A program made the translations under genes and the position numbers. This document shows positions 1 through 64,000 of a stretch of 64,000 bases of DNA, piece by piece. The notes beneath the pieces are model-generated. The model searched no databases and was not told the origin of the DNA. It saw only the letters and a list, made by a program, of their open reading frames with translations. Source of the stretch: Massospora cicadina (Eukaryota; Entomophthoromycota; Entomophthoromycetes; Entomophthorales; Entomophthoraceae); contig JAKSZP010014509.1 in assembly GCA_022478985.1 (NCBI GenBank), forward strand, positions 178,885 to 242,884, written 5' to 3'. How positions within the stretch are numbered: position 1 is the stretch's first letter; each line of letters opens with the position of its first letter.

Positions 1-66
1 AAGCCTTGAGAAGAATCAATTGCTTCTGAAAAACTGTCTCTCTAGGTAATCTGGTCAAGTGTAGGG
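1..66 (+). pseudogene. 3' end of Ty3/Gypsy pol (element J)
   Basis: This short stretch ends in AATCTGGTCAAGTGTAGGGA directly before TGTTGGA. The minus-strand end of element H near 45340 has the closely similar AATCTGGTAAAGAGGGGGGA before TGTTGGA. In that comparison it reads as the last codons of pol plus the polypurine tract. The rest of J would lie upstream, outside the window. This rests on a match of about 25 bases, so it is only moderately sure. Confidence 0.45.
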
Positions 67-69
67 ATG

Positions 70-960
70 TGTTGGAAATTTGGTTGACCACATTATCCAT
101 CTCACTTGCCAATTAGAAAATTGACAGTTGTTAAAGCAACTGATTGTTCACAATGGTTGCTGACTAAATTATTAGTCATAAATATTAAAAGATATAATCT
201 GACGGTTGGTTATGATTAATATTCCGTTAAGATCATCCCTGAATAAATTGTTAGTTATAACTAACCAAAGGACCTAATCCAATGATGGAATCTTATTACT
301 ATTTCATCAGGAATCATCCTCAACTAAAGTAGTCAAAATTCATCAAAGGACATAATCTGACAATTGTTTTGATTGGTAATCTATTGGGCATCATGCCCAA
401 CAATGTTAAATAGGTAATTTGATGAGTGCCTGATTGCCAATAGTCAGATTGCTATGATGAATCGTTACAGCAGAGGCGCTGAACAATTAGAGGTCATTTT
501 AACAAAGATACTGAAGCATTATAACGCTTGTTTTGGCGGTGACTAGTAGTAATCAGGTAACACGGCCCCCAGACCATCTGCATATGGTTCCTAATACATG
601 GGGATGGCTGCTGATCCATAAAAGGTTACACTGCTGGGGACTAATTAAGATGAAGACATTTGCTACCATTGGAGGTTAATCCCAAGGGTTAGAAGTTTTG
701 GGGGACTAATGTGTTGATTTTCAGAGATTTATTTGAAAGTTGTCCGCCTTCTGCCTATAAAAACCCCTAGCATTTTCTAATAAAAAGTAGAATTCAACTG
801 AAATATATTTATATATACTTCTAAATTAAGATTTAGGGGAACAAAGGTCCCTAGTTGTTTTTCTCAATTACAAATACCAGAGTGGATTTGTTGCCACCTA
901 TTTTGAAGACTCAACCTACTAGTTGTCATCATACAACTAGTGTTTGTAGTATACTCAACA
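70..960 (+). repeat. 3' LTR of element J
   Basis: The segment begins TGTTGGA after a polypurine-like tract and ends CTCAACA, the TGTT...AACA form shared by other LTRs in this window. It contains TATAAAA (756-762) and AATAAA (779-784). After it, integrase coding sequence of another element (X) starts abruptly, as expected if J inserted into X. No second LTR is visible because J begins outside the window, and the right boundary is judged from the terminal motif only. An alternative is a shorter LTR starting at TGTTGATTTTC (712). Confidence 0.45.
918..941. other. perfect inverted repeat (hairpin)
   Basis: ACTAGTTGT (918-926) pairs exactly with ACAACTAGT (933-941) around a CATCAT loop. It lies about 20 bp before the proposed right end of J's LTR. 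Its function is unknown. Confidence 0.7.
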
Positions 961-1475
961 ACCAACCTGTGCAGTAGTATACCTAAAAGTTTACACAGGG
1001 CAAACCTGAAACTGGCTATTCATAAGCAGAAGAAACAGGCTTATTGTCAAAGATCCAAGGGTCAAAAGTTTAAATCAGGGGACTGGGTATTGATCAATGC
1101 TAATAATTACAAGGTTCCTGTCAAAAGTCAGGAATTAGGACCCATGGCATTGGGCCCATATGAATTTAGTCAACCAATTAATGATGTAGCTTATGAACTT
1201 ATATTGCCAAAAGTCCAAAAGGTTAATACAGTAATCCACACATCTCAATTATGGGAAGTTAAAGGTCCTATTACATAATAATCTTCCACTAAACCCCAGA
1301 GAATTGGACAAGCCTGAATATGAGATAGAGAAAATATTGGATACTTGTGTGGCGAAGGGTCAGTGATCTTTCTTGGTTGGATGGGTTGGTTACCCCATTG
1401 AAGGTGATACTTGGCAATCTACTGCAGATTGCGCAAAATGTCTAGATATGTAAAGCAGTTTTTTTGGATCAGGGG
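961..1475 (+). pseudogene. chromovirus integrase C-terminus with GPY/F module and chromodomain (element X)
   Basis: This is the remnant of the C-terminal integrase region of a Ty3/Gypsy chromovirus, which integrates element cDNA and, through its chromodomain, targets chromatin. Seen: a basic stretch ending FKSGDWVLI, then LGPMALGPYEF (the GPY/F module) and VIHTSQLWEV up to 1278. A chromodomain-like segment follows at about 1310-1455 in a shifted frame, with YEIEKILD, FLVGWVGYP and DTWQS. There is an in-frame stop inside the chromodomain and a frame change at 1278. The catalytic DDE core is missing because element J interrupts the gene upstream. Confidence 0.75.
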
Positions 1476-1479
1476 GTAA

Positions 1480-2111
1480 TGTAACGATTGAGACTTCCCA
1501 ATCAACATAGTACCTTAGCTTTTAGACATAAGGTTGATCCAGGTGATTTTGATATGTGGAAACGTCTTTCTAAACAGAATCTAGTTTCTGGATTCTCGTT
1601 TCAAGATTTTGAGATGGATGAACGTCCATCTGAAACCAAAAATTTATCCCACATAAAATTTAAATCATCACCCACTACCTCAGAAGCTAAAAGAATAAGT
1701 GAACCAAATGTAGGTTGACAAAGATAAATTTATGATAAGTTTAAGCGCACAAATATGTGGAGTCAAACTGGAATTTTCCTCAGTTTTGTCCAAAGTCTAC
1801 AACTAAGAATAAAGGCATTCCTTATATATATATGATATTTCAAACCATAATTTTTTAGAGTATGTTACTTATGTAGTTGTAGAGTTCTTTTAGTCAGGCA
1901 ATTGCCACACTTCACACTCTCACACTGGTTCAGGGTTTGTTACTTGGCATCAGTATTTTTGCAACCATTTTATGTGGGTTTGTTGATTGATTTGGATGAA
2001 ACGCACAAATCCAAAGGTGGATGTCTGGGTTGATATCCCTACTTTGGTCAATTAATTGGGTGTTCCTACCCAATTCATTTGTGTTTTACTGGCGTGAGCC
2101 CGTTCATTACA
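1480..2111 (+). repeat. probable 3' LTR of element X (partial)
   Basis: TGTAACG follows a purine tract (GGATCAGGGGGTAA) immediately after the chromodomain, where a chromovirus 3' LTR should start. An open frame of 76 codons (1488-1718) lies inside; it may be a C-terminal Pol tail or chance. The right end is lost where D-family LTR sequence begins near 2112. No partner LTR is available, so the call rests on position and the TG start. Confidence 0.4.
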
Positions 2112-2920
2112 GGTTCTTCATTAAGATAGAAGTCAGAGTTATTAATGATATTGTATGAGAATAAAAGACTAGATGGTGATAGTTATTAAGGTATAAACTC
2201 ATCAAAGATAAGACTTTTAAGCTTTTTTCTTATGTCAATTACCTGTACAATGGCTCCCTGCCCTGATCTTCTTAATCACAAGTAATTCCTTGACTTAACA
2301 TAATGGAAAAGTATTAAATACAAAAAGTTTGCATATTTCAAAATACCAAAAGATTGTTATACTAAAAGACTGTTTTTCATTTGTTCAAATCTAGAGAAAC
2401 TTATAGGGTTCAATGTTAACACATCTTTCCCATGACACCTCACCTTGCATTTTCACTTAATCAGCAGATAAAGATGAAGAATTTCAGAGGATCTACAAAT
2501 TTTAGGTGTCCCACTGTAACCCAGCTCAGTCTTGTAAACAGTGTCTCACCAACAGAATTACTATAAGACTGCATTTCCTCTGACGTATCTGTAAGTAGCA
2601 AATTATCACTCCTTTTAAGCAACACTAGCACTTACCAAGGAAGTTTGTACCACTAATTAGTAATGAATACATTTGTAACTTGATCAACGTCAAAAAACTA
2701 ATTTTGATTTAACCAAAAAAGTCCCCAATCTCAGGTCATCAATCCGATATGACTAAGTGGAACTGCTAGGCCACAAATCCAAAGTTTCATTTGTACTTAT
2801 ATTTTCAGTCCTTAATTATTGATATGTTTAACATCGATATAATAAATTAGATGTAAGATAAAATACTTATCTCTTATATCAAATATACATGACAACTTAG
2901 GTCCAGTAAACCATTCAACA
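2112..2920 (-). repeat. 3' LTR of element D (outer edge missing)
   Basis: The sequence parallels the LTRs of C (34463-35353 and 42702-43592) and D's own 5' LTR throughout, with shared blocks such as TTATAGGGTTCAATGTTAAC. The inner end is TCAACA (2915-2920). The first 40 bp or so at the outer edge are not recognisable, so no target-site duplication can be read. Confidence 0.75.
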
Positions 2921-4350
2921 CTTTCTCCAACTTGACTTATATAAGTGGAGAATATCTTTCCCTCTTATCATGATGGCCAATTTCTCACAATACTCAAAGT
3001 AGATTGCTAACTCAGTAGCCTTTCTTCCCAGGATAAATGTGTTTTCCCAAGGCTCAATTCTTCCTTGGGGCACGCTATGGTCAATTCAGGCACCATGCCA
3101 TCACTTTATCAGGCCATTTCAACTAGTTATACCTCACCATTTATTGAAAGTTCATCTTCCAGGCCAGCTACAACTTCATTGGAACTTGGAAAACCTGAGT
3201 CAATCCCCTTAGTTAAAAGTTCCTTCCAGAAAACTTCCCAATGGATAAAACACAATCCACCTTTAATTGCCTCATTAAATATTTGTGGCCCTGTGACCTC
3301 CCAAAATAAAGAAATTTTAATTTGGCATCAATTCTTATCAGATATTGAACTTTTTTCCAACTTTCTTTTTTCACTGATTCACATCTTCCCTTAATATAGC
3401 CTTATTTCTTCCCTTTGCATGGGTTTTTAGCTACTTTGGGTTTTGCTATAAACTTGATGTCTGAATTTCTGGAAGCCTACATGTCTTCCACACTTGCATC
3501 TGAGCTCAGTATTACTTTTTTGATCTGGATGAAGCCAACCAGAATATGCTCTTTATTCACTTAGTTGCTAGGCTCCAGTGTGCTCTAAAAACAGTTCACA
3601 TTGACTTTCAAGTTCATTTGGGCCTCAAGAATAGTGCTATAAAAGATCATTGTATCCTTTTTATCTACTGCGCTCTTTGAAAAAGCTGTCAAATAAGCTT
3701 CCTGAAAGGTATAACTCCCATATGGCTCTGCTTAATGCATGTGTTCACTTCACGCTGGCAACCTTTCCCATGGAGACCATACCCAACATGCACAGAGTGT
3801 TATGTGAACCCACTTGCAAATGTTTTGAGTAAAAGTATTTCTTCCCCTGGTCTAACCTTGTTTTGAGAGCCTTATCATCAATTGTATCTTTATTTCCATG
3901 GCTTTCTCCCCAAGTGTAATCTCTCTCGCCTGTTCAGAATACACTTTAATGGCCGCTTCCCCTGATTCAATGGCACTTCATTAGTCAGCCAGGCCAACGT
4001 GCCTGGTACTGAGTCTTCTTAGGTTTAGCTCATGTTTGACAGGGCCTTTACAGTCAAAACTTGTACAAGATTTGCATTTTGCCCTCAGTTACTCTTCTTT
4101 AGGTTACACCAACGCAACCTCAATCTCCTTCCCCTCCCAATAAAGAATGCGTCCAGCTGCAACAATGGTGAAACTTCCATAAGATATGAATTAAAAAATA
4201 GCTTATTCATTAATTACTAAAAACTTATAAGTTTAAACATTTTTATATAATTTTTATATTTTTTTTAAATTTTATTCTCTTTTTTCTTTTTTTAATAAGA
4301 ATTAATAGAATTTACTACATGGATATGAAATAAATTAATGAATTAAGAAA
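2921..4350 (-). other. conserved 3' non-pol region of D/C family
   Basis: This region lies between pol and the 3' LTR and is recognisably the same as 35354-36600 of C. Shared landmarks include the GTCAGTAGCC/CTCAGTAGCC and GCACGCTATGGT/ATCATGCTATGGT blocks. Open stretches occur on both strands, none with a known domain. Since two independent copies keep more than 1 kb here, it may be an extra gene (env-like position) or a long untranslated region. I do not recognise a product. Confidence 0.6.
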
Positions 4351-6738
4351 TTGCTTAAAAGTATTTCTGATGCTAGGACATTCGTTGATAAATGTGTCAA
4401 TAGGCATGGCTATGTTCATCCCCTTCAACTTAAGGTATCTGCTGTAAAACTTAGCCCTTCAGCTAGGATATTCTCAAATATTTGCTGCACATATAGCTTA
4501 GCAACTGCTTCAGTTGCTTCAGGTATAGCAACTTTCTTCTGAGAGTGGGTCACTACATGTTGTTTTGTGGAATCTTCATTGCCAAAATACTCTTTTCATT
4601 CAAGTGGGACAGGTGTTTCTGGTAAAATAGAGCATCCCACTTCTGTTGTGATAGCTCTTTTCCCTCCTTCTGTGAGTTATCTGGAAATATGACATTGATG
4701 CTATGTTTGCAACATCTGGAGATATATTGCCCTTTGTGATTGCAATTGTAACAAGTGTTTTTATTAATGAGCATAGTGCCTTCATGTTTTTGGGTTGCTC
4801 AGTAATAACAGGCAGATTTCTGAAAGTCTTCCTGCCATTTTTTAAGTATTTTCCTTCAGGTGCTGCAGGTCCTGATCTGCATCTAGTATTGGGGAATAGT
4901 TTTTTGAGCAGCTGCAAAGATAATCATCAACTCAGATTTTATGAGGTTCTAAATGAAGGCAGGCAATTAAGTGTTCATTAATTTTTGGTAAGGTTAGACT
5001 TCATATTGCAATTCAATATTGGCATTGAAATTGATAATGGCCTACACCCCTAGGAGAACTTGCGCTTTGCAATAGAATTGATCCACAAATTTGTCAACTG
5101 TTTCATCTTTCAAAAGTAAATATTCTTGAATTTGGATTTTCTGGTGACAATCTTTCTGGACCTTCAAATTTGCAAAGTATGGACTCTTTGACTTCGCCAT
5201 ATGTAGGATTTACATCAAAGTAATGCATAATTAGTTTGATCTTCACTTTTTCAAGCAGTTGATAAAAGTAAGTGCTTTGTTGTGATCACTAGCCCTGTAC
5301 ATGGTCATTTAAAATTGTTTAATGAAATTGAACATGCTCCCATTTTTATCAAAAGCAGGTAGGCTTAAAGGTTTGTAATTATCATTCTCCCACTCATGGT
5401 GATCGCAATTGCTTCTTTATTGGCTTGATCTGGGTTTCTTAGGCTCTGAGGCGCTGCACCACGGTTAATGAAACTTGGGTTGACCAAAGCAATCGTATTT
5501 CTAGGCATCTGTCACCGTGGCCCATCATCAGCTTCAGTAGTTACTTTTGAGGCCTCATCCTCATAGAATTCAGAAATATTCTTATTCAAATCATTCTTGG
5601 CACATTGGCTTAACCATAATCCAAATTTTTAATTTAATAAACAATTTCATTTTCTCAGTCAATATGGTTTCAGTTTTTCATTTCAATTTTGCAATTTCTG
5701 CATTTAGGCTGGTTGTTTTTAATTGAAGGATGAAAATCACTTGATCTATTTCCTTGATTAATTTTCTGCAATTTTTCACTTCCTCTGGAGAGCATTATTT
5801 GAAACATAAGTAGAGGTAACATCCTCATTTATATTATTGATCTGGCAATTAAATTGGTAGATGGAGTCCTAAATTTTTATTCTCCATCTATTGGCCCTCA
5901 ATTTTTGTGTGCCAGTAATTAATTTTTCTGTGAAATCATCCTTCATATGTGTAATTTGAGCTTTCAGTCATTGATATGGATCTGAAATTGACCATTATTG
6001 TTTAGTTGTTCCTCCTGGCCTTTATGGCTAAGTCTTATGGATTCTTAAGCACTAATAGAGGTCTGGGTTATGCTGTTGACCCAATATTTAGTGAATCCTC
6101 TTGCCTTCAAGAAGGTTTAAAAAACAGGGTGTAATCTGATGTTTGAATACTGTGCTGTTTTGCTACTTGATCAAAAGCTCAAATTGCTAGGTTATAATCT
6201 GCCTCCAGGCTAGAGAAGATCTTGCTAAAGTTTGCTTCCAATAACTCATTCAATTTTTGGGCCGCTTAGCTGAAGTTACAGATAAGATTGAACAATTCAG
6301 TGATGGTCACGTGATGGTGGGTGATGGTCATTTGCAAATTTTGGAGGTAATATGGACAAACTTAAGTGTTGGGCAATGTTCTCTATCTCAATTATATTGT
6401 ATATTTTTAAGCTGCTCTCAAATTAGTGGTGAGCTAGATATCTCGCCCACAGCATATCTTGTTGTCATTTATGATAGAAGAGATTGCTTCTGTTGTTTGA
6501 ATGCCCTTGCCTCATTTAATAACCTCCTTAATAGTCAATACTCTGAATATTCAAGCTCCTCATGAGAAATGGGTTCATCAGGATAGGTAATAATGGGTAC
6601 ATTGTTCCAGTTGATCTGGGACACAGTCATCTCAGTGTTCCCATTAGGGCAAGTAATTGTTCTGAATGATTGATAAGGATTGAGATTGTTTACCTGCTTT
6701 GTATGGTCACCATCTGCCATCCCAGCCATGAGCGCCAC
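4351..6738 (-). pseudogene. Gag remnant of element D
   Basis: Decayed structural protein of a Gypsy element. Its N-terminus (6535-6738) has the segments TVSQINWNNVPIITYPDEP and PISHEE. The same wording recurs at the Gag start of C near 42560. A zinc knuckle remnant is at about 4711-4753, CYNCNHKGQYISRC, a CX2CX4HX4C pattern whose His is replaced by Tyr. The frame is broken many times between these points. The upstream Met lies in the primer-binding site. No protease or RT follows. Confidence 0.7.
6721..6738 (-). promoter_or_regulatory. primer-binding site of element D, overlapping gag start
   Basis: On the minus strand TGGCGCTCATGGCTGGG follows the LTR end (...CTTCAACA) directly. TGG is the complement of a tRNA 3' CCA end, as expected of a PBS. 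The Gag ATG (ATGGCTGGG) lies inside the PBS. The same arrangement is seen in C at 42682-42699. Confidence 0.7.
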
Positions 6739-7071
6739 TGTTGAAGTTTGGCCTACTTCAGATGGTTTGGTTCTTCATTTATGACTAAAGTCAGAGTTAT
6801 GAATGCTTATTGTATGAGGACAATAGACCAGATGTTGATAGTTACTAAGATATAAACTCTTTAAAGATAATATTTTGAGGCTTTATTCTCCTGTCATTTA
6901 CTTGTTTAACTGGCTCCCTGCCTATATCTTCCTGATCACACGCAATTTTTTTACTTAATATAATGAAAAGGTATTATATACAAAAACCTTGTATATTTCA
7001 GACTACTATAAGATTATTGTGTTAAAAGATTATTTTTTATTTGTCTAAATAAAGAGGGAATTTATAGGGTT
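6739..7071 (-). repeat. 5' LTR of element D, left part
   Basis: Starts TGTTGAAG at 6739 on the plus strand, the same terminus as both LTRs of C. It runs to TTTATAGGGTT, where E is inserted. The LTR resumes at 14871. Confidence 0.85.
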
Positions 7072-8099
7072 TGTCACAAATTCAGCGCACCATGAAATTG
7101 GTAAATCCTCAACCTCTGATATATTTATGTTTTTGTGATTGAAGTGCAAGAAATGAAAACATAAATTGAGTCTATCTCCAAAAATGGCAATTTTCTAAAT
7201 CAAATTGGCCTTGAAAATGGCGATACCAATAATGTCACAGATAAAATGACAAACAATCAAGTCTTCAAAGTGATGTAAAACCACAACAACGATACTTCAA
7301 ATGAGATAAACTCATGAAAAGGTAATAGTTATTTGAGTAATGTTGAGAAGGAAAAGAATGATTTAGGTGCAGAACGGTGCACCAAAAAGGAAAAATATGA
7401 AATGAAAGTAAAACGATGCCATCAAGCAACCAGAAAATTAAGTCCACTAATGGTAATGAAAATTTGGACTCCACTGAGGCGCACAGGAGCCACAGAGCTG
7501 ATGACCCTGATACCATGGGCTTCACACACTTCTGCAGTGCACAAATTCAATACCTTAAGAAAATGAGTTCCCAAGAGAGAAATCAATTAAATAAGAGATT
7601 GCACCAAAGTTCCTGAGAAAATCCAATATTTTCCCAATCCACTATTTAATTTATCACTCAATTTATTTTACATCCCAATTTTTTAGTATTTAATAAATAC
7701 TAGTTTTTATCTTAGATAAATGGTCTATTTCACATAATCTTAAATTTGTCCTTCATTTGGTTTTTCACTTTAGTTGGAATAATGGAAAAGTAGTGACTGT
7801 AAGTAACCAGTCTTGAGTACACTACAGTTGAAGACAATCATTTTGAGAAGGACTCCTTGTAAGATTAGGCTTTTAAGGAAAGAGGTTGAGATGAGCTCCG
7901 TTGAGTCAAGGGAAGATTCCAATGTACACAGGATTAATTGTGAAGAAGACGCACAGTTGGTGTGCAAGTTCAGATTTACCACTCTCTCAGGAAGTTTAAG
8001 CCTAGTGGTTAGTTTCAAATCTGTGCAACAGAATACCCCTTTTGACGCCCCAAATTCAGAATCCCCAGAGTTAAGAGAGCAGAACCTAAGGCGGCGAGA
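7072..8099 (+). repeat. 5' LTR of element E
   Basis: Begins TGTCACAAATT and ends GGCGGCGAGA just before C + PBS. It matches 13838-14870 over its whole length. Open frames inside it (e.g. around 7330-7616) recur in the other LTR at 14134-14384 and are probably not genes. Confidence 0.92.
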
Positions 8100-8100
8100 C

Positions 8101-8118
8101 TGGTGCTCACTACAGGGT
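8101..8118 (+). promoter_or_regulatory. primer-binding site of element E
   Basis: TGGTGCTCACTACAGGGT lies one base after the 5' LTR. The same 17 bases occur after the 5' LTR of G (minus strand, 52299-52316). A near match, TGGTTCTCACAATAGGGG, is in element I at 58483. The shared site points to the same primer tRNA; its identity cannot be named from the window. Confidence 0.85.
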
Positions 8119-8183
8119 TGACGTCAACCACACAGTTGAAAAGATAGAGTTCAGGGAAAATAGAAATTCCTAGTATTGAGACC

Positions 8184-9340
8184 ATGGAGGTATGCCATGT
8201 TGAAGAAGCAGCAGGATGCTCATTACTGACTGAAAAAGAGGTGATTGAGGCAAGGCTGAAAGTGTTGAAAAAATAAGTAGTGGAGTTGAGGTTTTAACTA
8301 GATTGGGTTTTAGACACTGCTCGATGGGCTTGAGTGGCTACTACCCCCATGTAAGGCACATACCAGTGACTAAAAAATTGAAACTAATCTGAAGGAACTT
8401 GAGGAATGGGTCCAACACCTTGAATCAAAAAAATGGAATAAATTTACAATCATTGAATGAGTATGGTGATCGTTTAGACCACCATGAGACTGTTTTGGAT
8501 GACATTAATTGAAACTTGTAGGAAATCAAGGATCTACTTCAAGTAAAACCACAGCCTGATCTAAGCCCTTTGCTAGAAACCTCACATTCAGAAACGCTGG
8601 TGTTAGCTGCACAGGGAGCAACATCTCCACAACATCAGCAAAGCGCTCCAGTAGAGGAAGATCCAAACTTTAAACCCTATTTCAAAACCATGTTCACTCC
8701 TGGCGAGGGAACTATAACTGGTTTTTACAAATGTATGAGAACAGCATGGATGGCGCTAGTGACAAGCAGAAGGCTCGTCACATCCAAGGTTGCATGAGCT
8801 GCAAAGCTCAGAAGATACTCAGCGCTAGTTTACGCTCTGGTTTGACCTGGACTAAGGTTAAGGAAATCCTGTTATCAGAATTCAGTAGCGCACAGGGTGT
8901 TGAGAATATGTAGCAAGATTTCATACTGATGAAAATGGACAAGATGGAGACAGTTGCAAACTATGCTGCTTGATACTACCTTCAAGCACAACAGCTATGG
9001 ACAACAGGGACCTTAGATTTACCTACCACAAAAAATGTCCCAATCAGCTCCTTAATAGCACACCCAGCCTTCAAGATGCACATGACGCTTGCATTCAAAA
9101 CGACTGGATCTCTCAAGGCCATCAAGGAAGCCTTACTTGATGTGCAAGGAACTTATAAGATTCAAAAAAACCAATTTCATAACCAACACGCAGAGTTGGA
9201 AAAGTGGTTTACGCTACACAGGATAAGAGTGAAAAGTCAAAAAGACAAGAACTTCAAACCAGTTCCATGGTTTCAGCACAAGGAGTTCACATGCCACAAA
9301 TGTCACAATCCTGGTCACTATTGGTGATCTTGTCTGATGA
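8184..9340 (+). pseudogene. Gag of element E, broken
   Basis: The structural Gag frame begins ATGGAGGTATGCC at 8184 but breaks repeatedly. Recognisable parts are the capsid entry FKTMFTPGEGTITGF (about 8670-8720, compare FKDKYSPGEGSI in G), TWTKVKEILLSEFSS (about 8846-8890, compare TWAQVKEALIKEFGS in G) and a zinc knuckle at 9292-9333 (CHKCHNPGHYW, one stop, then SC; spacing CX2CX4HX4C). It is homologous in order and motif to Gag of G, so both belong to one clade. There is no collagen-like repeat here. Confidence 0.8.
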
Positions 9341-9532
9341 AAAGCAATGAAGAAAAACCCCTTTACTAAAAGAGGAAGCCCTTGGAACTGTAAATTGGGT
9401 GAACTTACACGTGGAAGGAGAGGACGACCATCAAGATAAAGACTTGATGGATGCCAGTTATCATGTCTTAGGAGCCCCAGTACTGTATCTGTACCTGCAC
9501 GATTACAGATACATGGATCCACCAATGAGGGG

Positions 9533-10066
9533 TTGAAATCTACATACCTAGCTCAAGCAATGAAGCCCACTCAAGTAGTTGATAATCTAGAGGAAGGTGA
9601 ACAACTTGTACTGGACACCTTCAAAAATATCGAGAAGACTACTACACTGCATGCCAAATTGATGTCCAATACACCCAAGAAATTAGAGGAATTCAAAAAG
9701 TCAGCTGGCGACGTGCTGTCAACTGGAAATCTATTTGGGAAGCGTGTAACTAAAGTGGAAGTTGTGATACAGCGTGTACGTGTACTGGTAGTCCTCAATA
9801 CTGGTGCCCCAGTAAATACCATGTCCTCAAAATTGACGAGGAAGCTGAAATTCATGCCAGACATTGACTACCATGTGAGATATCGGACAGAAGGACCTGA
9901 CACCATGCATTCATTAGGGGCTTACTCTGCCTTACCCTTACACTTTAGACGCATGTTACTCACTGCCCATGCTGTGGTTTTGGACAATGACCACTATAAC
10001 TTCCTTATTGGTACACAGTTTTCACTGGAGTCAGAGCAAAGATTGACTTTGTTAGCAGCACTGTGA
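9533..10066 (+). pseudogene. aspartic protease region of element E
   Basis: A retropepsin-like region with a 177-codon open frame. The active-site block reads VLVVLNTGAPVNTMSSKL at about residues 85-102. The canonical DTG is changed to NTG, which removes the catalytic Asp. Downstream LHFRRMLLTAHAVVLDNDHY and FLIGTQF match the protease tail of G (LPLKIWKLTF...LLGTQFL). The protease is therefore inactive even where the frame is open. Confidence 0.8.
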
Positions 10067-10649
10067 GTCTTCTAAACTACCAGATGCCCCTTGTGTTTAA
10101 GGATGTAGACCTGAAATCAAGGAAGCAGTGGGCATGTTTGGTCAAAACTGAGTAATCAATCTATCCAGTGCACTACATACTTTGCAAAAAAAAAAGTGTG
10201 AAGCAACTACCTGCTTCAGTGTGCGCTGAAGATGGGTTACCCTTGAGTGCCAATGAGGCAATGGAGATTTGGCTAGGAGAACAAAGAGTTATGCACACCG
10301 CCATAAGTGTGAAGATCCCCCCAGAACACTGTACTCAAATTATAAATCTGATAAGGAGTATGAAAACAGGAGCTGCAAGTGCTGCCTGGATTCTTTTACT
10401 CTAGTCATGAGGGTGAAGTGAATATCCTTTTGAGGAAATCACCACTCAACCTATCTGAATTGAGATAAGACAAGTTGTGTCATGTGCAAATCTAACCAAT
10501 TGTGATACCATTGAGTTGATGCATGCTGTTGGAAGATTAGATGATTTGGAACTAGCTGACATGTCAGAGGAATAACGGAAAAATCTGGGTGCTCTACTGT
10601 AATAGGTTGAAGATATTTTCAGCCAAGGACCAAACAATTATGGTCTGTG

Positions 10650-11660
10650 TAAAGGAAAGATACACCATATGGATACAAGGTCAGCTATACCTTTCAAATC
10701 AAAGCCATACTGCCAATCAAAAATGAAAGCAGAGTTCATCACTAAGAAGCTTCAATAACTTACAGACGCTGGCTTGTTGAGGCCCTCAAAGAGTCCATGG
10801 GCATCGCCACTCCTGTTGGTGCACAAGAAAGATGGCTCACACAGGGTGGTAATGGACTGCCGTCACTTAATGAAATCATGAAAAAAGATTCTTACCCTCT
10901 TCCAAGAATTGATGACGCCTTGAAACAATTGGGGGTTCAAAGTATTTTTTGGCAATGGACCTGTCCAGTGGTACTGGCAAATGGAACTGTCGACCAAAGA
11001 CCAGGAAAGGTGTGCCTTGATCAGCAGCCAAGGCTTGTTCAAAGTGACATGGATGCCACAAGGGCTGTGCAACACCCAGCAACCTTTTAATGTGCCATGG
11101 ACCAAATATTTGGAGAACTGAAGATGAGTTTTCTAATCTATCTGGACGATATAACTGTATTCAGTAAAACTTTAAGAAAAATATCAATCTCCTTCAAGAG
11201 GTGTTCATGCAGTTGAGAGAATTGAATCTTAAACCAAAATGGAGCAACTGCACCTTTCTCAAGGAGCAACTCAAGTTTTTGGGACATGAGATCAGTGCAC
11301 AGGGGATTCAACCTTAAGAAGGAAAGGTGAAAGCAATAACCAAAATGGAGCATCCAAAGAGTATGAGGGATGTCCAGGTGTTCCTGGGCATGATCAGCTA
11401 CTACAAACAGTTTATCCAGTGGTTTGCAGACTTGGCTACTCCCCTGACGTACCTACTGAACAATTACTCTAAGTTTGAGCGGTGACTATAACAAGATCAA
11501 GCCTTTGAGGATCTGAAGAAGAAGTTGGTAGAGGCGCTGATCCTAACATACCCAGACTCCAACATGACCTTCTACTTATACACTGATGCTAGTGATATAG
11601 GACTCAGTGTGATGCTAGCATAACTATATGAGGAGAGGATTGACCCTTCCATCAAATACT
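10650..11660 (+). pseudogene. reverse transcriptase of element E, broken
   Basis: A Ty3-type RT spread over several frames. Seen in order: [20 protein letters not shown] (about 10770-10830), WMPQGLCNTQQPF (about 11050-11090) and FLIYLDDITVFSKT (about 11130-11170) with the catalytic YLDD intact. After it come VFLGMISYYKQFI-like segments in a shifted frame (about 11380-11420). Stops TGA, TAA and TAG and frameshifts inactivate it. Confidence 0.85.
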
Positions 11661-11680
11661 ATTCAAAGATATTTACCAAA

Positions 11681-11968
11681 GTGGAAAGAAACTACACTGT
11701 TACAGAGCGCAAATGCCTTGTAGTAATTGGAGCAGTGAAGAATTTCTGGCCATATCTATATGTAGTTCACTTCAAAGTTGTAACAGACCATACATCCTTA
11801 TGCTATCTCAGGAACATTAAGGATCCTTATGGGAGTCTAGCCAGATGGGAAGTTCAGCTTCAAGGATATGACTTTGAAATTATACACAGGGTCAAAAGCA
11901 ACCACCTGAATGCAGATGGGTTCTCAAGATTGCCTGTGTTCCATTTGCATGTGCACAAAAGCAATTGA
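11681..11968 (+). pseudogene. RNase H domain of element E
   Basis: An open 95-codon segment with ERNYTVTERKCLVVIGAVKNF, LYVVHFKVVTDHTSLCYLRN, then GYDFEIIHRVKSNHLNADGF and SRLP. This is the usual Ty3 RNase H order, with TDH as a catalytic Asp block and the C-terminal N-ADG-SRLP signature. It degrades the RNA strand during reverse transcription. It directly follows RT. Confidence 0.88.
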
Positions 11969-11999
11969 CTTTATTACCTAATTGGATTACCTGAAGAGG

Positions 12000-13837
12000 A
12001 ATGAGAAGAAGAAACCAAAGAATTCAAGCCAGTTTTATGTAGTTGTTCAAAAGACACGCAAAGAGTAGATTGAAAACTCCAGTAGGTTATTAAAGAGAAA
12101 CAGTATCCATATGTGTGACCTAGCAATAAAATGGAAGTAGAGATGGAGGCACACAAACACCTGTGACATAGAAGATTTCAAAATACCCTGACTTATCTCA
12201 AGGACTGTTCTATTTGTAGGCTATGTATAATAATCAGAAGGCACCTGATCCATACATTGCTTCAGATTGGGTGGCGTTTAATCTGAACATGGCCCTAATC
12301 CAAAGAGCCTCAAACTTGGAAAAGTTGGAGCTGGGAAAATTCAACATCCTAAACCAAAATGCATCCGCGGAATGATGTCAGTCTTATGCATGGCATGGAT
12401 GGTGATCTGATGGGAAGCAGAATCTTTGCAAACAATGTGCTGGATAGTGTTTGAGAGAGCTTGGCCTATGAGGAGCTTATTCTATACTTGCAAAGCGCTA
12501 TTTATGGGAAGATGTCATGGCCCTGAAGGGCAGTTGCATCTTCTATGAAAAAACGAAAAATTAAATAAAGAAACACTTTCTTGCTAGATAAAAAATATTA
12601 TTTTATTAAATTATTAAGAAAATTAGATCAGAATCATGAGCTCAACCAGTGAGCTTGGTGTGGTGTTGGCATCGTTCTTGGCCCTTTCCTGGTCCCAGAC
12701 CATGCTGTTGATGTGCAGCGTCATGAAAACAGTCTTTCAGGAATATATGGCAACGATGAGGCTTGGCAGTCGAGTTTGGGGATAAGCTTCTGCGTGCCTG
12801 TCCCTAGTATGGTCAGTAACATGGCTCTTGCTGCCCAAATAATTTGTTGCATATTGGCGCAAACCTGCCCGTTACACTATGACTGATGAGGTGCACCAAG
12901 CCTTGGAGATGTGTGTCCCATATGCAAGCTTTAGACTGTTGGAAAAGAAGTTTGAGTTTACACCAATCCCACCATCTGCGCCTTTTCACAATGTATATAT
13001 TGATGTGGTAGGACTACTACCAACTGCCTCAAGTGGGAACAAGTTTGTTATAGTAGCAATTGACCACTTCACAAAGTGGAATGAGGCAGCGGCGATTAAG
13101 ACATACACTGCAGGGACCACTCCTGATTCCTTTACAATCAGATTTTCACAAGACATGGTTTTCCCCAGATCTTGCTATTGGATAATGGGAAGAACTTCAT
13201 CTCTGAAGTAGTGAGAAAATTTATGGAATTGGTAGGGGTGAAACAGCTGTTCACTAATACTAATACACCATCATCAAACAGTAGTGTGGAACAAGTAAAC
13301 GTAACGTTGGCCAGGATCCTCAGGAAGATAGCAGTTAACTACAAATTGAAGTGGGATATCCTCTTACCATCTGCACTGTTTGCATACCAAATTAGCCACC
13401 GCAGGGGTCATTGGGATGTCTCCTTTCAAGGTGATATATGGGAGAGAAGCTGCCTTACCTACCCAGTTGGCTCCAATAATTTCCACAGATTGTAAGAACT
13501 TACCCTCTGGAAACTATCAGCAAGATTTGGCTGATGAGCTCATATGCATACAACTAGAAGCTGGGAAGAACATCAAACACAGTATTCCAAAAGGGCAGAA
13601 AGACAGTCAGAGCTGAGCTAAAATTCCTGAAGTTGGAGTCAAAGATAAAGTATTGCTTTACCACATCTGCAAAAGCCATCCTGAGAAGCTTCAAGCCATT
13701 TAAACTGGACCATCAACTGTATTGTCCAAGAGGGGCCATGAATACTCCATCCAAGATGAAGCCACCAACATTGTGTTCAACAGAGTCCATGTGAGACACA
13801 TCAGATCCAACTCTCAGTCTCATCTTGGAAGAGGTGG
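12000..13837 (+). pseudogene. integrase of element E, broken
   Basis: The core begins MTDEVHQALEMCVPYASF (12879). It continues with NVYIDVVGLLP and IDHFTKWNEA (catalytic Asp block), LLDNGKNFISEVV (second Asp) in another frame, and SSNSSVEQVN (catalytic Glu). A GPY-like tail reads TGPSTVLSKRGHEYSIQDE (about 13710-13760), after which the LTR starts. The N-terminal HHCC zinc module is not found where expected; foreign-looking sequence (12545-12876) lies there. Several frameshifts are present. Confidence 0.82.
12545..12876. other. foreign-looking patch in E integrase
   Basis: This stretch replaces the expected HHCC part of integrase. Its left 90 bp are very A/T-rich and its right 230 bp are clearly richer in G+C than the surroundings. 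On the minus strand a short frame (about 12635-12731) reads MTLHINSMVWDQERAK and ends VELMILI-stop, followed by AATAAAATAATA, like the 3' end of a transcript. No duplication was found at its edges. It could be a retroposed gene end, or badly decayed integrase. Confidence 0.4.
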
Positions 13838-14870
13838 TGTCACAGATTTGGTGCACCATGAAATTGGTAAATGCTTGTCCTCTGATAGAATTGAGGAAAT
13901 TCTGATCAAAGCGCAAGAATTATTAGCATAAATTGAGTCTATCTCCAAAAATGGCAATTTTCTAAATCAAATTGGCCTTGAAAATGGCGATACCAATAAT
14001 GTCACAGATAAAATGACAAACAATCCAGTCATCAAAGAGATACAAACCTGCAACAACGAAACTTTAAATGAGATACACTCCTGAAAAAGTAATAGTTGTT
14101 TGTGTAATGTTGAGAAGAAAAAGAATGATTTAGGTGCATAACGGTGCACCAAAAAGGAAAAAATATGAAATGAAAGTAAAACGGTGCCATCAAGCAACCA
14201 GAAAATTAAGTCCACTAATGGTAATGAAAATTTGGACTCCACTGAAGCGCACAGGAGCCACAGAGCTGATGACCCTGATACCGTGGGCTTCACACACTGC
14301 TGCAGTGCACAAATTCAATACCTTAAGAAAATGAGTTCCCAAGAGAGAAATCAATTAAATAAGAGATTGCACCAAGGTTCCTGAAGAAGATTCAATATTT
14401 TCCCAATCCATTATTTAATTTATCACTCAATTTATTTTACATCCCAAACTTTTAGTATTTAGTATAAATACTAAGTTTTTATCTTAAATAAACAGTCTGT
14501 TTCAAAGAACCTTAAGTTTTTCCTCCACTTGGTTTTTCACTTTAATTGGAATTAAGTGAAAAGTAGTGTCTTCAAGTAACCAGTCTTGAGTACACTACAG
14601 TTGAAGACAATCATTTTGAGAAGGACTCCTTGTAAGGTTAAGCTTGCAAGAAAAGAGGTTGAGATAAGCTCCATTGGATCAAGGGAAGATTCCAACGTAC
14701 ACAGTATTAATTGTAAAGAAGACACATAGTTGGTGTGCAAGTGTCAGGTTTACTGCTTTCTCAGGAAGTTTAAGCCTAGTTGGTTAGTGTCAAATATGTG
14801 CACAGATTACCTCTATGATGTCTCAAATTCAAAATCCCAAGTTAAGTGAGAAGAACCCAAGGCAGTGAGA
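13838..14870 (+). repeat. 3' LTR of element E
   Basis: Begins TGTCACAGATT after a purine-rich tract (CTTGGAAGAGGTGG) and ends GTGAGA at 14870. It is the full-length partner of 7072-8099. The 3' flank GAGTT is the target duplication, and D's LTR resumes at 14871. Confidence 0.92.
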
Positions 14871-15384
14871 GAGTTCAATGTTAACACACCTTTCCCATGA
14901 TACCTCACCTTGCATTGCCACTTAATCAGCAGATAACAATGAAGGACTTTAGAGGATCTACAAATTTTAGGCATCCCACTGTATCCCAACTCAGCCTTGT
15001 GAACAGTATCTTACCAACATAATTACTATGACTGCGTTATCTCTGATGCATCTGAAAATAGCTAAACCATCACTCCTCTCAAGCAACAGTTGCACTTACC
15101 AAAGCGTTTTGTACCACTAATTAGTAATTAATTTATTTGTAACTTGATCAACATTAAAAATATTTTTGATTTGACCAAAAAAGCCACAAATCCTGTGTTG
15201 TTAAGTCAAGTATGATTAAGTAGAACTGCTAGGCCACAAATCCTAAGTTTCATTTGTACTTATAATATTTCAGTCTTTAATTGCTGATATTTTTATCATA
15301 AGATAAAATAAATTAGATTCAATCTAATATTATCATTTCTTATTTACATTTACCTAATAATTCAGGTTAGTCAGCCATTCAATA
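14871..15384 (-). repeat. 5' LTR of element D, right part
   Basis: Continues the LTR broken at 7071: GTTCAATGTTAACACACC and the following 500 bp match 2415-2920 and the LTRs of C. It ends TCAATA (15379-15384), a mutated TCAACA. Confidence 0.85.
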
Positions 15385-16082
15385 ATCAGAATGCGACCAT
15401 GACTTATGTATTCTAATTGGTGATGAAATACTATTTTATTTTGTTAGATAAAATATCTTTGGAGACTTTTTATGCAGCTTGGATAGTATCATCCACTATC
15501 ATTTAATATAAAGTTAATGAGTATTTCAACTCAAAATATAAGCACTCAAGTCATTTACAATAGAGTGCATGCCATCATTTCATGTCTTCCCCACATCTTA
15601 TCTTGAGTGTTATATGTCCAATATATCACTCAAGAGGGTGATTCTCACCCAGTAAACTTGACCCTATAACAAAAGTGGGGGTCAAACATAGTATGATGAG
15701 AAACCTGATAGAAATGAGATCCACATATATAAGCTTACCAATCAAAAATAGCCTACATTTGGATTTGAACAGTTAATTGTTATATGCCTATAAAAATTGT
15801 TAGTTTATCCCAAACATATTTGTTAATTAAATTTTCTGATATTAAATTAGTGGTCCAAAAAACAATCTGCAAACCTACAATCAAAAAAGGGTAGTCAACC
15901 ACATTATATTCATGATCCATCAATAGTTTTTAGCCTATAAACCAGATGATACCATCCATCTGGATTGATGAAAAATCATTACTCTCAATCTAAAATCCAC
16001 TCATTTACCCATTTCTGATTTTCTTAGAGGATCCAAGCACCTATGAGGAATATATAATACCAATTCTAAATACAAATATTGC
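15385..16082. other. AT-rich spacer, no gene seen
   Basis: Beyond the end of D the sequence is AT-rich. There are no open frames of note, no LTR termini and no protein motif in either strand that I can recognise. It may be flanking host DNA or the far side of X. Confidence 0.5.
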
Positions 16083-16097
16083 TTATAGGTACCTTTA

Positions 16098-16228
16098 AAA
16101 AATTATTCGAGGTGGGTCGACCTTGGGACAAATATACCACACCGAGAAGTTTTCTAGCCAGTACAGGTTTCGAACTCAAAACCTGCACTTAGGGTGGAAG
16201 CAGTTTTACCTGCTCGGCTAACCACCCT
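16098..16228 (-). mobile_element. SINE-1: tRNA-derived SINE with 15-bp target duplication
   Basis: Read on the minus strand, this element of about 130 bp starts GGGTGGTTAGCCGAGCAGG. It has a pol III A box (TAGCCGAGCAGG, 16209-16220) and B box (GTTCGAAAC, 16167-16175) at tRNA-like spacing. It ends in GGTCGACCCACCTCGAAT plus an A/T tail. The perfect repeat TTATAGGTACCTTTA flanks it at 16083-16097 and 16229-16243. This is a short RNA inserted by target-primed reverse transcription using a LINE's enzymes. It is not a functional tRNA: there is no paired acceptor stem. Confidence 0.9.
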
Positions 16229-16243
16229 TTATAGGTACCTTTA

Positions 16244-16630
16244 TAATACCAAAAAATCCATATACTTTTATAGAGCGTTAAAGTTCTAATCTACCACTAC
16301 TTTAAGATTCATCTATCTGTTTAATGCACATCTAGAAATTTTAGTGAGAACAATATTAATAATAGTTGTATATATGTTAATATAGGCTCCAGTTGCACTC
16401 TATTATATCTAATAAGCTAAACTAGTAACATTTCAGCTTAAAACCATCAGATAGTAAGGACACTACCTCATTTCCACTACCTATATGCAGAGTTATAACT
16501 AGTGACACAACATGAATAACCTTAATTAGGATTTCAAAAACTTTGGCCCCACTTGGCACCTTCAATAACCAATTAAGCTAAGGACAAGTTTGTAAAAGTC
16601 AGCATAGATGCATCCATCCATGCTCAATAC
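16244..16630. other. AT-rich spacer between the two SINEs
   Basis: No coding frame, repeat partner or RNA gene was recognised. The two SINE insertions on either side are clean, so this is probably older host sequence. Confidence 0.5.
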
Positions 16631-16646
16631 TAAGCCTGAATATGAT

Positions 16647-16924
16647 TTTATTCGAGGTGGGCCGACCTGGGGACGATACCGCACCGATTAAGGGGAAATC
16701 GAATGAATGGGAAAGGAGGATAAAATCCGGAAAACCTCCATGCGCAGCGTATGATAGGCCAGGAACTCCATGGACCGCCTTTGCTATTCGCTATCTCGGT
16801 TCGGGGCATTGGTGCGCAACGCCAACACAGTCATAATGTCCCCTACCCAAAGTTCTTGTACCGGAATCGAACTCGGGGAGGCAATGGTAAAGGGTCCATA
16901 CTCTATCACTGGGGTATCCTCCCC
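16647..16924 (-). mobile_element. SINE-2: tRNA-derived SINE with 16-bp target duplication
   Basis: Read on the minus strand, the head is tRNA-like, with CCCAGTGATAGAGTATGG as the A-box region (about 16895-16915) and GAGTTCGATTCCGG as the B box (16861-16874). A body of about 150 bp follows. The tail is GGTGCGGTATCGTCCCCAGG followed by TCGGCCCACCTCGAAT. The perfect duplication TAAGCCTGAATATGAT lies at 16631-16646 and 16925-16940. Head and body differ from SINE-1, while the last 45 bp or so are the same sequence. It is clearly richer in G+C than its surroundings, so it is probably a recent arrival. Confidence 0.92.
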
Positions 16925-16940
16925 TAAGCCTGAATATGAT

Positions 16941-17644
16941 GTTGACCAAATTAAGTCTATACATTCACCTTATATAGCCTAAGTTTAGTCCAGATGGTGT
17001 TTAAGATCGTTTGGAGAAACCAATTTCCTAAAGTTTTAATTGTGTACTCTGTTATCTCACCTGAAAGAACTTTTTTATCAATCAAAAAGTACTAGGTGGT
17101 GGTCTACCAACCCATACTGGAGTGTCAGCTGATGCCAAAGCTAATTTTATAACTGATCCACACAGCGCTTTAAGTTTCCTTCTTTACCAAAATTAAAGAA
17201 AAGCTTCTATAAATTTTGACTGGCCTAGTCAAATTTTTAGGATATAAAATTGAGTGGCTTGAGAAAGAAAAGCCTATTAAAGATAATTTGATATTTCAAA
17301 ACTGTTATTATATTTAGTATAGATTATCATTGGCTAGATAAAATAAATGTTGTAAGGAAATATGTACCTAATATAATTATTTAACTCCAGAAACACAGAG
17401 CCCTTTCTTTATATTTGGTAGTTCATTCCAGCTAAGCAAAATATGATTTTAGAATTTATGCAACTTAAATCTAGATAGACGAATGAGCTAGATTCTAAAT
17501 ATGATATAAAAAATTAGTACAGTCTATATATAATGACATTATCATTACAATTAATTATGTGACCCAATTGTCATTTTGAATAATTTTAAAATTATATGAC
17601 AATTAATATTACCATATTATTCACTGCACTATATATCTACACTT
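16941..17644. other. AT-rich spacer, no gene seen
   Basis: No supported coding frame or repeat was found between SINE-2 and the third SINE copy. Confidence 0.5.
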
Positions 17645-17658
17645 TTAAGCGGGGATAT

Positions 17659-17903
17659 GGCTGTTGGAATTACGCATCGATGCCTTGAAGCGAGATAGCA
17701 AATACAATGCGGTAAAAGGAGTACTTGGCCATCAAAATGCCGCTCGTGGAGGTTTTTCAGGGTTTACCTTATTTCCCTTCCTTTTATTTAGTACTAGATG
17801 GTTTTATTTCCCTTCCTTTCGATCCACATTTTTCTGGTGAGGTATATTCGTCCTTAGGTTGACCCACTTCTAATAAATATGTAATTAACATCAAATTTGA
17901 ACA
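17659..17903 (+). mobile_element. SINE-2 copy, 5'-truncated, interrupted by a micro-retroposon
   Basis: The body parallels SINE-2 read on its own strand: CGAGATAGC / GCGAGATAGC, GGAGTxCxTGGCC, and GTGGAGGTTTT / ATGGAGGTTTT. The tail GGTGAGGTATATTCGTCC then AGGTTGACCCACTTCTAAT matches the shared SINE tail. There is no tRNA-like head. The probable duplication TTAAGCGG-GGATAT (17645-17658) / TTAAGCGG-CTATAT (17904-17917) matches at 12 of 14 positions, so this copy is older. A 19-bp insertion with its own 16-bp duplication lies inside. Confidence 0.8.
17785..17803 (-). mobile_element. micro-retroposon copy 1
   Basis: On the minus strand the insert is AACCATCTAGTACTAAATA. It is flanked by a perfect 16-bp duplication, TTATTTCCCTTCCTTT, at 17769-17784 and 17804-17819. 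Its core, CCATCTAGTACTA, is shared with copies at 38715, 45197 and 57234. The host is a SINE-2 copy. The GGG present in the other copies is absent here. Confidence 0.85.
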
Positions 17904-18229
17904 TTAAGCGGCTATATAAATTTCCTTATATAGTCTCAATAGAATTTGATATTCCCTTCTAATATAATTCTTAAGATTAGACAAATATTGACGTGTTTTC
18001 GAAATAAGGCCTATATTGGATATTTGATTGAAAACAACAGGCCTGAAAATTTAAAAAAGATTCCTATCATCTAATTCAAGACTTGTCTGTTTAATAAAAC
18101 GATAAATTTGTTTCCACCGACCTTGATTAACATCTTGAAATTAGTACTGTTTTAAAAAGGGATAATAAGGTTAAGGTTGAAGTATATAATTTGAGCTACT
18201 TAAGGGTTTCGCTGGTTCAATTGAAGCTG

Positions 18230-19160
18230 ATGGAGTTATGCTCAACGCTAATCAACTCCTTGGGGATCTTATGTTCGGCGTTTGTTATTGCACAATTCAG
18301 ATTTCTTAGTACTGACATAGAAGGGATTTGGTCTAATCAATTTAGTGATGTTTAGGAGGAGTTTTGTCAACGTGTTTACTTTGAAAATCCAGACTAATAT
18401 AGCTTTTTTGAACATACTTCACCACTCGCTGTTTTTCATTTCTGAAGCTCAAGGTTCAAAACTTTCACTCTTTCATGCGTTTGGAGCAAAGTATGTTCGG
18501 CACGTTTCTTTACTGGCTAATCTGACCCTCACAATGAGTGTACAGTCTGGGTTTCAAGACCTGGCTAAAAGTCGTCGATGGCAATTTGTGGTAGCATTAT
18601 GCATGGGGCTATTTTTTGTTTCTGATCTTTTAAGTATTTTAATTCTTGAATTTGTTTTAACATAAAGGTACCCTTGAAGTACTTCCCGCCTCTATTTTGG
18701 GCCCTGTCGACATAATAGATTCTGCTCTGCTTATCTTGATTTATATTTATATCACACTGAAAGCCATAGAAGTCCTTTCCAGGGTTTTTTCTAGGATTCT
18801 ATATGGATCTCTCAATGAGATTCAACCCCTACTATTGCCCAATTATCAAGCAATAAGACCTCATCAGATGTAAGTAATTTTATTTATCAATTTAATGTGT
18901 CTATATTTTTGTGATCTAATAAGTTTAGTTCTTATTACCCTATCTCATTCTGTATCTGCCGCTCGGGTGATTTCTCAAAAGGGGTGTTTATGATATTAGG
19001 ATTAACACTACCGTCATTCTCTATCATCTGGTGCGATTTTGCTTTGAGCTTGACTGGATCGCTCAACTTCCTTGCGTTTAATTTAGGCCCTTTTAAATCA
19101 GCCTTGTTTGTTTCTCCAAGAAAATGTCTCACCTTGCTAAATGGGTTTGGTTTATCATGA
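18230..19160 (+). CDS. split gene, multi-spanning membrane protein of unknown function
   Basis: The only convincing host gene. Proposed exons are 18230-18279, 18356-18633, about 18668 (or 18680)-18869, and 18929-19160, giving about 250 aa. Intron 1 has a GTTTGT donor, a TCTAATC branch and a TAG acceptor (76 nt). Intron 3 has a GTAAGT donor, an ATCTAAT branch and a TTTAG acceptor (59 nt), and both join frames exactly. Intron 2 (donor GTATTT at 18634) is short and its acceptor is uncertain. Hydrophobic runs include FVVALCMGLFFVSDLL, DIIDSALLILIYIYITL and FMILGLTLPSFSIIW. The start is uncertain: the frame is open upstream to about 18131, so a further 5' exon is possible. I do not recognise the family. 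A minus-strand open frame at 18935-19132 is taken as a shadow because the splice sites support plus. Confidence 0.6.
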
Positions 19161-21885
19161 CTACTGTCTATTGACTGTTTATTGTTTCATCTAAAATATG
19201 AGAAAAATTTATAAATAGTATACTTTTACATCATCACAATAAATAATATTTTCATATTATTTTATTGAATTTGGGTCATGCCTAACATTAAAAACCTAGA
19301 CGGTATTGACAAGCTAATATTAAGGTCATACCATATTTCGTTTTCGCATATTCGGGCCTTGTTGCTTTTTCTAGTCCAAAGTGCTTTTATAATTCTAAAA
19401 AAGCGGTTAAAAAGTTTCGCTTTAGTAAACATGATTAGAATTGGTGCCAGCTACACTTGTGTACCATGCGTCATATAAAATAGTTTTTTATTAATTGATA
19501 AAAATATTTATCTACAGCAACGCCTTAAATAAAGTATATGTATCTAGTTTTAAGTAGAAAAAGATTTATCAGTGTCATAATAGAATACGATTTTTCTGTT
19601 CACTGACTTCATCTCCGACCTCATTTCATGCGGGTTTTAATATAATATTAACTAAGCTTAGTAGCTTAAGCAGCTGAACAATCTTTTTAGAATTAAAGGT
19701 TTACTAGGTCCTATAAAAACTTTAGATGCTAACTTTTAAGTTCTGGTAAGGTAGCCATAAAATGTATACATTTTAGTTTATATGTTTCTGTTGATGTTAA
19801 GTAATATCTTTTCAAAAATCGGATCTCATACTTTACAATTTGGTTATATAAATTGTTTTCCTGGCTGGGTGTGCATTTTTAGCTAAAAATAGAACCATCT
19901 TTAATTTTTACTATTAACCAGAATGTCTGCCGGTTTTAAGCAATAACTAAACTGTTATTAAGTTCTTGATTTCTAAAGGTAAGTCTTATATGGCTGTCTC
20001 TAAAATGTATCATTGATAGATTTAGTTAATTTGATTCAATGTATTGTAGTAATACAAAATTGAATAAAATCTTTAAGTTATATGAATCCCTTTAACAAAG
20101 TTAAAAGTATATTAATAATCAAAATACAGCTCAGCATATTTTCAAATTTTCATTTTACATTAATCGTTAGTTTTTATAAAGCTTAATTTGTTTAAATCTA
20201 CCACTACATCGTTGAGTGTCATACTTTCAAGTAATCTAGTATAACGCCATATGCTCCCATGAACACTGTCACGCTACCCGACGCTGCATTTTTAAGTCTA
20301 CTTTCAAGTTCTATTAGGGTAGGCTCATAAATTCTACTAAATTTGTCTGTTTACTTTACTTAAATTGGAACTTAGCTTGTCAACTTGTAAAGACCTATCC
20401 TGTTCTTATAGTTCTTTACATTCCCCAAGAATAACATGAATTAGCTCTGTGAATTAAGTAGAATATGCTTTTTTGCTTGAAGATACGCTAATTATTAAGC
20501 TAACCCTTGTAGTTATGAGATGATTTTTTAGACTTTCAACATATAAGCTACTTTGTTTATGATTTTTAACAGAGCTATGACTGCTGCTAAAGATTTGTTT
20601 GACTGATAAACAAGAATATCTCTATACTATGGTTTTTATATCTACCAGCTAATATTACCCCTCCTAATAACTAAGCCAATTTTTCTGACTTATCCTCCCT
20701 ATGTAAAGCTTTACCAGAAATTGATAAGTATGCTAGCTATATATAGATTAACACTGATTGTTTACACTGCAAACTTGGCATGCATTGATTACTTTAATGA
20801 ACCTTATGCTTCAGCAATAGTATAATCAAACTACTGCAGCACCTATTAGATCTATGCTAATATGCTACCATCCTTTTTATAACTATGAATATCTTTTTAG
20901 GCTTTAGTAAGTCTTACTTTATATAATATATTTTATAACAGAAACCAAACATTGTACATTGCAGCTGCTACAAGATTATCAATCACCTCTTTCATCTCCT
21001 TAGCTAGCATAAAAGATCAAGAACTAAATCTTTCATAACTTTACTAAACTATAATTAGTTATTTAGATACTAACAAATGGAAGCTGTAATTTGTTGAATG
21101 AGATGTAGCATATGGCAAACACAGATATGTTACATTCTAATGATTCTTGTATCTAGATCTACCACTTACATGTAATAATTATCTATTGCTAAACTAGCTA
21201 TTAGATAGTTATAATTGTTAAAATTTTAATGAAAAATTCTATACTTGGATGATAAAGACTTGGACTACATTTTTCTGATATTTTTTAATACCTTATCTTA
21301 AATTTAATTTTAAGGGTGCTACAAGCTGCTTCCACTATCACCTTACTGATGAGATGCCACTGCCAAAGCTATCATAACTTCCACTGTAACATTTATAACA
21401 TTTTATAGATTAATATAAGTTTTTGCACTCTGTTTTACTTAAGAATTACTAAAAACAAAATGTTATATATTATCATTCTCACATGTGCTATAAGGCATGC
21501 AGTTAATTATGCTTTTTTAAAAGTTCCTATATGTTTCCACTATCATAGTATCTTACTACAATCACAAATCTACCCCAGATTTGATTATTTACCTATTTTG
21601 ATTAAGCTGCCTAGTATGCAGTTTTTTTCAAACTGGTAAGATGTCTGATAAGTCAAAACTTCTTCTCTTTTAAATTTATATTATATCAAATAACCTAAAA
21701 CTTAGCTTATCCTTTCTTTTGTCTTATCTGTATTATGTGCATAAAAAGTCTCCTGAACCCTTTACCCTAACTAACATAAAAATCTAGAATTTCTTCAGTA
21801 GTAAAATAGCTTACTCCAAGTCTAAATTGTACTAAACTATTAAAAGTAATGTTGCTTTTCTAATAAATGATATTTTAAGTTATTG
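19161..21885. other. long AT-rich stretch without a supported gene
   Basis: Only short frames occur. Around 19278-19478 both strands are open (66 and about 57 codons), with no recognisable domain in either; a further exon of the upstream gene cannot be excluded. No LTR pair, SINE tail or tRNA-like sequence was seen. Confidence 0.45.
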
Positions 21886-23330
21886 TCAGACATTTGGCAA
21901 AACAAGAATAGATTTGGCTTCCACTGGGGGTAAACCATTGCCCACAATAGCATCTATAGTCTGCATGGTTTTTGTTATTCTGAGGATTTGTGAGTAGGAT
22001 AGGCTCAGAGAGGGGTGAAGATAGTATTGGTATACAAACATCAATCCTATTCTGACCATTAGACTAAGAATCAAGAACAGTTTTACCCATGCCTTTTACA
22101 ATAAGGAGAAACCATTTTGTGTAGGTGGGGTTTTTTGTGCCTGCCATTCTTGATCAGGCTCAAAGTCAGGATTGGTCTAAATGTGCACCTGGTAGTGGGG
22201 TGCAGTTGCCAAATCTCCAATTTTGAGTCTGACAGTATTCTCTTTGATTTACTATTTTGTTGCAATGTATTTTCTAATTTGGTCATGAACATGATGGATC
22301 AGCTTGGTCATTTTTGCACTAAGCACAGGGCAGGGATCATTTCTGCATACACTTGGGCAGTAGGTTGTAGGTGCAGCTCCCTTAGTTTCTTTAGCTCCCC
22401 CATTGAAGGATGCTATTATGGAGAATACCAGGGAGACAGCCACTGCCATTATTGAAATTAATGAGTGGGAGCCCTCCATTAGCCATAGCTGTTTCATTGG
22501 ATGTGGAAGAATCTTTAAGCTTAAAAAAACTAAAATTTTTTATTTTTTGAATTATTAATTTATCAAGGAAGGTAAAAGGTAATTAAGCACTTTATTGTAG
22601 GTAGAGTGTGGGTTTTTATATTAGTATGGGGTGACTCAGACTTCTATGAAAACAGGACTGCAGTCAAATATTCCCCAGAATTTCAGGAATTTGTTCATAG
22701 TTGTCTCTTAAGTCTTTCATCATTTTCAAACTTTGCAATTAGATACAACAGATGGCTTTTTAACGCTTTGACTGGAAGGTTATTGACAACTTTTTTGAGC
22801 ATCAAACTTTTTTTTAACATTCTTCCCCAGGGTTGCTTCATCTGCAATAGTTTTTTGTTTATCACATCTGAGGGGTTATTGCTTTACTCATTCAGGTACT
22901 ATTCCCTTGATTAGGCGTGGAGATTTCACCCCTTTCAGAAATTTGATCATGATTTACTAGTATGATTGCAATTCTCTCAGCAATTGTCCCTGATCTTGTC
23001 TATATATAACTCACAAGATTAACTATGATAAAGGGGTTGGGGAGCCTTATGGCTTGGGGTTGGGGCAAGCAGATTCTAGTGGGGACCATCCACCACCCAT
23101 CAAGGGTGTGGCCTAAGTCCACTATCTTATTTAGCAGTAGTGCTTGGAAGACATTCTCTTTATTTTGTCCAAAAAGAGGTGCAATGTCCTTTTTATCCAA
23201 AAATCTGTGGCAGACCCTTACATTACTAGTTTATAAAAGTACAGGGTTTACTTCACCTCAGGGCCTTTACCTATATGTAGGTTTTGTGCGGTAAGGGAAG
23301 TTTGATGGCTGTGATGCCAATAGGCTTGGG
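21886..23330 (-). other. unassigned region, possibly 3' part of element F or another element
   Basis: Overlapping minus-strand frames occur at 22252-22497 (hydrophobic start SLISIMAVAVSLVFSIIASF), 22083-22292 and 21886-22074. I cannot match them to Gag, Pol or an LTR. They lie downstream of F's chromodomain in F's orientation, so they may belong to F's 3' end or to a separate degraded element. Confidence 0.3.
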
Positions 23331-23349
23331 AGGACTTGAAGGTGTTATT

Positions 23350-23520
23350 GTATTGGGTCTTCAGGCATAAAAGTCCTCAATCAGCTCTCTGCAATTGGCA
23401 CAGTTTCTAACAGGGATTCATCTGTTCACATATACCAGGTATTTTCTATACCATCTGGTATTGTTTTTCCCATTTGACCCTCCAATTGTCTAAGACTGTC
23501 TACACCTCAGATTATGAAGC
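23350..23520 (-). pseudogene. chromodomain-like end of element F
   Basis: Minus-strand segments VLDNWRVKWEKQYQMV, NTWYM and LRTFMPEDP in adjoining frames resemble the VKWKGY / ENTWEP / LIEDF layout of a chromodomain placed directly after the integrase tail. Decayed, so assigned by order more than by sequence. Confidence 0.5.
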
Positions 23521-23559
23521 TCCTTCTGTCAGTATTTGTTTGACCCCAGCTGGCTTCTA

Positions 23560-24960
23560 AACTTTGAAGGGAGACATTGCATAGGCATGGAATTCCATAT
23601 AGATCTTTCAATAAAGGGATAACTCACGTGGAAGGACCCACTGGGCAGAACTTTGGTGATGGAAAAGAGGCTGGCCCTTTTTCATGGCAACTTTCAGCAT
23701 GGTATCTTGATAGGGAGATTATTTGTTCCCACCCTCACAAGATTGCCAACCTGATAGTTCAGGGCTGTGCGGCGTTTTAGTTACCAAATTATTTGGCATC
23801 CTTGACAGATTTCTTCAGCTGCTTCTGCACTTTTTGATGTATCTTTCAGATGTGTTCTGCAAAGCATCCGCCGCAAGGATGTCAGAGCATATATGAGGGC
23901 TGATGATAAACGTGGGGTTGTAGCCTAGGTTGGCATATTTTGGCAACATCCCCATTGACACATGGATGGAGTTAATATATGTGAACTGAGCTAGTGGGAG
24001 ATAATCAGCCTAAGTGTCCTGGGTGGCAGTAGCATAGCAGTGGAGGTACTTTATAAAGTTATTGGTTGGTCCTCTCCATTTGTCCATTGGATTAAGGGTT
24101 TTATGCAGCTGACAGACATGGTTTGTTTTCTTGCTGCCTCATATTAAGTGTTCCAGAAGCTTGAGGTGAACTGGGGACCTCTATCACTTAACACTCCTTC
24201 TAACTTCAAATGTGGTGAAAACGTGGGACATAAATAGCTGGGCCATGTCCTTGCCATGGTTGTTTGTAGACATGGGGTAAATGTAGCATATTTCATAAAT
24301 CGTTTTATGACATCATAATTGTTCAAATCCCCACAAGGTTGGTATGCCTATAATATAGTCCACCAATAATGACGTCAAGGGCCCTGACGTCTATTGGAGT
24401 GGGAGTAAAAGTCCATGGCTGCTCTTCCTGTCTGGTCTCATTCATGCACAGATGAAACAGCTTTATACCCATGTGTCACATCCTTTATTATATTGTTTCA
24501 GTCATACGCCTGCTTTATCAAGGTGATGCATTTTTACGCTGGGTGGCCCATGATTGATAGTTCATTATGTTCCCTTATGATTCAAGGGCGTAGAACTTTG
24601 GGTACCCATACTTGGTTGCAGAATGTAGACTACCATCTCCTTTTGAGGAGTACCATCTGGAGGGGCTTTTCCCTGCTAGTATATTGTCTCTCAGGGCTTG
24701 TACTTCTGGGGTTTCATTTTTGTCATTTAGCATGGCCTCTAAGAGAAACTTCAGTATAAATCATTGGGGTTGTTTTGAGGTATTGGTTAGTGAAGGGGCT
24801 GTGGGATTGGCATTTGGTTTGGTCATTTGCTTGATGGGCATCTTTCTTGGATTTGAGGAGGGGGTGATAGTAGTGAAAACAGCTGATTCTGTTAGGGGCT
24901 CTACCAGGACTTGTTTAGAAAGATCACCATGACTAGTTCAGTGTCTTACAAAGGGTTAGG
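23560..24960 (-). pseudogene. integrase of element F
   Basis: Contains VLSDRGPQFTSSFW (about 24146-24200), the second catalytic Asp block. Next comes a TNGEDQPITL / TNGQTER-like stretch with the Glu region, then frame-shifted LPLAQFTY-NSIHVSMGMLPKY (about 23950-24010). After that is ALNYQVGNLVRVGTNNLPIK (about 23700-23770), the GDLV/V-L pre-GPY segment typical of Tf1/sushi-like chromoviruses. Broken by several stops. Confidence 0.75.
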
Positions 24961-24984
24961 TCTGACTGACAAGTTTTTGCTCAA

Positions 24985-25197
24985 GATGTCTGGTATTCTG
25001 TGCATCAGCCCTCTTTCAAACTCATATTTGAAGTCAAAATTGAGGAGGTTTCAGTGCTTCTGGTTTGCCAATGCACCAGCTTCTGTGGTTTGTGGTATTA
25101 TGCCGGTTATTTGTGGTCTGTGCACACTGTCACCTTGTATTTTACTCCATGTAAACTTTTCAGGTTACTGAAAAGGTTCAATGTGTGCGTTGATGAT
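24985..25197 (-). pseudogene. RNase H end of element F
   Basis: Read on the minus strand: GVKYKVTVCTDHK, then HKPQKLVHWQ and a frame-shifted SIL-FKYEFERG-MHR-PDILSKNL. These correspond to the TDHK block and the C-terminal DILSR-type end of Ty3 RNase H. The frame is lost partway. Confidence 0.72.
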
Positions 25198-25686
25198 TGT
25201 TGATATAATAAATGAATAGATTTACAATAGTATGAAGACTATTGTCCTAGTTGGCTCTTCACAGCCAAGTTGAGTAAGTCTTTAAAGCTAGAAAGGTACT
25301 AACTCTCATCCTTCTGATGCTGGAAGGTGATTGAAATCTTCCAGAAAACAGGAAAATCCTATCCCATCAACTCTTCCTCTAGAGTTGGAAACTTCTGGTC
25401 CAAGGGAGCTTCTCCCTTCCTCTATTAACACAAGAGAAGGTTAGAACTTGAAAGCAATATATAGACAAAGGAAAGCTATACTTCCAACTCTAATCCCAAG
25501 AGAAAAATACAAAAATATATAACAGTCTAAATACTAGTATGCTTATCAAATCTGCTTTAAAAATAAAGATTTATATAAGGGAAATGCAATGCCCAACTTT
25601 TATGTTGGTGCTCAATAGAAACTGCAGCAAGTGACAATGAATTAGCCATCAGGAGTTATCCAAAAATGATTATTGCTTCATCATCT
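25198..25686 (-). repeat. 3' LTR of H, outer part
   Basis: Begins TGTTGATATAATAAATG (LTR end TCAACA on the minus strand) right after F's RNase H. It stops at CATCT where A is inserted. The other part is 44774-45332. The assignment follows from A's duplication and from the PPT and TGTTGGA at 45332. Confidence 0.6.
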
Positions 25687-26239
25687 TGTTGGGATTCCTA
25701 CCAAGATTGTAGATTCAGATAAGTCAGCCAAAGAAAATTGATCTTAATCCAATCAAATAACCCAACCATTTTTTGGGAGATAATTCCCAGCAAAATTCAC
25801 TGGCTCTCTAAGTCTGGGATTGACCCCAACTTATGCAGTTAACTATTGCTCCCTCAGAGATTCCTAATTTTGGGGTTCACACAAAATCTATATGGCGAGT
25901 GCAGCCTATTCACTAAGAAAACTAGCCTGCCGCAGAATCCTCAAGTCATTATCATCATAGATCTTAGATTGGACTGCTTGGAGATTTACCAAAATACCTC
26001 CCTGATTTCACTTATATTATGGATTCTAAGCTAGTGAATTTTACTCTCTCTCTTTTCAATCTTTTTTAGAGTGAAATTTGGACAATACATAATAAGAATT
26101 ACCTCTCCAGACAAAGTATCTGGAATAAAAACTTTTATGATTAAGAAAAGTAAAATGTATAATCTAACATCCAGGAGCTTTGTATCCCCTGGCCTCAAAT
26201 AATTAATGGATATGTGGTATCACACCTGTGGTACCAAAA
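25687..26239 (+). repeat. 5' LTR of element A
   Basis: Starts TGTTGGGATTCC and ends GGTACCAAAA before the PBS. Matches 44222-44768 over its length, including GGGATATGTGGTATCACACC-like end blocks. Confidence 0.9.
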
Positions 26240-26242
26240 AAA

Positions 26243-26260
26243 TGGTGCTCCCTTCCAGGT
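26243..26260 (+). promoter_or_regulatory. primer-binding site of element A
   Basis: TGGTGCTCCCTTCCAGGT, three bases after the LTR. It differs by one base from the PBS of B (30088-30105), so A and B use the same primer tRNA. Confidence 0.85.
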
Positions 26261-26309
26261 ACATACCAAGTTCATGGTGAAGCTATAAAAATAAAAAATA
26301 AAATAAACA

Positions 26310-28350
26310 ATGGACAATAACAATTTGGCTTTGGAAAATGCCTCAGATTGTGGAGCCGCCAAGCTCAGCAATTGGGAAATCAATATTCACATAGGAGTTA
26401 CAGTGGCAACCTGTGACATTCTATTTACCCTTTCAATGGAGGTGACCCTCCACGCTCCATCTTCAGGACAATATAACTTACTTATCAGAATTCGCTGAGG
26501 CTCTTTGGCTCCTTTTACCTGAGACCTTTGTTCTTGGAGACTGAGCTTATAGAAGACCATGCTCTTGCTGAGCCAGCCCCTATGATGATATTGGATCAAA
26601 GTTCTTTGCTTAATATAGATCTGGTTGGAGCTGGATGTATGGAACGCTATCTGCGTCACTTTGTACATCACACCTTGTACAATCTACTCCAAAATGGCTG
26701 GGGTCCATCATCAGGAGTTACTCCGCCACTTGCAGCAATTGGAGACAATACACTTGCAGCTCCTCCAATTCTACCAATCTGCTTCCCAGTTCAGCAGTGA
26801 AAAATGAAATACTATATTGGAAAATTGGAAGTTTATTAATGAGATCCAAGTTGTGTTAACCCGTTTGGATCAAGGAATCATGAGTTTTTGTTCAGACAGA
26901 ACTCACTAATCAATTTAGTCAACTAGAGGTCATTGAACATAATCAGATCATAGATTCTACCCATGAAGTACAAGATGAAATTGATAACTTTATCACCTCT
27001 GTGGACGAACACCTCCATACATTGGAGAATGAGATCTATGAAGTACATGATGGCAAGAATAGCCTCCATTCTTCAGGAACACAAGGATTTCCCGGTGAGC
27101 ATGGACCCCCAGTTATGATGGGCGTGATGGTGAATGAGGACCCCCTGGTCATGACAGACAGGATGGTAGAAGGTGCCCCCTGGGCCAAGAAGATCTCCAG
27201 GACCCAGTGTTGACCTAGAACTCCCTGATGAACGCCTCCAGGCGTAAATTCAAAAAAAGTAAAAACCATGATGTCCAATTAGAATGCATTTCCCAGGGAG
27301 CCCAACTCACTCAGGTTGGAGTCCCCTTCATTCCAAAGTTTCCTTAACTGCTCATTATGAGCGCCTTGGAACCTTGGCAGCCCTACCTGCTGTGGCATGT
27401 GAGTTAGCAAAGAGTGCTCGCCACCAAACAACGTCAACTCAAACTCCAAGCTGCCAATATCACTTTAAAGAATGAAATGCGGCAATTAAACCAACTTATT
27501 GCTATGAAATTGGCTCAGTGCTTCTCATGAACAAGTATATTTAATAATTACTAAATAGAAATGATCTGCAGAGTCAAGTGGATGCGCTTCATCCTCAAAT
27601 ATATTCCCAAGATGCCACTTCTTCTTTAGGTGAAAGTGCAGTACCAGTATCAGTAAAAGTCATTCAGCCTCCAACCCCACAAGAGATACGTTTAAACCTT
27701 CTTTTAAAGAAAAGTGCATCCCAGGAAGAAAAGCATCTTCTCTTTCTTCTAATGCTATGAAAGATCTTTGGAAGAAGCAACCAATCATTGATGGCTTCAA
27801 TGCCTGACAAACTGCTCTAGTTTCATGGCTAAAGACATTATGGTCCCCCATCTAATGCATTGTCATACTTGGACTAACGCCAAGACTTCCTTGCTCCAGG
27901 AATTTGGGAGCGACCTAACTCTATACAACCAAAAACAGACCTTCATGGAAATCAGACTTAATTGGGGAGAAACTATCAATGAGTTTGCCCATTAAGAATA
28001 CCTTAAAGCTTAAATGCTGGTCTCAGGGAGCTGTCTTACATTAGATGATGCTATCACCGCCTTGTTTTTGGCATTTAAAAATATGCTAATATATTACTTT
28101 ATCTAAAAGTGGTATAATCCAACTTGAAGTCCCTCTTACATACCAAAGAATTTTTTTTGAAATTCCAGCTAAACTACATAAACCCACTGGCCACTTTGTT
28201 TTAACAACAATAAGCCCTGGCCTAAAGTGTTAGCCATCACTCCCCTTAAATAATCCTACACTTGAATTATACTGCACCCATTGCAAGAGAACCAAATATA
28301 CTATAGAATTTTGTCAAGTTCTTCAATGTAAGTTGTCAAAAGATCAGTCA
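26310..28350 (+). pseudogene. Gag of element A with collagen-like segment, broken
   Basis: The frame opens ATGGACAATAAC (26310) and breaks early. At about 27080-27200, across a frameshift, lie Gly-X-Y triplets (GTQGFPGEHGPP, then GRDGE-stop-GPPGHD). This is the collagen-like block seen intact in G at 51404-51511. The capsid-like part is around 27650-28130. A zinc-knuckle remnant at about 28270-28315 reads CTHCKRTKYTIEFC, with the His replaced by Tyr. Same domain order as in G. Confidence 0.7.
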
Positions 28351-28699
28351 GTATAAAGCAGGAGGCTCCCTATGCTGACAGAAATTGAGTGCCTCAAGAC
28401 CCTTGTTTTAACTCTAGCTCTATTCCCAGACTTCAGGCTGTTTTGTGTTAGCTGCACCTACAGAAGTTGACGTACCTCTTTCTATAAAGAAAAAAACACC
28501 TACAGCTTTCTTATTTTTTATGTTGGCCAGTTACTTAAACAAATTTTGGTGGTCAGCACTTCTATGGAAAGCCAAGCACTGGAAGTTAAAACTTTCAAAC
28601 GCATTGAACATCCCCAAGCTTGGCTGCAACAGAATCCTCTGCTTGCTTCACTGAAAATCCCTAATGACAGTCTACTAGTTGTTAATTCCCAGTTAAATA

Positions 28700-29595
28700 T
28701 TTGGTGGTTTGAGTAGAGGTAGTAGTACATAAGGTTAAAGTCCTGGAGATAATTGATGCTAGTTCCCTGGTTAAAGTTATTTACTCCCAATATATCAAAA
28801 GATAAAAATGGCTCTGAACTTGATTCATGATGCAGAACATGGGACGTCTGGTAATCAGTCAACTAAGGCGATAGGAGCCTATTCTTCCTTACCCCTTTGA
28901 TTTGGGAAACTTTTAATTACCGCCCCCACCATTGCATTAGAAAATGATACTTATGCGTTGCTTATTAAATCCAATTGATGTGGAAATTCAATTGTATCAT
29001 TAACTATAAGGAAAAGTACCTATCCTTACTAGGGTATCAGATTCCATTAATATTCATACTCCTCATCAAAAGTAAAGGAGCCCCCAAAACAGACATGCCT
29101 TCTCAAATACCCATCCTCCAATTGCAAAGTTGATTACCAAGTCTTAGGGGGAAAACTAAGTTACCTTCAGAGGTGGATGCCAAAGATGGGATTCCACTAT
29201 ATTCCCCTCATCCTATCACAATACCCTCTGGCTCACAAGTTATTATAGATTTGGGATTTTAGATTCTCATCCCTTTTAATCAAGTTTTGGAGCTAATTGG
29301 ACACCCAAACCCTTCCATCAAGGAAGCGTTGAACTTCCCATGGATTCTGTTACCAGCTATGAGACATCTATCTCTATCTTATTAGGGAATTTAAAAAATT
29401 ATACCCTCCAAGTCCCTCAGCATGAACCTATTGCTTATGTAAGACTATGTACCATTGAGAATATTGCTGATGTGAGTGGTTTTGGCTAATTACAGGTTTT
29501 AGGATTTGATTCCTTACCCACCATAGCTCTGGTCAAAAGCAAGATTGGAGATAATCTTACCCCTAACAAATGCCAGAATGCCAAAGACCTCATTG
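28700..29595 (+). pseudogene. protease and linker of element A
   Basis: VLEIIDASSLVKVIYSQYIK (about 28740-28800) is the protease active-site segment with DTG changed to DAS. LITAPTIALENDTYALLIK (about 28910-28970) is the later protease part. Weak Pol linker segments follow up to the insertion point of B at 29596-29600. Confidence 0.65.
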
Positions 29596-29600
29596 AGGAG

Positions 29601-30084
29601 TATCAGGATTCTCCCTGGATTAGGTAAAAGCCTTGTCCAGGGGAAAATCGATATAATTATCCAAAGGGCATATTTTGTAGATGTCCCATTAATTTGAGAA
29701 CAGAGTTCAATTTGACCAGAATACCAAATTTGAGGCTTTGCCTGAATTATGCTGGATTCAGGGAAAATGTACATTTCCTAATCATTATCTAATCCCTATC
29801 CACTCTTTATCTATTCCCACTTATCCTAGTATTGTAACTTTCCTACAGGTCCCATGACACTACCCTTAAATATCCTTATTCCTATCCTTATAATCCCTAT
29901 TCCTATCCTTATATTTTGAAGCACTATAAATAGTGCTAAATTATTCTAAATAAACTACTTCTCACCTAAAGTCTTATTTTATTTTACTTAACTTAATGGA
30001 AACCCTTTTGTCCAAGGCTGCTAACTTTGAAGCCTAGCCTTCAGATGATCGTGCCACCAATGATTCCTCTCTGGTGGCCCAACA
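29601..30084 (+). repeat. 5' LTR of element B
   Basis: Contains TATAAATAG (about 29934) and AATAAA (about 29951) as promoter and polyadenylation signals, plus a run of TTCCTATCCTTAT repeats (about 29875-29920). Ends GGTGGCCCAACA. Confidence 0.9.
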
Positions 30085-30087
30085 AAA

Positions 30088-30105
30088 TGGTGCTCCCTGC
30101 CAGGT
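30088..30105 (+). promoter_or_regulatory. primer-binding site of element B
   Basis: TGGTGCTCCCTGCCAGGT, three bases after the LTR; one base different from A's PBS. Confidence 0.85.
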
Positions 30106-30177
30106 CGATTCTGAGTTGCACCATGAGGATATAGCCTCAACCTTGGATAAAAAGAGTTATCAATCCTCAGCAAGCAC

Positions 30178-32020
30178 TATGGACCCCAATCTTATGACCT
30201 TTCTCCTTTGGAACGGCAAAGATGCAGTAACTGTGGGAAGCAATTTCACCAAGAAAATCTTCAAATATTCTGAACTATAAGGTCCTGTACATTTCAAATC
30301 ACCTAGCCAACTTAAGCCCTTGCTCAACTTATTTGATACGCCTGCTATAAATAAATCAAAAATTAAAGAGCAATATAGCCAACATCATAAAGTGAAGAGA
30401 TTGAATAAGGCAATACTTTATTGTGAGAAGAGGGCCAAGAGCTACAAGTATGCATGGGACTGTTACCAAGAAGACACTTGGAAAAGCATCTCACAGGGAA
30501 ATCCAGACTGGCCCCTGGGATACCTCATCAGTTGTGAGAAGCTACTCTGCAAATTTCTTTCCAGATTGGGCCATTATAAAAAGAAGCTGACCAAATTGAT
30601 GCTTATTCTTCAGTCAAAAAGCAAAGATCAAACAAATTTGAATACTCAGAATTTAAAAACAACAAATGATTTTAATACTAATAACATTTATTTAGGCAAC
30701 CAAAAATTGATTTTCCACAATGACATCAAATACCAGTCTGATTTAGTGAAAGAAATCAGAACAAATTTTATTAAGTGTTCAGAATTAAAAGTGCCAAACA
30801 TCAATCTGGGCAAGCATCCTCTGAGCAATTGGACCAATCAATTTGGGCCAACAAGTCAAAAGTTAGCTTCCAAATTTGATGTAGGCAACAAGCTGCAGGA
30901 ATTTTTGGGAAGCCCCAAAAGCAATTGGTGCGACGATGTACTTCAAACGCCAGGCAAAATACCTGGGACTTACCTTTAAACTATTGAAAATAAGCTTGAT
31001 GACTCATTTCCTGTAACACTACCACTTTCTGACTTCGATGGCGCCCCTCCAAAAATTGGACCAAATATTACTAAATTAAAGTATCAAAATTACCTGGTTC
31101 AGCTCTCAGATTTGGATAGCGCTGATCCCACCAAAAATGAGAGTCCTGAAAAAATGAAGCTCACTAACTCCTTTCTAACTATCCTTCCACTTTCCAACTT
31201 TGATGGCGCCCCTCCCAAAATTGGGACACAAATTCCTAAAGCAAAAACTCTGGATTACCTGGTTTGACCCTCAGATTTGGATAGCGCTAATCCCAACAAA
31301 AATGAGAGCCAAGAAAAAGCGAAGCTCAACAACTCCTCTTTGGCAACGCTACCACATTTTAACTTTAGACAGCTCCCCTCCAGCAATTGGGCCTAACATT
31401 ACAAAAATGATTGCTGATCCTGAAAAAACCTGCTGGCATTTTGGCCTATCCTATCAGCTGCTGCCTAAGTTAGAGATGCTGATCATCTGTTTCAGGTGCA
31501 ATGAGCTTTGCCACGAGGTGCTCAACAACATATTTGCGCCACATCAGAAGTGGGTTAGTGAGGAGAACCTGCACGAGAGTGAGAAGGATCACTTCAAACT
31601 CCATCTCAACCTTGAAACTGACAAGCACACCATTGCCCTCTTGGATCCCATTGCCAAGCAGATTTCCAAGATGGTGCCCGAGGAGCTGGCTACCTTTTGT
31701 CTGCCATCTGGTCTCAGTGGGCACTTGACAACCATCTGCAGGTATGTTCCCTATAAGCTTTATGATACTGAGGTGAATGAGCACCGCTGCAATAACATAG
31801 ATGTTGCAGCCACCAATATCTTCAGCCTCATGATCCTCTCCAAATCAAATCACCCCTTGGCTGACCATATCAAGCTCTACTTCCACAACTTCCCCATCAG
31901 CACCACTGACCTGGACTGCATCAAGTATGAGGCTCTGTACATCCTCAAGCTTGAGTCTCCATTTTACTATAACCTTCAGGTCACAATTTACTCCCCTAGG
32001 ACAAGGCTTGGGGAGGGCGT
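30178..32020 (+). pseudogene. orphan protein with 55-residue repeats carried by element B
   Basis: One frame runs from the first Met (30178) to about 31340, interrupted only by TAA at 30278, TAA near 30977 and TGA near 31266. It then shifts frame and stays open to the LTR and beyond. The N-terminal part (219 codons open at 30320-30979) is Lys/Asn/Leu-rich (SHHKVKRLNKAI-like, KLLCKFLSRLGHYKK). Next come repeats containing NFDGAPPKIG and LSDLDSA. The C-terminal part (about 215 aa) is better kept (CWHFGLSYQLLPKLEML, KISTTDLDCIKYEALYIL-like). I recognise no domain, and it is not Gag or Pol. It may be a captured host gene or an element-specific protein. Confidence 0.6.
30995..31420 (+). repeat. 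165-bp tandem repeat in B's ORF
   Basis: GATGGCGCCCCTCC recurs at 31037 and 31202, and its diverged form at 31368, i.e. steps of 165-166 bp. The whole unit repeats, including GATTTGGATAGCGCT. 165 bp is 55 codons, so the repeat keeps frame. The third copy has a frameshift. Confidence 0.88.
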
Positions 32021-32506
32021 TGTTGGGATTCTCTCTAGCTTAGGTGAAAGCCTTGTCCAGGGGGAAAATCAATATAATTATCCAAAGGGCATATTTTGCA
32101 GATGGCCCAATAATATGAGAACAGAGTTCGAATTCAACCAGAATACCAAATTTGAGGCTTTGCCTGAATTATGCTGGATTTGGGGAAAATATACATTTCC
32201 TATTCATTATCTAATCCCTATCCACTCTTTATCTATTCCCACTTATCCTAGTATCAGGACTTTCCTACAGGTCCCATGACACTACCATTAAATATTCTTA
32301 TTCCTATCCTTATAATCCCTATTCCTATCCTTATATTTTGAAGCACTATAAATAGTGCTAAATTATTCTAAATAAACTACTTCTCACCTAAACTCTTGTT
32401 TTATTTTACTTGACTTAATGGAAACCCTTTTGCCCAAGGCTGCTAACTTTATAGCCTGGCCTTCAGATGATTGTGCCGCCAATGATTCCTCCCTGGTGGC
32501 CCAACA
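32021..32506 (+). repeat. 3' LTR of element B
   Basis: Begins TGTTGGGATTCTC after the purine-rich GGCTTGGGGAGGGCG and ends CCCAACA before AGGAG. The long open frame of the interior continues 259 bp into it, ending near 32279. Confidence 0.9.
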
Positions 32507-32511
32507 AGGAG

Positions 32512-33360
32512 TATGGCAATATTTTTTCTTCAGGACAAAGTAACTACAGGAAAATGTCCAGGTAATCACCAAATTGAGAATGAGTCTCACCCTTCATTCA
32601 AATCCCATCCATATCAAAAATCAAAAATGGAGGAGGCTCAAGTGGCCTTAAAGTTACAGCAACTATTGAGGGCCAGTCTTTTAGTGCCTTCTAAAAAGCC
32701 TATAGGATTTCCCACTCTTGTTAATCTGGAAGAAGAATAGTGGCCACGGTGTTATCATGGATCATTGCTGCCTCAATTCTATCACCTGAAAAACAGCTAT
32801 CTATTGCTGCATTTAGATACTAATTTACATTTGATGTCAGGGTCCCACTATTTCTTGGCTATTGATATTGCCAGTGGGTACTGGCAAGTCATTTTGTCAC
32901 TGGAAGATTGGGAAAAATGTGCTCTCATATTGAGTGAATAACTATTTGAGCCCATTTAAATGCTGCAGGGTTTATGTAACGCCCATGCTACCTTCCAATG
33001 CGCCATGGATGGACTCCTAGAAGATTTAAAACTTTCCTTCATGCTAGTTTATCTGGACAATATTACCATTTTTTTGAGAACCTCTACCAAACATTTAAAT
33101 CACCTCAGGCAAGTTTTTCAGCTGTTACGTCAATCCTCGTTAAAACTAAAGTCATCAAAATGCTCTTTTTTCATAGTAGATGGATTTTTGGGCTATAAAG
33201 TAAGTAAAGCCGGAATATTCCCAATGGACAACAAGGTCTTAGACTTTTCTAAGATGACCATCCCTAAATTTTCTACAAGATGTACAAGTTTTCTTAGAAG
33301 ATGGTGGGATATCATTGCCAGTTTATCCCCCATTTTGCAGACACCTCTGAGCCTCTAGTG
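32512..33360 (+). pseudogene. reverse transcriptase of element A
   Basis: The frame resumes after B. Segments in order: FLAIDIASGYWQVILSLED (about 32855-32910), MLQGLCNAHATFQCAMDGLL (32960-33020), LVYLDNITIF (about 33045-33075) and NHLRQVFQLL. The catalytic YLDD is YLDN, so the second Asp is lost. Stops and a frameshift near 33290. Confidence 0.85.
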
Positions 33361-33850
33361 TATCTACTGAAGAAAGGGATACCCTTTCAGTGGAAGGAAG
33401 AGCAACAGCAGGCCTTCAACCTGCTATGTGTCTCTCTCCCACTCTTTAGTACTTATTCACCCAAACGTTTGATACACCCTTTTCCCTTTTACCAATGCTA
33501 GAAATATAGCCATTGGAGATATCCTATCTCAACATTACAAAAACTTAGTGGACCATCCTATTGCCTACTATAGAAAGACCTTATCCAAAGCCAAATGCAA
33601 CTATAGTGTTACAGAATGTGAATGTTTGGTGGCCCTAGTGGCTATTAATAGTTTTTGACCTTATTTTTATGGGAAACATTTCACCATAATTACTGAACAT
33701 GCTTCCTTGAGATGGCGCCAGAAAATGAAAGACTCTGAAGGTAGATTAGCCTGATAGGCGTTAAAACCTTCAAAATTACGACTTTTATTATTCACCAACC
33801 TTGGCCCATGAACCAAAATGTGGATTACCTATCATGGCTTCCCATATTAA
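33361..33850 (+). pseudogene. RNase H of element A
   Basis: HPIAYYRKTLSKAKCNYSVT followed by ECECLVALVAI, then a frame break and HFTIITEHASLRW, where the catalytic TDH is TEH. RNase H order and spacing match E and G. Confidence 0.75.
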
Positions 33851-34089
33851 CTTTAACTGACCATGAGGAGGATTGTCTTTTAAAACTTTCTAACAATTGC
33901 ATTTATGGAAGGAAGAATTACTGACCCTTCAATAGGTTTAGAGAAGATATTGGCAAATCTTCGAGTCAAGGAAGGCCAATTGTGCAAACTTGAGTCCAGA
34001 AAAGTGGGTACCATATGTATGACCTTTGGCTAAACTGACGTCATATTTGAGGGACATTGGCAAGTCAGCCAAAGGGGAATCTGGAAAAA

Positions 34090-34462
34090 ATTACCAATGG
34101 CTTAAACAATAATGTTATTGGCAAGGAATGCTTGTTTCAATCCAGGATGTATTAGAGCTCTGCCTGACATGTAAATGTCAAGATGGACTTGATCCCCAAT
34201 CTCAACACCCAGTGGTTCTATCCTGTAAACCATTCCTTACTATTAGCATTGGTGTTGTGGGGCCTCTCCCTCAAGCCTCTAATGGCCATCAGTTCCCCAT
34301 TATAGCTGTGTACTATTTAACTAAGTGGATCAAAGCAGTATCTTTACCCTCAGTTTCAGCAAAGGCTACCGCCACATTTTTGTATTATCAAATTATCATC
34401 CAACATGGGTGCCCTAACATCATTCTTTCCAATAACAAGAAGAATTTATAATTGAAGCTGGT
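34090..34462 (+). pseudogene. integrase of element A, first half
   Basis: Open 34128-34451: VLELCLTCKCQDG (zinc module Cys pair), ISIGVVGPLPQASNGHQF (the usual IDVVG has lost its Asp), YYLTKWIKAVSLPS, QHGCPNIILSNNKKN (SDNGTNF reduced to SNNKKN). Two catalytic Asp positions are gone. Element C is inserted at CTGGT (34458-34462). Confidence 0.85.
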
Positions 34463-35353
34463 TGTTGAAGTATTGGCCTAATTCAGATGGGATGGGTCTT
34501 CTTCAGAGATAAGCTGTAGTATTAAGCGGCTATTGTATGGAGACAATAAACCAGATGGTGACAGTAGTTAAGGTATAAACTCCTTAAAAATGACACTTCA
34601 AGGCTGTATTATCCTGCCATTTACTTGTACAATGGCTTGCTGCCATGGTCCTTCTGATCCCAAGTAATTCCATGATGTAATACAATGAAAAAGTATTAAT
34701 TACAAAAAGTTTGTATATTGAACTATCAACTTTTTATGATAAAACATTCTTTTTATTTGTAGGAGATTAGGGATGATTCATAGGGTTCAATGTTAACCAC
34801 ACCTCATCCATGACACCTCATTCCTCATTGGCACTTAGTTTTAAGATCCAATGAAGGCTTCTGAGGGTTTAAAACTATGAGGCTCTGCAGTAACTCAGCT
34901 TGGCCTCATGGTCATTGTCTAACTGACCATTGTTTCAAGACAGAAGTTTCCTCTGAAGCATCTGAAAATATCTAAACCATCACTTTTCTCAATCAACTGT
35001 AGCACATATTAAGGCAATTTGTACCACTATTTAGTAACTAATTTGATCAAAAACTTGATTGGCATTAAAAACTAATTTCACCATAGATAAAAAAGCCCAT
35101 GAGCATGGGTGATTAAGTTGACTATTTTTAAATCTGACTTAATTAACAAAGTCCACAATCCCATGTCATCTAGTTGAATATATATAAAGTGGAATTGCTA
35201 GGCCGTGGAGCCCAAGCTTTGCATAAACTTATAATATTTTTGATCCATAATCACTGATATCTTTGATATAATCCATAATAAATTAGGCATAAGCTAATAT
35301 TACTATGTCCCTATTAAATTACTTGACAATTAGGTCCAGTCAACTACTCAAAA
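34463..35353 (-). repeat. 3' LTR of element C
   Basis: Starts TGTTGAAG on the plus strand and ends TCAAAA (mutated TCAACA) next to the minus-strand polypurine tract AAGGCGGAAAAG. Same length as its partner. Confidence 0.92.
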
Positions 35354-36600
35354 CTTTTCCGCCTTGACTGGATAAAAAGTGGCGGGTACCTCCTTTATTG
35401 GTCATAAGGTCCAAATTCTTGTAATTTTCTAAAATATGAGTGCTATGTCAGTAGCCTTCCAGCCTTGGATAAGCGAGTCTTCTTAAAATCGAGCATTTCA
35501 TTGCATCATGCTATGGTATACTCAGGCGTTTTGCCTTCAATCTTTCAGGCTGGTTAAACCAGCTACGCTTCAATGGTACCTGAAAGTCCAACTTTGCATC
35601 CCGCTGTAGATTCAACGATAATTAATGAACCCAAACAGGCCCCTTGACTTTTAATTATAAACAAATAACATACAGATAGTTCAAGTGTGATCCTCACTTG
35701 ACCATCTCCTTAGCTCTTTGTGCTTCTGAAACCAATCAGCCAAAAGAAACCCTCATTTGGCATTAATTCACTTCATATGGGGATCTTGTTCCCAACTTCC
35801 TGCTCTCACTTTTTCAAGTCTTTTCTTCCTCCAGTCTTACTACTTCCCTTCATGCAGGAAGTTTAGCTTCATCAGGTTTTGAACTCAACTTGATGTCAGA
35901 ACTTGTAGAAGCCTACTTGTCATCCACACTTGCCTCCAAGCCTGAGGTTGCCTCATTCAATAAATTTTGAGACTAAACAGGCTCTTCTTTTTGATAGCTT
36001 GGTGGCTAGGCTTTGGTGCACTCCCGTGGCATTTCATACCAATATTCACGTCATGTTGGCCTCAAAAGTCAGTTTTTGAAAGATCGGTGCATTCTTGTAA
36101 TATATTGAGCCCTTTGTAAAAGCCTTGCGAAAGGGCTTCCTGAAAAATACATCCCCAGCTGGCTCTACTGGGCACATGCATTCACTTTCCTCCTTCCTCA
36201 ATTTACACCAAAACTGTGCCCAACATTCACAGGGTTTTAGACAAGGCCCATTTGCAGATGTTTCGCACAAAAGAGTTCCTCCCCCAATTTATCATTATCT
36301 TTAAAGCCTTCTTGCCAACTTTGTCTTCCTTTCTGCAGCATTTTCTCTAGAGCCAAACCTTTCTCGCCTGTTTCAAAGTCCCTTCCAACGGTCACTTCCT
36401 CTAGATTGATGGCCTTTTCTAAGCCAACAAGGCCAGAATACCTGGCGCCAAGACTTTTGGGTTTGGCGCATCTCTGACAGGGTATGTACAGTTGAGACTT
36501 ATATGAGTTTCGCATTTCTCCTATACTGCTACAGGCTTCCCTGGTTCAATCTCACTCTCCTCCTCCTAAAAAAAGGTCATCCAGCCTTAGTAGTGATGAG
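35354..36600 (-). other. 3' non-pol region of element C
   Basis: Lies between integrase and the 3' LTR and is shared with D (2921-4350). Minus-strand frames 36237-36515 (92 codons, acidic/basic, LEEVTVGRDFETGEKGLALE) and 36046-36270 (GPCLKPCECWAQFW) are the longest. No known domain. Kept in both copies, so probably part of the original element. Confidence 0.6.
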
Positions 36601-36849
36601 GCCTCAAAAGTTAGGAATTTAACTTTTATATTTTTAATTGTTAAATACTTCTCTCTCCTTTTTCCTGTATACAATCTATTATTTTTTTGCTATTATTCTT
36701 TATAATACAAACAAAGGAACTTAGCTTGTACTTGATTCACAACCCAGCCGCCTTAATTCTTAATGGTATATACATCTTCAGATAATTTCTCCAATATAAT
36801 AATTGGACCTTCTCAAAGAAAGGCCAGCTTGTGCGCACAGCCTGCACTA

Positions 36850-37700
36850 TGAGTGTCACAATATACTACTGAGCCTCTTTCCTGAATTTTAGACACTGTA
36901 GCCCATTAGCATTCTCATAGCTCTTCTGACTAGTATTTTGATTAATTGCGTTTTGATAGACTTCAGATTGTAAATTGATCAAGGTCTTTATCAATTTATC
37001 AACATAATTTTTTGGGGCAAAGTTCCTCAGTTGAATTGAGTACCAAATATAATAATGGAGGTAGAGCGTGCTGTCTACCATACAGAAGTTAAAACGAAGA
37101 GTGTCTCATGCTGCTGTGATGTCCAATACTGTATGCAAATATAGTATCACTAATGAAAATAGCCCATTGCAAAGTTGATGTGGCTGCGTTTTTATGCAAT
37201 ATACCAACTAGAGTGCCATTCACTCATTCTACTATATCATTAGTCTTGTGATGGTATGGTGTTGACAACACTACCTTGATGGACATGAAATCATTCAACC
37301 GTTGCACCATCTGAACAGTAAAATTTGTGCCATTATCCATCAAGTTCTTCTGGGGCATTCATACTTATAAATATCAAATTCTATAATAAGCTTGGAAGTA
37401 GTCAAGGCCCTGATGTCTCAAATTGCTTTTGCTTTCACCCATTTTGTCATATGGTCAATATCAACAACTATGTATCTGTTGCCTAGGTTACTCAGAACAA
37501 AGGGCCAACTACACAATTGACAGATATTTCAGGCCCAGTCAGGTTTAATCAATCAATATTTCACATCTGACTCCATAGGCTTTGCGATTTGGCATAAATG
37601 TCATTTATTGAGTATGTCTTGGATATTGAATTGCATAAAATATCAATAGTAACTAAATTAAATTAATTCTAGTTTTTTGTCATTTCTCTGTGCCCAACAG
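36850..37700 (-). pseudogene. integrase of element C
   Basis: Minus strand: NRYIVVDIDHMTKWVKAKAI (about 37425-37485) is the first catalytic Asp block. A frame-shifted WIMAQILLF stretch (second Asp) and a decayed TRLMI-NEWMALS stretch (TNG..ER region, about 37215-37250) follow. Then comes an open 71 codons (36866-37081) with LHYYIWYSIQLRNFAPKNYV. Several stops. Confidence 0.65.
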
Positions 37701-38008
37701 CATTGTGAGATTGTGTAATAATCTACATTTGGTCTGAAGGTTTTGAGAAAAATTCTACGTTATCCCTCAGGCTTAAGTTTATATAAAACTCCACTTCAAT
37801 ATTTAGAGTCAGTAAACACTTTTTTATCGCCTTTTGTACTTCAGGTGGTTCATCCCCATACTTTTGAGCAACCATTTTTTCATGAAGCTTATTGGCCAAA
37901 CTGCTCAGGACAGCTACAATGGGAAGTCACAATAGTCTATATTCATTTTGATGGGCAGCTCCAGCTCTATGAATTATTTTCATAGTCGTACACCTGTAGT
38001 TTCAGAGT

Positions 38009-38344
38009 TCAGTGGGCTAACCGTCTCTTAGGCTCCTTGAGATTGTGAAGCCAGCGTAATGAGCTGTGATCCATCACTAATTGAAACTTGATGCCATGAA
38101 TGTATACCCATAATTGTTTACAAGCGTAGATGACAGCTAAACACTCTTGATAAGTCACCATATAATTATGCTCATGCTTATTAAGCATCCTGATGCAATA
38201 ATTGACTGGATGCTCCTTGCTGTCATCCCCAACCTGGGATAGAACACCCCCATTTACGGCCAATGATGCATCAGTTTGCATTTTAAAAGGCCTGCTGAAA
38301 TCTGGATATTGGAGGACAGGAACCATGCTCATTGTGGTTTTCAA
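38009..38344 (-). pseudogene. RNase H of element C
   Basis: The longest open frame of C (111 codons): FSRPFKMQTDASLAVNGGVL, HPVNYCIRMLNKHEHNYMVT, QECLAVIYACKQLWVYIHG, QLVMDHSSLRWLHNLKEPKR. First catalytic block QTDAS and later MDHSSL (usual TDH) are recognisable. Follows RT directly. Confidence 0.85.
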
Positions 38345-39200
38345 AGCCTCAAAAGCTTGCTAACTCTCATCTTCCCAGCAAAAACGAACTCCTCCTTGTT
38401 TAAATGGGATATGGGCTCAGTAATCCTTACAAATACTTCTACAAATCTTTGATAGTATCATACAATGCCTAATGATATTTGAACATCCCTCATACTCATC
38501 AGAGCTTGCATATTTTTAATTGCCTCCACCTTTTGAGGTTGAGGCCACAAGCCCTTGGAATCAAAGACAAAATTGAGGTATTCCAATTGTTCTTAAAAAG
38601 AATATAATTTTCTAGGTTTTATCTTCAGATTGGCTTTCAACAGCTGTTTAAACACTTGTTCAATGTGCTCCAGATGTTCAGAAAACGTCTGCAAGAAGAT
38701 ATTGATATCATATAGGGACCATCTAGTACTAAAAAAAAAAAGATATTGATATCATATATGTAGACCAGTATGCAGGATAATTTAGTGTCCCCCAAAGTTG
38801 TGTCCATTCTGCACTGAAAGGTCGCAGGAACATTGCACAGCCTCTGGGAATGTGCATCTTTTGAAAAATTCTTGAGCAATCATCATGCACTTCTCCTGCT
38901 TCTCTTGAGGCAGTTCAATTTTCCAGTATCTGGAGATAAGGTCCATTATGATGTAATACTCCAGATCTCCCAACCAGTTCAGTTCATCATCAATTCTGGG
39001 AAATGGATACAAATCCTTTTTCATAATGACATTGAGGTGACAATAATTATTTACAACTCAATTGATGCCATCTTTTTTATTCACAAATAAACTGGGCTGG
39101 CTCACGGGCTTTTCAAAGGCACAATTATTCCAATTTTCAGCAATTTGTCTAACTCTTCTATAACTACTTCATAGCTAGCCCAGGGGTGTCAGATTGGCCT
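38345..39200 (-). pseudogene. reverse transcriptase of element C, with micro-retroposon insertion
   Basis: Minus strand: MKKDLYPFPRIDDELNWLGD (39024 down), then RYWKIELPQEKQEKCMM, NVPATFQCRMDTTL and LVYIYDINIF, where the YLDD box is altered. Just after this box the frame is broken by the 25-bp insertion at 38715-38739. The other side continues as SEHLEHIEQVF-like sequence. Confidence 0.8.
38715..38739 (+). mobile_element. micro-retroposon copy 2
   Basis: Core GGGACCATCTAGTACT (38715-38730) followed by nine A. It is flanked by a perfect 19-bp duplication, AAGATATTGATATCATATA, at 38696-38714 and 38740-38758. The clearest copy of the family. It lies within the RT region of element C, so it is younger than C. 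Confidence 0.92.
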
Positions 39201-39296
39201 CATTTTAATAGGCACATGGTATCTGGTATTGACAAAATGCTTTACTACTTTTTTACAGCCTAAATCTTGGCCATCTTTGGCAAAAATTTTGGAGTA

Positions 39297-40270
39297 TCAT
39301 TCAAACAACTCCAGTGCTTCATCCTTCTGTTGTTCTGATAATCCAATAAAAGACTCTTGGGTAATTACAGCGTGTGCCCTTAGTCCCTTGGTCATTAAAA
39401 TAAACTTAGATAAATTGCCAAATTTGACAGCTGATTTTAACTCATCCCTTGGAATTAGATATATTAATGTGACTACATGATATCTCTTGACCTTGATACT
39501 TTGGATAATCAAATTTGCTAATAGGACATCAATTTCCAGAGCCCTGGTATAAGTATTTCCAGGCACTACGCTAGGTTCCAACTGAGAACACATCTAAGGT
39601 GGTATGACTTCCCCATATAGTCCTTCTGGAATATACAGCATACTCTCAGGCCTCATAGTCAGTTGATGAACTGGAGCTAGTATCACATTTTTATTCACTT
39701 GTAGAGATATTCCTCAATTTTTGTTTATGGCAGTTGGCATGGGGCGTCTTCAATTTCCCCACTGAATATATCCCACTAGTATTATCCCATTGACATAAGA
39801 TATATTAATAAAGTTTTAACAACGGCTAGTGAGCTATGTATTATCATGACAATAATGAATAAGGAGTGATTTTCCAATATTTTTAAGATTTTTTTTTAAA
39901 ATCGCTTGAGATCCCATAAGTCCTTAAAACTATTCCAATTAATATGTCATAATTGTGTTGGGAAGCACTATTGTGGGTGTAGCTACTAAAGCTCCAAATT
40001 GTGGCGGCAGGGCGCTGTAAGCTCATTCACTCTTAGTGCTGTTGAGGCCCACAGTCCTGTATTTCCAATTGTGGTCAATGTCCAGAGCAATTTTTAACTT
40101 CTTGACCAGCTTTGTGGAGACAATGTTTACAGGCGCATTATCAACAATAGATACAACTATAATCTTGTTGACCAGAATATCCACATAAATACACTCAGAT
40201 TAATATGAATCAATATAGTTTACTAAGTGGATATGTGAAGAATATAAAGAGTCAAGAGTCTGCTTCAGAT
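39297..40270 (-). pseudogene. protease-RT linker region of element C
   Basis: Open 98 codons at 39297-39593 (GNTYTRALEIDVLLANLIIQ, KRYHVVTLIYLIPRDELKSA) and weaker frames upstream. By position between Gag zinc knuckle and RT this is the protease and linker. I do not see a convincing D-T/S-G. Confidence 0.5.
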
Positions 40271-40599
40271 TATTTTCAATACTAGGACATTCATTGATGA
40301 ATGTGTCAATTGGCATCGCTATATTAATTCCCTTCAAGCTTGGGTATCTTCTGCATTGCTTGTCCCCTTGACCAGAGTATTCTAAAGTATGTGTTGCACA
40401 TACAGTTTAGTGACTACTTCAGAGGCTTCAGGTATGACAACCTTACTCTGAGAGCAAGCTACCTCATGTACATTCATAGAATATTCATTTGATACTAAAA
40501 TAGAATTTGTTTCATTGGTTTTTAAAGCTCTGTGGCTTGTGTGCTCTTGTCAGTCAGGTAAAACTGGTGCTTTCAGCACAATAGAGCGTCCCACATCTA

Positions 40600-42691
40600 T
40601 TGTGCTTGTTCTTTTTCTCCTCCTGCACGTTATCTGAAAGGACTACATTGAGATTATGCTGACGGAATTGGGAACCAAAGTGACCTTTATGATTACAGTT
40701 GAGCAAATAATCTCATTCAAAGGGCATAAGGCCTTTGTATTTTCAGTTTGCTCAGTTTTCACAGGCGGATTACTGTCAGTATTTTTATTGGGTTTAAAGG
40801 TTTTTCCTGCAGAGGCAGCATGCTCTGATCTGTACCCAGTATTGGGAGGACCATAATTTTGTGAATATCTGCTCAGATTATCAACCAATTTGGACGTCAC
40901 AAGGTTTTGCACAAAAGCAGGTGATAAAGTGGTTGACAAATTTTGGTAAGGTTGTACTGCATGTTGCAAGGCAATATTAGCGTTAAAGTCACCCATAGAC
41001 TTTGCGCCTAGGAGTTCTTGAGCTTTTCAATAGAATCAATCTGCAAAGTTGTCAATCAGTTCATCTTTCTTAAAGCAAATATTCATAAACTTAGAATTTC
41101 TAGTCAACATTCATTCTGGAACTATAAATTCATGAAGTACGGCCTCTTTGAATTTGGCATAGGTTGGGTTCTTGTCCATGTGAGGCATAATTAGCCCAAT
41201 GCTCCACTCATCTAAGCAATTGATCACAGTGGCCACTTTGTTGTGGTCACTGGCCTCATACATGGCCATTTTAAAGCGGTTGACAAATGTAGCTACACTT
41301 CTATTCTTGTCAAAGCAGGCAGATTTAATAGTTTGTGATTATTTTTTCCCGCTCATGTTATCACAATTACTACTTTGCTGGCTTGAGCTAGGCGTACTAG
41401 GGCGCTGAGGCACTGTACCACAGTTTGAGGAATTGGGTTTGCCAAAGCATCCATATTGCTTGGAATTTGTTGATGTGGCCCAGTATCCATCTCAGTAGGT
41501 ACTTTCTGAAGCTTTGTCCTCATAATATTCGGAAGTATTTTCAGTAAAATGGTTCATGGCACACTGGCATTGCCTGTAATTCAATGCTTGGATTCTATTA
41601 TTGATTTCATTTTCTTAATTGATATGATTAAAATTTTTAACTTTAGTTTTGCAATTTCCTCATTCAAGCTAGTAGTTTGTAGTTGCAGGACAGAAATCAC
41701 TTGGTCCTTTTCCTTAATTGATTTCTTATAAATGGCTTAATTCTCTGTGGAGAATATTGTTTGACTCATTAATGGAGGTAATTTCCTCATTAATATTATC
41801 ATTTAACAATTTAGACAATAAACAGAGTCCTGAATTTTAATATTATCCGCCCGTTGGCCTTCAACATTTGTATGCCTATAGTTGATTTTACTGATGTAAT
41901 CATCCTTCATCTACAAATTTTGGGTGTTCAGTTATTGATATCAGTCACCAACTTTTATTGTTATGGTTTAATTGCGCCTCCTGGTCTTTGTGATTAAGCC
42001 TCATGAACTCTGAAGCATTAATATATGTCTTAGTGATATTTTTAACCTAAGGTTCAGTAACTCCTCTTTCCTCAAAGAAGTTGCCAAAGGTGGGATTCAA
42101 TCTGTCATTTAGTTCTTATGCTAATTATGATACCCAATCATTAGCCTAAGTGGCTAAATTATAATTCTCCTCAAAACTAGAACGTCCCTCTGTAAAGTTA
42201 GTTTGCAATCACTCATTCAAGGTCTGTTCCACCTGACTGGAATTGCGTGAAAAGTTTACTAACTCAGTGATGGACTCATGATGGCAGGCAATGATTATCT
42301 GAGAATTTCTGGAGGCAGGGTATACAAATTTGACTAAATATTGGGTGATGTTCTCTATCACAATTAAATTGTTTTGGATTTGAGCTACACTCAATTGGTG
42401 ATGAGCTAGATATCTCATCACAACACATATTGCTGTTGTTGGTGATAAAAGGATTGCTTGTGTTGTCAACGGTCCCTTGTCCCATTTGATATCTTTTTAA
42501 CAATTGTTGTAAAAGATGTCCCAGCTCTCATGTGAAATAGGTTTGTCAGGGTAGGTAATAATGGGCACATTGTTTCAGTTAATCTGGGACACAGTCATTT
42601 AAGTATTTCCATTGGGCCTGAGTATAGTTTTGAATAATTGATTAGGGTTGCTCACCTGTTTGGAATGGTCATCATATGCGTTCCCAGCCAT
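40600..42691 (-). pseudogene. Gag of element C
   Basis: The start ATG (42689-42691) lies inside the PBS. Open parts are 42209-42469 (AHHQLSVAQIQNNLIVIENI) and 40643-40996. A zinc-knuckle remnant, NCNHKGHFGSQ, at about 40677-40705 has lost its first Cys. Same beginning and knuckle as D. No collagen-like block. Confidence 0.7.
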
Positions 42692-42699
42692 GAGCGCCA
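42682..42699 (-). promoter_or_regulatory. primer-binding site of element C, overlapping gag start
   Basis: Minus strand TGGCGCTCATGGCTGGGA, two bases after the 5' LTR; the same site as D at 6721. The Gag ATG begins at its ninth base. Confidence 0.75.
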
Positions 42700-42701
42700 C
42701 T

Positions 42702-43592
42702 TGTTGAAGTTTTTACCTACTTCAGATAGGCTGGTTCTTCTTTGGAGATAAGTCAGAGTTTTAAGTGACTATTGTATGGAGACAATAAACCAGATGGTGA
42801 CAGTAGTTAAGTTATAAACTCCTTAGAAATGACACTTCAAGGTTGTATTATCCTGTCATTTACTTGTACAATGGCTTGCTGCCATGGTCCTTCTGATCCC
42901 AAGTAATTCCTTGATGTAATACAATGAAAAAGTAATAATTACAAAAAATTTGTATGTTAAGCTATCAACTTTTTATGATAAAAGATTCTTTTTTATTTGT
43001 AGGAAATTTGGGATAATTTATAGGGTTTGATGTTAACCACACCTCATCCATGACACCTCATTCCTCATTGGCACTTATCTAGAAAATCCAATGAAGGCTT
43101 TTGATGGTCTAAAACTATGAAGCTCTGCGGTAACTCAGCTTGGCCTCATGGTCGTTGTCTAACTGACCATTGTTTTAAGACAGCACTTTCCTCTGAAGCA
43201 TATGAAAATAGCTAAAACATCTCTTTTCTTAAGCAATGGTAGCACATATCAAGGTGATTTGTACCACTATTTAGTAATTAATTTTTAAAAAAACTTAATT
43301 GACATTAAAAACTAATTTCAACATAGATCAACAAAGCCCACAAGCCTGTGTCATTAAGTCAACTACTATTAAGTCCAAATTAACCAACGAAGCCCCTGAG
43401 CCTATGTTATCTAGGCAAATATTATTAAGTAGAATTGCTAGGCCATGGATTCCAAGCTTCACATAAACTTAGGATATTTTGATCCATAATCACTGATATC
43501 TAAGATATAATCCTTAATAAATCAGGTGTAAGCTAATATTATTATGTCCTTATTGAATTATCCAACAATTAGGTCCAGTCAGCTACTCAACA
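42702..43592 (-). repeat. 5' LTR of element C
   Basis: Begins (minus) TGTTGAGTAGC and ends CTTCAACA. Same 891-bp length as the other LTR. Flanked outside by CTGGT. Confidence 0.92.
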
Positions 43593-44200
43593 CTGGTGAA
43601 AGATTTAGCTGAACTGATGTGAACCATATAGGTATTATCCACCCCCTACCATCCTGCAACCAATGGAATGATAGAGCGGGAAAATTGTACTCTAACTGCA
43701 ACCTTCCAGAAAATGGCTATGACTGACCCCATCCATTGGTTCCCATATATTCTTAGTCCAATTCTGCCTATAGGATCAGCTATCATTGAATAACTAAGAT
43801 GTCAACCTTCCAAGTGTTGTACAGAAGAAATCCCTATCTGCCTTCTACATACTATTTCTGAACAAACCTCCCCTGAAGACCCTGAAGTCACAATGAAAAA
43901 TATCTTCAATGAAATTATATGACTTCAAACTTGTCCTCCAAAAACCTATTTTCTCTGACTAGTAGAGAAACTACTCAACTTAAAGATAAACATAACTACT
44001 GCGCAACTTTTAACCGGGGGAACTAGTTATTTCTACCATCACCAGCCTGGAGGTCATGACAAAAAATTGGGCACCAACTGGTTGGGGTCTTATAAAGTCA
44101 TGTATAAAGGTGGCAATAGATACTCAATAGTAGAGGTTATTAAGGGTAAGGTAATAAACCGCGTACATAGTCACTTTATTGATACATTCCCCCTCCTACG
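43593..44200 (+). pseudogene. integrase of element A, second half
   Basis: Continues after C: YHPATNGMIERENCTLTATF (catalytic Glu region, about 43645-43705), MTDPIHWFPYIL, then a decayed tail with a GTNWLGSYKV-like GPY module (about 44070-44100). The polypurine tract CTGGAGGGAGGCGT (44207-44220) precedes the LTR. Confidence 0.8.
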
Positions 44201-44221
44201 CCAAGATCTGGAGGGAGGCGT

Positions 44222-44768
44222 TGTCAGGATCCTACCCAAATTGTAGATTCAGATATGCCATCCAAAAGGAATCAATCCCAATCTGACCAAATAGCCCAAA
44301 CATCTTTAGGGAATATCCCCAACGAAACTTAATGGCTCTCAAAGTTGGGGATCAACCCTGACTTATGCATTTGACTATTGCTCCCTCAGAGCTTCCTAAT
44401 TTTGGGGTTCACACCCAAACCATGCGGTAAGTGAAGCCTATTTAACTGAGATAACTAGCCTACTGCAGAATCCCTGAGTCATTATAATTATAGGTCTTAG
44501 CTATGACTGCTTGGAGATTTACCTAAACCCCTCTCTGATTCCCCTTATATTGTTGATTCTAAGCTATTAAGCTTTACTCTCTCTTTTTAAACTTTTTTAA
44601 AGTAAAAATTGGACAACACATAATAAGAATTACCTCACCAGATAAAGTATCTGGAATAAAGACTTTTTGACCAAGAAGAGCAAATGATACAATCAAACTT
44701 CCAGGAGCTTTGGGTCTACTGGCCTAAATAATTAAGGGATATGTGGTATCACACCCATGGTCCCAACA
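44222..44768 (+). repeat. 3' LTR of element A
   Basis: Starts TGTCAGGATCC after the polypurine tract and ends CCCAACA. Partner of 25687-26239. The following CATAT is the target duplication. Confidence 0.9.
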
Positions 44769-44773
44769 CATAT

Positions 44774-45332
44774 TGTCAGATTTTCAGCGCTGATTAGAAC
44801 ATGACCCCACCTGGGTTGAGTATCTGAAAAATGTGTCCTAACGCCTTTTCTCACCCCAGCGGATTTTCCTTATTAAGCTAGCAACCTGCTTAGGTAATGG
44901 ACCTTTTAACCATTAATAGAAGTTCGCGTTACTTAGAAGGTTAACCTGCAAGTTGCTACCAAAAGCGTTGTCAATGCCTTGCAACTAACAATTAATTCTT
45001 AATCACATGGTGAAAAACTCCAATTGACTCATACAGCATAATGAAATTATCAATTGGTAAAATTAATAATCAAACCATTTTTAATTATTTTTGGGGATTC
45101 TCCCCAGTAGAACATAAGCAATACTGTGGATTCAAATCCCGTTGGATGAGTTAATATCTCATTAGAAATTATAACCAAAAATAGTTAAATATTCCAGGGA
45201 CCATCTAGTACTAAAAAATAGTTAAATATCCCATTATAACTCCCACATCCGCTATGGTAATTCACTCCAGCGGAAAAAGCAGAAAAATTTATAATTGATC
45301 AAGCTGAATTATCTGGCACACTAAAACTCCAA
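44774..45332 (-). repeat. 3' LTR of H, inner part
   Basis: On the minus strand the LTR opens TGTTGGAGTTTTAGTG after the polypurine tract AAAGAGGGGGGA. It runs down to the end of A at 44768 (duplication CATAT). It carries micro-retroposon copy 3. Confidence 0.65.
45197..45213 (+). mobile_element. micro-retroposon copy 3
   Basis: GGGACCATCTAGTACT plus an A-run that merges with the duplication AAAAATAGTTAAATAT (45177-45192 and 45214-45229). Counting three more bases the duplication is 19 bp with one difference (TCC/CCC). Inserted in H's 3' LTR. Confidence 0.88.
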
Positions 45333-46312
45333 CACATCCCCCCTCTTTACCAGATTGTCCAGCAGTAATTAATTCTCAGAAGCAGTCACTGCTTCATTCC
45401 TGGGTCGAGTCAGCCAAAATGGTTTTAAATTTGATCTTGCAGTGTGAATTCTTCTTTTTTCCTTTCTCAATGAATATCTTCAAGCTCCTTTTAATTAGCG
45501 TAAATTCACTTAATCTTCTTCTCACTGCTGCCTCCTTAGAGCGCAGTTCTATGGCACCATACCACGCAGAACTTGTATGGTCAATCTCGCTGATAATATG
45601 TTCCAGAAAGCCTGTATTCCCTCAGGCTGGGCTTCTATAACTCCATGCTGTTTAAGGTTATTCTCAGTTGGCTTCATCAATTCCTTTGTTTCAAAACTCC
45701 CTCAGGCTGGACTCTCTGTTTTTGATCATAGTGAATCTTCTAACCCTCCTTTCTCATGCTCTTAACGGCAGACCCAGTTTTAACATAAGCTGATCCTGCT
45801 AAGAGTTCACAGTCCTTTTAAATTCCGTCGTATTTCATCTTCCTTCTCCTAACTAGACTCTGAAAGGTAGTAACTCTCTCAGATTCTCCTGATTGCGGCA
45901 AAAAATAAAAAAGTCAACATTACATATGCATTTTTTACAATTTTTTTCTTATTTTTGAGGATAATCTCCTTATAATATATATTTTCATATATATATTTTT
46001 CCTTTTGTATATATAATTCTCTTTTTTTGCAATGGACTTACCTATTATCAATAGGTTATAAATACTATTTTGAAACTTAATCAGCAAACTAGTTCAGAGG
46101 CCCTCTTTTTTGAACTTAACCAGCAATTATGGCTCAGTGATCCTCTCTTGAGACATAACCAAGACAAATGGAACTTAACATATTATTAGTAAGTTCAGCG
46201 GTCCCAAGGGAACATTGCAATTATATTTTAATTAGATCCATAACTTTAATTATTTGGTATGGACCCTGTTCACTATATGACCATCCAAGATGTTTTTTAA
46301 TATATAGGCATC
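45333..46312 (-). pseudogene. integrase C-terminus and Pol end of H
   Basis: The minus strand at about 46200-46300 reads KHLGWSYSEQGPYQIIKVMD, which contains the GPY motif. The far end reads VTASEN and DNLVKRGD next to the polypurine tract. The frames between are broken. The same end sequence is seen at 1-66 for element J. Confidence 0.6.
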
Positions 46313-46653
46313 TCTGAAAGTTTTGAATTACACTTCCAATGGGGCAGGTTGTATATCGAAGTTACAGTGGGTGGATTCTCCAAAAATGCAATGAAATAAA
46401 TAAGAAAATACAGGTTAAACTTGACCTAATTTTTATTTTTGAAAAGAGGAAATTTTTATAGGCTTTTTTGAGGGTTTGTAGTCTATCAGAGTGAATTAAT
46501 CTCTGCGCAATCAAATCTTCAATCAGTTGATCAGGATCTGATTGATCATCAACTTTGATAGATTGTGATAGATTGCTCGCTCCTTCTGATGATGTTGGGG
46601 GAATTGAGGAAGGGGATTTTTCAGAGATATGCAAATTTGGTGAAATCCTGACA
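46313..46653 (-). repeat. 3' LTR of element G
   Basis: Minus strand TGTCAGGATTTCACC to CTTTCAGA. Carries a TATAAA-type signal (about 46456). Directly preceded by the terminal stop and the purine-rich TTGAGGTGGTAAG. Confidence 0.92.
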
Positions 46654-46673
46654 CTTACCACCTCAAGATTTGA

Positions 46674-47660
46674 TTACGGTGGAGGATAACTTCTTAAAAA
46701 CCTAGGATGAATATTATTTAACACAATACCAGTATCAGTATGAACAATCAAATATTCTAATCCTTTTCAAAATATAACTCTATAAGGACCAAACCAATTA
46801 GTTCCCAGTTTTTCAGTTCGTCCACCTGGCTGAGAAAGATAATACATAACATAATCTCCAATCTGATATTCAGGTAAGACTGGTTTATGTTGATTGCTTC
46901 ATAGAGTCTCCCTTTGAGTGGTGGTTTCCATTGAATTCATTGCTTGAGCCTGGAGGCAGATAATCTCATCAGCCAAATTTCTCATAACTAAATCGGAATT
47001 TTCTGGGATGCTTTCTTCAAGTATAGTCTGAACACTAGAAGGGACTGAAGGATTCCGCCCATATATACACTTAAATGGGGACATCTTGATAATGCGGTGA
47101 TAATTTATCCAATAAGCAAACAAGGCACTAGGTAAATAAAAATTCCACCGAGTTGGATCAGTTGAGGCCATTTTCCTTAAAATTGAGACCAAGGTTCCAT
47201 TAACTCGTTCAATAGCCCCATTTGTGGATGGATTATATGGGACAACAAATCGCTGAGTAGTGTTAAATAATTTTGATAACTCCTGTATAAGCTGCGAGGT
47301 GAAATTAGTCCCATTATCTGACATAAGGACCTTTGGACATCCATGTTGGGAAATAATATGCTGATATAGGAATAAGGCTGTAGTCTTAGCCAAAGGGGTA
47401 GCAATTGAAATGGCCTCAACCCATTTGGTCAAATGGTCAATGGCCATAATGATATACTGATGACCATGCACTCCTTGAGGAAAAGGCCCTACAACATCAA
47501 TGCTGACTACTTCAAACGCCTTAGTTGGGGAAATGACTTGATGTTGATAAGTAGGGTTGGTAGTTCCATGACGTTTGCAAGTAAGACATGAGTCAAGAGT
47601 CTCCCAAATGAACTCAGTCATGTTGTTCCAATAGTATCAAGTCTTCAACCATTCTTGAGT
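46674..47660 (-). pseudogene. integrase of element G
   Basis: Core open 46899-47621: FIWETLDSCLTCK (zinc Cys pair), VVSIDVVGPFPQGVHGHQYI, MAIDHLTKWVEAISI (catalytic Asp), VLMSDNGTNFTSQL (Asp), YNPSTNGAIERVNGTLVSIL (Glu). The catalytic triad is intact. The tail contains WFGPYRVIF (GPY module, about 46770-46795). TGA stops at 47637, 46899 and 46767; terminal TAA at 46674-46676. Only TGA codons inactivate it. Confidence 0.9.
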
Positions 47661-48500
47661 TTTCTTTAAGCTGCTATGACTGACTTGTTCATGACCTTCC
47701 ATTACAGCGTGAAACCTGGAGTTGGGATGTAGGAAGGGCAACCACTTAGACTTGACTTTCTTATACAAAGCTCCATCTTGAATCATAGTATCCTTGGTAA
47801 TTGATTTTAGATAGGCTCAATCCTCTTCAGTCTCTCAATCCCATAATTCCAGTCATCCAATAAGATTATACAAGCGTTCTTCTTTTTCTGGTTCCAAGGT
47901 CAGAATAGGTAGTCAGGATAACCCATCCGCATTTTGATGCTGAGCTCCTGAGCGATGAACAATGGAAAAATCATAATTTTGCAATCATAAAGCCCAACGG
48001 GCCAACCTCCCATCAGGATCCTTCATATTCTGCAGCCATCATAAGGAGGAATGGTCAGTAATAACGGTGAAATGGGTACCATATAAAAAGGGCCAAAAAT
48101 GCTTGATGGCCAAAATTACCACCAAACATTCCCGCTCAGTAACACTATAATTTTGTTCAGCCTTTGACAAAGTTTTGCTATAGTAAGCAACAGGATGATC
48201 CTTATTTTCTTCATCACACTGAGATAAAATAGCCCCAATAGCGACATTGCTTGCATCCATATGTAGAAAGAAAGGCTTATCAAACTGGGGGTGAATTAGA
48301 ACAGGTGCCTTCATCAAGGCGGTATGCAGAGAATTGAAAGACTGTTCTTGAGCTGATCCCCACTTGAAAGACACTCCTTTTTGCAATAGATAAAATAAGG
48401 GTTCAGCCATATCAGCAAAGTTGGGAATAAATTGCTGGTAATACCCAACCATACTGAGAAAGACTTGAATATCATGTAAAGAAGAGGGAGGAGGCATCTG
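47661..48500 (-). pseudogene. RNase H of element G
   Basis: FFLHMDASNVAIGAILSQCD, HPVAYYSKTLSKAEQNYSVT, ERECLVVILAIKHFWPFLYG, FTVITDHSSL, then TGA (48039), WLQNMKD, WAL-TGA-LQNYDF (47985), ADGLS-TGA-LP (47913). Catalytic DAS and TDH are present. At ADGLS-x-LP and WAL-x-LQ related elements have Arg, so the TGA most likely derive from CGA. Confidence 0.88.
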
Positions 48501-49090
48501 TTGGATGGCTTGAACTTTGTCTGCAAGGGGTCAAATCCCTTTAGCTGAAACCTGATGTCCTAAGAAGTCCATTTCATTTTGAAAGAATGAGCACTTGGAG
48601 GGCTTGAGTTTTAAGGAAGAGCCCCAAATTTGGCTGAAAACTTCTTTTAAATGGTTTAAATGCTCAGTAAAGGTTTTGGAAAACATGGTAATGTCATCAA
48701 GATATACCAGAACACAAGTAAGCTTTAAATCCTGGAGCATACTGTCCATGGCCCTTTGGAAAGTTGTGGGGGCATTGCTTAGGCCTTGAGGCATGTGAGT
48801 TGGTTCAAACAACCCTTCACTCAATATCAGGGCACACTTGGCACAATCTTCTGGAGACAGTTCAATTTGCCAATATCCACTGGCTAAGTCCATGGCCTGA
48901 AAATAGGTGGATCCAGCCAACAATCTAAGAGAATCATCAATCCTAGGTAAGGGATAACAGTCCCATCAGGTAATAGCATTCAATCGACAATAATCCATCA
49001 CAACTTGATGAGAACCATCTTTCTTCTTAACCAACAACAATGGGGATGCCCAGGGACTATTGGAGGGTTTCAATAATCCAGCCTCCAGCA
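48501..49090 (-). pseudogene. reverse transcriptase of element G
   Basis: YPLPRIDDSLRLLAGSTYF, FQAMDLASGYWQIELSPED, THMPQGLSNAPTTFQRAMD, LVYLDDITMFSKTFTEHLNH (YLDD at 48693-48704 intact), SLKLKPSKCSFFQNEMDFLG. TGA at 48966 and 48531. A frameshift near 49090 separates it from the upstream Pol part. Confidence 0.9.
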
Positions 49091-49678
49091 ATTGATTCTT
49101 TCCTCCTTAGTAACCTGGGCTTCTTCTACTTTGGATTTACAATAGGGCTTCGCACAGATAGGAAGGTGATCACCAGTTTCAACAGTGTGCACTACACCTT
49201 TCATCTTCCCAAAATTGTAAGTATGCCTAGCAAAAATGTCGGAATATTTGTCCAATAATTGAAGCACTTGTTTCTCCTGTTCCTTAGAGAGATGTTTCCT
49301 AATAGCAGGTCCCACAGTAAGGATTTCCTGATCACTCTCCAATCCAAAGTCTTGTAAACTCCCAAAGGGTTTAACATCATAGATACAAGATAAGGGTAAC
49401 AGCTTGACATAAGCAATTGGGTGCTCTTGATCTACCAGTTTTGGCACATCAGTAAGGTTCGCTAGTAAGACAGATAAAGAGCCTGAATAAGCATAATCCA
49501 ATATTCCAGGACAAGGCAAGAGTTCTTTGGCAGAAGGATTGACAGTGCCCTGGACTTGTAGCAAATGCCCCTTGGGAATCAAAAAGTGCAAAGAAGTATT
49601 AATGATCACTTGTGATTTTGGTGGAATAACTAATTTCTCAGGAGAAAAAGTAGGCATTCCCTCTTCAATATCAGCCAT
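49091..49678 (-). pseudogene. Pol linker of element G
   Basis: Open frame between protease and RT (to 49678, in phase with Gag-protease): IPPKSQVIINTSLHFLIPKG, YAYSGSLSVLLANLTDV, EQEKQVLQLLDKYSDIF (the usual lead-in to RT). The last part, HLPICAKPYCKSKVEEAQV, precedes the frameshift. Counterparts occur in A at 29160-29500. Confidence 0.75.
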
Positions 49679-49765
49679 GGTAGGAGGTAATTTTACATGA
49701 GGATCTTCAACCTGATACTGAAGTGAATAAGACCTTTTAGTTCCTTCTAGCAGACATAACTGACG

Positions 49766-50992
49766 TCAAGTGGAAGCATGATCAGATAAAAGTAAGGGAA
49801 CACAATACCCCAAGAGAGACAATGACGAGTCAGGGTAGTTGATAATTCCATCAAATTCTCGTAAAAATTGAGTTCCCAAGAGTAGGTCATAACTCAAATT
49901 ATCGAGCACAATCGCTGGAATGGTAAAGGTTAATTTCCAAATTTTCAGAGGAAGGGATGAAAAAGCTCCAATAGACCGAGTACTCTGAGGGCTGGCGGTG
50001 CCATATTCTTCATAATGAGAAATATTGGGGGTTAATTTGATCTGTTTGACCAATTTGGAGGAGACAACATTCACTGGGGATCCAGTATCTATGATAGCCT
50101 TGGCATTGATTTGATTTACTCGGAAATTAATTCGGGTAATGGTGCTTCCAAACTGAGAGGATAATGCCAATAAGGAGGGCAAGGAATAAGAAGAATGGTC
50201 ATCTTTATTACACTCAATTGAACTTTGCTGCTCTTGCTGCGCACTCACATCATTATCAAGGTGAAGAATCTTATTGGTCTTATCTCTTTTCTTTTTTTCA
50301 TCTGCTTCCTTTTTAAAACAACGATCCTCAGTATGAAAGTAGCGATGACAGTAATTACACTGGATTGCTCTAGTGTTCTCAGGCATGGCAAAGACTTTGG
50401 GCTGACTAGGTCTAGGAGACTCATAAACTTGGGGTTTTTTGGAGAATTGAGGGGGCAACTCCAATAAGGCCTCCTTAATATCCAAAATACTTTGGAAATT
50501 CTTTTTGACACTGATCAGATAAACTTGCATTTGCGTCCTAGTAGTAAAGGCTGACAGAACTGCAGTTATTGCATCATCCAAGTTTAACTGACCACAGGCT
50601 ACAAGAGTTTGAGCTTCCCAATAGAACCAATGAGCAAAGTCCTTAATAGATTCATTTAAGTGGGGCTGTATACCCATAAAGGCCTGTTTTTGCGAAGATA
50701 GGGTCTGCTCACTTCCAAATTCTTTGATCAATGCTTCTTTGACTTGAGCCCAAGTAGAGCAAGTCATTAAGTGGGGAACCATAATATCTTGAGCCAATTG
50801 AGTAAGGCAATTAGGCAAGTAATTCATCTTTTGGTGATCCGTGGCCTCACTTAATGCCTTTTCATACAGATATAGAAAGGCGATAATGCTGCCTTCCCCT
50901 GGGGAGTATTTGTCCTTGAATACTGGCTTGAAACTCATGGGAGCATTGGTAGTCAAAACATGCACTCCAGGTTGTTCAGATTGAGTAGACAC
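49766..50992 (-). pseudogene. capsid, nucleocapsid and protease of element G (408 codons open)
   Basis: The longest open stretch in the window. Near residues 21-35 is FKPVFKDKYSPGEGS, the capsid start motif shared with E. A zinc knuckle CNYCHRYFHTEDRC (residues 212-225, CX2CX4HX4C) binds element RNA. The protease follows with AIIDTGSPVNVVSSKL (DTG at 302-304) and LLLGTQFLREFDGI. All key residues are present. It is the middle of one longer Gag-Pol frame: TGA at 51107 and at 49766 bound it. The capsid, knuckle and protease order is the normal Ty3 layout. Confidence 0.88.
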
Positions 50993-51106
50993 ATAAGAGG
51001 CAGAATCTGAAGCTTGAGAAGAAAATTGAGGGTAAGGACCAACAGCTTCCGTCCAAATTTTGTTAATCCGTCGATTCAGGTCTGCATGCCCTACTTTTTC
51101 ATCTAG

Positions 51107-52279
51107 TCAGCGAGATAGCTCAAAAATCTGTTCCTGTTGTGCATTGTACTTGAGTTCCAGAGTCTCGATTTTCGCTTGGAGCAATTCCCCTTTTGATTCA
51201 CAAGCATGTAATAAGATATCAGTGTCCTTGGCCCACTTTCCAAAATTGATCAATTCATTGGACAAGGACTGCAGAGTCAAAAGGGGGTCAATTGGTACCC
51301 CATCAGGGGTTAGGTTGCATTCTTTGGCCACCTTAGAGAATTGTTCATGTAAGTGGGTCATCATGTTCATGAGAGAGCTGATAAATTTGAATGATAAGAG
51401 GTCTGAATGACCATCAGCGCCTGGAGGTCCACGAGGTCCATCAGCTCCAGGGGGTCCACGAGGCCCTACACCTCCAGGTGGCCCACGAGGTCCTTCTACC
51501 CCAGGAGGACCCATATTTCCAGAGGTTTTCTCTACTTCATTGACCCAAAACTGAATTTCTGAGTACAATTGTTCCAATTGAAAAAGACAGGTTCTAATTT
51601 CTTCCTCCATTGATTGACTATTCTCAGAGAGTTGGGAAACACCCTCTCTCCATTCCTTCTGGATCTCTTGAACCTTTTTTGGAAACTGTACATCAATAAA
51701 ATTTGATATCCCATGATCAAACTGAATGAGCTGCTGTTGTACTTCGTTGAGGGAAGTTTGATTATTAATAATAGCATCACAATTATCTCAGCTAAACTCG
51801 GAGGCTGACTTGAAAAACTCAGAAATATAATTATTCAAGGATTGGAGTCCTTCTAGTAAATTGAGCATCCCTTGATGGTGCATTCCAACTACAGGTAGCA
51901 AGTGGTATAATGTAGGATGTACAAGTTGTTGTAGATATTGTTTGGAGCCAATCCCTGGCATTTGAGAGGTTTGCAGCACTTCTCACAATATAGAAGGTAC
52001 TGCATTCAATCAAGATTGGGTAGAACGTATTCCAGGGATTAGAGCCCCTTCAAGTAATTGATTGATGATATTTTGCAAGGCCTCAGGTGGAATTTGAAAG
52101 TCTGAGGCAAAACTTAAGTTAGGATTATAGAATTCCAAGTTGGCCTGAAATTCCAACGTGGAGGGTAATCTTGGGATTTGGGCTCCAATTGAAGGGACCC
52201 ATCGTAAAATACTGCCTTGCTCTTGATCTTGAGCCTCGTCAGGCGAAAATTGAGAATCCATGGTGATAGACGTGGTCAC
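51107..52279 (-). pseudogene. N-terminal Gag of element G with coiled coil and collagen-like repeat
   Basis: Same frame as the 408-codon part. It starts near 52279 (first Mets MTTSITMDSQF) and is interrupted by TGA at 52010, 51983, 51788 and 51107. Helical, Gln/Glu-rich segments (LNEVQQQLIQFD, VQEIQKEWREGVSQLSE) precede the collagen-like block at 51404-51511. The block is followed by another helical, probably coiled-coil segment (HLHEQFSKVAKE, LLQAKIETLELKYNAQQEQI). A trimeric coiled coil plus collagen arrangement is plausible but inferred. Confidence 0.85.
51404..51511 (-). other. collagen-like Gly-X-Y block in Gag of G
   Basis: Twelve uninterrupted Gly-X-Y triplets (residues 34-69 of the open stretch that starts at 51610), e.g. 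GPPGVEGPRGPPG and GADGPRGPPGAD. Pro is frequent at the X and Y positions and Arg at Y, as in triple-helix formers. The DNA repeats in units of 18-27 bp (CCACGAGGxCC on the plus strand). Confidence 0.93.
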
Positions 52280-52298
52280 TGGTGCATAACTCAGAGAG

Positions 52299-52316
52299 CC
52301 CCTGTAGTGAGCACCA
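52299..52316 (-). promoter_or_regulatory. primer-binding site of element G
   Basis: Minus strand TGGTGCTCACTACAGGGG, one base after the 5' LTR; identical over 17 bases to E's PBS. Confidence 0.88.
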
Positions 52317-52317
52317 G

Positions 52318-52657
52318 TCTGGAAGTTTTAAATTACACTTCCAATGGGGCAGGTTGTATCTCAAAGTTACACTGGGCGGATTCTCCAAAAATGCAATGAA
52401 GTAAATAAGAAAATACAGGTTAAACTTGACCTAACTTTTATTTTCGAAAAGAGGAAATATTTATAGGCTTTTTTATGGTTTGTAATCTATCAGAGTGAAT
52501 GAATCTCTGCGCAATCAAATCTTCAATCAGTTGATTGGGATCTGATTGATCATCAACTTTGATAGATTGTGATAGATTGCTTGCTCCTTCCAATGATGTC
52601 AGGGGAATTGAGGAAGGGGATTTTTTGGAGATATGAAAATTTGGTGAAATCCTGACA
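52318..52657 (-). repeat. 5' LTR of element G
   Basis: Partner of 46313-46653 with few visible differences. Minus strand starts TGTCAGGATTTC and ends CTTCCAGA before C + PBS. Confidence 0.92.
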
Positions 52658-55100
52658 GCGTCTTTTTTTCAGAGCCTTGTGGCTAGAGGTCCATTGACTT
52701 TTTCTAAAATTACATTTGTTTCTGGATGGTAAGGGATGGACACCACTCCTCAGATTCCCATTAATTCATTCAAACTTGAGAGACATAGGACATAAAGCTG
52801 GTTTAGTTATCACTTAGTATACTTGCAGGAGTCCATGCTAGTATACTACTTGGTCCAGTATGAATCTCGCAGTGTTCATAGCATCTTCTTTTTCTCAAGG
52901 ACTTCATCTTGAACCCGTTTAGTCAGATGGTCTACCATGACTAAAGTATACTTTATCCCCAGTACTAACATAGAGGTCCCATAAAATCTATTGACACCGT
53001 GTGCCAAGCAAACTCATGGCGTATTAACTGGTATCACATTACGTTCTTATGGGGCTTGTGGAGTTGACATTCCATGAAACAGGCTAAATAATCCGCGAAA
53101 ATTGTAATTTATTAATTTTTAGTAGTACTACTAGCGTAGATGGTCCATTGTTTTTCTTAGGTCACCATGACATATGACTTTGTGTGAAGCTTGAATAAGT
53201 TCTGAGCATTCCGAAGTTTTAGGGAATAAGCCCCATTTTCCATCAATTGAATTATACAGCTGTCCGTTCTTCATCTTGATATTTCCCATCTCTTTATTCT
53301 GCGCGCTTTGGATCTCCTGGGATCTCCCCAATATTTTCTTCATTAATTTGTTGGGATAATTCATTTACTTGTTGGTACACAACTTGAACGGCAGGTAATT
53401 TCAATAATCCATCAGCATTCTAATGTGCTGATCCTGCTTGGTGTATAATCTTGAAATCATAAGCAAGAAGTTTCAAAGCCCATTGATACAGTCGCCCCTC
53501 TAGTTCTTTAAATTTATGCAACCAGCGTAGAGATGAGTGGTCACTGACGACCTTAAGATGTGTCTCATTAATATACTATTGATTGTTTTCAGCTGTATAC
53601 CACCAAAAAGTATTCACGCACCATCACAGTCTAGTTTTTTTTATCTAAAATCAATGTCAGACTCACATACTCCACAAAATTTCTTCCCCATCATCGTCTT
53701 CTTGATTTAAAATGGCTCTGATTGCCATTAATGAGGCATCCATCTGAATAATAAACTCCCAAAAAGGTGGGTATTTCAGAACAGGATTAGTCATTAGATA
53801 ACTCCTGAGCTCAATGAACGCTTCTTGGGCTCCTCATTACACACAAAATTTCTTTATTCAGATCATTCAGTAGGTAAAATAGTGGTTTGGAAATTCTGAC
53901 AAAACTTTTTTAAATCAGTTTAGTAGATGGCCATCCCAATAAAGACTTGTATGTCCAGAAAACTCAATGAAATTGACATCCATTCATTGGCTAATATGTT
54001 CTACAGCTGCATTTGTAATCTACTGGAGTTTATCACAAACCCTGTATAATCTATCTCATTCTTGAAATAATTAGCATTTTCTTGGCTTGATTTTATATTC
54101 TTCATCAATAGGCAATTTAACACTTCCTCCAAGCTTTCCAAGCAATTGATAAATGTCCTACTGAATACATCAATATCATACAATTACACCAAATTTACAA
54201 AACTTTAGGTCACCCAAGATAGAATCCATGTCCATCTGGAAAGTCGCTGGCGCATTACACAATTCCTGGGGCATCCTTATTGACTGGTAAAATCCTTGTG
54301 TGGTAATTATCACACTTCTCTTAATCTTCTTTTGGCACGTCTATATGCCAATAAACTGAGATCAAATCCATCGCTGAAAAGAAAATGGCTTTCCCTGTGC
54401 AATCAAGTGCGTTGTCTATCCTCAGCAGCGGTTACAAATCCTTCTCAGTGATTTTATTCACCTGGAAAAATTTACCAATCAATCTGATTCTTCCTTTTTC
54501 ATAACAATAAGTCTTTAGGATCACACATGAACTTGATGACTTTATAAAAAGCCCATGCTCAATCAGTTTACTGATTTATTCACTTATTATTGCTTCAGCA
54601 GCCTTGGATCAGCTGACAGATCGCATTTGTATTGGTGATATTCCCCAGTGTCAACTTTTTAATCACATTTTTAGTGCATCCAAGGTTATAATCATCCTGG
54701 GAAAATGTCACCCAATATTTCTCAAATAATCATAGTACTTCTTCCTGCTGTTGTTAAATTAACCTAGTCAGTTGTTCTCAATCTACCATTATGTTAATGT
54801 TTTTGCAGCATCCACTGGTAAGCCTATCCATACTAGTGTTCCAAAGTTATGTAACTCTCTGATTTCTACTGTTGAAATTAGATGAGCAAACACATTAAAT
54901 TTTTTTCCCACTTTCATCGAGTTTTTACTAAGGTTGGCCAGTAGTACTAAGATTTCACCATGTTATGGCATTATAATCCCCTGAGCTACCCAAGGCTCCA
55001 ATCTCAAATTTATTCCATGGGTGACGACTTCTCCATATAATTGTTTTAATAGTTCTAACATTAACCCTGTGGGACTTCTCTTTCTTCTTGGAGTAAGTTT
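52658..55100 (-). pseudogene. RT-RNase H-integrase N-terminal part of H
   Basis: From high to low coordinates: linker and RT with MPQELCNAPATFQMDMDSIL (about 54215-54275), YDIDVFSRTFINCLESLEEV (about 54125-54183, the YLDD block reduced to YDID), then RNase H (about 53400-53830). The integrase zinc module ASHKVICHGDLRKTMDHLR (about 53131-53190) follows, then the core up to G's insertion. Very many stops. This is the most decayed of the assignable elements. Confidence 0.7.
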
Positions 55101-55149
55101 CCAAGAAAAATTACACAGATTAATAAAATAAATCCAAATCGCCTGTTGT

Positions 55150-56840
55150 AGTTTTGCTCCAATGTCCTTGGATTCTCCGCTGGCTGCTCCAGCGTGGGGC
55201 AGCGGCGAAACTCCCCCCACCATTTTCCATCTGGCAGGAAAACGCGATAGGACTGGTTCACCCAGTCATTCCAAACCCATGGGAAGTTTTGTTCCTCCCA
55301 AGGATCTCGACGCCCACCTTGCATGTACCCAAGTGGTGCCTCATTGCCCCCGGTGCTCCCCCAGAGCAACATGAATTTTGGCCTAAGGGTCAAATATGGG
55401 AAACTATTCCCATACCACGACTAAGCCATTATTAAAATGGCACAAACGGTGATGACACCCACCGGATTTATAGATTTCCATCCCTACAAGGGGTATTTTG
55501 ACCTCAGCTTCACCTGCAAAGCCAATGCTGCCACTGCAGCAACTGTGCCCCTGGTATTCCAGGGCACCCCTCTCCCAACAACTCAGACCTGGCTCCCAGA
55601 GGAAACCACTTTGGTGGTCCAGTTTGCTGGTTTGCCCACCCACCTCCCCCTGAAGTTCTCCACCAGGAACTGATGGATGGTTTGGCAGCCTATGGATCCA
55701 ACCCCATATTACAATTTGTGGTCCCAAATGGGGCCACACGACTTGCTGGTCCTCAGGCATATGCCACAATCATCCCTGATTTAATAAAATCGCCGTGTTG
55801 ATTCCCCCTCACACCGTTATTCCCTAAGCGCCTGACCATACATTTTGGGCCAGCGTCAAGGGCAGGTGGACAATCTGTCCATCATGTTTCAAGTTGGACC
55901 ACTCAAAATGAAAGTGCTATCCTTAGCCCCTTCCAACGGATTGAACAACTCGTCCACTGACCTCCAATCTGCTGCCCACCCTGTACAAGTTCTGGTATGG
56001 CGCAAATCTACCTCCCTCACTCCCAAAACTGAAGCTGCAGCTGCACCTGCACCTGCAGCCACCAATCAGCCTCCTCCTCAAACCAATGCCACAAATGATT
56101 CCTCCAATCAAGAATCAGATTGGATCCCAGTTTGATCCCATGCTTCCTCAAATGAAACAATCTAACCTCAACTGTACGCTGAATCCCCAATCCAATCCAA
56201 CCAAAACCCATGGGAGTTATTGGCTAAAATTGACGAATCAGGTAAGCTCATTGAAGAACCATCTCTGCAAATAAGATGGTTCATTAGTGCAGAATGGGAT
56301 GCCAGATACCCCCCTTGACTATATACCACATAGCCAAACGCTGAATCGTTTCGCAGTGATCACCAGCTTGCAGTTGAAGCAGCTGCAACACCAAATTGTC
56401 GTCCCCTTTGTAAAGCTGCCGCCAAAGCAGTGGCGATGCTTACAGGAGGAGCTCCACCACCTGTTATCCCCAATAGTCTTACTCAAAAGAGTAAAATAAC
56501 AGTAAAACAGTTATACAAAAACGTTAATGATGTTATCCAGAACGTGGCAACTATAGCACGGAAACCAAAAGCAAAAATTAACTGAACCAACATTGCCACA
56601 TTTTTTAAACTCCCAGATGCCCGCATTAAAGCTTAAAAAGCTTTAACAAAATATATCAGTGCCATTTACCTAGCTGGCAATTTCCATAGAATACCAATAA
56701 TTAGTGATATTAAACCACATGCCGCAGATGCCCCAACGCCCTTACTGTCTGCCTTGACATGCACTCTACTATGGGAGGAAGAAGCTGCTGCTGAAGCTGA
56801 GTCCCCTGATCCCCCATTCCCTTCCGCCATGGAGGGATAA
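55150..56840 (+). pseudogene. GC-rich island with a broken protein of unknown family
   Basis: Base composition shifts abruptly to about half G+C. Plus-strand frames follow one another with frameshifts: 55437-55673 (MAQTVMTPTGFIDFHPYKGY, DLSFTCKANAATAATVPLVF), about 55660-55860 (LMDGLAAYGSNPILQFVVPN, AYATIIPDLIKSP), 55845-56135 (VDNLSIMFQVGPLKMKVLSL, then an Ala/Pro-rich linker), and about 56370-56840 (KSKITVKQLYKNVNDVIQNV, TKYISAIYLAGNFHRIPII, then an acidic end before stop TAA). A proline-rich reading of 55154-55435 may be a further upstream part. I recognise no domain. The minus-strand frames here are Trp/Gly-rich mirrors and probably not real. Origin, whether element protein or host gene, is open. 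Confidence 0.5.
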
Positions 56841-57746
56841 GTAGTTTCCGGTGCCCACCTGGTTGTTTGTTTGCTCTAAGTGTTCACTCAATCAGCTCAT
56901 TTAGGCGTTTTGTTTGAGCCAGATTAGTTACATTTTTAGTTTAGTTTTAGTTTTGGTAATGTCCGTCCCCTGGTCAGCATACCTCAAATAGATATAAAAC
57001 ATTAACCCTGTGTTAACTATCATTTACATCCCAGTAGAATAATATTTTTCAATTTCGTTCTCCTAGGTACCTCATGGTTTTTGAGTTTCTGCTTCAGCAT
57101 TTCCCTGATTTTTATTCCAATTAACTTATATTGGATGGGAATTATACCATCATTGTAGATTAAACTTAAAAAATTATACTTTTTCATCAGTTGAGTTTCA
57201 ACCTTCTGCAGATATTAGGGATAGGGTTTATCTTTTTTTTAGTACTAGATGGTCCCAAGATAGGGTTTATCTCAAGATTGTAAAAGTGGTCTCCTTAAAA
57301 TCACATCTGAAACCATACTTTCTCAGGATTCAGTTCCAATGAGTATGTCATAATTTTATTGTGCTAGCACTATAGCAGAATCTGATACAACCAGTGATAC
57401 AAATCAAAGCGGCAGTGAACTTAATGATCCACAAGATGACGTTGAATTTGGTCTAAAGATTTCATATTTTTTCCAGTGTTATAAATCTGGTAGAGCCTTC
57501 AATCATTTCACCAACTTGGTCAAAATGATACTAGTGGCCGCTCCTCTATTGATTATCACCCATACTATTACTCTATTGAATATATTTTTTGCATATGCAC
57601 TCTCAAATATTTTAATAAAGTGTTTACTTATTGAATCAAGGAAAAATTCACCAAATCTAGAGTATAATTAATTGCGCAGACAAAACAAGAAAAGATCCTT
57701 TGATTACTCAAATATGTAGAGAAACATTTGCCTTGACAAGCTTCAC
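56841..57746. other. unassigned stretch
   Basis: AT-rich after the island. A plus-strand frame at about 57370-57645 is open (SGSELNDPQDDVEFGLKISY, NHFTNLVKMILVAAPLLIIT). It faintly recalls the C-terminal dimerisation part of hAT transposases (...LAKxILxIPA...), but not enough for a call. It carries micro-retroposon copy 4. Confidence 0.35.
57234..57258 (-). mobile_element. micro-retroposon copy 4
   Basis: On the minus strand TTGGGACCATCTAGTACT followed by seven A, with the perfect 14-bp duplication GATAGGGTTTATCT at 57220-57233 and 57259-57272. Opposite orientation to copies 2 and 3. Confidence 0.9.
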
Positions 57747-58480
57747 TTTAGGACAATTGAAAATCCAATAGTGTGAGAAGAGTGTTATATATCATATATA
57801 ATGATAATATTGGCCAAAAGAACCTGGCTGATTCTTGGTGGAAGCCCTCAAATTGGGGTAATACTTTTGTAAATGCTTCTTGGCCAAATAGCATAAGTTT
57901 GGATAGCCAGATTGCAATGACCATGTGGCAAAAACAGGGAGTCCATCTGAGGTTCCTCCCTGGCCAACTTCTAGTTTACTTCAAACGACTAAGCGGAGAT
58001 CACCCTCTTTTATAGGCTTGAAGGAGGTCCCACAAGGTGCAACTATTTTCCACCACAGTGATTGGCTCAAATATATCATATCTTTGCCTCATGGACTTGT
58101 CCTACCTACTCTTGACCCTCCATATGTGTTTCATTAAAGCAAGGCAGTTTTGAGAGCTCCAATAGGTCAAATACATATATTTTCTAAATAGTCTTAACGC
58201 TAATAATGAATTTTACGCATATTTTGCTTTAGGACTCAAGTTATTTTATAATAAAAGCAAGATTCTAATAGGGTTCGCTTTTTAATCTCCTTGTCACAAC
58301 TTAATAGAACTTATAAAATTCTATCTAGTAAAAATAAAATTTTATTATTTTAAATATAAATGATATAAAAATTACCTTAAAAATATATTTTAGCAGTTGA
58401 TAATAATATTTCTTCTGTAATTCTGTTGAATTAGGGGCTAAAAGCACCTGCGAGCATAAACCATACCCTTGATTTAAACA
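57747..58480 (+). repeat. 5' LTR of element I
   Basis: Starts TTTAGGAC (mutated TGTTGGAC) and ends TTTAAACA. Blocks such as CAACTTCTAGTTTACTTCAA and TAGGCTTGAAGGAGGTCCCA are identical to the 3' LTR at 63840-63910. Confidence 0.9.
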
Positions 58481-58482
58481 AG

Positions 58483-58500
58483 TGGTTCTCACAATAGGGG
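58483..58500 (+). promoter_or_regulatory. primer-binding site of element I
   Basis: TGGTTCTCACAATAGGGG; three differences from the E/G site TGGTGCTCACTACAGGGG and same position after the LTR. Confidence 0.75.
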
Positions 58501-58529
58501 ATCCTGTACAACACAACCCTTTGTTAAAA

Positions 58530-59700
58530 ATGGAGGCTGTTGGGTTAAGCTACCCTTACAACCTCCCCGCTGCTTCTGAACCTAGGCTAGCCGCTTTAGA
58601 ACAAAAGCTAGCCAATGCTATGTCTTGTCTTAAAAAGCTTGAACAGCACCCTATTCATGGGGACCCTCCAGTCATTCAAAACCCCCTTGAAAGAAAAGTT
58701 TTTTTCAGGTGAGGGTAGCATTGATTTGTTACTATATTATATAAATCTTTTATGGAAGTAACCACTGACTATCAGAAAATTAAGTACCTTCTCCTTTTCT
58801 TGAGTAGCCTGGCCCAAGAGATAATTGGTCAAAATATGGCAACACTCAGCACCTGGGTGAGGGTGAAGAAGCCCTTTGTCGAAGAATTTGGTTCAACCCA
58901 GAGTTTACGTCAGAGGAAACAGGCCTTCATGTGTCTTATCATGCAGAAGATAGAATTGATCTTCTCCTTTGTTGAACGTTCTATAGGGAAGCTCAGCCAC
59001 TATTACTTGCAAAAATGCTACCTCTTGATGATGATAATGCGGCCATTATAACTGGTTTAGTTTCTTACCATACTCTAGCCCAGCATCTTATCTCCGTTAA
59101 ACATCACCTCCAGACTATCCGTGATATCAAGGAGGCTCTGCTGGAGGTTGCAGATATCTAAACGTTGGAGGTACTCAGGCATTGGTTTGAACCCCAGGCT
59201 CTGATCAACGAGGACTTCACAACTGAAGCCCCACCAGAGGAGGCTATGTTAATCTCTAGGGACCCTATTCTGGTTACCACCCTGAGGCCAGCAACGGCAG
59301 TGCAGATCAAACCTTCTCTTCCTCCGCTCTGCAAACCTTGAGGTTTCTGAGTTAATAAGTCGTAGTGTACTATTGTCCACAGGGCGCTCCCCGCACCCAC
59401 TTTGCTGCCAAGATCATCTTTTGCCATCCAATAAATCTCTCCAAGTGGTTCCAAAGCCTGCTCTAAGCCCAAAACCCTCACTTGGGTGCCATTCGCCCCC
59501 ACTAACAATGGGTTCAAGGACCAGGTTGCTAAAGCTAAAGCGCCTGTTTCCCCAAGGTACACAGCTGCTGATCGACCCAAAGCTGGCATAGTTAAAGCAT
59601 CCATCTCCACGACGTTATCTCCTTTGATCTCTCCTCCCTCCAACTATAATCCAAAACCTGTATCCAAGATGCAGCACAAAAACCTACTTTGAAGGTTAGA
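58530..59700 (+). pseudogene. Gag of element I
   Basis: Starts ATGGAGGCTGTT (58530) with a short coiled-coil-like segment (LAALEQKLANAMSCLKKLEQ). Frameshifts follow, then a capsid part open at 58752-59051 (STWVRVKKPFVEEFGSTQSL, RQRKQAFM). No collagen-like block and no intact zinc knuckle were found. Confidence 0.75.
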
Positions 59701-59702
59701 AA

Positions 59703-60550
59703 TTGAGCTGTGACAATTATAACACCTCACCCAAAGTTAATAAGGTAGAGGAGCAACCTCAGGACCTATCCTGTTATAAGGGAATCCATGAACCTAAATC
59801 ACACCCTATGAGCTCCCTAAAATGCATTGATAATCCCTCCAATGACGAAACTGAAGTGGGTTGTGAAGATATGTATCATTATGTTTTAGGATCCCCAGGT
59901 GAAGTGGAGGTACCTGACAAATTAAACCCTGTAAGAGTGGATATATCTAGGATACCACACAAGGCTTATCTTAGTCAAGTGCTGAGGGGTCTGAAGGTTA
60001 TTGAAACAGCTAGTGACGTTGACCAGCTCATTGCCTCACTAGTCTAATCCACCCATAGTGTGCACACCCTGCTGTTTATCCAGGAGAAATACACTGAGAC
60101 TACCAAAAGACTAGCTTCCACTCTCTAGCTAAAGGAGATCCTAGCTCTTTCCCCAACTTAAGTGGAACCTTAACAAAAGTTAAAATTTTTTTATTAACAG
60201 ATTATGAGCCACAGCTATCCTTGACACTGAATCCCAAGTGAATGTTGTGCCCCTGGTTTCATCAAAAGATTAAGCTGGCCCCTGACCTCGACTAACCCAA
60301 GTTTGGTACTGCTGGTCCCCCCCTCACATGTGCTATTGGGGCATAATCTTCTCTGCCTATCCAATTTAGAAACTCATATTGTTGGCCCCCGCGGTGGCTT
60401 TGGCTAACAATACCTATGGTCCACTCATTGGCACACAGTTTATGCTGGAATACAAAGGGATCATTAACTTGAAGCAGGGCTATCTCTCCATGCTTAACTA
60501 TGAAGTTCCATTAATTCTGACCAACAATGAGCTTAACAAAAAAGAGTAAA
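59703..60550 (+). pseudogene. linker and protease of element I
   Basis: An open 114 codons (59703-60047) of unassigned linker. The protease follows: at about 60210-60255 the active-site segment reads ILDTESQVNVVPL with DTG changed to DTE. Then ALANNTYGPLIGTQFMLEYK (about 60395-60455) matches the protease tail of G and E. Confidence 0.7.
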
Positions 60551-61199
60551 CTTGCACAGTGGAATATCCCCTACTCTGCCTTTTCCCTGAACTACACCAC
60601 GGTGGGACAAAATACAAAAATGTTGCCTCCATAAGTGGATACTCTAGGGCTATCTTTTTCTATGCGTCTGAAGAAGTAGTAATCAAGGTGGGTGAACAAA
60701 GGGTAGTTGACATGAAGACTACCATAAAAATCCTAACAACTGTCTATTGCACCTAATCAGCATTGAAGGAGTTGGCCATCTTGAGCCTAGAGTCTTTCCA
60801 GGTGTGCTAGACCCAATCTATCAGCGACCAATCAATTTCCTGTTGGGGAATTTTACCAAGAAAACATTTACTTTAAGAAGCATCAGGAGATAGGAAGAGG
60901 TATTCTGATTTACAATGATGATATCAAGCACTTTCACTGTATTGTGCCTACAGCTGATATGGGCTTACCCGTAGACCAGATGCTATGCACTCTATCTAAT
61001 GTTCATATTTCTGATGAACTAACCCCAATGAGCTTGACAAGTTCCACAACTTAATGGAGTTCTATAGCGTCATCTTCTATAACTCTGATACTGACCATGG
61101 GCACATGAAGGGTTGGACGCATACATTGATGGTGGGGATGATCGTCTAATCAAAAAAAGCCTACTGTAAATCAAAAGTTGAGGAGCTACAGATGCGACA

Positions 61200-61974
61200 G
61201 AGCTATAACAGTTGTTGGACGCTGAGTTGCTGGTGCCTTCCCAAACTCTTGGTCGTCCCCTTTTCTATTAATAAAGAAGAAAAACGGAGGTCATTGAGTA
61301 GTTATGTATTACCATAAGCTGAACAACATCACAAAGAAGGATAGCTATCTTATCCCCGCATTAATGGTGCCCTAGCTCAACTCTCTAGCTCTAACTTCTT
61401 TTCGCCATGGAACTGGTTAGCGGTTATTGGCAAATGTACCTCCCTCCCCAAGATCAGGAGAAATGCGCTCTTATTGCGCAGTGAGGGTCTTTTCCAGTCT
61501 ATCTGACTACCTCAAGATTTATGCAATGCCCCACAACTTTCCAGCGAGCTATGGACCATATCTTGTAAGACCTGAAGTTAAGTTGCGTCATAGCTTATCT
61601 TGATGACATCAAGTTGTTCTAAAAGACCTTTAATGAACATCTTGTTCACTTGAAGGCAGTGTTTAAGCGCCTAGGAAGGCCAGCATCAAGTTGAAGCCAT
61701 CCAAGTGCACATTTTCAGAGGAAATTAGATTTCCTTGGACATGCCTTCTCACAGTACGGAAATCAACTCTCCAATATAAGGTTGAGGCTACATCCAAAAT
61801 GCCTTCTCCCAAAACCCTGCGCGATATCCAGACATTTTGGGTATGATGGTGTATTATCATCAATTTATCCCCAAGTTCGCCCAGCTGAGTGAGCCTCTTG
61901 TACGGTTATTGGCTAATAACCTCCTCTATCATTGTGGAGCTGAACAAAAGCCAGCCTTTGAGATGCTAAAGTAA
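61200..61974 (+). pseudogene. reverse transcriptase of element I
   Basis: MELVSGYWQMYLPPQDQEKC (about 61408-61465), CPTTFQRAMDHIL (about 61530-61568), CVIAYLDDIKLF (61585-61620, YLDD intact), NEHLVHLKAVFKRL, and in another frame FSQLSEPLVRLL-like sequence. Stops TAG, TGA and TAA are all present. Confidence 0.82.
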
Positions 61975-62310
61975 TTGTTGCAAAAGCGCCCTATCCTGCG
62001 CCAACCTTATTATATAACCCTTTACTTCTGTTTACCAATGCCTCTGTCTACGCTGTTGGAGCCATTCTGGCTAAATTGGATGATAATGGCGTGGATCATC
62101 CCATCTCCTATATCAGCAAGACGTTATACAAGGCTGAACGCAATTACAACATCATTGAAAAAGAGTGCCTTACAGTCCTGATGACTGTAAAATATTATCA
62201 CCATTTTTTATATGATACTTCCTTCACTGTGGCCACTGACAACGCCTCCTTGAAGTTGTTACAAAATATAAGGATCCCAAAGGGTGATTGGATCACTGGG
62301 CTTTAAAGCT
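61975..62310 (+). pseudogene. RNase H of element I
   Basis: HPISYISKTLYKAERNYNII, EKECLTVLMTVKYYHHFLYD, FTVATDNASLKLLQNI (TDH changed to TDN), IPKGDWIT. Order and spacing as in G. Confidence 0.85.
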
Positions 62311-62559
62311 TTACCACTACAATATGAAGATTGAGCACTAAGTAACCCACCATATGAACGTTGATGGTTTGACTCTGCTTATCCTTCACCTGGATAATAG
62401 TGAAGCTGAGGGGCTGCACGACATCCTTATGACCATGATGACCGGGAAGATGAGGATAAACCCATCAGTAAAAAATTAGCTTGACATTCCCGCAATACCA
62501 AGGTAGAAAGCGGGAAGTTGTATATTAAAGTAGGGTGAATTGATTGCCCTATCATTGAC

Positions 62560-63608
62560 CTTCCAAGAGAGTCCTCGTGCTCATGGAGGTCTATTCTATT
62601 CTGGGGCACAGTGGAGTGCGCAAAAATTATGAATGGGTGAAAGATAGGTACTAATGGGAGAGAATCATGGAGTCTAACAACGAAGTGCTGGACGCCTGCC
62701 TAACCTGTAAAAAGCAATCTAGCTATAAACTCAAGTATCAATACCAACCCACCACTCCTCAACAACCATTCATACAATAAATTTAGATGTGATAGGTCCG
62801 CTACTCAGACTACCAGCAGATTCGCTATATCCTGGTAGGTATTGATCACTTCGCCAAATGTGTTGAGGCGTTGCTCTTCCTGCCCAGACCGCAAAAGCCA
62901 ATGTCACCTTCCTCCATCAACATATTTTCACCCGGCATGGTTGTCCCAGGTCCTACTTTGTGACAGTGGGAAGAATTTAACCTCAAGGGTGGTAAAGCTT
63001 TTAGCTACTTTTCATGGGGACGCAGCAACTTTTTAGCCTCCTACAACCCTTCCACAAATGGTACTGTGAAAAGAGCAAATGGAACCCTGGTTTCCATATT
63101 AAAAAAGATGGCCAGCTCAGATCCCCTACACTGGGATCACTTCTTACCTAGTGCCCTTGTAGCCTACAGTACCAACTACCATCAAATCCTTAAAATGTCT
63201 CTTTTCTGCATTTTATATGGTTGGGAGCCAGGAGTACCAGCCCTGCTATAAAAAGACGTCTTCTTTGGTAGAACATATGAGCCTGATAATTCCATGAAAA
63301 GATTATCACAACGCATTATCAAGCTGCAGTCTGATGCCATGACTAACCTGGCTAAAACAGTCAATAAAGAAGATGTGGCTGCAAATGAGCATAGGAAGCC
63401 GTTCCCTTCCTTTCAACTATCAGACTTGGAGTTGTATTACCACAATTGTATCACTTCCAGAAGTGAGAAGCTCAGGCCTATTTGGGAAGGCATTTTTGTA
63501 GTCACTTATAAGCGAGAGGATAAGTAAACCATTAAGTACATTGCTACCAGAGTTACTGTAAATTAAGTCCATGTCCAGTTCTTGCGCCCTTATTCTCCCC
63601 CTAACACT
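62560..63608 (+). pseudogene. integrase of element I
   Basis: LDACLTCKKQSSYK (zinc Cys pair, about 62690-62730), VGIDHFAKCVEAL (Asp region, about 62836-62875), a decayed second Asp block (WEEFNLKGG), ASYNPSTNGTVKRANGTLVS (TNG..ER region with Glu lost, about 63038-63095), SALVAYSTNYHQILKMSLF. The tail LRPIWEGIFVVTYKREDK (about 63472-63527) stands where the GPY module should be. Confidence 0.8.
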
Positions 63609-63622
63609 CTTAAAGAGGGTAA

Positions 63623-64000
63623 TGTTGGACAATTACAAGATTAATATTGTGAGAAGATTTGTTTGGATGAAAATAGTGACAATATTGGCCAAAAGACCCT
63701 GTCCAAATCTTAATGGAACCCTTTTTTGGGGTCATATTTTTGTAAATGCTCCTTAGCCAAAATAGCATGGATTGGGTGGTCGGATTGACCAACCATGTGG
63801 CGAAATCAAGGGGAGTCCATCTGAGGTTCCTCCCTGGCCAACTTCTAGTTTACTTCAAACGACTAAGCGGAGACCACCCTCTTTTATAGGCTTGAAGGAG
63901 GTCCCACAAGGTGCAACTATTTTCCACCACAGTGATTGGCTCAAATATATCAAATCTTTGCCTCATGGACTTGTCCTACCTACTCTTGACCCTCCATATG
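63623..64000 (+). repeat. 3' LTR of element I, cut by window end
   Basis: Starts TGTTGGACAATTACAAG after CTTAAAGAGGGTAA. Matches 57747-58130; about half of the LTR is in the window. Confidence 0.9.

Follow-up and report, generated by a model that had tools for sequence, protein, structure and literature searches.

Tiny LINE copies of quantised length in the genome of Massospora cicadina

Why LINEs are so often cut short at the 5′ end has long been debated, and the problem is usually approached through broad spreads of copy length. The short inserts described here work like LINE insertions made by target-primed reverse transcription (TPRT), and what departs from the described systems is the law of their lengths. 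They share with the 5′-truncated copies of human L1 an A-tail, target-site duplications (TSDs), an A-rich target start, the loss of the 5′ side and TPRT itself (PMC2912911, PMC12016303). Human L1 is also mostly truncated (PMC12016303), but among 100 copies sampled here 88 were scored at 43 nt or less and a single longer one ended within the sequence read. Furthermore, nearly 80% of the 5′-truncated human L1 copies carry microhomology at the junction (PMC2912911), whereas here no excess over permuted junctions was observed.

Two fungal systems come close in other respects. The Ylli LINE of Yarrowia has likewise left many short pieces, 104 of them between 30 bp and 1 kb; in the published account of these pieces, as far as it describes them, TSDs were not identified and no quantised classes are reported (PMC5014426). 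In the MGL and MINE elements of Magnaporthe, the reverse transcriptase leaves its template at preferred sites, with hairpins as the proposed cause (PMC2104539). There, however, synthesis continues on a second RNA and the LINE-derived portion measures 230–5,461 nt (PMC2104539), while it is 13–43 nt here and no second RNA was seen. SINEs and tailless retropseudogenes are also short inserts mobilised by LINEs and flanked by duplications (PMC2912911). The S and M copies of the present study (the classes are defined below) differ from both. They consist of 13–43 nt of the LINE's own 3′ UTR, which leaves no room for the internal Pol III promoter of a SINE, and inspection of the scored inserts revealed none; they also carry the A-tail that a tailless retropseudogene lacks. 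Quantised tiny LINE copies were not described in the titles and abstract openings of a mainly open literature, thin in subscription journals, and a text search of that same literature gave no occurrence of the 16-mer discussed below. Published work on the genome of M. cicadina itself reports an abundance of Ty3 elements, a 6.3% share of L1 LINEs and practically no DNA transposons (PMC10515909).

Four short inserts in a 64-kb window

The original prediction had placed four inserts with a common core, an A-rich end and TSDs, in both orientations, in the window (the whole stretch of DNA that was analysed, 64 kb in length), and all four were confirmed. The inserts at 38715, 45197, 57234 and 17785 have in common the core ACCATCTAGTACT, an A-rich end and TSDs of 14–20 bp; in each of them a duplication, perfect or nearly so, encloses the core ACCATCTAGTACTAAA and the A-rich end. 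A search of the window for the core CCATCTAGTACTA returned exactly four occurrences, two on the + strand and two on the − strand. An LTR-internal tandem repeat aside, the insert is the sole source of complex 13-mers with at least four copies in the window.

The first insert (38715..38739, +) comprises 16 nt, GGGACCATCTAGTACT (38715–38730), which are the same 3′ end as that of the long LINE copies, and a tail of nine A. As had been predicted, it is flanked by a perfect 19-bp duplication (38696..38714 and 38740..38758, both +; 19/19 identical). The second insert (45197..45213, +) is again GGGACCATCTAGTACT, followed by at least one A, its tail being ambiguous (1–6). Its duplication (45177..45196 and, from the direct-repeat scan, 45214..45233, both +) is exact over 16 bp (16/16) and reaches 20 bp with one mismatch (19/20). 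On the − strand, the third insert (57234..57258) consists of GGGACCATCTAGTACT (57256–57241), preceded by an extra TT and followed by a 7-A tail. The direct-repeat scan placed its 14-bp duplication at 57220..57233 on the tail side and 57259..57272 on the 5′ side (−; 14/14). The fourth insert (17785..17803, −) is AACCATCTAGTACT followed by AAATA and is without GGG; its 16-bp duplication, from the same scan, lies at 17769..17784 on the tail side and 17804..17819 on the 5′ side (−; 16/16). The earlier statement that three of the four inserts start at the same GGG was corrected accordingly: TT precedes GGG at 57234, and the insert at 17785 starts with AACC.

The direct-repeat scan, which skipped low complexity, detected 11 exact pairs of at least 14 bp and at most 400 bp apart in the window, four of which flank the core inserts, and ten order-3 Markov controls produced 0 or 1 pair each. 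A separate scan for A-tails with TSDs, allowing a spacing of up to 8 kb, produced eight pairs on both strands together. Five of them had a TSD of at least 13 bp or an insert below 400 bp, and these correspond to three of the four core inserts and two LTR pairs; the insert at 45197 failed this filter because of its short tail. In six one-strand controls of the same scan 0–3 pairs were found, none of at least 13 bp.

The insert at 38715 interrupts the reverse-transcriptase (RT) frame of a Gypsy element on the − strand, and the second copy of its duplication lies within this frame. With the site filled, the alignment to each of two other Gypsy RT frames of the window is split into two pieces. If the site is emptied (38696–38758), the alignment runs continuously through both frames (44.7% over 85 aa and 43.9% over 98 columns). 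The whole window yielded no tRNA gene and no Rfam match at gathering level, and the 20-mer had no exact copy in viral contigs. An origin from a tRNA 3′ end, suggested by the GGGACCA in the sequence, was considered and rejected. A weak lookalike at 53123–53148 (−), GGACCATCTACGCTAGTAGTACTACTAAAAA, is not a copy of the insert, since a gapless alignment made by eye assigns it to native, decaying Gypsy integrase coding sequence.

The parent LINE and the lengths of its copies

In the source genome (1,469,884,898 bases), the word GGGACCATCTAGTACTAAAA has 19,101 exact occurrences and the reversed word none. The first 30 places of this word were of three kinds: very short inserts, inserts of ~41 nt starting with ACATCGATGAATCCCCC (or a near variant), and long copies. 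The long copies belong to a LINE and are 93–99% identical to one another over 0.5–3 kb. Copy L077 contains an uninterrupted ORF of 899 codons with an RVT_1 domain (E 7.4e-31), and the other long copies align to it; a zf-RVT domain falls just below the Pfam cut-off in L077 and L002 (26.1–26.7 bits vs 27.5). The C-terminal residues before the stop are similar in ten long copies, the frames being mostly broken further up, and the four long copies with 3 kb read match one another over ~2.97 kb or more. Judged by sequence, the four inserts of the window do not form a separate family; they are 3′-terminal pieces of a LINE that has an RVT_1 frame. The LINE-type TPRT that had been proposed for them is thereby supported, and so is one of the two origins then considered, namely that they are copies of a longer LINE that shares their 3′ end and was truncated to an extreme degree on the 5′ side.

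The 3′ UTR of this LINE is about 41 nt; in L077 the stop TAA is followed by ACATCGATGAATCCCCCCTTGGGTTGGGACCATCTAGTACT and then by the A-tail. Since the ~41-nt inserts start at the first base after the stop, they represent the whole 3′ UTR. The stop TAA overlaps AATAAA (L077:2965–3000), which places a possible poly(A) signal together with the stop right at the boundary of the ~41-nt class. Folding of the LINE 3′ end was no better than that of shuffled sequences (z 0.06), and the pairing of a possible terminal stem, GAUG-UCCC/GGGA-CAUC, is partly broken in the long copies L059 and L072. One long copy, L010, has an internal deletion of ~115 nt shortly before the 3′ end.

Insert lengths, from the duplication to the tail, were determined at the first 100 places listed for ACCATCTAGTACTAAAA, in position order (contigs C1–C8). 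This word demands 13 LINE nt and AAAA; all sampled copies thus agree in their last 13 nt by design, and inserts below 13 nt are outside the sample. Sixty-three tails were preceded by 13–24 nt, with one more short insert (L047) whose low-complexity duplication was left unscored, and 67 by 13–28 nt. Four fell into the bin of 25–35 nt. A further 21 had 36–43 nt, with one more of that kind (L052) in which no duplication was found; one had 505 nt, and nine extended past the sequence read (0.8 to 3 kb). All 88 scored copies are of 43 nt or less, and of the 100 only the 505-nt copy is longer than that and yet ends within the read sequence. Without its tail, the insert is shorter than its own duplication in 26 of the 88 scored sites. 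The lengths of the LINE copies are quantised, not smooth, and form three classes: S (13–24 nt), M (~41 nt) and long copies, mostly of ~3 kb or more. The lower edge of S at 13 nt is set by the search word, and S inserts of less than 13 nt are likely.

These lengths bear on the original prediction in two ways. An independent retroposon family that always starts at GGG is not borne out, as the starts of the short class spread over 13–24 nt before the tail. Nor are most copies long with smoothly varying lengths, the pattern by which truncated copies of an ordinary LINE or SINE were to be recognised: 88 of 100 were scored at 43 nt or less, in quantised classes.

The genome was further analysed by counting exact words on both strands. 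Diverged copies are undercounted in this way, to a different degree for each word, and copies with the CATTG or CAATG variants, which do occur, escape the 41- and 47-nt words. The search for the sequence followed by an A-run, with a tabulation of lengths and TSDs, which had been suggested as a check, revealed tens of thousands of copies, and long copies were found. There were 36,826 copies with 9 LINE nt before the tail (five A required), 30,632 of ACCATCTAGTACTAAAA (13 LINE nt), 19,101 at 16 nt and 10,236 at 21 nt. The count was 6,648 at ~41 nt vs 2,026 at ~47 nt, that is with six upstream bases added. A LINE word located 363 nt upstream of ACC had 2,574 copies and one located 2,958 nt upstream 2,415, a drop of 6%. 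Reversed-word controls gave 45 for the 14-mer (9 nt and five A) and 0 for the others.

Places listed for these words were also compared. Eighteen of the 100 listed for the 9-nt word are absent from the ACCATCTAGTACTAAAA list and thus lack ACCA, by truncation or mutation. With the 41-nt word, 33 of the 100 listed places continue into CAATAA, and one of the other 67 adjoins the 363-nt word. The 363-nt word is carried by 68 of the 76 listed places that pass the stop, and in five of the remaining eight a comparison by eye located the 2,958-nt word where it is expected.

The TPRT origin of the inserts is firm. TSDs of at least 11 bp were found in 82 of the 88 scored sites (median 16; mode 16–17 bp; mostly 15–18 bp), and pure A preceded the second duplication in 77 of the 88, although the search word already requires AAAA. 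The first base of the TSD was A in 75 of 82 cases, partly by construction since the left edge was pushed through shared A. The two copies of the duplication differed at 7 of 976 nt in S and at 4 of 327 nt in M, two of these four mismatches coming from the over-extended L008. Nineteen M junctions were retained from 21, after removal of L092 (10-bp duplication, unlike 5′ part) and L008 (TSD over-extended by the script). In sixteen of them the sequence is compatible with a start immediately behind the stop codon, and the other three start one or two bases earlier, inside the stop. Among the 16 fits, eight share at least one base with the target, so that their start is uncertain by the shared length, and three carry 1–2 extra bases. 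For S, the junction set covered inserts of 14–28 nt with a TSD of at least 11 bp, the 13-nt inserts being left out. Extra bases at the 5′ junction were present in 20 of 49 S and 3 of 19 M junctions; L005, L006 and L045 have 4–8 of them, and those of L006 look copied from the flank. Counted among the junctions without extra bases, microhomology was not in excess in S (9/29; permuted 42%) or in M (8/16; permuted 52%).

Possible origin of the two length limits

We consider it probable that the inserts are TPRT products of one LINE, whose RNA would end in TAA-ACATCGATGAATCCCCCCTTGGGTTGGGACCATCTAGTACT-A(n), and that their synthesis breaks off within the 3′ UTR. For the two length limits we infer the following causes. 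A nick would prime first-strand synthesis on the poly(A) tail, and most attempts would arrest within the first ~24 nt, while crossing the 3′ arm and the loop of the possible terminal stem. The S starts would coincide with the 3′ arm of this putative stem (8–16 nt) and the loop beyond. The stem is nevertheless a weak reason for S because the S starts spread over 13–24 nt instead of falling at one base, and a start-up phase with a low hold on the template may explain S as well as the stem does. Copies that pass this zone would meet a second limit at the stop codon. This limit could come from template RNAs that end there (3′-UTR fragments, M being the run-off product) or from a factor that sits on the stop codon or on AATAAA and blocks the enzyme. 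Run-off on a 3′-UTR RNA or a block at the stop are the favoured causes of the 41-nt class, and of the two we favour the template end, in view of the sharp edge and of junctions that resemble those of run-off products. The remaining copies would run on for kilobases. Joining of the aborted cDNA and filling of the gap would then produce a full-size duplication around an insert of 13–43 nt.

A different template is conceivable, although we consider it doubtful: a discrete polyadenylated RNA, the LINE's own 3′ UTR of ~41 nt cut off at the stop, would be mobilised much like a SINE. M would be its full-length copies and S their 5′ truncations, intact LINE RNA giving only long copies. The start of M is indeed sharp (16/19 fit the first base after the stop), and the count falls from 6,648 to 2,026 when six nt are added. 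The junction microhomology without excess also agrees with such a template, as human L1 has less of it in full-length than in 5′-truncated copies (PMC2912911). However, the S copies alone would not require a small RNA, and because the stop codon overlaps AATAAA a protein bound there would be an equal cause. The tiny polyadenylated RNA of the original prediction may still apply to the ~41-nt class, whose sequence coincides exactly with the 3′ UTR of the LINE. About as doubtful is the idea that the ~41-nt 3′ UTR, freed at the stop by a cleavage linked to translation termination, is a retroposon in its own right that was copied thousands of times. If true, its arrested copies (24 nt and less) would provide a natural readout of the start-up failure of a reverse transcriptase. 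It would then be the smallest mobile RNA unit known to us.

The near all-or-nothing lengths would also be expected if a host repair or silencing factor dislodged the enzyme early, after some tens of nucleotides at most, and the escapees ran on, since the counts of the 363-nt and 2,958-nt words (2,574 vs 2,415) indicate little loss after escape. We regard this as unlikely, because a host factor alone would leave the edge at the stop unexplained. Plain 5′ truncation with smoothly varying lengths, as in any ordinary LINE, appears very improbable. It would account for a 3′ end identical to that of the long copies, and short pieces of fungal LINEs are known (Ylli, 30 bp–1 kb, PMC5014426). The broad smooth spread of lengths that it implies was not found, as judged from the near-empty range above 43 nt and from the word counts: one tail (505 nt) of 100 exceeds 43 nt and still ends within the read sequence, the sample is nearly empty between 44 and ~490 nt, and 68 of the 76 listed copies past the stop carry the 363-nt word, with a fall of only 6% to the 2,958-nt word. 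That the copies are assembly artefacts or chance repeats is scarcely credible given 36,826 copies vs 45 of the reversed word, the different flanks of the 100 sites, 88 of which have a scored duplication, and the alignment of the empty site at 38715.

The inserts show that a cDNA with only 13–20 nt of the element and a tail suffices for a complete insertion with a normal duplication. The natural end points provided by this one family number tens of thousands and fall into two classes besides the kilobase copies, so that early arrest, the boundary at the stop codon and processive copying are separable and testable within it. Inserts of this size are probably too short for the usual repeat masking, and counts of masked copies could therefore understate LINE activity; about nine tenths of the events in this LINE family could be missed if activity were counted in that way.

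Other elements of the window

An LTR element at 29606–32507 (+) has LTRs that are 93% alike (29606–30085 and 32026–32507). It contains an ORF with a Sin3 co-repressor domain (Pfam 9.6e-12), which is likely a captured piece of a host gene. The Gypsy element at 46.3–52.7 kb carries a collagen-like GPP repeat at 51107–51610 (−), upstream of the gag-protease ORF, where the Pfam Collagen match is just below the cut-off. Of two protein searches, one gave no relatives and the other four relatives of the Gypsy gag.
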